Virus record (IMG/VR): IMGVR_UViG_3300000325_000026
Span: 1 to 22,418 of that record
Reading direction: 5' to 3' (one strand)
Source of the DNA: a virus
DNA length: 22,418 nt
Shown: piece after piece, positions 1-22,418 of the stretch
How positions within the stretch are numbered: position 1 is the first letter of the stretch
Layout: every line of letters begins with the position of its first letter
Program-made: the position numbers and the translations under genes
Notes under the pieces: model-generated
Told to the model about the DNA's origin: nothing
Seen by the model: the letters and a program-made list of their open reading frames with translations, nothing else
Database searches by the model: none

Positions 1-102
1 GTTACATATACGTTTGTACAGGCTCATATGATGGATCAACAGTTATTTGGAAACGTGCCGCAATTAGTGCATACTAGGAATTATTATGACATATATGAAT
101 AA
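1..102 (+). CDS. C-terminal end of an unidentified protein (5' truncated)
   Basis: An open frame enters from the left edge of the window and runs 33 codons to a TAA at 100-102. Its final residues are HTRNYYDIYE. The fragment is too short to assign to a family. Its last 17 bases overlap the start of the next small ORF (ATG at 86), the kind of tight overlap seen across this window, which supports it being a real gene end. I do not recognise it. Confidence 0.5.
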   Translation, partial: VTYTFVQAHMMDQQLFGNVPQLVHTRNYYDIYE

Positions 103-169
103 ACAAGAATTTCAAAAGTTACAAGAAAAAAGTAGCATTAACGGCAATAACCTAAGGGAAAGGGATTAG
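86..169 (+). CDS. 27-residue peptide with the MN..EF..L N-terminal motif
   Basis: A very short ORF with a plausible ribosome-binding site (AGGA at 76-79, six bases before the ATG). The peptide begins MTYMNKQEFQKLQEK and ends at TAG 167-169, three bases before the next gene. Its start closely resembles the N-termini of the next two proteins (MNKDQFKNLQAK and MNTPQEFRKLIES). It is either a real mini-protein made mostly of that motif or the remnant of a longer paralogue cut short by a stop. The motif also resembles the capsid-targeting N-terminus of T4 internal head proteins; that link is inference. Confidence 0.4.
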   Translation: MTYMNKQEFQKLQEKSSINGNNLRERD

Positions 170-172
170 ACA

Positions 173-625
173 ATGAACAAAGATCAATTTAAAAATCTAC
201 AAGCAAAACTAGAGAGCATCTGGAACGAAGATAGTTTTATCGTCAATGATGCCCCAAGACAAGCGCCTGCAGGAACAGCAGGTCAGCCTGGCTCAAAGGG
301 TCCTAAAGATATGGTTGCTAGAGATGCTAGAAATCTGTCACCGGAGCGGAGAAAGAGGGACGCCTGGCGCATTTCCCAGGACCTGGCGAAGCTACGAGCT
401 TCGGGAATCCCGAAGCTACGTGCTGAGAAAGTAAAAAAAGAACAAGCAACAGTCTCTGAAGCAACACAAGGCCCAGGAGTAGATGCAGTAATGGAACTTA
501 TAGACATGGGCGTTAGCAAAGAAGACTTGTTTGATCAAATGATGCGTGATCACAGTGATGACGAGCTCTTGTCATTTGCAGACGATTACCGTCGTATGAA
601 TGACTTCCCTGGAATGGAAGACTAG
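173..625 (+). CDS. Hypothetical protein with MN..QF..L N-terminus and an internal palindromic insert
   Basis: A 150-residue protein with a purine-rich Shine-Dalgarno (AAGGGAAAGGG) just upstream. No family is recognised. Residues 1-17 (MNKDQFKNLQAKLESI) share a pattern with the ORFs on both sides. Residues about 24-45 are rich in A, G, P and Q, probably a disordered linker. Residues about 55-90 are strongly basic and arginine-rich and are encoded by an unusually GC-rich stretch full of palindromes. The C-terminal third is acidic with a helical pattern (VDAVMELIDMGVSKEDLFDQ). A small DNA-binding or internal virion protein is possible but unproven. The next gene starts eight bases after the stop. 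Confidence 0.8.
   Translation: MNKDQFKNLQAKLESIWNEDSFIVNDAPRQAPAGTAGQPGSKGPKDMVARDARNLSPERRKRDAWRISQDLAKLRASGIPKLRAEKVKKEQATVSEATQGPGVDAVMELIDMGVSKEDLFDQMMRDHSDDELLSFADDYRRMNDFPGMED
363..420. repeat. Nested palindromes in a GC-rich in-frame segment
   Basis: Inside the gene at 173-625 the sequence holds overlapping inverted repeats. CCAGG-A-CCTGG lies at 376-386. CGAAGCT-ACG-AGCTTCG lies at 387-403. A 10-bp arm palindrome at 397-417 runs from AGCTTCGGGA to TCCCGAAGCT around one central base. The 10-mer CGAAGCTACG occurs twice (387-396 and 411-420). The segment is much more GC-rich than the surrounding AT-rich gene and keeps the reading frame. It looks like an inserted palindromic element of the kind that can sit in-frame inside coding sequence; its identity is unknown. 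Confidence 0.6.
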
Positions 626-633
626 GAACTAAG

Positions 634-1029
634 ATGAACACACCACAGGAATTTAGAAAACTAATTGAATCTATAGAAGTCCAGGAAGCAGCAGACGGTC
701 CTAAAGAGCAACTCATGGACATCATGGAACAACTACGCCAACTATCCGCCGAGGCTGCTGGTATTATGGCAGAGCACTTCCCCCAAGCTCATCAGCAAGG
801 CGATGCATACGGTGCATTTAATTTTGGTAGCAGTAACAACCAGTATGACACTTCATTTGAAAGCATTTTAAATTCTTTAGACGATGAGAGTGATAGCAAT
901 TTTGAAGATGCTGCTAATGAATTAGATAGTCTAATTAGAAGCGGCATGGATGATGAACAGGCCCTTCAGAAAGTTGCCAGTGAATATGATGTTCCTATTG
1001 AAGAACTAGAAGATTACATGGGTAGATAA
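634..1029 (+). CDS. Hypothetical acidic protein; N-terminus resembles a T4 capsid-targeting sequence
   Basis: A 131-residue acidic protein. Its N-terminus MNTPQEFRKLIESIE has the same layout as the T4 internal-protein targeting peptide (pattern MKTYQEFIAEA), and it contains L-I-E followed by S, compatible with the gp21-type cleavage rule (L/I-x-E before a small residue). The middle is Q/A-rich and helical. Residues about 55-75 are rich in G, N, S and Q, and the C-terminus (residues about 88-131) forms acidic helices. No enzyme motif is visible. A head-internal or core protein is an inference from the N-terminus only. Stop TAA at 1027-1029 is followed by a hairpin region. Confidence 0.8.
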   Translation: MNTPQEFRKLIESIEVQEAADGPKEQLMDIMEQLRQLSAEAAGIMAEHFPQAHQQGDAYGAFNFGSSNNQYDTSFESILNSLDDESDSNFEDAANELDSLIRSGMDDEQALQKVASEYDVPIEELEDYMGR

Positions 1030-1049
1030 GAAACATATTGCATTAAAAG

Positions 1050-1091
1050 ACTCCTGCTAGTATAATATAAACATATTGCAGGAGTTTTTTT
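1050..1091 (+). promoter_or_regulatory. Terminator-like hairpin enclosing a promoter and masking the mazG ribosome-binding site
   Basis: ACTCCTGC (1050-1057) is the exact reverse complement of GCAGGAGT (1078-1085), giving an 8-bp stem with a 20-base loop, followed directly by seven T (1085-1091). This has the form of an intrinsic terminator. The 3' arm contains GGAG, the Shine-Dalgarno for mazG (ATG at 1092). The loop contains TATAATATAAA (1061 onward), a promoter-like -10 region. Read-through RNA would terminate or hide the ribosome site; RNA started in the loop would lack the 5' arm and expose it. The 12-mer AAACATATTGCA occurs at 1031-1042 and again at 1069-1080. Confidence 0.55.
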
Positions 1092-1502
1092 ATGACACAA
1101 ATTGATCTAAACAAATACAAAGAGTTTGTAGATGCTGTAACAAGCAAAGAGAGTAAAGCAAATAATGAATATATTATGCGGTGGACTACACTTGTAAACC
1201 AACGCAATGCTAACCTACCCCGAATGTTAACAGCATGCCTAGGCCTTAGTGCAGAAGCAGGCGAGTTTACTGAAATTGTTAAAAAAATTGTATTCCAAGG
1301 CAAACCAATGGATGATGACAATATTTTCCATATGAAGCGTGAGCTTGGCGATGTTATGTGGTACTGGATGCAGGCTTGTATGGCATTGGATCTAGATCCT
1401 AATGATGTTATTGCAGAGAATGTAAATAAGTTACAAGCAAGATATCCAGACGGAGAGTTTGATCCATACTACAGTGAGAATAGACAGGAAGGCGATCTTT
1501 AA
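1092..1502 (+). CDS. mazG: MazG-like nucleoside triphosphate pyrophosphohydrolase
   Basis: A 136-residue all-helical NTP pyrophosphohydrolase of the MazG type. These enzymes hydrolyse (d)NTPs, and possibly (p)ppGpp, to monophosphate and pyrophosphate. The metal-binding pattern is visible: GLSAEAGEFTEIVKK at about residues 51-65 (Glu55 and Glu58 in the first helix) and KRELGDVMWYW at 82-92 (Glu84, Asp87). The C-terminal NKLQARYPDGEFDP is typical of the short phage MazG proteins of marine T4-like phages. It is a single domain, so about half the length of E. coli MazG. Its start is set by GGAG at 1081-1084, which sits in a hairpin arm. The next gene begins one base after the stop. Confidence 0.93.
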   Translation: MTQIDLNKYKEFVDAVTSKESKANNEYIMRWTTLVNQRNANLPRMLTACLGLSAEAGEFTEIVKKIVFQGKPMDDDNIFHMKRELGDVMWYWMQACMALDLDPNDVIAENVNKLQARYPDGEFDPYYSENRQEGDL

Positions 1503-1748
1503 ATGCATCCATTAGCACCAGACTTTGATGACATGCCAGACGAAAAACTAAACGAAAAGATAAAAAATCTTAACTCTAAGATGGTGTCTGCATATAGATC
1601 TGGGTCTCAAGCTGTTGGGCAAATGCGTATGCTAATGGACGATTACCAAGAAGAAAGACGACGTCGCGACAAGGAGTCTTTAGACAAATTAATGGAACAG
1701 AGTAAGGAAGATGGAAATGATTGGGACGATATTATCGATATCGGGTAA
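1503..1748 (+). CDS. Small hypothetical protein, helical and charged
   Basis: An 81-residue protein starting immediately after the mazG stop, with AGGAAGG upstream inside the mazG tail. The N-terminus holds DMPDEKLNEKIKNLNSKM, then a long helix with YQEERRRRDKESLDKLMEQ. The pattern of a short acidic lead, an amphipathic helix and a C-terminal charged helix resembles small conserved hypothetical proteins of marine T4-like phages, as far as I recall. No catalytic motif is seen and no function is proposed. It is probably co-transcribed with mazG. Confidence 0.75.
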   Translation: MHPLAPDFDDMPDEKLNEKIKNLNSKMVSAYRSGSQAVGQMRMLMDDYQEERRRRDKESLDKLMEQSKEDGNDWDDIIDIG

Positions 1749-1754
1749 CACATT

Positions 1755-1940
1755 ATGATCGAAGTAGCAAATGATAATGTTATTCAAGCCCGTGAATTTT
1801 GGAATGCAAAGGTTAACAAGATTATTCAGAACTTCGAATATGGTCGAATTACCATGGAAGGTATGGTAGATGAATTGGCCCTGATGGGTTATGAAAAAGA
1901 GCAGGTATGGTCTCTTATTAGTGAAGATGAGGATTATTAA
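1755..1940 (+). CDS. Small hypothetical protein (61 residues)
   Basis: A 61-residue acidic protein starting six bases after the previous stop. It contains the helical segment FWNAKVNKIIQNFEYGRITMEGMVDELALMGYEKEQVWSLISED, which looks like a small helix bundle. The stop TAA (1938-1940) shares one base with the ATG of the next gene (TAATG), a coupling arrangement. No family is recognised. Confidence 0.65.
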   Translation: MIEVANDNVIQAREFWNAKVNKIIQNFEYGRITMEGMVDELALMGYEKEQVWSLISEDEDY

Positions 1941-2590
1941 TGATTACTATTAAGCATAAATTTTTAGCTAGCGTTGTTATTGAAGGGCAAATTTTGCCAA
2001 ATAGTTGGGATATGAATCTTAATTTAATTCCCAACGAGTCTATACATAATCATCATGATATTGCAATTGCTACTGATAGAGTAAACGTGTGGATTGAAAG
2101 CATGCTTGACAACAGTATGCTTGTAGGGCCACAGGATATGTTAACACTTAAAGAAATGTCCATGCATCCTTTTGCTATTGGTGTTCATCCACTGCCTGAC
2201 GAGCCGTATGATAGGATATTATCAATTTGCTTATACACTAAAATTAGTAGTATAATGGAGAATAAGATGTTTGTAGATAGCATCTGGCTTGAGAGTTACC
2301 AGAGTGAAGGAATTAGTCACACATATTGCTCTGATGACGGTGATACAGCATTGTTAAAAAATCTAGCAGTGCCAGGACAAGAAGAATTTGCTGAGTATTG
2401 GTACAGGAAAGATCCAGTGTTCTTCAGAGTAGACAATGAAGGTGTTACTCTTACTGAGCAAAGTTGGAAAGACCTTGGATTATCATTTGATGCTGCTAAT
2501 ACGTCGGATGGAAAGGTAGTGCCAATTACAAAAAGTAAATTTAAGCCAAGAATTATCCCTGGCGATAAAGGAGATGACAGCATTGCTTGA
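1940..2590 (+). CDS. Hypothetical protein (216 residues)
   Basis: A 216-residue soluble protein in the mazG gene string, coupled to the previous gene through TAATG. It is acidic and has many aromatic residues, with a mixed alpha/beta pattern, for example FLASVVIEGQILPNSWDMNL near the start. The basic C-terminus (about residues 193-216) looks disordered. I see no catalytic motif, signal peptide or membrane segment. The 3' end overlaps the next gene by 17 bases. Function unknown; its place between mazG and a polymerase-like fragment does not settle its role. Confidence 0.75.
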   Translation: MITIKHKFLASVVIEGQILPNSWDMNLNLIPNESIHNHHDIAIATDRVNVWIESMLDNSMLVGPQDMLTLKEMSMHPFAIGVHPLPDEPYDRILSICLYTKISSIMENKMFVDSIWLESYQSEGISHTYCSDDGDTALLKNLAVPGQEEFAEYWYRKDPVFFRVDNEGVTLTEQSWKDLGLSFDAANTSDGKVVPITKSKFKPRIIPGDKGDDSIA

Positions 2591-3095
2591 ATATGATTTA
2601 TACGGCAGACAAATTTACTCGCATGATGATGCAGTAAATGCCTTGTATATTAATCCAAATCTCGACCTAAGAAGTTTAGATATTAGAGATGTAGAACAAT
2701 TTAATCGTGCTAGTGCGTTACTATACACTGGAACAAAATTGGAAAGCGCAGAAACACCAGAATGCACACCTGAAGAGTATCACAAGATGAATCAGCAAAA
2801 TTGGCATATGCCGGTTGAGTATAAAGATATAGACATAGCAAAGTGGTGTTTAGACAGATGTGAAAGTGATGAACAAAGACAACGTGTAGGAACAGAGTTA
2901 CTTATGTATCAGGAACGAGATCTATTTTCTCTACTACAGTTCCTATGTTACATGGTTGATAAAATGAGGGAACATAATATTGTATGGGGTGTAGGTAGAG
3001 GATCAAGTGTAGCAAGTTATGTGCTATACTTAATCGGCGTACACAAGATTGATAGTTTATATTATGATCTTGACGTAGCAGAATTTTTACGATAA
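2574..3095 (+). CDS. Orphan fragment resembling bacterial DNA polymerase III alpha subunit (DnaE-type)
   Basis: A 173-residue protein. Its C-terminal third (about residues 106-173) closely follows the DnaE segment around the conserved glycine-rich motif: ELLMYQERDLFSLLQFL, then NIVWGVGRGSSVASYVLYL (residues 135-153), then YYDLDVAEFLR at the end. In bacterial DnaE the matching text reads GPGRGSAAGSLVAY...FERFLNPER. The protein stops just before the place where DnaE carries its catalytic aspartates, so it should not polymerise alone. The N-terminal 100 residues are not recognised. T4-like phages replicate with a family B polymerase, so a family C fragment is unexpected. A nucleotide or 3'-end binding role, or interference with the host enzyme, is speculation. 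Confidence 0.75.
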   Translation: MTALLEYDLYGRQIYSHDDAVNALYINPNLDLRSLDIRDVEQFNRASALLYTGTKLESAETPECTPEEYHKMNQQNWHMPVEYKDIDIAKWCLDRCESDEQRQRVGTELLMYQERDLFSLLQFLCYMVDKMREHNIVWGVGRGSSVASYVLYLIGVHKIDSLYYDLDVAEFLR

Positions 3096-3098
3096 ATA
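3091..3098 (+). promoter_or_regulatory. Putative T4-type late promoter
   Basis: GATAAATA differs from the T4 late core TATAAATA by one base. It overlaps the stop codon of the preceding gene (TAA at 3093-3095) and lies 28 bases before the ATG at 3127, with AAGGAG between them. The same arrangement, GATAAATA over a stop codon, is found on the minus strand at 11898-11905. Confidence 0.5.
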
Positions 3099-3126
3099 TA
3101 ATATACGCATATTAAGGAGTATTTCA

Positions 3127-3624
3127 ATGGCAAAACGGCCCAATAAGATATATCGAACAGCTGCAGGACAAACAGTTGATTTTGGCGCACTACTAAGTCA
3201 AAATGAAACAGTACCAGCAATTGGCAACATGAATGTTAATGCTAGAGGTGACGAGATCGCCCCCAGCGGAGACATTGTAAAAACCAGAGATCAAGTGATG
3301 AAAGAATACCATCAAATGAATACCATGGTTCCACAAGACGGCAGAATTCCAGAAAGTGCTGATGATAATTGGCAAGACTGGGAGCCAAAAGTAGAAAAAG
3401 AGCTAGTAAAAAATAACGCACCAGCTGTAGAAGATGTAGCTGAAGAGACAGTGGTTGCAGAAGAAGCACCAGTAAACGCTCAAGAAGAAGTGGTTGAAGA
3501 AGTTAAAGAAGAACCACGCCCAAGTGCTGGACTAGCAAGTGCAGTTGCCGCGGCAAAGACGGTAGGCTCGACAGTTAAGAAGCCAACTAAACCCAGTGAA
3601 GTATCAGGAGTAACCAGACTTTAA
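3127..3624 (+). CDS. Hypothetical protein with acidic low-complexity middle
   Basis: A 165-residue protein with a strong AAGGAG site at 3114-3119. The N-terminus (MAKRPNKIYRTAAGQTVDFG, then LLSQNETVPAIGNMNVNARGDEI) is the most ordered part and recalls small conserved proteins of marine T4-like phages. Residues about 95-135 are a Glu/Val/Ala-rich low-complexity stretch, and the tail is Lys/Pro/Ser-rich. The late-type promoter in front suggests late expression, so a virion or assembly role is possible, but no motif proves it. It is followed one base after its stop by the GroES-like gene. Confidence 0.78.
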   Translation: MAKRPNKIYRTAAGQTVDFGALLSQNETVPAIGNMNVNARGDEIAPSGDIVKTRDQVMKEYHQMNTMVPQDGRIPESADDNWQDWEPKVEKELVKNNAPAVEDVAEETVVAEEAPVNAQEEVVEEVKEEPRPSAGLASAVAAAKTVGSTVKKPTKPSEVSGVTRL

Positions 3625-3625
3625 A

Positions 3626-3982
3626 ATGCCAGTATCAAATACAAATATTACCGGAACAGTTAGCCCATTGCATGATGGTGTTCTTGTAAAAGAAATGAAA
3701 TTCGATCAATTGACCACAAAGAGTGGCATAATTATTCCTGGTGATGATGGCATAGGCAGAGGCGTTCATCCACGCTGGGCAGAAGTAGTTGCCATCGGTC
3801 CAAAACAAGAAGATGTAACAATTAATCAGTGGATCTTGGTTGCACACGGACGATGGAGCCGTGGTTTTGAACTTAATGGAGAAACTTGTAGGACAGTTGA
3901 TCCAAAAGATATTCTTATAGTTAGCGATGAGAAACCTTCTGATGATTTTATTGCTCCTAGTACTGGACATCAAAATGCGTGA
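3626..3982 (+). CDS. GroES-like co-chaperonin (T4 gp31 role)
   Basis: A 118-residue protein with the GroES fold pattern: PLHDGVLVKEM near residue 14, a mobile-loop region ending in KSGIIIPGDD (about 32-41), the strand WAEVVAIGPKQ with the conserved V-x-A-x-G-P, and DPKDILIVSDE near the C-terminus. GroES-type proteins cap the host GroEL. In T4 the functional equivalent, gp31, is needed to fold the major capsid protein. Length is close to gp31 (111) and above host GroES (about 97). It lies one base after the preceding gene and overlaps the next by 8 bases, so it is in one operon. With DnaJ and ClpA further on, it makes three protein-quality-control genes in the window. Confidence 0.85.
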   Translation: MPVSNTNITGTVSPLHDGVLVKEMKFDQLTTKSGIIIPGDDGIGRGVHPRWAEVVAIGPKQEDVTINQWILVAHGRWSRGFELNGETCRTVDPKDILIVSDEKPSDDFIAPSTGHQNA

Positions 3983-4148
3983 CATGCCACAAGCAGCAGA
4001 TATACACACAACAATTGATATACTAAAACACAATGTGCATGAATTGCAGAGTCAGTTACAGGAGGCATATATTAAAATTTCTCAGTTAACAGACGAAAAC
4101 GAGTCGTTAAGTTCTTTAGTACAACGGGATCAATTGTTGGACAAGTAA
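3975..4148 (+). CDS. Small coiled-coil protein
   Basis: A 57-residue protein starting at the ATG within ATGCGTGA, which overlaps the end of the GroES-like gene by 8 bases. A longer frame exists upstream (from 3927), but this start fits the coupling pattern better. Residues about 10-50 carry a heptad-like pattern (IDILKHNVHELQSQLQEAY, then ISQLTDENESLSSLV), so a short coiled coil is likely. No family is recognised. It could be a small oligomerisation partner; no direct evidence. Confidence 0.6.
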   Translation: MRDMPQAADIHTTIDILKHNVHELQSQLQEAYIKISQLTDENESLSSLVQRDQLLDK

Positions 4149-4153
4149 GTTAT

Positions 4154-4870
4154 ATGATTGAGGCAAAAGAATTCAATACTAGAACCGGCAATCTTATTAT
4201 TCATTCGGAAGATAATATTATTGGACGAAGTATAGAAAACTATGGTGAGTATTGCTGGCCTGAAATAGAACTTATTAAAAGTCATATTGAACCCAATGAT
4301 TTTATGATTGATGTTGGTGCAGGAGTTGGTACTCACAGTGTAGCACTCGGCCCACATTGTGGGAAAATTTTAGCAATTGAAGCAGATAACGAGAATTACG
4401 ATCTACTTGTAAAAAATTTAGCCATTAATATGTGTAAAAATGTTACACCTAATCACATGGCACTGGGTTCAGAGTTTAAAAAGGTAGGCACTAACTTTAA
4501 TTATTCCAAGACAATGATTACTGATAATGGTGATGTTATTATGACTGCTTTGGATAATATCCAAGGATTTCCAGCAGTTAATCTTATCAAAGTAAGTGTA
4601 AACGGCATGGAACTTCCTATACTAATGGGAGCAAAGAACACCATGTCTTACTTTAAATGTCAGGTGGTTGTAGACGTTAGCGATAAAGCAAGCAAACCAT
4701 TTATAATTGACTATCTACGTGGACTCAGCTATAATGTATATGAGTTTAAATGTCCATTGTTTACAACAGCAAACCATAAAAGAAACTCCAAGAATTTATT
4801 CGGCAATGCTGCAAAAGATATTATTTTTGCAACATTTACAGAACCCAACTCCAGACTAACACAGGTATAA
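4154..4870 (+). CDS. FkbM-family SAM-dependent methyltransferase
   Basis: A 238-residue Rossmann-type methyltransferase. The SAM-binding motif I is MIDVGAGVGTHSVALG (about 51-66), followed by the acidic residue in ILAIEADNENYDLLVKNL (motif II, about 72-89). The later LIKVSVNGMELPILMGAK matches the FkbM motif where I/V-K-x-D/N-x-x-G-x-E-x-x-x-L is conserved. FkbM enzymes usually methylate hydroxyl groups on sugars or small molecules. The substrate is unknown; glycans of host or virion are possible. It is followed two bases later by the duplicated gp44 start, so the insertion point of the homing endonuclease lies just after this gene. Confidence 0.8.
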   Translation: MIEAKEFNTRTGNLIIHSEDNIIGRSIENYGEYCWPEIELIKSHIEPNDFMIDVGAGVGTHSVALGPHCGKILAIEADNENYDLLVKNLAINMCKNVTPNHMALGSEFKKVGTNFNYSKTMITDNGDVIMTALDNIQGFPAVNLIKVSVNGMELPILMGAKNTMSYFKCQVVVDVSDKASKPFIIDYLRGLSYNVYEFKCPLFTTANHKRNSKNLFGNAAKDIIFATFTEPNSRLTQV

Positions 4871-4872
4871 TA

Positions 4873-4899
4873 ATGAAAGAATTATGGACTGAAAAATAG
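4873..4899 (+). pseudogene. Duplicated 5' stub of the gp44 clamp-loader gene
   Basis: ATG followed by codons for MKELWTEK and a TAG. The intact gp44 at 5603 begins MKALWTELYRP, so six of the first seven residues match, while 16 of 21 bases are identical, most differences being silent or at third positions. It sits exactly where gp44 would start if the 5' neighbour (methyltransferase) were directly followed by it. The best explanation is that the homing endonuclease inserted at the gp44 start, with a recoded gp44 start restored downstream. It could still be expressed as an 8-residue peptide. Confidence 0.65.
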
Positions 4900-4907
4900 T
4901 TTCTATG

Positions 4908-4915
4908 CATAAATA
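4908..4915 (+). promoter_or_regulatory. Putative late promoter of the homing endonuclease
   Basis: CATAAATA is one base from the T4 late core. By T4 spacing, transcription would start near 4921, inside the 5' arm of the hairpin at 4917-4937. Late transcripts would therefore lack half of that arm. Confidence 0.5.
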
Positions 4916-4916
4916 T

Positions 4917-4937
4917 AGTTGTAAGGAGATTACAACT
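4917..4937 (+). promoter_or_regulatory. Hairpin with the ribosome-binding site in its loop
   Basis: AGTTGTAA (4917-4924) pairs perfectly with TTACAACT (4930-4937) over a five-base loop GGAGA that is the Shine-Dalgarno. The stem ends directly at the ATG at 4938. In long read-through RNA it would hold the ribosome site in a tight loop. RNA starting at the late promoter would keep only four of the eight pairs. This is the logic known for T4 homing endonucleases such as I-TevI. Confidence 0.6.
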
Positions 4938-5606
4938 ATGCCATATAATAAACCATTTGCTGAAGAAATAATAACAGAAGAACTTTGTGATTATGGATGC
5001 GGTCAAACTGCAAACTACATTTTTAGAAAAGGAAAACTTTGTTGTTCTAATCACCATAATAGTTGCCCAGCAAAACGCAAAGCATTTAGCGATTTAGACC
5101 ACAGTGAAAGAACAACAAAAAGTCTAGAAACTAGAACTAGGCTAGGTATAACAAAAACTTCACAAATAAAAGCAGCAATCACCCGCAAAGAAAATGGACA
5201 CTATGACAAACTTGCTGATACAATGCGTAAACATTGGGAAGAGCATCCTTGGAACAATATGCCAAAATGGGGAGTATATAAGGACACAGAAATCAAGTAT
5301 CAGAGTAAGCCAGAATATAACTTTCTGCAAGAACTTGAAGATGAGCACGACTTAACCTGGGTTAGAGAAAATGTTAAAAGAGGCCCATGTTTTTATTATA
5401 ACGATCCTACAAGCGGGAAAGAAAGATTGTATATAAGCGATTTCCAGATTGAAAATACTATATTTGAAGTTAAAGGAAACTATACTTGGAATAAACACGG
5501 TAAAGACAAAGGTTTGGAAGAAACAAATAAAGCAAAACTTGACAAAGTTAAAGAATCAAACTATAATGCTATATTAGTATTAGAAGGAAAAAGGTTAAAA
5601 ATATGA
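4938..5606 (+). CDS. Homing endonuclease, PD-(D/E)XK type with N-terminal Cys cluster
   Basis: A 222-residue protein. An upstream in-frame ATG at 4905 exists, but 4938 has the GGAG site and hairpin. Residues 17-43 hold CDYGC (C17, C21), CC (35-36), HH (39-40) and C43, a likely zinc-binding module. The middle is basic with TRTRLGITKTSQIKAAITRK, compatible with DNA-binding repeats of freestanding homing endonucleases. The catalytic core reads SKPEYNF (Glu126), YISDFQ (Asp168) and FEVKG (Glu177-x-Lys179), the E...D...ExK layout of the PD-(D/E)XK fold (very-short-patch-repair-like). It overlaps gp44 by ATGA. Such enzymes cut a target site in phages lacking the insert, spreading their own gene. 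The likely target is the gp44 start. Exact family unproven. Confidence 0.8.
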   Translation: MPYNKPFAEEIITEELCDYGCGQTANYIFRKGKLCCSNHHNSCPAKRKAFSDLDHSERTTKSLETRTRLGITKTSQIKAAITRKENGHYDKLADTMRKHWEEHPWNNMPKWGVYKDTEIKYQSKPEYNFLQELEDEHDLTWVRENVKRGPCFYYNDPTSGKERLYISDFQIENTIFEVKGNYTWNKHGKDKGLEETNKAKLDKVKESNYNAILVLEGKRLKI

Positions 5607-6523
5607 AAGCACTCTGGACAGAGTTGTATAGACCTAGCACATTAACAGACTATGTGTTCCGCGATGATGCACAGCGTAAACAAGTACAAGGATGGGTAGA
5701 CAGCGGAATGATTCCGCACTTACTTTTTAGTGGTGCTCCTGGTGTGGGTAAAACTACACTAGCAAAAATATTAGTCAACCTACTAAACATTAATGAATAT
5801 GATGTGTTAGAGATCAATGCTAGTCGTGAGAACAGTGTTGATGCAGTTAGGGAGAAAATTACTAACTTTGTGGCAACGATGCCCTTTGGTGAATTTAAAG
5901 TAGTACTACTTGATGAGGCTGATTACATTAGTCCCAACGGGCAAGCGGCATTACGTGGTGTTATGGAAACATATGCAAGTACCGCACGTTTTATCCTAAC
6001 ATGTAACTATCCCAATAAAGTTATTCCAGCATTGCATAGTAGATGCCAGGGCTTCCACATTGAGAAAATTGACACCACAGAATTTACTGCAAGGGTAGCA
6101 ACAGTATGTGTTACAGAAGGTGTTAACGTTGATATTGACACACTGGATAGTTATGTAAAAGCAACGTATCCTGATCTGCGTAAATGCATTAATTTAGTGC
6201 AAATGAACACAGTTGACGGCCAACTAGTAAAGCCACAGGAATCAGATAGTGCAACAGCAGACTATAGACTTGCTGTAGTAGACTTGTTTAAAGAAGGAAA
6301 GATACTGGATGCACGTAAACTATTATGCACCCAGGTACGTGCGGATGAGATGGACGAGTTGTTTCGTTGGATGTATGATAACTTAGAGCTGTGGAGTACT
6401 ACACAAGAAGGACAGGATCAAGCAGTGCTAATTATTGCCAAAGGATTACGCAACATTCCCATGGTAGCAGATCAAGAAATCAATTTATCGGCGACATTGG
6501 TAGAATTATGTCAAATAGGATAG
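5603..6523 (+). CDS. 44: Sliding-clamp loader large subunit, T4 gp44-like AAA+ ATPase
   Basis: A 306-residue AAA+ ATPase that loads the sliding clamp on primed DNA for the phage replisome. MKALWTELYRPSTLTDYV is the usual N-terminal signature. Walker A GAPGVGKT is at 44-51, Walker B VVLLDEAD at 100-107, the sensor-1 region ILTCNYPNKV at 131-140 and the arginine-finger SRCQGF at 146-151. Length matches T4 gp44 (319). It shares ATGA with the homing endonuclease, with AAGGAAAAAGG as ribosome site. In T4 the small subunit gene 62 comes next; here an SGNH-like gene overlaps the 3' end instead. Its start is duplicated upstream at 4873. Confidence 0.95.
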   Translation: MKALWTELYRPSTLTDYVFRDDAQRKQVQGWVDSGMIPHLLFSGAPGVGKTTLAKILVNLLNINEYDVLEINASRENSVDAVREKITNFVATMPFGEFKVVLLDEADYISPNGQAALRGVMETYASTARFILTCNYPNKVIPALHSRCQGFHIEKIDTTEFTARVATVCVTEGVNVDIDTLDSYVKATYPDLRKCINLVQMNTVDGQLVKPQESDSATADYRLAVVDLFKEGKILDARKLLCTQVRADEMDELFRWMYDNLELWSTTQEGQDQAVLIIAKGLRNIPMVADQEINLSATLVELCQIG

Positions 6524-7326
6524 TTGTTTGTAGTAATCCTGAAGATGACGATTATGTTGGCGAAGAATATAATGCAGACTATTGTAATATTTGCGAATAT
6601 GACTGGCAGGAACTAAAACAAAAAATACAAAAATACCCTGAGGTTATTTTAAAACACAATGGCAAAAATAAAGATGGTCTTTTCGACCTTATAACTTTCG
6701 CTAACTTAATGGGTTTACCTGCCCCTAGCGCACAGAACAGCTTTCACGTAAACACAAATAAAGATCGTAAATTAAATTCAGATGAAGTTTTATATTTAGG
6801 TTGTAGTCACACAGCAGGTTCTGGACATAGTAGCCAGGAGACAATGTATACTCATATTCTTTCTAACATGTTAAACAAAAGTGCTAATGTAGATCATCAT
6901 GCTGGAAAAGGAAACTGGCTTACAGAAGAAAAACTACAAACCTACAATCTAAAAAATGCAACAGTAATTATACAATTTACAGATATTTTTAGATTAAGAC
7001 TAAACGGATATGATATTCCTGGATATCAGTATAGTAAAAACCAAAGTGCAGTGTTTTCTGATAAAGTTCTTGCAAGTATATTTTTAGAACAAGTTAAAAG
7101 AATAGTTAACTTGTTAAGATCTAACAGTGCTAAATTTTGTTTTTTTCATCTGTCACACAACTATCCACAAGAGCGGGAAACTAACAGTATACTTACCACC
7201 TATAAAGAATTTGTATATATTCCAGACTTTAACTTAGATACTGCTGATCAAGGACATCATATGGGAGTAATATCTCATACTCACTGGGCAAAACTTATTT
7301 ACAATAAATTTAATGAGCTATACTAG
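6508..7326 (+). CDS. SGNH/GDSL-like hydrolase-type protein (copy 1)
   Basis: A 272-residue protein. The ATG at 6508, overlapping gp44 by 16 bases, is preferred over a further upstream frame start inside gp44. Residues about 94-104 read VLYLGCSHTAG, a strand followed by a G-x-S block with Ser100 as the candidate nucleophile. DHHAGKGNW follows about 30 residues later (Gly/Asn block), and near the C-terminus SHTHWAKLIYNKF has histidines in the position of the catalytic D-x-x-H block. This matches the SGNH architecture of esterases and deacetylases acting on glycans or lipids, though activity is not shown. A second protein of this type is encoded at 12738-13514. The first 90 residues are not recognised. 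Confidence 0.65.
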   Translation: MSNRIVVCSNPEDDDYVGEEYNADYCNICEYDWQELKQKIQKYPEVILKHNGKNKDGLFDLITFANLMGLPAPSAQNSFHVNTNKDRKLNSDEVLYLGCSHTAGSGHSSQETMYTHILSNMLNKSANVDHHAGKGNWLTEEKLQTYNLKNATVIIQFTDIFRLRLNGYDIPGYQYSKNQSAVFSDKVLASIFLEQVKRIVNLLRSNSAKFCFFHLSHNYPQERETNSILTTYKEFVYIPDFNLDTADQGHHMGVISHTHWAKLIYNKFNELY

Positions 7327-7403
7327 GGTAGAACTATGTCAGATATAATATGAAGGTGTTATTTAACGACGGAAGCATTTTATCAGACAACTAGACGATT
7401 TTT

Positions 7404-7979
7404 TTAAGCCATATATCTAGTCATAATGCTTAGGCGTTTTTTATTTGCTACCTCATCACAACTGTGCCAACTGTAGGCATCATTCCTTATAATCCAACTG
7501 CGATTGATACGGAAATCTATGCTTTTTTTAAACTCTCCTTGAGGAGTATTTAAGTTTGTACCAGTACCACCATATATGTATAACTGCCAAGCAACAGCAA
7601 TAGCCACACTGTCAACATGGTTACCAACTGCATATCCATGTTCGTCCATGTACAAATGATCCATGGTTTTGCGTTTTCTATAGGGAACATCCAATAATGT
7701 GTATACAGCCTGTTGAATGTCTTCGTGATCCATTATATAACGGTAGTAGTCTTGCCAAAATTCTGTGCTAGAGTGTAATTGATACACTACGCGGTGTTGA
7801 CTGAGTTTTGGTGTGTTTTTTAGCCAATTTTCCTCGGGCCAGTTACCCATGCACTGTTCGTATAACTCAGGGTGTAGAGTATCATCAATAACTACATGCC
7901 AGTAGGGTTCCCAGCAAACCTGTGCATTTTTTATCTGATTTATGGTGAAATTCTGGTATTCTTGCCAGTTTATTGTCAT
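7404..7979 (-). CDS. 2OG-Fe(II) oxygenase-like protein
   Basis: A 191-residue protein on the minus strand. The double-stranded beta-helix iron site is visible as GNHVDS (His121, Asp123) and SWHSCDEV (His172), with KKRLSIMTRY following (Arg182 as the candidate 2-oxoglutarate binder). WQLYIYGGTGTNLNTPQG between them fits the core strands. Family members hydroxylate proteins, nucleic acids or small molecules using 2-oxoglutarate and O2, and are common in marine T4-like phages. The substrate is unknown. Its ribosome site is weak. It is convergent with the SGNH gene and divergent from the early block at 8063. Confidence 0.75.
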   Translation of the reverse strand: MTINWQEYQNFTINQIKNAQVCWEPYWHVVIDDTLHPELYEQCMGNWPEENWLKNTPKLSQHRVVYQLHSSTEFWQDYYRYIMDHEDIQQAVYTLLDVPYRKRKTMDHLYMDEHGYAVGNHVDSVAIAVAWQLYIYGGTGTNLNTPQGEFKKSIDFRINRSWIIRNDAYSWHSCDEVANKKRLSIMTRYMA

Positions 7980-8005
7980 AAAAATACTTATCTTTACGGA
8001 AATGG

Positions 8006-8033
8006 TTGACTATATGCTAGTACGTGTTATTAT
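8006..8033 (+). promoter_or_regulatory. Early-type sigma70-like promoter
   Basis: TTGACT (8006-8011), a 16-base spacer and TATTAT (8028-8033), followed by ATGTATAGTTA. An almost identical arrangement appears at 9070-9097. It sits about 30 bases before the first gene of the block at 8063. Confidence 0.65.
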
Positions 8034-8062
8034 ATGTATAGTTAAACAACACGGAGCGAGCA

Positions 8063-8407
8063 ATGAAATATCAAGTTCACCAAGTGCAACTTACAGACGC
8101 TGAAGTAGATAAGATCAACGCTGAAGGGCACGATGCTGTAGAGCGTCATGCAATGAAGCTGAAGATGTCCTTTAGCGATGATGCTGGTGGAATTGCTAGC
8201 CGCATGTATGGTCAGGGCTTTTATGATCATGTTGCTAACATTACTGCTGATAGCCTCGAGGGTGTGTTCTATACAGGTAACATGGGTCCTGAGGAGAACA
8301 TCGAGCGTTTGGCGCAGATGAGCAGTGTTAGCGTTGGTGACTTGGTTATTGCTGAGAACGGTGATAAGCATGTAGTTGCTAATACTGGTTTCAAAGAGGT
8401 ATTTTAA
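8063..8407 (+). CDS. Conserved-looking early hypothetical protein
   Basis: A 114-residue protein, first in the block after the early-type promoter, with GGAGCGAG upstream. It begins MKYQVHQVQLTDAEVDKINAEGHDAV and ends SVSVGDLVIAENGDKHVVANTGFKEVF. The final part resembles small phage and plasmid proteins carrying V-S-V-G-D-L-V near the C-terminus, which I recall only generally. No enzyme motif is seen. The stop shares a base with the next ATG (TAATG), so the two are coupled. Early expression in host takeover is plausible from position only. Confidence 0.75.
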   Translation: MKYQVHQVQLTDAEVDKINAEGHDAVERHAMKLKMSFSDDAGGIASRMYGQGFYDHVANITADSLEGVFYTGNMGPEENIERLAQMSSVSVGDLVIAENGDKHVVANTGFKEVF

Positions 8408-8622
8408 TGATCCGTAAAAAACAACCCAAATCCGAAATGGTCATAGACCTCACAGGTCCTGATGGCAATGCGTTTGTGTTAATGGCCACTGCAACAAATT
8501 TGGCTAGGCAGTTAGGTCTGGACTCAGATAAAATTGTCAAAGACATGAAGTCAGGCGATTATGAAAATCTGGTTAACGTCTTTGACAGCTACTTTGGTTC
8601 ATTTGTAATTTTAGAGAGATAG
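8407..8622 (+). CDS. Conserved-looking small hypothetical protein
   Basis: A 71-residue protein with the sequence style VIDLTGPDGNAFVLMATATNLARQLGLDSDKI, followed by a C-terminal helix ending GSFVILER. This pattern (LTGPDGNAF...A...LGLD...M..GDY..L...FD..FG) recurs in small proteins of many phages, as I recall; the function is unknown. Its final codons (VILER plus stop) and the start of the next gene are duplicated at 9031-9071. Confidence 0.78.
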   Translation: MIRKKQPKSEMVIDLTGPDGNAFVLMATATNLARQLGLDSDKIVKDMKSGDYENLVNVFDSYFGSFVILER

Positions 8623-8645
8623 TAAATGGCTTTTAAAATTCGGTT
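8605..8645 (+). repeat. 41-bp direct repeat, copy 1 (gene junction)
   Basis: Covers the last codons of the gene at 8407-8622 and the first codons of the gene at 8626-8841. It matches 9031-9071 at 37 of 41 positions. Confidence 0.85.
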
Positions 8646-8841
8646 AGGTGGTACGAATGAATTCGTATCTGGGATTGATCCTTACGCTTCTCATTGTGTG
8701 CCACCAGGTGAGGTGACATTTGTAGAGGGTTGGGAAAATCCCTCTGCGATAGTCTTTCCCACAATAACTGCGGCCAAGAGGGCTAAGGAAAAAGTGTGGG
8801 ATATCGAAGGTTTTCACACTACGATTGAATCTTATGACTGA
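8626..8841 (+). CDS. Small hypothetical protein (71 residues)
   Basis: A 71-residue protein beginning MAFKIRLGGTNEFVSGIDPY, three bases after the previous stop, with GAGAGA as a weak ribosome site. The text GWENPSAIVFPTITAAKRAKEKVWDIEGF suggests a compact beta-alpha domain. No family is recognised. It forms, with the next gene, a two-gene cassette flanked by the 41-bp direct repeat, and a copy of its first six codons lies beyond the cassette at 9052. Confidence 0.65.
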   Translation: MAFKIRLGGTNEFVSGIDPYASHCVPPGEVTFVEGWENPSAIVFPTITAAKRAKEKVWDIEGFHTTIESYD

Positions 8842-9034
8842 GTACAGTTCAATGGCGGAAGCTAGGGCGGCATTTGTGCGAGAAAGACTTGAATTCCTAG
8901 CACAACAAAGACTCCTTCTTATGCAACAAGAAGGCGTTATTGCTGAATCTAGGCGTGAAATTGAACGAGAAATCGTTGAATTAAATGTTGAAGAACTAGA
9001 TTCTGCGCCGACCTGGAACAAAATTCGATTGTAA
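8834..9034 (+). CDS. Small helical hypothetical protein
   Basis: A 66-residue protein. The ATG at 8834 overlaps the previous stop by 8 bases (ATGACTGA); a TTG nine bases earlier is a less likely start. Nearly the whole chain is one charged helix (AEARAAFVRERLEFLAQQR, then SRREIEREIVELNVEEL), so a coiled-coil oligomer is likely. No family is recognised. Its stop codon is formed by the first bases of the second copy of the direct repeat. Confidence 0.6.
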   Translation: MTEYSSMAEARAAFVRERLEFLAQQRLLLMQQEGVIAESRREIEREIVELNVEELDSAPTWNKIRL

Positions 9035-9071
9035 TTTTAGAAAGATAGTAAATGGCTTTTAATAAACGGTT
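9031..9071 (+). repeat. 41-bp direct repeat, copy 2
   Basis: Matches 8605-8645 with four mismatches. It still spells VILER-stop, the tail of the gene at 8407-8622, in one frame, and MAFN-K-R, the start of the gene at 8626, in another. It therefore appears to be a duplicated gene junction rather than chance similarity. Confidence 0.85.
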
Positions 9072-9105
9072 GACGTACATGTCATATATGTTACTATATG
9101 TATAG
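9052..9105 (+). pseudogene. Truncated copy of the start of the gene at 8626
   Basis: ATG plus codons for MAFNKRL, compared with MAFKIRL at 8626, then running into the early promoter sequence and stopping at TAG 9103-9105 (17 residues). It is a leftover of the duplication, or a short leader peptide reaching into the promoter; the first is more likely. Confidence 0.5.
9070..9097 (+). promoter_or_regulatory. Early-type sigma70-like promoter (second copy)
   Basis: TTGACG (9070-9075), a 16-base spacer and TACTAT (9092-9097), followed by ATGTATAGTTA as at 8034-8044. The -35 box starts within the end of the direct repeat. Confidence 0.65.
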
Positions 9106-9148
9106 TTAGTTAGCTTCTTAATTTAAACTGCTATGAGGACCAAGACAA

Positions 9149-9877
9149 ATGAAACGCATCGATAACACCACTGCCTATCCCCTTAAAGACGCAATGGCAC
9201 TGGCTGTGATGGCTCAGCGCATTAACGACGATTACTTGCCTCGCGATGACATTAAAAAAGACGCCGAGGGCGAATTAATTAGTTGCCGTGTAGCCAACAA
9301 AGACCTAATTAAATATGGTCTTGGAATATTAAAGCCTACAAATTCTTTATACCAGTTCTCAGGACAATTTCAGTTTTATACTGATAATGTTGCTGACGAT
9401 GATGACTTAGAAGTAGCGCAAGAGATTATTAGCTACTATACCGGTCTTATGTTTAAAGCCATTGGTGGCAAAATTAACGAGTTTGAAGAACGTGTACTTG
9501 AAATTGTTAAAGCTGATACCGTTACGGCATACGACATTGGCGTTATTGCTAGCTTACCCAAGAGCTACGCTCGTAATGTTACTCGTGAAGCTGTAGAGCA
9601 GAAGCAACGTGAACTAAGTGACTCTAGCATGCATATTGGTACAGTAGGGGACACAGTAAACATGGACTTGGAAATTATGCGGTTTAACTTTATCCAGAAG
9701 TTAAACTGTTATGTTGTCAATGCTCAATGTGACGGAAATTTAGTAGTATTTTTTACTAGTAACAATGATTTTAATGGCCCTACTAATGTTAAAGTACGTG
9801 GCCGTGTAAAACGTCATCAAGTTAGTAGTTATCATGGTGGCAAGGAAACAGTCTTTAACTACGTAAAGGTGACCTAA
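9149..9877 (+). CDS. Hypothetical protein with possible OB-like C-terminus
   Basis: A 242-residue protein with TGAGGA upstream, expressed from the second early promoter. The N-terminal two thirds are helical and acidic (YTDNVADDDDLEVAQEIISY). The C-terminal strand pattern VKVRGRVKRHQVSSYHGGKETVFNYVKV resembles the closing strands of OB-fold segments in phage DNA-handling proteins, where a K-x-H or K-R-H turn precedes a T-V-x-x-x-x-V-K strand. That is suggestive only. No nuclease or helicase motif is seen. The next gene starts one base after its stop. Confidence 0.72.
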   Translation: MKRIDNTTAYPLKDAMALAVMAQRINDDYLPRDDIKKDAEGELISCRVANKDLIKYGLGILKPTNSLYQFSGQFQFYTDNVADDDDLEVAQEIISYYTGLMFKAIGGKINEFEERVLEIVKADTVTAYDIGVIASLPKSYARNVTREAVEQKQRELSDSSMHIGTVGDTVNMDLEIMRFNFIQKLNCYVVNAQCDGNLVVFFTSNNDFNGPTNVKVRGRVKRHQVSSYHGGKETVFNYVKVT

Positions 9878-9878
9878 A

Positions 9879-10172
9879 ATGGATAAGGTCTTCATGTTAT
9901 TGTTTAGTTTTGTCCTAAACACACCTGAAGGTCCGCGAGACGAGATCTTTCAGGTTTATAGCAAGCATTTTGATACTCAGGAGTCTTGTGAGTCAACTCT
10001 AAATAGCTGGAGTTATCTTATCAAAGCTGGCGCAGCGGATAAATTAAATGGTATGTTAAAAAAGGGTTTTGCTGTAGAGCTTAAATCCGTGGTGTGTGCT
10101 GTACAGCCTGTACTGCCCAACAAGCCACAGGATGAGCCCAGCACCAAGTACACGCCTAGTAACGTAGGCTAG
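9879..10172 (+). CDS. Hypothetical protein, possibly exported
   Basis: A 97-residue protein with a short hydrophobic start (MDKVFMLLFSFVLNT) and two cysteines, in SCESTL and SVVCAVQ, spaced in the way seen in small disulfide-bonded periplasmic proteins. The start is borderline for a signal peptide, with one lysine and few hydrophobic residues. The C-terminus is rich in P, T and S. Its stop lies at the base of the first hairpin of the structured region downstream. No family is recognised. Confidence 0.65.
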   Translation: MDKVFMLLFSFVLNTPEGPRDEIFQVYSKHFDTQESCESTLNSWSYLIKAGAADKLNGMLKKGFAVELKSVVCAVQPVLPNKPQDEPSTKYTPSNVG

Positions 10173-10404
10173 TAGGGCGTTGCGGGCCCTACGATGAAGT
10201 GGCTGTTAACCACAAAAATAACGCACGATGCCAAGTAGGCGAGAAGCAGGGCTTCTCAGAGAACCAAAATATGGCTTGTTGCTCTGGAAGGCAAGGTCTA
10301 TTGGGAAGAACGGAAGACGACCTCTTGTGGAGTCATTAATAAACAACGGCGCAGAAGCTATGTTGTCCCCGAAGAAAAATAGCCCCTTAGGGGGTTATTT
10401 TTTT
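10172..10404 (+). ncRNA. Candidate structured RNA or long structured 3' UTR
   Basis: About 230 bases without a convincing gene, clearly richer in G and C than the neighbours. Visible helices: GTAGGGC (10172-10178) with GCCCTAC (10186-10192); GTGG (10199-10202) with CCAC (10210-10213) over the seven-base loop CTGTTAA; GAGAAGC (10241-10247) with GCTTCTC (10251-10257); further on CAGAG with CTCTG, and AGGTC with GACCT. GCGTT (10177-10181) can alternatively pair with AACGC (10220-10224). It ends in a strong terminator. No known RNA family is recognised. It may be a stand-alone small RNA or the 3' end of the early transcript. Confidence 0.5.
10375..10404. terminator. Strong bidirectional intrinsic terminator
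   Basis: AGCCCC pairs with GGGGTT across a four-base loop, extended by AAAAAT against ATTTTTT, giving U-runs on both strands. It separates the early plus-strand block from the convergent minus-strand gene ending at 10407, and can serve both. Confidence 0.9.
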
Positions 10405-10406
10405 GA

Positions 10407-10670
10407 CTAATGCCCGCCATTATTAAACTTATCACGTAATTTATTAACAAAGTCCCACAACGAACCTATTTGTTTATTAACAACGTCCACTTCAGCTCTG
10501 AGCCTTACTGTCTCAACGTATGTGTCACGTTTTTCTAAGTCGTCTAGGTCTTTACGAAGGTTTTTTACTTCAGATTGTAACTTAACAGCTACAACTATTG
10601 CACCAATAAGAAAAAGAATCTGATGCCAGTACTGTGAAATGAGCTCCATCATATAACTATCGATTGACAT
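10407..10670 (-). CDS. Small membrane protein with coiled coil
   Basis: An 87-residue protein on the minus strand. The frame is open further upstream, but that part overlaps the phosphatase gene and its promoter, so the start at MSIDSYMMEL (or the nearby second or third Met) is preferred. One transmembrane segment (HQILFLIGAIVVAVKL, residues about 15-32) is followed by a coiled coil (EVKNLRKDLDDLEKRDT) and a second helix. One TM plus coiled coil resembles inner-membrane lysis or signalling accessory proteins, but no family is assigned. It ends at the bidirectional terminator. Confidence 0.65.
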   Translation of the reverse strand: MSIDSYMMELISQYWHQILFLIGAIVVAVKLQSEVKNLRKDLDDLEKRDTYVETVRLRAEVDVVNKQIGSLWDFVNKLRDKFNNGGH

Positions 10671-10691
10671 GTATTCTATATATGCTAATAT
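10664..10691 (+). promoter_or_regulatory. Sigma70-like promoter of the HAD-type gene
   Basis: TTGACA (10664-10669), a 16-base spacer and TAATAT (10686-10691). The predicted start of transcription falls at about the ATG (10697), so the message would have little or no leader. It overlaps the start of the minus-strand gene. Confidence 0.7.
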
Positions 10692-10696
10692 TAAGT

Positions 10697-11299
10697 ATGG
10701 AAAAAATAATTTTAACAGATGTTGATGGTGTATTGCTGAACTGGGAATACGCTTTCGGAACGTGGATGGAAGAACACGGTCATACAATGATCGAGAATGG
10801 TAATTTTATCTACAATATTGGAAAACGCTTTGATATAGACAAGAACGAAGCAAGCAAATTAGTTCGTTTTTTTAATGAAAGTGCGACGATTGGTTATTTG
10901 CCAGCATTACGTGATTCTCAGCATTACGTAAAGCTACTGGGTAATTTGGGATATAAATTCCATGTTATTACTAGTCTAAGTAAAAATCCCAATGCACAAC
11001 GATTACGCACTAAAAACCTTGAAAAACTGTTTGGCAACGTTTTTGAAAAGTTTATCTACTTAGACACTGGTGCAGACAAAGATGTTGTTCTAGAGCAATA
11101 TCGCGACACTGGATTACTTTGGGTAGAAGACAAACCAGCCAATGCTGAAGTTGGCGTTAACATGGGGTTAAAAGCAGTTATAATGGAACACGCCTTCAAT
11201 TTACATTATGAAGGCGTGGCACCATTTGTTAAGAACTGGGCTGATATTTACACTCTTGTGACAGGCAACCCAGTTAATATTAATATTGATATAGTGTAA
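10697..11299 (+). CDS. HAD-superfamily phosphatase-like protein
   Basis: A 200-residue protein. The ATG at 10697 (MEKIILTDVDGVLLNW) is chosen over an upstream frame start because the promoter ends just before it. Motif I is TDVDGVLL (nucleophile Asp8, acid/base Asp10), motif II is the Ser/Thr after a hydrophobic strand in HVITSLSKN, and LLWVEDKPANAEVG provides the later acidic motif. These features are those of HAD phosphatases, similar to nucleotidase-like members. A deoxynucleotide or sugar phosphate substrate is possible but unproven. No Shine-Dalgarno is visible, consistent with a leaderless message. The stop lies six bases from the convergent next gene. Confidence 0.8.
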   Translation: MEKIILTDVDGVLLNWEYAFGTWMEEHGHTMIENGNFIYNIGKRFDIDKNEASKLVRFFNESATIGYLPALRDSQHYVKLLGNLGYKFHVITSLSKNPNAQRLRTKNLEKLFGNVFEKFIYLDTGADKDVVLEQYRDTGLLWVEDKPANAEVGVNMGLKAVIMEHAFNLHYEGVAPFVKNWADIYTLVTGNPVNINIDIV

Positions 11300-11305
11300 C
11301 TAGCG

Positions 11306-11866
11306 TTATGCGTACTTAACTGCTTTTCCTGCCATTATTAGCTTCATTGTGCAAGTTACTTGATTTGTAGTAACTCCCATGGTATACCAGCCCTGGCTTG
11401 CATCATAAGCGGCTGCAAATGCGTCGCTGTAACCATCACTGTCAGTAGCAACAGTCTGAGCGCCTGACCAATTATAACTATCCTCGGCAGTCCAATCAGA
11501 AATTTCAACAGTATCTCCTGATGCCCATGATCCTGGATCGCCGCCATCATGCGTTAATGTTTGACTATAGAACTTGTCGTCATCAGCAGCTTCGTTATAT
11601 CCAAAGCCAGTCCAGTGGACGTTTCTGTCGCCCTCGCCGTCTACATACAAGTCATTTAGTAGCGTAACTTTAACTTTTGCAGTAACACTTCCATCAGCGT
11701 TTGGCTCTTTTGAGCTAGTCCAATCAAATGTAGCAATAGCTGCACTAGTAGGTGTAACTGTATGCTCAGCTACAAGATCTACTTCATCTACTGTAATTTT
11801 AACTTTAGCATCTTCAGAACCATATTGATCCTGGTGCAATTTTAGTGCAATTTTATAACTAGCCAT
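11306..11866 (-). CDS. Predicted carbohydrate-binding protein, CBM36/60-like
   Basis: A 186-residue protein on the minus strand with a strong AAAGGAGG site. The segment YKIALKLHQDQYGSEDAKVKITVDEVDL, then VKVTLLNDLYVDGEGDRNVHWTGFGYN (about residues 65-91), follows the calcium-dependent xylan-binding module pattern, where a late strand reads F/L-x-N-D...DRN-V/L and is followed by a strand to the C-terminal side. The rest is Ser/Thr/Asp/Gly-rich. No signal peptide is seen, so it is probably virion-associated, for example as a capsid or fibre decoration that binds glycans. Remote similarity only. A late-type promoter sits over the PhoH stop codon upstream, fitting a structural role. Confidence 0.6.
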   Translation of the reverse strand: MASYKIALKLHQDQYGSEDAKVKITVDEVDLVAEHTVTPTSAAIATFDWTSSKEPNADGSVTAKVKVTLLNDLYVDGEGDRNVHWTGFGYNEAADDDKFYSQTLTHDGGDPGSWASGDTVEISDWTAEDSYNWSGAQTVATDSDGYSDAFAAAYDASQGWYTMGVTTNQVTCTMKLIMAGKAVKYA

Positions 11867-11896
11867 TACGGCCTCCTTTAAACATGTTTATATAAA

Positions 11897-12628
11897 TTAT
11901 TTATCGCCATATATAGACAGCACTTCAGTGACCACAGGATGTCTTTCAATGTCTGTGTTCTGGAACTTAACAAATTGAATATATTGGCTCTGACTATATT
12001 TATAATATAAGTTACCAAAATTAATTAAACCATTCTGTGATTCTTGGCGATCAGTTTGCTGAATATCGCCAGTAACTGCCATGCGACTTTCGTCTCCAAT
12101 TCGTGTTAGTAACATTTTCATCTGATTTGGTGTTGCGTTTTGCATTTCGTCTGCAATAATAAAAGCGTTTTTGAATGTTCGACCACGCATAAAGGCTAGT
12201 GGTGAAATCTCAATTACTGACTCGTCTATCATTGTTTTTATTTCTTTTGGTCCATAGTATTCTTGTATTACATCAAAAATAGGCCTGGTCCATGGCTCCA
12301 TTTTGCTGTTAAGGTCTCCAGGTAGAAAGCCGTGCTTCTCATCGTCCACTCCCACTGCTGGGCGTGTAATCACAATCTTATTAATACTACCATCTTTTAA
12401 TGCTTTAATTGCGGCTAGTACCGCGAGCATAGTTTTACCAGTTCCGGCTGGTCCTACGCCAAAAACAATTACGTTACTTGGATCAAGTAATTTGGTAATG
12501 TATGTTTCTTGGTTAAGATTACGGGGTACAAGAACCACTTTGTTCTTGCGCTGAATATATTCGTTAATATTAATGATATTTTGATTGTCTTGAGTATGTT
12601 TAGGCTTGTGTTTTGTCCTTCGACTCAT
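11897..12628 (-). CDS. phoH: PhoH-like P-loop ATPase
   Basis: A 243-residue PhoH family ATPase. Walker A is GPAGTGKT (59-66) and Walker B FIIADEMQN (156-164). ITRPAVGVDDEKHGFLPGD (87-105) and the sensor-like VTGDIQQTDR complete the family signature. PhoH is widespread in marine phages, including those of many host types. It was first noted in the phosphate regulon, but its role in phages is unresolved; RNA or phosphate stress functions have been proposed. The ribosome site AGGAGGA lies inside a small overlapping ORF (12600-12686). It is downstream of an extended -10 promoter. Confidence 0.95.
   Translation of the reverse strand: MSRRTKHKPKHTQDNQNIININEYIQRKNKVVLVPRNLNQETYITKLLDPSNVIVFGVGPAGTGKTMLAVLAAIKALKDGSINKIVITRPAVGVDDEKHGFLPGDLNSKMEPWTRPIFDVIQEYYGPKEIKTMIDESVIEISPLAFMRGRTFKNAFIIADEMQNATPNQMKMLLTRIGDESRMAVTGDIQQTDRQESQNGLINFGNLYYKYSQSQYIQFVKFQNTDIERHPVVTEVLSIYGDK
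11898..11905 (-). promoter_or_regulatory. Putative late promoter for the CBM-like gene
   Basis: On the minus strand this reads GATAAATA and overlaps the stop codon of phoH (GAT AAA TAA). It lies about 32 bases before the ATG of the next gene. It is one base from the T4 late core and identical to the box at 3091-3098. Confidence 0.5.
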
Positions 12629-12686
12629 TTACTAGTCCTCCTGTTAGAAAGTCGAGGACAAATACCATTGATTTTACTGAGAGCAT
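12600..12686 (-). CDS. Possible leader peptide overlapping phoH
   Basis: A 28-residue ORF on the minus strand (begins MLSVKSMVFVLDFLTGGLV) with its own strong AAAGGAGG site. It contains the phoH ribosome site within its codons and ends about 26 bases inside phoH in another frame. That layout would allow ribosomes translating it to control access to phoH. The coding evidence is only the ribosome site and open frame, so it may not be translated. Confidence 0.35.
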   Translation of the reverse strand: MLSVKSMVFVLDFLTGGLVNESKDKTQA

Positions 12687-12726
12687 CCGCCCTCCTTTCA
12701 AAAGTATTTAATACGCCGGTCTAGCC

Positions 12727-12735
12727 ATTATAGCA
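12727..12735 (-). promoter_or_regulatory. Extended -10 promoter of phoH
   Basis: On the minus strand TGCTATAAT, an extended -10 (TGn plus a perfect TATAAT) with no clear -35. It lies just after the stop of the upstream minus-strand gene and about 40 bases before the leader ORF. An imperfect palindrome GTATT-T-AATAC (12704-12714) lies between and could be an operator. Confidence 0.5.
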
Positions 12736-12737
12736 TG

Positions 12738-13514
12738 CTATTTGAGTTTCTGCTCTGCAAAGCCATAAAAAAGTTTATTAATAAAATCTGTATGGGCAGA
12801 CTCTGCTGGATGAGTAGTATAAAAAGGATAGCCATTGTCTGCTGCCCATTTAAAGAATCCTGGAAAATGATAGAAATTATTCTGATCCAAACTATCATAC
12901 AAATTTTGTGTACTCGCGTCCCAGGGGACATTTTGGTTAAATATACATTCATCTACATAGGTAAAAATATATTTTTTATTACGTTGTTTTAACCAGTCTT
13001 GAAGATAAACTATCTCTTTAAGAGTACTATACGTCTCCCAGGATTCATTATTACCCACGTGCTTGTAATACATCTCACTAAAGTCTGCTAGACCGGTAGA
13101 CTGAGCAACTAGCTGTTGTTTCTTATAATGAGAAAAAACACCCTGTGCAAAATTTTGAAATGCCTCTAGTATAACATTTTGATCTCGTTCATGAGTCCAT
13201 GGTGTTATGCTATACCAAGGACTATCTTTTTCTAGAGTGTTATAGTTAAACTTAAATTCAAAACGTGTAGGGAAACTCCACATAACAGCTACGACATGAT
13301 CTATGTTACGTTTATCTAAAGAACTTACAGTGTTAATAATATTTCTAGCAATAGCCGGATTACTCCATCCGCCCTGTGCTACACACATGTACTTCATACC
13401 CAGTTTATGTGCTAAAAAAGCACTCCAGGTAAGCTCGCTAGGTTGTTGTGTGGTGCAGTCTGCTAGTTCATTACCATAGGTAAAACTATCGCCACCTGCT
13501 ACTAATACTGTCAT
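12738..13514 (-). CDS. SGNH/GDSL-like hydrolase-type protein (copy 2)
   Basis: A 258-residue protein on the minus strand. The N-terminus MTVLVAGGDSFTYGNEL is the classical block I of SGNH hydrolases, with Ser10 as the candidate nucleophile. VAQGGWSNPAIARNIINT supplies the Gly/Asn blocks, and near the end THPAESAHTDFINKLFYGF contains the histidine block. The protein lacks a signal peptide and so acts in the host cytoplasm or on the virion. Such phage proteins may modify glycans or fibre tips. It shares architecture with the protein at 6508-7326 but is not an obvious close copy. A late-type promoter is at 13562-13569. Confidence 0.7.
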   Translation of the reverse strand: MTVLVAGGDSFTYGNELADCTTQQPSELTWSAFLAHKLGMKYMCVAQGGWSNPAIARNIINTVSSLDKRNIDHVVAVMWSFPTRFEFKFNYNTLEKDSPWYSITPWTHERDQNVILEAFQNFAQGVFSHYKKQQLVAQSTGLADFSEMYYKHVGNNESWETYSTLKEIVYLQDWLKQRNKKYIFTYVDECIFNQNVPWDASTQNLYDSLDQNNFYHFPGFFKWAADNGYPFYTTHPAESAHTDFINKLFYGFAEQKLK

Positions 13515-13561
13515 TTATTGGTATTGGCCTTGTTAATATAATATGCTACTATTAATAAATA

Positions 13562-13569
13562 TATTTATA
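13562..13569 (-). promoter_or_regulatory. Putative late promoter, minus strand
   Basis: TATTTATA on the plus strand, TATAAATA on the minus strand: a perfect match to the T4 late core, about 50 bases before the ATG at 13514. It lies in a 14-base palindrome of ATAAATA/TATTTAT and is divergent with the box at 13600-13607. Confidence 0.6.
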
Positions 13570-13599
13570 CAAGAGAATTTACTACATAGTCCAACGATG

Positions 13600-13607
13600 T
13601 ATAAATA
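13600..13607 (+). promoter_or_regulatory. Putative late promoter, plus strand
   Basis: TATAAATA, a perfect match to the T4 late core, 24 bases before the ATG at 13632, with AGGTGG between. Likely drives the block leading to the lysozyme gene. Confidence 0.65.
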
Positions 13608-13631
13608 TAACTATATATAGGTGGCACCACT

Positions 13632-14156
13632 ATGGACATTAAAAAAATTGTAGAAAATACCAAGAAGATTTACATGAGCGAGTCTAGTTTAGAACTACTC
13701 ATGGACTTTGAACGAGTATTAGACGAAGTTGATATGTATGCTTTTAAAAACTGGAAGCGAGGAGAACTTGTTGAAGGGCCAATAAAACACAAACACTGGG
13801 TAGAATGCACATTTATGTATCCGAACAAAATGATGCCTGACCCGGACGGTGGAAAAAGACTACTAGGATACAAAGCTATAGTAGAGTACAAAAAAGACAA
13901 GTTATCGACTCCAGTTAAGGTAGAAGACTACGGCGACTTCAGGCCTGGCACTAAAAAGCCTAAAATGAAAGAAGATCCAGTTTGGTTGGTAAAAATTAAA
14001 ATGCCATCAGAACTTGTTAAAGACACCCAAGAAGGATTTGTTGAATTAGAAGGTCGTGATATTGATCTAAGTGAACTTGAAAATGCTTATGACCAAGACT
14101 TAAACGACATGACAGCAAATCAGAGTGTCGATCAAACTATGGCACCTGGAGCATAA
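13632..14156 (+). CDS. Hypothetical late protein (174 residues)
   Basis: A 174-residue protein, first gene after a perfect late-type promoter, with AGGTGG as ribosome site. The N-terminal third is helical and acidic (SSLELLMDFERVLDEVDMYAF). The middle is beta-rich with HKHWVECTFMYPNKMMPDPD and LLGYKAIVEYKKD, and the C-terminus is acidic and helical. No enzyme motif or membrane segment is seen. I do not recognise the family, although the style is that of conserved structural or assembly proteins of marine T4-like phages. The next gene starts two bases after its stop. Confidence 0.8.
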   Translation: MDIKKIVENTKKIYMSESSLELLMDFERVLDEVDMYAFKNWKRGELVEGPIKHKHWVECTFMYPNKMMPDPDGGKRLLGYKAIVEYKKDKLSTPVKVEDYGDFRPGTKKPKMKEDPVWLVKIKMPSELVKDTQEGFVELEGRDIDLSELENAYDQDLNDMTANQSVDQTMAPGA

Positions 14157-14158
14157 TA

Positions 14159-14704
14159 ATGCAGGTTACAGAAGGTTTAGAATCAAACGATCTACAGGAC
14201 AGAGTACAGGCTAAAGTTCACTTTGATGAGTTTGCTCCCAAGATGGGCAAAGACGATCAAGTAGTGGTAGTAAGTTTTATGGTTATGGGACAAGATGCTG
14301 CTAAAGACTTAGAGAGTTTCCTAGAAAAAGGTTATTCCTGGCTCTTGGATGCAGAAACAAGTGCAGGAGAAAAAGAACCTAGCATGTATCTAGTATTTGT
14401 AGAGGCAGAACGCAGAAACTATTTTCCAGAAAAATTTATGAGCCTTATTGGTGATCTAGAAAACATCACAGGAATAAAATCTAAAGACTGGGTCATGAAG
14501 TATTACCAGGGAACACGACGTGATCCCAAGTACCAGTTAACTAAACAGAATATGATTACACATATTCCATTAAGTCCAAGAAAATACCGTCAAGCTAAAG
14601 CTAGTGAAAGCATGTTAGAAAGCATGCTTAATATTGCTAGAACTCCACGAAAGAAAGGCGACACACATGAACTTAGAGCAACTACAAAAAGATCTAGAGG
14701 TTGA
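14159..14704 (+). CDS. Hypothetical late protein (181 residues)
   Basis: A 181-residue protein following directly on the previous gene. The N-terminal two thirds look alpha/beta (VQAKVHFDEFAPKMGKDDQ, VVVSFMVMGQDAAKDLESFL). The C-terminal part is basic (SPRKYRQAKASESMLESML, then RKKGDTHELRATTKRSRG). No family is recognised. Its tail overlaps the lysozyme gene start by 38 bases, so lysozyme is translationally linked to it. A virion assembly or regulatory role is possible; no direct evidence. Confidence 0.8.
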   Translation: MQVTEGLESNDLQDRVQAKVHFDEFAPKMGKDDQVVVVSFMVMGQDAAKDLESFLEKGYSWLLDAETSAGEKEPSMYLVFVEAERRNYFPEKFMSLIGDLENITGIKSKDWVMKYYQGTRRDPKYQLTKQNMITHIPLSPRKYRQAKASESMLESMLNIARTPRKKGDTHELRATTKRSRG

Positions 14705-15110
14705 CGAAGGCGTAGTTTACGCTGTATACAAAGACCATCTAGGTTATCCTACATTTGGCATTGGCCACTTAATACTAGAATCAGATCCAGAATATGGACA
14801 AGCAGACGACACGCCAGTAACCGAGGAGCGTGTTACAGAAGCGTTCCAAAGCGACTGCGAAATAGTTTTAAAAGACTGTAATATACTTTATTCAGACTTT
14901 GACGAGTTACCAGAAGAAGTACAATTAATTATTGCTAACATGATGTTTAACATGGGTCGTCCAAGACTAAGCAAGTTTAAAGGAATGAAGCGTGGAGTAG
15001 ACGCAAGGGATTGGAATCAAGCAGCAGATGAAATGGTTGACTCGGGATGGTACAAACAAGTAACTAACCGAGCTGAAAGATTAGTTAAACGGATGCGAGC
15101 TCTAGCGTAA
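14667..15110 (+). CDS. e: T4-type lysozyme (GH24 muramidase, endolysin)
   Basis: A 147-residue GH24 muramidase that cleaves the MurNAc-GlcNAc bond of peptidoglycan. The catalytic region is VDEGVVYAVYKDHLGYPTF: Glu14, Asp23 and Thr29 match Glu11, Asp20 and Thr26 of T4 lysozyme, followed by GIGHLIL. The later NMMFNMGRPRLSKFKGM and SGWYKQVTNRAERLVKRMR also match. Length is close to T4 (164). An upstream in-frame ATG (14634) is less likely, because 14667 has AAAGG and gives the family start MNLEQL. No signal peptide, so it needs a holin to leave the cytoplasm. Confidence 0.92.
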   Translation: MNLEQLQKDLEVDEGVVYAVYKDHLGYPTFGIGHLILESDPEYGQADDTPVTEERVTEAFQSDCEIVLKDCNILYSDFDELPEEVQLIIANMMFNMGRPRLSKFKGMKRGVDARDWNQAADEMVDSGWYKQVTNRAERLVKRMRALA

Positions 15111-15114
15111 ATGC

Positions 15115-15122
15115 TATAAATA
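15115..15122 (+). promoter_or_regulatory. Putative late promoter
   Basis: TATAAATA, a perfect match to the T4 late core, five bases after the lysozyme stop and about 76 bases before the next ATG (15198). Confidence 0.55.
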
Positions 15123-15197
15123 TGTTTAAGACAACCCAGTCAATAAACGTTATGCAGTGAGTAACATTAGAAAAACAACCATTAGGAGCAAGAATAA

Positions 15198-15446
15198 ATG
15201 GCAAATTGGAGAACAGGACACGGTGTTGACCCAGTAGGCACCATTACTGAAACAAATATTGATACTTGGTGGGCAAGTAAAGATCGTACAATCGCACATG
15301 GCTGGGACGATGCACATGGCCACATTACAAAGGTTATTAGTCAGGGTATTCCAGCAGGACACTCTGTAAAACATGGGTTAAACGACGCAGGCAACAAATA
15401 TTACCTCACTATCAGTGGCGATAATATTAATAAAACCTGGGATTAA
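15198..15446 (+). CDS. Small hypothetical late protein
   Basis: An 82-residue protein with AGGAGCAAG upstream. It is rich in W, H, G and T (MANWRTGHGVDPVGTITETN, then DDAHGHITKVISQGIPAGHS). The histidine- and glycine-rich composition suggests a beta-structured particle component, but no motif supports a specific role. It is probably transcribed from the late promoter at 15115 and leads into the spanin-like pair. The next gene starts two bases after the stop. Confidence 0.65.
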   Translation: MANWRTGHGVDPVGTITETNIDTWWASKDRTIAHGWDDAHGHITKVISQGIPAGHSVKHGLNDAGNKYYLTISGDNINKTWD

Positions 15447-15448
15447 TT

Positions 15449-15910
15449 ATGGGCTTAAAACTCGTTGGAGTAATGATGATTGTTATGGCCGCAATGGCTG
15501 GAATTGGATATTGGTATTACACTGATACTCAAAAAACCATGCGTATATTAGTGGCTAATGAAGCAAAAGCTACACAGGCCGCTAAAACAGCGGAAGCCGC
15601 TACTAAAGCTATACAGGAAAATCTCCAACGAGTTTCCCAGCAATTACAAGAAGTAAACGAAGATTTTGCAGCAAGTAGAAAAAATAATAACATTCTATCA
15701 AAAAAATTAGGCAGACATGATCTAGGAAAACTTGGAGAGAACAAACCAGGACCAGTGCAAAAAATAATTAACAGTGCTAGTATAAAAGTACTACGTTGTT
15801 TTGAGCTAGAAAGTGGTGCTAAATTAACGGAGAAAGAGAAAAATGCTAAAACAGGCCAGAAGTTCAACAGTGAGTGTCCTTGGCTTATGCCTAGTCGCAC
15901 TGCTAATTAG
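15449..15910 (+). CDS. Inner-membrane spanin-like protein (N-terminal TM plus coiled coil)
   Basis: A 153-residue protein with one N-terminal transmembrane helix (LVGVMMIVMAAMAGIGYWYY, residues about 5-24), then a coiled-coil region (LVANEAKATQAAKTAEAATK, then IQENLQRVSQQLQEVNEDF, residues about 34-75). The C-terminus holds two cysteines (RCFELESG and ECPWLMP). This is the layout of an i-spanin (Rz type), which works with an outer-membrane lipoprotein to disrupt the outer membrane. Its 3' end overlaps the following lipoprotein gene by 68 bases, also typical of Rz/Rz1 pairs. The call rests on architecture only. Confidence 0.6.
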   Translation: MGLKLVGVMMIVMAAMAGIGYWYYTDTQKTMRILVANEAKATQAAKTAEAATKAIQENLQRVSQQLQEVNEDFAASRKNNNILSKKLGRHDLGKLGENKPGPVQKIINSASIKVLRCFELESGAKLTEKEKNAKTGQKFNSECPWLMPSRTAN

Positions 15911-16328
15911 CGGTTGCAGTTCCACTCCTAGAGTACTTGAAATATCCAGTAAACCTGTAGATATGCCTAAGTTAAATCTGCCTCAAGCAGACGTTTTAGA
16001 TCTCCAACAACGTAAAATAAAATGGCTAATAGTCAATCATGAAAACTTTAAAGACGTTATGGCAAAACTAAAGAAAGACGGACGTCCAGTAACTTTGTTT
16101 GCACTTAATGATCAGGGTTATGCAAATCTTGGTCTTACTTTAAGTGACATACGTGCATATATAGAACAACAAAAAACAATTATCCTAGCATATGAAAACT
16201 ACTATAAAGAAGCTGACAAGGCTGTTAATAAAGCCAACGATCAAATGATAAAAAATAACGACGAATGGAAGAAAACACAGGAAAAAACTGATAGTACTCC
16301 AGGGTTTTTGAAAAAGTTATTTAATTAA
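15843..16328 (+). CDS. Outer-membrane lipoprotein, candidate o-spanin
   Basis: A 161-residue protein with a signal peptide (GLCLVALLISGC) and lipobox LISGC (Cys25 the predicted lipidated residue), so it is anchored at a membrane after processing. The mature part has KIKWLIVNHENFKDVMAKLKK, LFALNDQGYANLGLTLSD and QQKTIILAYENYY, a pattern I recall from lipoproteins in lysis regions of marine phages. The start lies inside the preceding gene in another frame. It is larger than a typical Rz1. Together the two genes could form the spanin complex of the lysis cassette with the lysozyme upstream. Confidence 0.65.
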   Translation: MLKQARSSTVSVLGLCLVALLISGCSSTPRVLEISSKPVDMPKLNLPQADVLDLQQRKIKWLIVNHENFKDVMAKLKKDGRPVTLFALNDQGYANLGLTLSDIRAYIEQQKTIILAYENYYKEADKAVNKANDQMIKNNDEWKKTQEKTDSTPGFLKKLFN

Positions 16329-16329
16329 A

Positions 16330-16524
16330 ATGGCTAGTATAAATGGTGGGACTCAGTTAGGGCTTAATACCGGAACTAACAACTCATGTCGAAATTGCGG
16401 ACATGGCAGTCATTGTGGTACTAGACTGACTGAAGAAACCAATAATGCATGGGGAAACCGTCTAGGTATGCTAGTTATATGTCAGAGCTGTAGTTGTGAT
16501 AGTTGTAATAAAAAGAAAGATTAG
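16330..16524 (+). CDS. Small cysteine-rich, putative zinc-binding protein
   Basis: A 64-residue protein starting one base after the previous stop. Seven cysteines occur in CRNCGHGSHCG near residue 20 and ICQSCSCDSCNKK near the C-terminus, so a zinc ribbon or knuckle is likely. The segment NCGHGSHCGTRL recalls small marine phage proteins of unknown function with C-x-x-C-G-H-x-S-H-C-G, from memory only. The role is unknown; a protein-protein or nucleic-acid binding adaptor is possible. Confidence 0.72.
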   Translation: MASINGGTQLGLNTGTNNSCRNCGHGSHCGTRLTEETNNAWGNRLGMLVICQSCSCDSCNKKKD

Positions 16525-16534
16525 GATAAGCAAT

Positions 16535-16933
16535 ATGAAACAAATTTTAGCAGCAGGGTTAATAGCTATCTTAGTATCGGGATGTGCATTATCAGATGCT
16601 ATTCCTAGTTTTTGGGATGATAACCAAAGCGCACGTATAGTGGATATGTATGTAAAGTCTACTAATTTAGATTGTAAACAACCACACTTACCTCAGGTTA
16701 AGAGCATGAAAGATGACTTACAGTGGTTTGAGCTGTACAGTAAAAGCAAAGGCTGGTTACAACGTGACGTAATTAAATTAATTGCACCTATGCAAAAGAC
16801 TGTACTAGAATTTTATAAACGTAGCAGTGGTGAAAAGCAGGGCAGTGTAGCATATTGCGAGATTAAGAAAAAATTACTAATTAAGCAGAGCAAAGACAGT
16901 GCAAAATCAGTATTAGGAAGGTATGACTTATAA
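16535..16933 (+). CDS. Lipoprotein of unknown function
   Basis: A 132-residue protein. The ATG at 16535 is preferred over the upstream frame start, because it has AGGA before it and gives a clean signal peptide MKQILAAGLIAILVSGCA with lipobox LVSGC (Cys17). The mature part contains two more cysteines (LDCKQPH and AYCEIKKK), possibly disulfide-bonded, and a helical domain (QWFELYSKSKGWLQRDVIKL). It follows the spanin-like pair and the Cys-rich protein and ends by sharing a base with the next ATG. It may be an accessory lysis or superinfection-exclusion lipoprotein; no direct evidence. Confidence 0.7.
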   Translation: MKQILAAGLIAILVSGCALSDAIPSFWDDNQSARIVDMYVKSTNLDCKQPHLPQVKSMKDDLQWFELYSKSKGWLQRDVIKLIAPMQKTVLEFYKRSSGEKQGSVAYCEIKKKLLIKQSKDSAKSVLGRYDL

Positions 16934-17187
16934 TGGATAAAGCAATAGAAGATCTTAAAGCTCTTATGGACGATGGACCAGATTGGGCAAAAGAACGTGC
17001 AGGTATTGTATTAGATTTGCACAGTCAACATGAAGCAGGCGATATTTCAGATGATGAATTTGCAGAATTATTAGAAGATCTAATACGTACAGATCAATTA
17101 GATGAAGCGAGTGACAATTTAGATATGAAAAATAACTTTGTAACATCCGTAATGGCGTTAAAGAATGTTATTGGTGCAGTGCTGTAA
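16933..17187 (+). CDS. Small acidic helical hypothetical protein
   Basis: An 84-residue protein coupled to the lipoprotein by TAATG. It is strongly acidic and helical (IEDLKALMDDGPDWAKER, then DISDDEFAELLEDLIRTDQL), with a more hydrophobic C-terminal helix (FVTSVMALKNVIGAVL) that could be amphipathic or membrane-associated. No family is recognised. It is the last gene of the lysis-region string before the glnK-amtB cassette. Confidence 0.65.
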   Translation: MDKAIEDLKALMDDGPDWAKERAGIVLDLHSQHEAGDISDDEFAELLEDLIRTDQLDEASDNLDMKNNFVTSVMALKNVIGAVL

Positions 17188-17194
17188 CTATTCC

Positions 17195-17202
17195 TATAAA
17201 TT
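17195..17202 (+). promoter_or_regulatory. Possible late promoter of the glnK-amtB cassette
   Basis: TATAAATT differs from the T4 late core at the last position. It lies shortly after the previous gene and precedes a leader of about 65 bases that folds into two hairpins. Confidence 0.45.
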
Positions 17203-17217
17203 TTAATCATAAGTAAA

Positions 17218-17242
17218 GGTGGCAATCAAGAGTATTGCCACC
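17218..17242 (+). promoter_or_regulatory. Leader hairpin 1 upstream of glnK
   Basis: GGTGGCAAT (17218-17226) pairs exactly with ATTGCCACC (17234-17242), loop CAAGAGT. Nine base pairs, followed by CTAGTTTT, a poor U-run. It may act as a weak terminator of upstream transcripts or as an RNA-stabilising or protein-binding element. Confidence 0.6.
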
Positions 17243-17250
17243 CTAGTTTT

Positions 17251-17269
17251 GTGAGTCAGGAGTACTCAC
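17251..17269 (+). promoter_or_regulatory. Leader hairpin 2 with the ribosome-binding site in its loop
   Basis: GTGAGT (17251-17256) pairs with ACTCAC (17264-17269); the loop CAGGAGT contains AGGAG. The ATG at 17271 follows one base after the stem. The layout matches the hairpin before the homing endonuclease (4917-4937). Confidence 0.6.
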
Positions 17270-17285
17270 AATGAAAGGATACATT

Positions 17286-17624
17286 ATGAAACTAGTAACA
17301 GCAATCATCAAGCCCTTCAAGCTGGATGAGGCTAAGGAAGCTCTGGAAGGTATAAACATCTATGGGCTTACAGCTTCTGAAGCAAAAGGGTATGGTAGAC
17401 AAAAAGGTCACACGGAATTATACCGTGGGGCAGAATACACAATAGATTTCCTCCCAAAAATTAGGTTAGAAATGGCAGTAGCTGACAATCAAGTAGAGTT
17501 AGTGATCGAGTGTCTATCCGCAGTTTTGAAAACAGGAAAAATAGGCGATGGTAAAATTTGGACAACACCAATTGATACCATGGTAAGAGTAAGAACAGGA
17601 GAAACTGGGGAGAACGCATTATGA
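17286..17624 (+). CDS. glnK: PII nitrogen-regulatory signalling protein (GlnK/GlnB)
   Basis: From this ATG the protein has 112 residues, the same as E. coli GlnB and GlnK, and begins MKLVTAIIKPFKLDEAKEAL. AAAGGA lies six bases upstream. The ATG at 17271, after a hairpin-loop AGGAG, would add five residues and is an alternative. The T-loop reads YGRQKGHTELYRGAEY with Tyr51 in the uridylylation position, and the B-loop is TGKIGDGK (83-90). TTPIDTMVRVRTGETGENAL completes the family. PII senses 2-oxoglutarate, ATP and ADP; GlnK-type proteins plug AmtB. Every key residue is kept, so it should be functional. It overlaps amtB by ATGA, the usual bacterial glnK-amtB order. Confidence 0.95.
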   Translation: MKLVTAIIKPFKLDEAKEALEGINIYGLTASEAKGYGRQKGHTELYRGAEYTIDFLPKIRLEMAVADNQVELVIECLSAVLKTGKIGDGKIWTTPIDTMVRVRTGETGENAL

Positions 17625-18826
17625 GTGAATTACATTATGCCCTAGATACATTTTATTTCTTACTCAGTGGCGTGTTAGTCATGTGGATGGCAGCAGGCTT
17701 TACTATGCTAGAAGCTGGCATGGTACGTACAAAAAACGCAAGTGAAATTGTAATGAAGAACTTTGCTTTATATGGAGTAGCATGTATTATGTTCCTCTTT
17801 ATAGGGTATAACATTATGTATGGCACTCCAGGCGATTTGTTTGTGGGTGGTGACCACAAAGCAGCAACAGCAGATAACTATTATTCAAAATTAAGTGACT
17901 TTTTCTTCCAACTAGTATTTGTTGCAACAGCAATGAGTATTGTAAGTGGAGCAGTTGCAGAACGTATGAAGTTGTGGGCGTTCTTAGTTATTGCAGTAGT
18001 TGTAACAGGAGTTATCTATCCTATCCAAGGAAGCTGGAGTTGGGGTGGAGGCTGGCTTAGCGATTTTGGATTTAGCGACTTCGCTGGTTCAGGTATTGTG
18101 CATATGTTTGGTGGAGCCACTGCATTAGCAGTTGTTTTACAATTGGGTCCACGCAAAGGCAAGTATAGCAAAGACGGAAAGCCACAACCTATAATGGGTA
18201 GCAACTTAGTACTAGTAGGATTAGGCACATGGATCCTATGGATGGGTTGGTTTGGTTTTAACGGTGGATCACAGTTAAAATTAAGCACACTTGCTGATGC
18301 AAATGCAGTAGCGCAAATATTTGTTAACACAAACCTTGCGGCGGCCGGTGGATTACTGGCAACAATGATTGTTGCAAAAGTACTCACGGGCAAAACAGAC
18401 TTAACACTTGCACTCAACGGGGCACTTGCTGGTCTTGTTGCTATTACAGCAGACCCACTCAGTGGTAGTGCTATGGTATCAACTATTATTGGTGCTATAG
18501 GCGGTGTTATCGTTTACTTTAGTATTATTGGTTTAGATAAGTTAAAGATTGATGACGCAGTGGGTGCTATAAGTGTGCATGGTGTTGTAGGCATATGGGG
18601 CGTATTAGCAGTGCCCTTAACAAATGCTGATGCAACAATTCTTGCTCAACTTGCAGGCATTGGTGCTATAGCTGGTTTTACATTTGTAACTACAAGTGTA
18701 TTTGTTTTTATAGTTAAGAAAACAATGGGAATTCGTGTTAGTGTAAAAGAAGAACACGAAGGATCAGATATAGAAGAATTAGGGGTAACAACATATCCAG
18801 AGTTCAAAATGTCGGCTAAATTTTAA
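17621..18826 (+). CDS. amtB: Ammonium transporter AmtB
   Basis: A 401-residue polytopic ammonium channel, expected as a homotrimer with about 11 transmembrane segments per subunit in the host inner membrane. The family signature is intact: MLEAGMVRTKNASEIVMKN (29-47), SWGGGWL before DFAGSGIVHMFGGATAL with Asp153 and the first pore histidine His161, WFGFNGGS (210-217) and AISVHGVVGIWG with the second pore histidine His320. It has no long signal peptide, unlike E. coli AmtB. Overlap with glnK (ATGA) implies coupled translation. A terminator follows eight bases after the stop. It should raise ammonium uptake of the infected cell under PII control. Transfer from a bacterial host is likely; the base composition now looks like that of the phage. 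Confidence 0.96.
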   Translation: MSELHYALDTFYFLLSGVLVMWMAAGFTMLEAGMVRTKNASEIVMKNFALYGVACIMFLFIGYNIMYGTPGDLFVGGDHKAATADNYYSKLSDFFFQLVFVATAMSIVSGAVAERMKLWAFLVIAVVVTGVIYPIQGSWSWGGGWLSDFGFSDFAGSGIVHMFGGATALAVVLQLGPRKGKYSKDGKPQPIMGSNLVLVGLGTWILWMGWFGFNGGSQLKLSTLADANAVAQIFVNTNLAAAGGLLATMIVAKVLTGKTDLTLALNGALAGLVAITADPLSGSAMVSTIIGAIGGVIVYFSIIGLDKLKIDDAVGAISVHGVVGIWGVLAVPLTNADATILAQLAGIGAIAGFTFVTTSVFVFIVKKTMGIRVSVKEEHEGSDIEELGVTTYPEFKMSAKF

Positions 18827-18833
18827 GGAAAGA

Positions 18834-18857
18834 GGGGGTTAAAAGCCCCCTTTTTTT
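18834..18857 (+). terminator. Intrinsic terminator after amtB
   Basis: GGGGGTT and AGCCCCC flank a three-base loop, followed by seven T (18851-18857). It closes the glnK-amtB cassette. Confidence 0.9.
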
Positions 18858-18858
18858 G

Positions 18859-18866
18859 ACTAAATA
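18859..18866 (+). promoter_or_regulatory. Weak late-like promoter box
   Basis: ACTAAATA matches six of eight positions of the T4 late core and sits between the amtB terminator and the next ATG (18883), which has AAGGAG. Something must start transcription here, because the terminator precedes it. Confidence 0.35.
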
Positions 18867-18882
18867 AAGGAAGGAGCAAGTG

Positions 18883-19293
18883 ATGGATATACCTACGCCG
18901 GGCGTGGCGGCATTAGAAATAACTGAATTTCTTTTACCTTATATTGGTATGGTTATGATTGTTATCATAGGATTTATGATAAAGGATTTTGCAACCAAAT
19001 TGAGTAAAGGTATTGCATTTTCTATGAATAAACAATTTCAAGAAGGCGATCATGTTTTAGTTGATGGCGAAAGGGCTCTTATTGTAAAAATTGGGATAAC
19101 ACAAACAGTATTTGGTGTTACAAAAGATGCTGGTCCGTTAGAAGGTGATTATGTTTGGCGTTATGTTCCTAACGAACGTATTGCATTTCTTAAAATAGAA
19201 AAAGTTATATTCGATCATACTCCTACTAGTAACAAACAACATATTAAAGCAAATACTGAAAAAATTGAGGAGTTGAAGAATGGCTTTGGATAA
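18883..19293 (+). CDS. Small membrane protein resembling the MscS channel beta-domain
   Basis: A 136-residue protein (the GTG three bases earlier is a poorer start). One hydrophobic segment (LLPYIGMVMIVIIGFMIKDF, about residues 15-34) leads into FATKLSKGIAFSMNKQFQEGDHVLVDGERALIVKIG (about 33-70), then DYVWRYVPNERIAFLKIEKVIF. This follows the end of the MscS pore helix and its beta-domain, where the family reads RPF..GD.V...G..G.V..I...T......V.IPN..I. Full MscS has three TM helices and about 286 residues, so this is a stripped form. It could assemble as a pore, modify a host channel or aid osmotic handling or lysis. Its 3' end overlaps the next gene by 14 bases. Confidence 0.6.
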   Translation: MDIPTPGVAALEITEFLLPYIGMVMIVIIGFMIKDFATKLSKGIAFSMNKQFQEGDHVLVDGERALIVKIGITQTVFGVTKDAGPLEGDYVWRYVPNERIAFLKIEKVIFDHTPTSNKQHIKANTEKIEELKNGFG

Positions 19294-19579
19294 GGAAGGT
19301 GTAACCATAGTTGAGGTTGACCGTAGTACCACAGAGGTTGAGCAGACTAGCTGGTACAATCAAGCACATGCAGAAGCAATCGACAAATGGAGAATCTGGC
19401 CTCGTTTACTGATCACATTGTATGGCGTTATGTTCTACAGAACAACAGAATGGTTCATGTCTCTACCTGATCCAACTAACGCCCAAAGTGCCTTTATATC
19501 TGTTATTGTAGGCGCAGGTGCTGCATGGTTTGGACTATATTGTGGATCTGGCGGCGGTGGCAAAAGCTCAAAAAAATAA
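19280..19579 (+). CDS. Two-TM membrane protein, holin-like candidate
   Basis: A 99-residue protein with GAGGAG upstream. The N-terminal half is soluble (VTIVEVDRSTTEVEQTSWYN). Two hydrophobic segments follow, WPRLLITLYGVMFYRTTEWF (about 40-60) and AFISVIVGAGAAWFGLYCG (about 71-89), and the C-terminus is GGGGKSSKK, a charged tail. Two TM segments with a basic tail and a small size fit class II holins, and similar proteins occur in marine T4-like phages near such genes, from memory. The lysis genes are about 3 kb upstream, so the holin role is only a candidate. Confidence 0.6.
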   Translation: MALDKEGVTIVEVDRSTTEVEQTSWYNQAHAEAIDKWRIWPRLLITLYGVMFYRTTEWFMSLPDPTNAQSAFISVIVGAGAAWFGLYCGSGGGGKSSKK

Positions 19580-19618
19580 TTATTTTATTACCTTGATTTT
19601 TAGTGTATAATTATATGT

Positions 19619-20476
19619 ATGGATTACTATGAGTTACTCGGGGTAGATCGCCGAGCATCAGCTGACGAAATTAAAATAGCATTTCGCCTTAGGGCAAAGA
19701 AGATGCATCCTGACACGGGCGGTGATCCAGAAGAATTTAGACAGATCAGCGAAGCATATGAAATCCTTATGGATGCTAATAAACGAGCGCAATACGATCA
19801 TAGTATTAATCCTAACACAGGCAATATACACGTTAATATAAATGGCAGACAGCATAATATATTCACTGATATCTTTAATGACATGAATGCCCACTTTGGT
19901 GGCCATTCTCAGGGAGACAGTCCATTTGTACAAAAAAGACAGTATACTAGACAAACACGTAACAAAGATTTAAACATTGACTATACTTGTAAGTTAGAAG
20001 ATACTCTAATAGAGCAGAAAAAAGACGTAAGCGTTAAACATATTAACGGCCAACGTCACTTAGTACAAATTACAATACCAATTGGCGCAAAGCATGGCAT
20101 AAAGATTAAATATGAAGGACTGGGAGATAGTAGCATATCACACTTGACACCAGGCGATTTATATGTTAATATAAACCATGTTCCAAGTAAATTTAGGGTA
20201 GACGATAATAATATATACACCAATCATACAATAGATTGTTTTGACGCTATATTAGGTACTACAGTTCAGATACTAAATTTACAAGGTAAGACATTAAATT
20301 TAGTTATACCTCCAGCTACTCAGAGTGGTACTCATTTTAGTTTAAAACAACAAGGATTGTATCAAACAGGCAACGATAAGTTGCGGGGAAACTTAGTTGT
20401 TGAGATAAACGTTAAAATCCCGGAAAACTTACGACCAGAACAGTTAAATATTGTAAGGCGGATAAAAGAAGTATAA
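19619..20476 (+). CDS. DnaJ-like co-chaperone (J-domain plus C-terminal substrate-binding domain)
   Basis: A 285-residue J-domain protein. The J-domain is at about 1-65, with the essential HPD at residues 30-32 (MHPDTGGDPEEF). A short N/G-rich linker follows, with no zinc-finger CxxCxGxG repeats, so it is CbpA-like (type II). The beta-rich C-terminal domain is at about 120-280 (HLVQITIPIGAKHGIKIKYEG, then PGDLYVNINHVPSKFRVDD). J-proteins stimulate host DnaK ATP hydrolysis and deliver substrates. The ATG at 19619 lies about eight bases after a TATAAT (19606-19611) with no Shine-Dalgarno, suggesting a leaderless message. The stop shares bases with the ClpA ATG. Confidence 0.9.
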   Translation: MDYYELLGVDRRASADEIKIAFRLRAKKMHPDTGGDPEEFRQISEAYEILMDANKRAQYDHSINPNTGNIHVNINGRQHNIFTDIFNDMNAHFGGHSQGDSPFVQKRQYTRQTRNKDLNIDYTCKLEDTLIEQKKDVSVKHINGQRHLVQITIPIGAKHGIKIKYEGLGDSSISHLTPGDLYVNINHVPSKFRVDDNNIYTNHTIDCFDAILGTTVQILNLQGKTLNLVIPPATQSGTHFSLKQQGLYQTGNDKLRGNLVVEINVKIPENLRPEQLNIVRRIKEV

Positions 20477-22418
20477 TGCAAAGCAGTAAAAAAATAGATC
20501 AACTAATTAACGAATCTCGTAAATTAGCAGCAAGTCATTCTAGTAAGTACATTACTAGTGAGCATGTCTTATTTGTGATGCTCACTGATAATGATCTTGT
20601 CAGCACGTTAGATAATTTTGGAATTAATACTCTGCAGTTAATTGAAGAAATACAGGTGTTTGTTTCCAATAAAATTCCTAAGGATTTAGTTGTTGGTGAA
20701 CATCCTGTAAAAACACATAGTTTAGATAGAATTTTTAATCGTGCATATACTCAGGTCCTGTTCAGTGGCAGAGAAGAATTGCTTATGGTTGATATTTTTT
20801 TAAGCCTCATGTCAGAGACTAACACTATGAGCAGTTACTTCTTAATGAAGTATGGAATCGAAAAGGAAGAGTTTGCTAATTATATCCAAAAACATATGAT
20901 CAAAGATATAGCTAGCAGGGAAGCTAGCAAATATTATGAAAAAGTACTTGCTGAATATTGCGAGGACTTTACGGAGTTAGCCAAGGAAGAAAAGATTGAT
21001 CCTGCTATTGGCAGAGACGATTTACTAGACGATATTTGCCAAACAATGGCACGCCGTAATAAAAGCAACGTGTTAATGGTAGGTGATCCAGGTGTTGGTA
21101 AAACTGCAATTGCAGAAGGATTGGCTATTAAAATTGCCAGTAACACTGTTCCTAAATACTTAAAAGATCATACTGTTTATAACTTAGACATTGGCATACT
21201 ACTTGCTGGCACACAGTATCGTGGTCAGTTTGAAGAACGTATTAAAGAAGTTATGGAAGCTCTTATTACTAAAGGCAAGTGTTTGCTGTTTATTGACGAA
21301 GCACATACTATGAAAGGTGCAGGTACCGGCGGCCAAGGCGGCACAGACTTTGCTAACATGTTAAAGCCTTATCTAGGCCGTGGTAAACTTAAAGTTATTG
21401 CAAGTACTACCTGGGAAGAATATAACGAAAGTTTTGAAAAAGACCGTGCGCTAATGAGGCGTTTTTATCGTATTACAGTTGATGAGCCCACGCCAGACCT
21501 TGCTAAAAAGATCCTTTCTGGCACTGCCAAATATTATGAAGAGTTTCATAATGCTACTATTTCTCCAGATGCAATAACCAGTGCAGTAGATTTAAGTGTT
21601 AGATTTATGACAGACAAGCGTTTACCTGACAAGGCATTTGACTTAATTGATTCAGCTTGTGCTAGACAGCGTAGAATGGAAACCAAAAATCCAAACATTA
21701 CCAAAGAACTTATCGAACTAGAATGCAGTAAGATGACCAATATTCCCCTGGATCAGTTGTCTGATACTGCTGAAAAAGGCGTAAACATAGAGAGTGCAAT
21801 TGATAGAATTAAAAGCAAATTGTATGGGCAGGATGTTACTATAGACAAAGTAATGGAAAAAGTTTACGTTAGTAAGGCAGGTTTATCCACAGGCAACTCA
21901 CCAATTGGAGTGTTCTTGTTTCTTGGACCAACTGGAACTGGTAAAACTGAGCTAGCTAAACAACTTAGCACTAACCTAACCATGGACTTACTGCGCTACG
22001 ACATGAGCGAGTATCAGGAACGTCACAGTATAGCACGTTTTGTTGGCGCACCTCCAGGATATGTGGGCTATGATGACAGTACACTAGGCGGTGGTTTATT
22101 AATACGTGACATTGAACGATCACCAAATAGCGTGATACTTTTTGATGAGATAGAAAAAGCTCATCCAGATGTTACTAATGTTCTACTACAGCTAATGGAT
22201 GAGGGTTACATTACAGCATCTAACGGCAAACGTGTAGATGCTAGGAACACTATTATTATTATGACCAGCAACTTAGGCGCAAGTGAGATGGAAAAAAACA
22301 GCATCGGATTTGGTAGCCTAGAGAAAACTGGTGAAGATGATAAAGCTCTGCAGGAATTCTTCCGTCCTGAGTTTAGAAATCGCATTGATGCAGTGTGCAA
22401 GTTTGAAAAGCTCAATAG
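20476..22418 (+). CDS. clpA: ClpA-like AAA+ unfoldase, 3' end cut by the window
   Basis: 647 codons are visible and the frame runs past the window end. The N-terminal Clp repeat domain (about 1-145) is followed by AAA+ module 1 with Walker A GDPGVGKT (203-210) and Walker B LLFIDEAH, then VIASTTWEEYNESFEKDRAL, then module 2 with Walker A GPTGTGKTE and Walker B VILFDEIEKAHP. The order SPIGVFLFLGPTGTGKTELA and FRPEFRNRIDAVCKF matches ClpA rather than ClpB, because the long ClpB coiled-coil middle is absent. ClpA unfolds proteins for ClpP. Whether a ClpP-docking loop is present cannot be seen here. It is coupled to the DnaJ-like gene by TAATG. Confidence 0.93.
   Translation, partial: MQSSKKIDQLINESRKLAASHSSKYITSEHVLFVMLTDNDLVSTLDNFGINTLQLIEEIQVFVSNKIPKDLVVGEHPVKTHSLDRIFNRAYTQVLFSGREELLMVDIFLSLMSETNTMSSYFLMKYGIEKEEFANYIQKHMIKDIASREASKYYEKVLAEYCEDFTELAKEEKIDPAIGRDDLLDDICQTMARRNKSNVLMVGDPGVGKTAIAEGLAIKIASNTVPKYLKDHTVYNLDIGILLAGTQYRGQFEERIKEVMEALITKGKCLLFIDEAHTMKGAGTGGQGGTDFANMLKPYLGRGKLKVIASTTWEEYNESFEKDRALMRRFYRITVDEPTPDLAKKILSGTAKYYEEFHNATISPDAITSAVDLSVRFMTDKRLPDKAFDLIDSACARQRRMETKNPNITKELIELECSKMTNIPLDQLSDTAEKGVNIESAIDRIKSKLYGQDVTIDKVMEKVYVSKAGLSTGNSPIGVFLFLGPTGTGKTELAKQLSTNLTMDLLRYDMSEYQERHSIARFVGAPPGYVGYDDSTLGGGLLIRDIERSPNSVILFDEIEKAHPDVTNVLLQLMDEGYITASNGKRVDARNTIIIMTSNLGASEMEKNSIGFGSLEKTGEDDKALQEFFRPEFRNRIDAVCKFEKLN

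Follow-up and report, generated by a model that had tools for sequence, protein, structure and literature searches.

Two small genes, ORF2 and ORF3, on a 22,418-bp DNA fragment of a marine jumbo phage are best explained as accessory genes in an exchangeable slot, which closes a transcription unit containing virion-type genes as well. The N-terminal part of their proteins is likely, from the sequence comparisons described below, to be modular and exchangeable. It is quite possible, if still tentative, that both are exchangeable accessory proteins that are targeted to the phage head, or processed in it, by means of a divergent propeptide. They fall outside the capsid-targeting sequence (CTS) family of phage T4 as that family is defined.

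Phage lineage and wider gene content

The window is the whole IMG/VR record fragment. Judged by the clamp loader (54% identity), its closest cultured relatives are the Pseudomonas jumbo phages Paride and PA5oct (Arenbergviridae, Wroclawvirus), and its gene order from mazG onward (mazG, DNA polymerase III fragment, GroES-like, clamp loader, PhoH, Clp ATPase) is Paride-like. Paride differs from the window in having no N-terminus that matched in our scan, and its enrichment in CTS-like starts is not significant. Elsewhere in the window, positions 2574-3095 encode a 173-aa DNA polymerase III alpha-like (NTPase domain) protein, a fragment-sized homologue whose position is conserved in relatives. 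A P-II-like (GlnK-type) regulator adjoins an ammonium-transporter (Amt) gene at 17271-18826, both named by sequence appearance and not by family search. This pair, also found in L027 (100%) and G010 (L117, 62-65% identity), is a possible nitrogen-uptake auxiliary pair of the jumbo phage.

A variable gene slot upstream of mazG

The slot lies between a gene for a 243-aa protein and mazG (Table 1). The N-terminal 52 aa of the 243-aa protein resemble Atu_ph07 gp328, which is part of a virion cluster identified by mass spectrometry (CDS 284-329; PMC6102473) on the assumption that the CDS numbers of that paper equal gp numbers. An Ig-domain protein gene is also found upstream, and no terminator-like site occurs on the + strand between these two genes and the ORFs. 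Using the 243-aa protein as query, we retrieved and compared the slots of relatives at 79 loci. Many are empty, with a gap of 58-100 nt, while others hold ORF2-type, ORF3-type, FFRKY-type or other genes, and from this absence in relatives the slot proteins appear to be dispensable.

Small, acidic and helical proteins encoded directly 3' of the Ig-domain and 243-aa genes could be assembly chaperones or adaptors of the upstream fibre-like proteins. We consider this improbable. Relatives with 70-79%-identical 243-aa proteins carry no ORF2- or ORF3-type genes, so these are not needed for the 243-aa protein, and the swapped N-terminus described below would be unexpected for a chaperone.

The FFRKY-type slot proteins have a common start (M-x-x-Y-G-x-x-FFRKY-x-x-I-L), and the YGxxFFRKYxxIL part of it is found on unrelated bodies, as the body of the L004 protein is unrelated to those in L035 and L063. 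L026/L027, a contig with 99.6% identity to the window, carries an additional 342-bp stretch with a 107-aa FFRKY-type gene. In L004, which is 100% identical to the window over positions 1-89, this gene is flanked by two copies of a 17-nt repeat, of which the window has a single copy and no such gene. The start regions of slot genes are alike at the DNA level also. The repeat-bounded indel, taken together with the similar start sequence of ORF3, suggests without proving it that slot genes are exchanged by recombination at the start region.

Table 1. Features of the variable slot and its borders in the window
Feature	Position	Strand	Remarks
3' end of upstream virion-type 243-aa gene	1..77	+	Complete in L004 5163-5894
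17-nt repeat ACTAGGAATTATTATGA, Shine-Dalgarno and start codon of ORF1	73..89	+	Comparison with L004
ORF1, 27 aa: tag-like MNKQEFQKLQ, then recombination scar	86..169	+	
Scar: out-of-frame copy of 243-aa gene 3' end and spacer (L008-type relatives), 6-nt insertion	125..175	+	
ORF2, 150 aa: N-terminal helix, variable linker, V-S-E↓A, conserved acidic C-terminal domain	173..625	+	
ORF2 N-terminal helix MNKDQFKNLQAKLESI	173..220	+	Kept in relatives with differing linkers; predicted helix 3-19, low confidence
Invariant V-S-E↓A at linker/domain border, candidate protease site	452..463	+	V94, E96, A97 invariant
Similar start sequence ACTAGGAACTAAGATGA ahead of ORF3	621..637	+	Direct reading
ORF3, 131 aa, acidic, predicted all-helical; N-terminus MNTPQEFRKLIES; V-Q-E↓A at residue 18/19	634..1029	+	
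Intrinsic terminator 3' of ORF3, between ORF3 and mazG	1041..1094	+	-20.5 kcal/mol, z -5.9, U tract
MazG-like pyrophosphatase, conserved right border of slot	1092..1502	+	Pfam 7e-10, phrog_229 7e-54; same neighbour in relatives
Arrows mark candidate cuts.

ORF1 as a recombination scar

The initial annotation regarded the 27-residue ORF1 as little more than a targeting tag. Its start with Shine-Dalgarno support lies 9 nt upstream of the quoted MNK, giving a protein that reads MTYMNKQEF, and the second half of the ORF repeats, in a different frame, the 3' end of a relative's upstream gene. From base 125 the sequence aligns with the 3' end of the L008-type 243-aa gene and its spacer, with 44 of 45 aligned bases identical and one 6-nt gap (local score 35, shuffle maximum 14). 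By this alignment ORF1 is a junction scar in its second half and keeps only the start of one slot-type gene, so we do not regard it as a minimal tag; it is probably not a functional gene.

A shared and swappable N-terminal helix

The three consecutive ORFs are all present with the N-termini first described for them, and the common pattern proposed then is upheld as above chance and exchangeable. We compared the best ungapped scores of 13-residue N-terminal stretches with a background of 1,992 predicted phage proteins. The ORF1-ORF2 and ORF1-ORF3 scores are matched by just 0.05-0.15% of unrelated N-termini (about 1 in 1,000), and the likeness of ORF2 to ORF3 by itself is weak and not significant (6%). 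Together with the ORF1 scores, it is the homologues bridging ORF2 and ORF3 that place the shared N-terminus above chance. The ORF3 homologue in L036 begins MNNDEFRSLQNKLASI, which is an ORF2-type start. When the 1,992 N-termini are scored with a position-specific scoring matrix (PSSM) built from the helix, this homologue takes second place after a plain ORF2 homologue, and all interior windows score lower. ORF2 relatives begin MDYKKLQEKIDAI or MDDQYRKLQEKIDAI. In L010 a third protein begins MNTPYTKEQFLSLREKMDAI and continues into a body that is not visibly related to the others. The pattern of the helix is F-x-x-L-x-x-K-[LIM]-x-x-I, which is amphipathic and is joined to the body through a variable linker. 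A search for further proteins with this N-terminus, as the initial annotation had proposed, located the helix in about 190 kb of close contigs at this slot and nowhere else. A pattern scan for the exact ORF2-type start returned only this phage group, plus two further matches that are internal or unrelated.

Candidate cleavage sites and properties of the proteins

In all six linkers of ORF2 relatives, V-x-E↓A is found at the border between linker and domain, where shuffling gives an expectation of 1.4 (p=0.0005, which is optimistic as the sequences are related). Its conservation may simply mark the start of the domain. The corresponding V-Q-E↓A of ORF3 has an 18% chance of arising, and the L036 homologue has I-V-E↓D there. 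Both proteins are acidic, with a pI of 5.2 for ORF2 (4.1 for its conserved C-domain) and 4.1 for ORF3.

Searches of ORF1-3 against Pfam and PHROG gave no significant match, and tblastn in cultured phages gave weak matches only and no relatives. The predicted structure of ORF2 was too poor to use (pLDDT 56), and the helical model of ORF3 (pLDDT 73) matched no PDB fold at E below 0.001. We also considered the C-termini of ORF2 and ORF3 as similar UBA-like repeats, which was unsupported. As a separate observation, a GC-rich near-palindromic repeat, CGAAGCTACG...AGCTTCGGGA/TCCCGAAGCT, is located in frame within the ORF2 linker (382-424, + strand). The window and the otherwise near-identical L004 differ in this region, which L008 and L010 lack.

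Comparison with the T4 capsid-targeting sequence

The T4 internal proteins IPI-IPIII and Alt, which carry a CTS cut by gp21, resemble the slot proteins in that a short shared N-terminus is placed on otherwise unrelated, optional proteins. In IPIII the first 10 residues suffice, with residues 4 and 7 serving targeting and residues 8 and 10 serving processing, and the T4 internal proteins are basic (PMC9026906). The slot helix differs in being longer (about 14-16 aa), in its acidic bodies and in the absence of the key residues at 4, 7, 8 and 10, of which F7 of ORF3 is the only match. The candidate site V-x-E↓A is located at variable distance, and V at P3 breaks the (L/I)-x-E rule for gp21 cleavage at the end of the CTS.

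The initial annotation read these ORFs as carrying a T4-type CTS, cleaved in ORF3 at L-I-E, and took ORF1 for a bare tag. ORF3 does contain Q5-E6-F7 as well as L-I-E before Ser (LIE↓S). The latter is not kept in the L036 homologue, [IL]xE was not found among the first 22 residues of ORF2, and ORF1 is accounted for as a scar. V-x-E↓A, lying further downstream, is the stronger candidate for a cut. Because the key residues are absent, LIE is not kept, ORF2 has no early site and the proteins are acidic, we do not count ORF2 and ORF3 as members of the T4 CTS family, and the reading as originally stated is very improbable. A comparable propeptide idea is known from the head and ejection proteins of SPN3US and phiKZ, where propeptides are removed C-terminal to Glu by the prohead protease (PMC9026906), yet that protease is of a different lineage.

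Prohead protease and T4-like starts in relatives

The initial annotation named a gp21-like protease as a check. Pfam Peptidase_S77, the T4-type prohead protease, is present in Paride and five large relatives; the window and the short contigs close to it, all of them fragments, contain none. The distant relative G010 carries a T4-type head module of portal, S77 protease and gp23.

Of 239 M[KR] proteins in five relatives, 15 have [IL]xE[AGS] within residues 5-14, compared to 1.2% of interior windows (p=5e-7), while other N-termini in the same relatives have [IL]xE[AGS] in 20 of 1,050 (p=6e-4); these statistics derive from our own simple gene caller, with approximate start codons. Examples include MKTFIDYLTE↓A, MRANEFLTE↓A and MKATDIIEE↓G. 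Clusters of small genes, one directly after another, that have T4-CTS-like starts (MKKLAEYFTE, MRVKDFITE, MRANEFLTE, MRIREITE and others) are found in L123 (7243-8920), L143 (5366-12878), L163 (1764-6177) and L131 (3500-7325), and these are better candidates for head cargo than the ORFs of the window.

One member of a T4-CTS-like protein cluster is a 171-aa family whose N-terminus is similar to the slot helix. Its starts are of the kind MSDFFSLVQKLNAIEANE, and of the 10 distinct linkers behind them 7 contain [VIL]xE↓S (p=0.001, again optimistic for related sequences). A PSSM of this family placed the ORF2 relatives at 0.1-0.5% of interior windows and the L010 protein at 0.008%, with ORF1 and ORF3 only at 2-3% and the T4 CTS at random level. 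Another phage family, marked by DHEVQMAR (L187-L266) and with at least 447 relatives in IMG/VR, keeps E↓G ahead of its conserved part, and the sequence upstream varies from 8 residues to whole extra domains. The conserved [VIL]xE↓G junction was parsed in 26 of its 63 unique members, and all but one of these have V, L or I at P3 (V 12, L 9, I 4, T 1). In cultured phages the 171-aa and DHEVQMAR families have either no counterparts or hypothetical cyanophage proteins, those of the DHEVQMAR family being hypothetical only.

Proposed role of the slot proteins

The role that we favour, by inference, is that of a divergent head-targeting propeptide. The helix would dock the protein onto the prohead core so that it becomes enclosed, an S77 (gp21-type) protease would cut behind the Glu of [VIL]-x-E, which is V-S-E↓A for ORF2 and V-Q-E↓A for ORF3, and the acidic body would stay in the head, to be packaged and possibly injected. 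This reading is supported by the N-terminal swaps (L036, L010 and FFRKY), the empty slots and the indel, all of which are seen directly in the DNA, and also by the S77 protease and head module, the M[KR] sites, the E↓G family, V-x-E↓A in the ORF2 relatives and the [VIL]xE↓S sites of the 171-aa family. It is weakened by the absence of the protease from the window and close fragments, the tail- or fibre-like rather than head-like appearance of the neighbouring upstream genes, the acidic proteins and V at P3. The chance level of the ORF3 site, the 171-family PSSM result for ORF1 and ORF3, and shuffle p-values that assume independent sequences weaken it further.

A possible alternative, to which we give serious weight, is that the start is shared merely through duplication and short-repeat recombination, with the helix being an oligomerisation or host-protein-binding part of cytoplasmic proteins that targets nothing. 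The start regions are alike in DNA and apparently recombining, the slot is optional, ORF2 has no T4-type cleavage site near its start, and mazG and replication genes are located just downstream. Against this, conserved N-termini have been swapped between bodies that are unrelated, V-x-E↓A is invariant, and the separate 171-aa family in a T4-CTS-like cluster combines a similar N-terminus with [VIL]xE↓S.

A broader form of the head-targeting reading, for which the case is at present rather doubtful, is that marine T4-like jumbo phages have a second, helical class of head-targeting propeptide, swapped at a repeated ribosome-binding and start sequence, alongside the short T4-like starts of the same lineage. 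If true, the head cargo that uncultured jumbo phages carry could be recognised in their sequences by a helical or M[KR] start followed by [VIL]xE↓[AGS], and a simple exchange of candidate accessory cargo, through recombination at repeated starts, would have been caught between two near-identical phages. If false, a tempting analogy with T4 is still corrected, and a tag-like micro-ORF is shown to be a recombination scar.

Follow-up and report, generated by a model that had tools for sequence, protein, structure and literature searches.

A putative homing endonuclease cassette within the start of a phage gp44-like clamp loader gene, carrying a replacement gene start

The gene for a gp44-like sliding-clamp loader is interrupted between its codons 8 and 9 by a unit of 730 bp, which encodes a homing-type nuclease and ends with a second, altered copy of the first eight gp44 codons. 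We consider it highly probable that this unit is a homing endonuclease cassette, which would cut near its insertion site, be copied in by break repair, provide a replacement start for the interrupted gene, and carry both recoding and a regulated leader. The window, i.e., the whole stretch of 22,418 nt that was analyzed, is a piece of a large phage and encodes, in addition to the clamp loader, PhoH, DnaJ, a Clp-like ATPase, a lysozyme, and an ammonium transporter with a P-II protein. By gp44, the nearest isolates are Pseudomonas jumbo phages of the PA5oct kind (54% identity), and many of the metagenomic relatives, designated here by L numbers, are carried on contigs of 100-350 kb. The following features were assigned:

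4154-4870, plus strand: FkbM-type methyltransferase gene (Pfam PF05050, E=1.6e-7)
4873-4899, plus strand: stub, the original gp44 start, MKELWTEK-stop, matching the canonical start of relatives
4898-5627, plus strand: inserted unit of 730 bp with leader, nuclease gene and replacement gp44 codons 1-8, delimited by a deletion test and a 777-nt tract shared by L084 and L085
4909-4915, plus strand: ATAAATA, late-promoter-like core, 11 nt past the junction in the window, L090 and L139
4914-4940, plus strand: predicted RNA hairpin of 11 bp, holding the nuclease Shine-Dalgarno sequence and the ATG at 4938 (fold -10.7 kcal/mol)
4938-5606, plus strand: homing-type endonuclease, 222 aa, with relatives in L083-L085, L090 and L139
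5588-5594, plus strand: AAAAAGG, ribosome-binding-like site for gp44 in the end of the nuclease ORF (AAAAGG in relatives)
5603-5627, plus strand: replacement gp44 start, MKALWTEL, with TTG and not AAA/AAG at codon 8, by comparison with relatives
5603-6523, plus strand: gp44-like sliding-clamp loader, 306 aa (phrog_168 clamp loader, E=1.8e-77; AAA PF00004, E=4.5e-16)

Two further observations concern other parts of the window. At 17271-18826, the ammonium transporter (PF00909, E=5e-101) follows the P-II nitrogen regulator (PF00543, E=4e-27), forming a phage-borne nitrogen-uptake pair. At 2574-3095, just upstream of the GroES region, lies a lone 173-aa fragment corresponding to the NTPase region of DNA polymerase III alpha, which is also present in L085 and L097 and therefore represents a conserved split piece.

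Insertion site and replacement start

The preliminary description of this DNA had reported a duplicated gp44 start with six of seven residues and 16 of 21 bases matching over the first seven codons, and this was reproduced from the sequence. The upstream copy, ATGAAAGAATTATGGACTGAAAAATAG at 4873, reads MKELWTEK followed by a stop codon (4873-4899), and the downstream copy, ATGAAAGCACTCTGGACAGAGTTGTATAGACCT at 5603, reads MKALWTELYRP and opens the full clamp loader. When codon 8 is included (AAA vs. TTG, differing at all three bases), the match amounts to 6/8 residues and 16/24 bases. The K-Y pair at codons 8-9 of MKELWTEKYRP occurred in 44 of 53 distinct nuclease-less gp44 relatives in a first search and in 86 of the 111 nuclease-less gp44 genes of the combined set. 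Therefore, the stub represents an ordinary gp44 start, and its match is not due to chance; over 24 nt it differs from some relatives by at most one base. That the downstream copy is the changed one also held, since most nuclease-less relatives possess the stub-type start: judged by sequence comparison, the stub is the original and the downstream start the altered copy (E3A, K8L).

The bases of the original gp44 within the stub comprise 25 nt (4873-4897), and the insert begins at 4898. Deletion of 4898-5627, which joins these 25 nt to position 5628 onward, yielded MKELWTEKYRPSTLTD with the canonical MKELWTEKYRP, and the first 16 residues of the resulting product are those of L010 and L012. The insertion is located between codons 8 and 9 and thereby within the coding sequence of gp44, not in an intergenic region. 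Methyltransferase homologues were identified upstream of gp44 in L003, L008, L011, L015 and others; in several relatives the methyltransferase gene directly precedes gp44 without a nuclease, with a gap of about 100 nt in L003 and others, so that the insert-free junction that had been predicted for related phages does exist. The same site is polymorphic for presence and absence of the insert when L139 is compared with L103, L090 with L102, and the window with L003 and others. In the near-isogenic pair of filled L139 and empty L103, 39 of 40 bases match up to GAAA(A/C)AT in codon 9, where the insert follows. The inserts measure 730 bp in the window, 731 bp in L139 and 732 bp in L090, and about 730-736 bp across the carriers. 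Relatives possessing the stub but lacking the nuclease, which had been named as evidence against an insertion, were looked for and none was found; a pattern search for the stub followed by TAG matched only this phage.

Distribution and movement of the unit

Six contigs, which represent about five phages and differ in their flanks, show the layout, and in each carrier a gp44 stub lies 5' and a gp44 start immediately 3' of the nuclease gene. The arrangement of the window recurs in a second contig, IMGVR_UViG_3300005838_000059, at 99.97% identity, and is therefore no error of a single assembly. Four further phages carry nucleases with 54-80% identity to that of the window, inserted at the same gp44 codon. 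Among the carriers, L083 and L085 represent one phage type and L084 another; their nucleases are 80% identical to that of the window and their stub reads MKELWVEN. The nuclease of L090 is 56% identical to that of the window, and its stub has lost the ATG and kept AATTATGGACTGAAAAAT. L139 was found via a collection of clamp loaders close to L090. L091 is a mirror copy of L090 on the other arm of a palindromic contig (IMGVR_UViG_3300032288_004815, 117,666 bases), in which the same region occurs twice in mirrored orientation, probably as an inverted-duplication assembly artefact.

Over 777 nt, L084 and L085 are identical; this tract opens with the A of the stub ATG and extends to gp44 codon 14. 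Beyond this tract, the upstream sequences are unrelated (20-40% identity per 100 nt) and the downstream gp44 sequences are only 66-78% identical. Identity of this extent between unrelated or diverged flanks strongly indicates a recent transfer. Between the window and L085, identity reached 80% for the nuclease, 66% for gp44, 39% for GroES and 43% for the DnaE-like fragment. In addition, carriers are dispersed among non-carriers in the gp44 tree. No relative of the nuclease was found in the bacterial and archaeal genome contigs scanned, and in the phage isolates scanned only its zinc finger was matched. The insertion at the gp44 start proposed earlier is borne out by the empty-site relatives, the near-isogenic filled/empty pair, four nuclease lineages at one codon, and the mapped horizontal transfer. 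At the level of sequence, the insertion point, the unit boundaries, the horizontal transfer and the replacement start can be regarded as established.

Some further features were observed in the contigs compared. The clamp loader of L084 (1807-4127) contains an intein-like insert after the LLDE of Walker B, with an ORF for a TnsA-like endonuclease (PF08722, E=9.5e-5, below the cut-off); together with the nuclease at the gp44 start, this places two kinds of homing element in one gene. Just 3' of gp44 in L085, an ORF at 6670-7464 with zinc-finger-like repeats and a YKVGIT motif resembles, by eye, a GIY-YIG-type homing endonuclease. In the same contig, the stub and the first bases of the insert (4940-4970) form a perfect inverted repeat of 12 bp (TATGGGTAGAGAA/TTCTACCCATA). 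About 1 kb of L139 (4733-5799) is missing at the same place in L103, L104 and L102, and this segment is possibly another mobile insert. The nuclease-less L061 and L099 share 96-100% identity over a stretch of about 200 nt that ends at the gp44 start, with a sharp drop immediately beyond it, which suggests a recombination breakpoint at the same site.

The nuclease, its leader and the recoded start

The N-terminus of the nuclease forms a Cys-rich zinc finger (C17, C21, C35, C36, C43), and in its C-terminal region E126, D168, E177 and K179 (window numbering) are invariant in four sequences, a set of residues characteristic of PD-(D/E)XK enzymes. The order of predicted secondary-structure elements fits the alpha-beta-beta-beta-alpha-beta core of PD-(D/E)XK enzymes. 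As the AlphaFold model, which was built with three sequences, is poor (pLDDT 45), the assignment of the C-terminal domain as PD-(D/E)XK-like is a probable one. The sole library match was sub-threshold, to DUF7487 (PF24308), for which no literature was found. A GIY-YIG or HNH catalytic domain was absent in Pfam, PHROG and NCBIfam searches, and solved structures yielded chance matches only.

Given the insertion site, which implies cutting at the gp44 start, the enzyme would most likely cleave uninterrupted gp44 at or near the conserved WTEKYRP codons. Repair of the break with the donor copy as template would then bring in about 730 bp, with the stub region (plus upstream DNA, if homologous) serving as the left repair arm and gp44 as the right one. 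As the unit brings its own gp44 start, splicing would not be needed, and the cassette would be harmless because its 3' end equips gp44 with a new ribosome site, eight replacement codons and a start codon that shares bases with the nuclease stop (as ATGA). In each of the four lineages, AAAAGG is located 6-9 nt ahead of the new gp44 start, and in L090 and L139 the nuclease ORF extends 28 nt into gp44 in another frame. The old gp44 start would remain upstream as a dead eight-codon stub. The changes at codons 8-9 of the replacement start probably block re-cutting of the carrier. As in the case of I-TevI of T4, the leader probably prevents translation of the nuclease from early read-through transcripts and permits it from those of a late promoter. 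Cleavage at the gp44 start, protection by recoding and this early-off/late-on switch are steps that we infer.

The nuclease had also been described as occupying exactly the gap between the two gp44 starts. The ORF at 4938-5606 does lie there, but the remainder of the gap forms a 40-nt leader with the ATAAATA motif and a hairpin over the ribosome-binding site and start. The best start of the nuclease is at 4938, preceded by the Shine-Dalgarno sequence AAGGAG at 4923-4928. Seven of the eight ATAAATA copies in the window precede a same-strand gene at a distance of no more than 100 nt (naive P 6e-7, a value inflated by AT-rich intergenic sequence), so the motif is plausibly a late promoter of this phage. 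All four lineages possess the leader motif and a hairpin over the nuclease Shine-Dalgarno sequence or start, although the hairpin is weak in L085: the full leader of the window folded with a z-score of -3.2, the 13-bp hairpin of L090 with -7.1, and the ribosome-site hairpin of L085 alone with -1.1. The 5' arm of the hairpin overlaps the promoter motif in four of four lineages, and truncated transcripts unfolded in the folding computation. A late transcript is therefore predicted to lack this arm and to expose the nuclease start. By sequence and folding, all four lineages thus appear to have a leader of the T4 type, in which the late promoter is embedded in a hairpin concealing ribosome site and start.

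The stub itself may have been kept for a function and not as a passive trace: it may be an operator next to the promoter, to which the nuclease binds to repress its own gene in the manner of I-TevI, or it may act as the left homology arm during homing. We regard this as a possibility that falls somewhat short of even chances and that is compatible with a homing cassette. It would account for L090, in which the stub has no ATG and yet 18 bases equal those of the window stub, while the nuclease genes are 63% identical with a longest shared run of 14. Likewise, the stub ends exactly 11 nt upstream of ATAAATA in three lineages, and the tract shared by L084 and L085 starts exactly at the stub ATG. 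However, the 18-base match could equally result from a recent refreshing of the stub by gene conversion from canonical gp44.

With regard to the homing cassette, the preliminary description had proposed that the new start is recoded for protection against the enzyme, and the comparisons supported this in part. Codons 8-9 deviate from K-Y in all four carrier lineages, compared to 25 of 111 nuclease-less genes (Fisher P=0.003, a test that ignores kinship); the changes at the junction are TTG, TTG and CGG at codon 8 and TGG at codon 9. In the clade of the window (17 rows of the gp44 tree), the window is the sole carrier, and K-Y is present in all others except L099. In addition, the start has diverged in two other lineages: 12 of 33 bases differ between L090 and empty L102 (5.0 expected, P=0.003) and 8 of 33 between L139 and L103 (3.5 expected, P=0.02), whereas empty pairs of the L090/L139 group showed fewer start differences than expected. 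Between the window start and those of relatives, on the other hand, 6-8 of 33 bases are different, with about 7 (7.3) expected, and its base divergence is ordinary. A pattern search also identified TTG at codon 8 in the nuclease-less L095, L096, L097, L098 and L099, so that this codon loses weight as a feature exclusive to carriers. In L085, stub and new start do not differ in their first 20 bases, and only codons 8-9 could confer protection there. On balance, we consider protection of the new start against the carrier's own enzyme rather likely.

The ordinary divergence of the window start would also be expected if the nuclease were a free-standing endonuclease of the T4 style that cuts elsewhere in gp44 or a neighboring gene, its position having been left by recombination and the altered start being neutral or derived from the gp44 of another donor. 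The seg and mob enzymes of T4 indeed cleave hundreds to thousands of bases away from their own genes (PMC2988022). However, one and the same codon holds the insert in four lineages, the insertion interrupts a coding sequence that is kept intact in nuclease-less relatives, and codons 8-9 are changed in each carrier lineage; a distant cutter is thus unlikely.

Exact removal of 4898-5627 would restore MKELWTEKYRP, as would be expected from a self-splicing intron or an intein rejoining the stub to gp44. A group I or II intron was rejected, as no ribozyme core and no Rfam match at E<=1 were found, and little non-coding sequence is left to accommodate a ribozyme. An intein was rejected as well, as the reading frame is broken by the stop codon after the stub and the inserts of 730-732 bp do not share one frame. 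Moreover, a working second gp44 start at the end of the insert would be pointless if the insert were spliced, which renders splicing very improbable. An assembly error or a chance duplication without a mobile element, for which nothing speaks except the short length of the stub, is negligible, given that the layout recurs between different flanks in about five phages, represented by six contigs.

Relation to known mobile endonuclease genes

According to a review, homing endonucleases are able to invade highly conserved coding sequences by virtue of their association with self-splicing introns or inteins (PMC3943268). The gp44 nuclease appears to occupy a sequence of this kind without being spliced out, by providing an essential replication gene with a substitute start. 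In the open-licence literature searched, no description of a phage endonuclease with a replacement gene start was found. We consider it fairly likely that the gp44 cassette represents a class of phage homing endonucleases that enter conserved coding sequence without splicing and carry an enzyme-immune replacement start overlapping the nuclease ORF, so that the host gene becomes dependent on the parasite. If this is true, ribosome site, start codon and recoded first codons together would form a replacement start that is both immune to the enzyme and overlapping its ORF. Such a start would constitute a further route to neutrality, and the translation start of an essential gene would depend on a selfish element. 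The system also offers a sharp test case for protection by recoding, with one codon at a known junction and natural filled and empty alleles in near-isogenic phages.

The cassette resembles the Seg and Mob endonucleases of T4 and MobE of Aeh1 in being an intron-less phage endonuclease gene beside replication or core genes, and its leader with a late promoter and a hairpin over the ribosome-binding site is similar to those of segB, mobE and I-TevI (PMC2988022). However, the free-standing T4 genes are intergenic, encode GIY-YIG or HNH enzymes and usually cut far from their insertion site (PMC2988022), whereas the unit described here is located inside the gp44 coding sequence and provides a replacement start. 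As in the intron-encoded leaders of the I-TevI type, the late promoter lies in the 5' arm of the hairpin hiding ribosome site and start, with a homing-site-like sequence near the promoter (PMC2988022); here, the leader is located 3' of a gene stub and its regulation is predicted. ShiLan, in which an HNH endonuclease is hidden in a phage methylase, likewise sits in a phage coding sequence without intron or intein, but remains in frame and is translated as a loop that is tolerated (PMC11855218), whereas the gp44 frame is broken and a new start is provided.

Besides the T4 endonucleases, the nearest precedents are found in fungal mitochondria, where mobile ORFs carry duplicated C-termini which are diverged in DNA and conserved in protein, e.g., in atp6, atp9, cox2 and nad3 of Glomus sp., atp6 of Allomyces, and rps3 of Ophiostoma (PMC3630166, PMC4019555). 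In both cases, an endonuclease ORF is situated near a gene end, and the insert holds a duplicated version of that end with diverged DNA and conserved protein. The fungal ORFs concern the C-terminus, i.e., the 3' end, in mitochondria and encode LAGLIDADG or GIY-YIG enzymes, whereas the gp44 unit is carried by a phage, supplies an N-terminus together with start codon and ribosome site, and encodes a probable PD-(D/E)XK enzyme. Being at the 5' end and in a phage, the gp44 cassette would therefore work like the fungal mitochondrial ORFs without being a member of them, and we rate it as the N-terminal counterpart, in phages, of the fungal ORFs with replacement C-termini.
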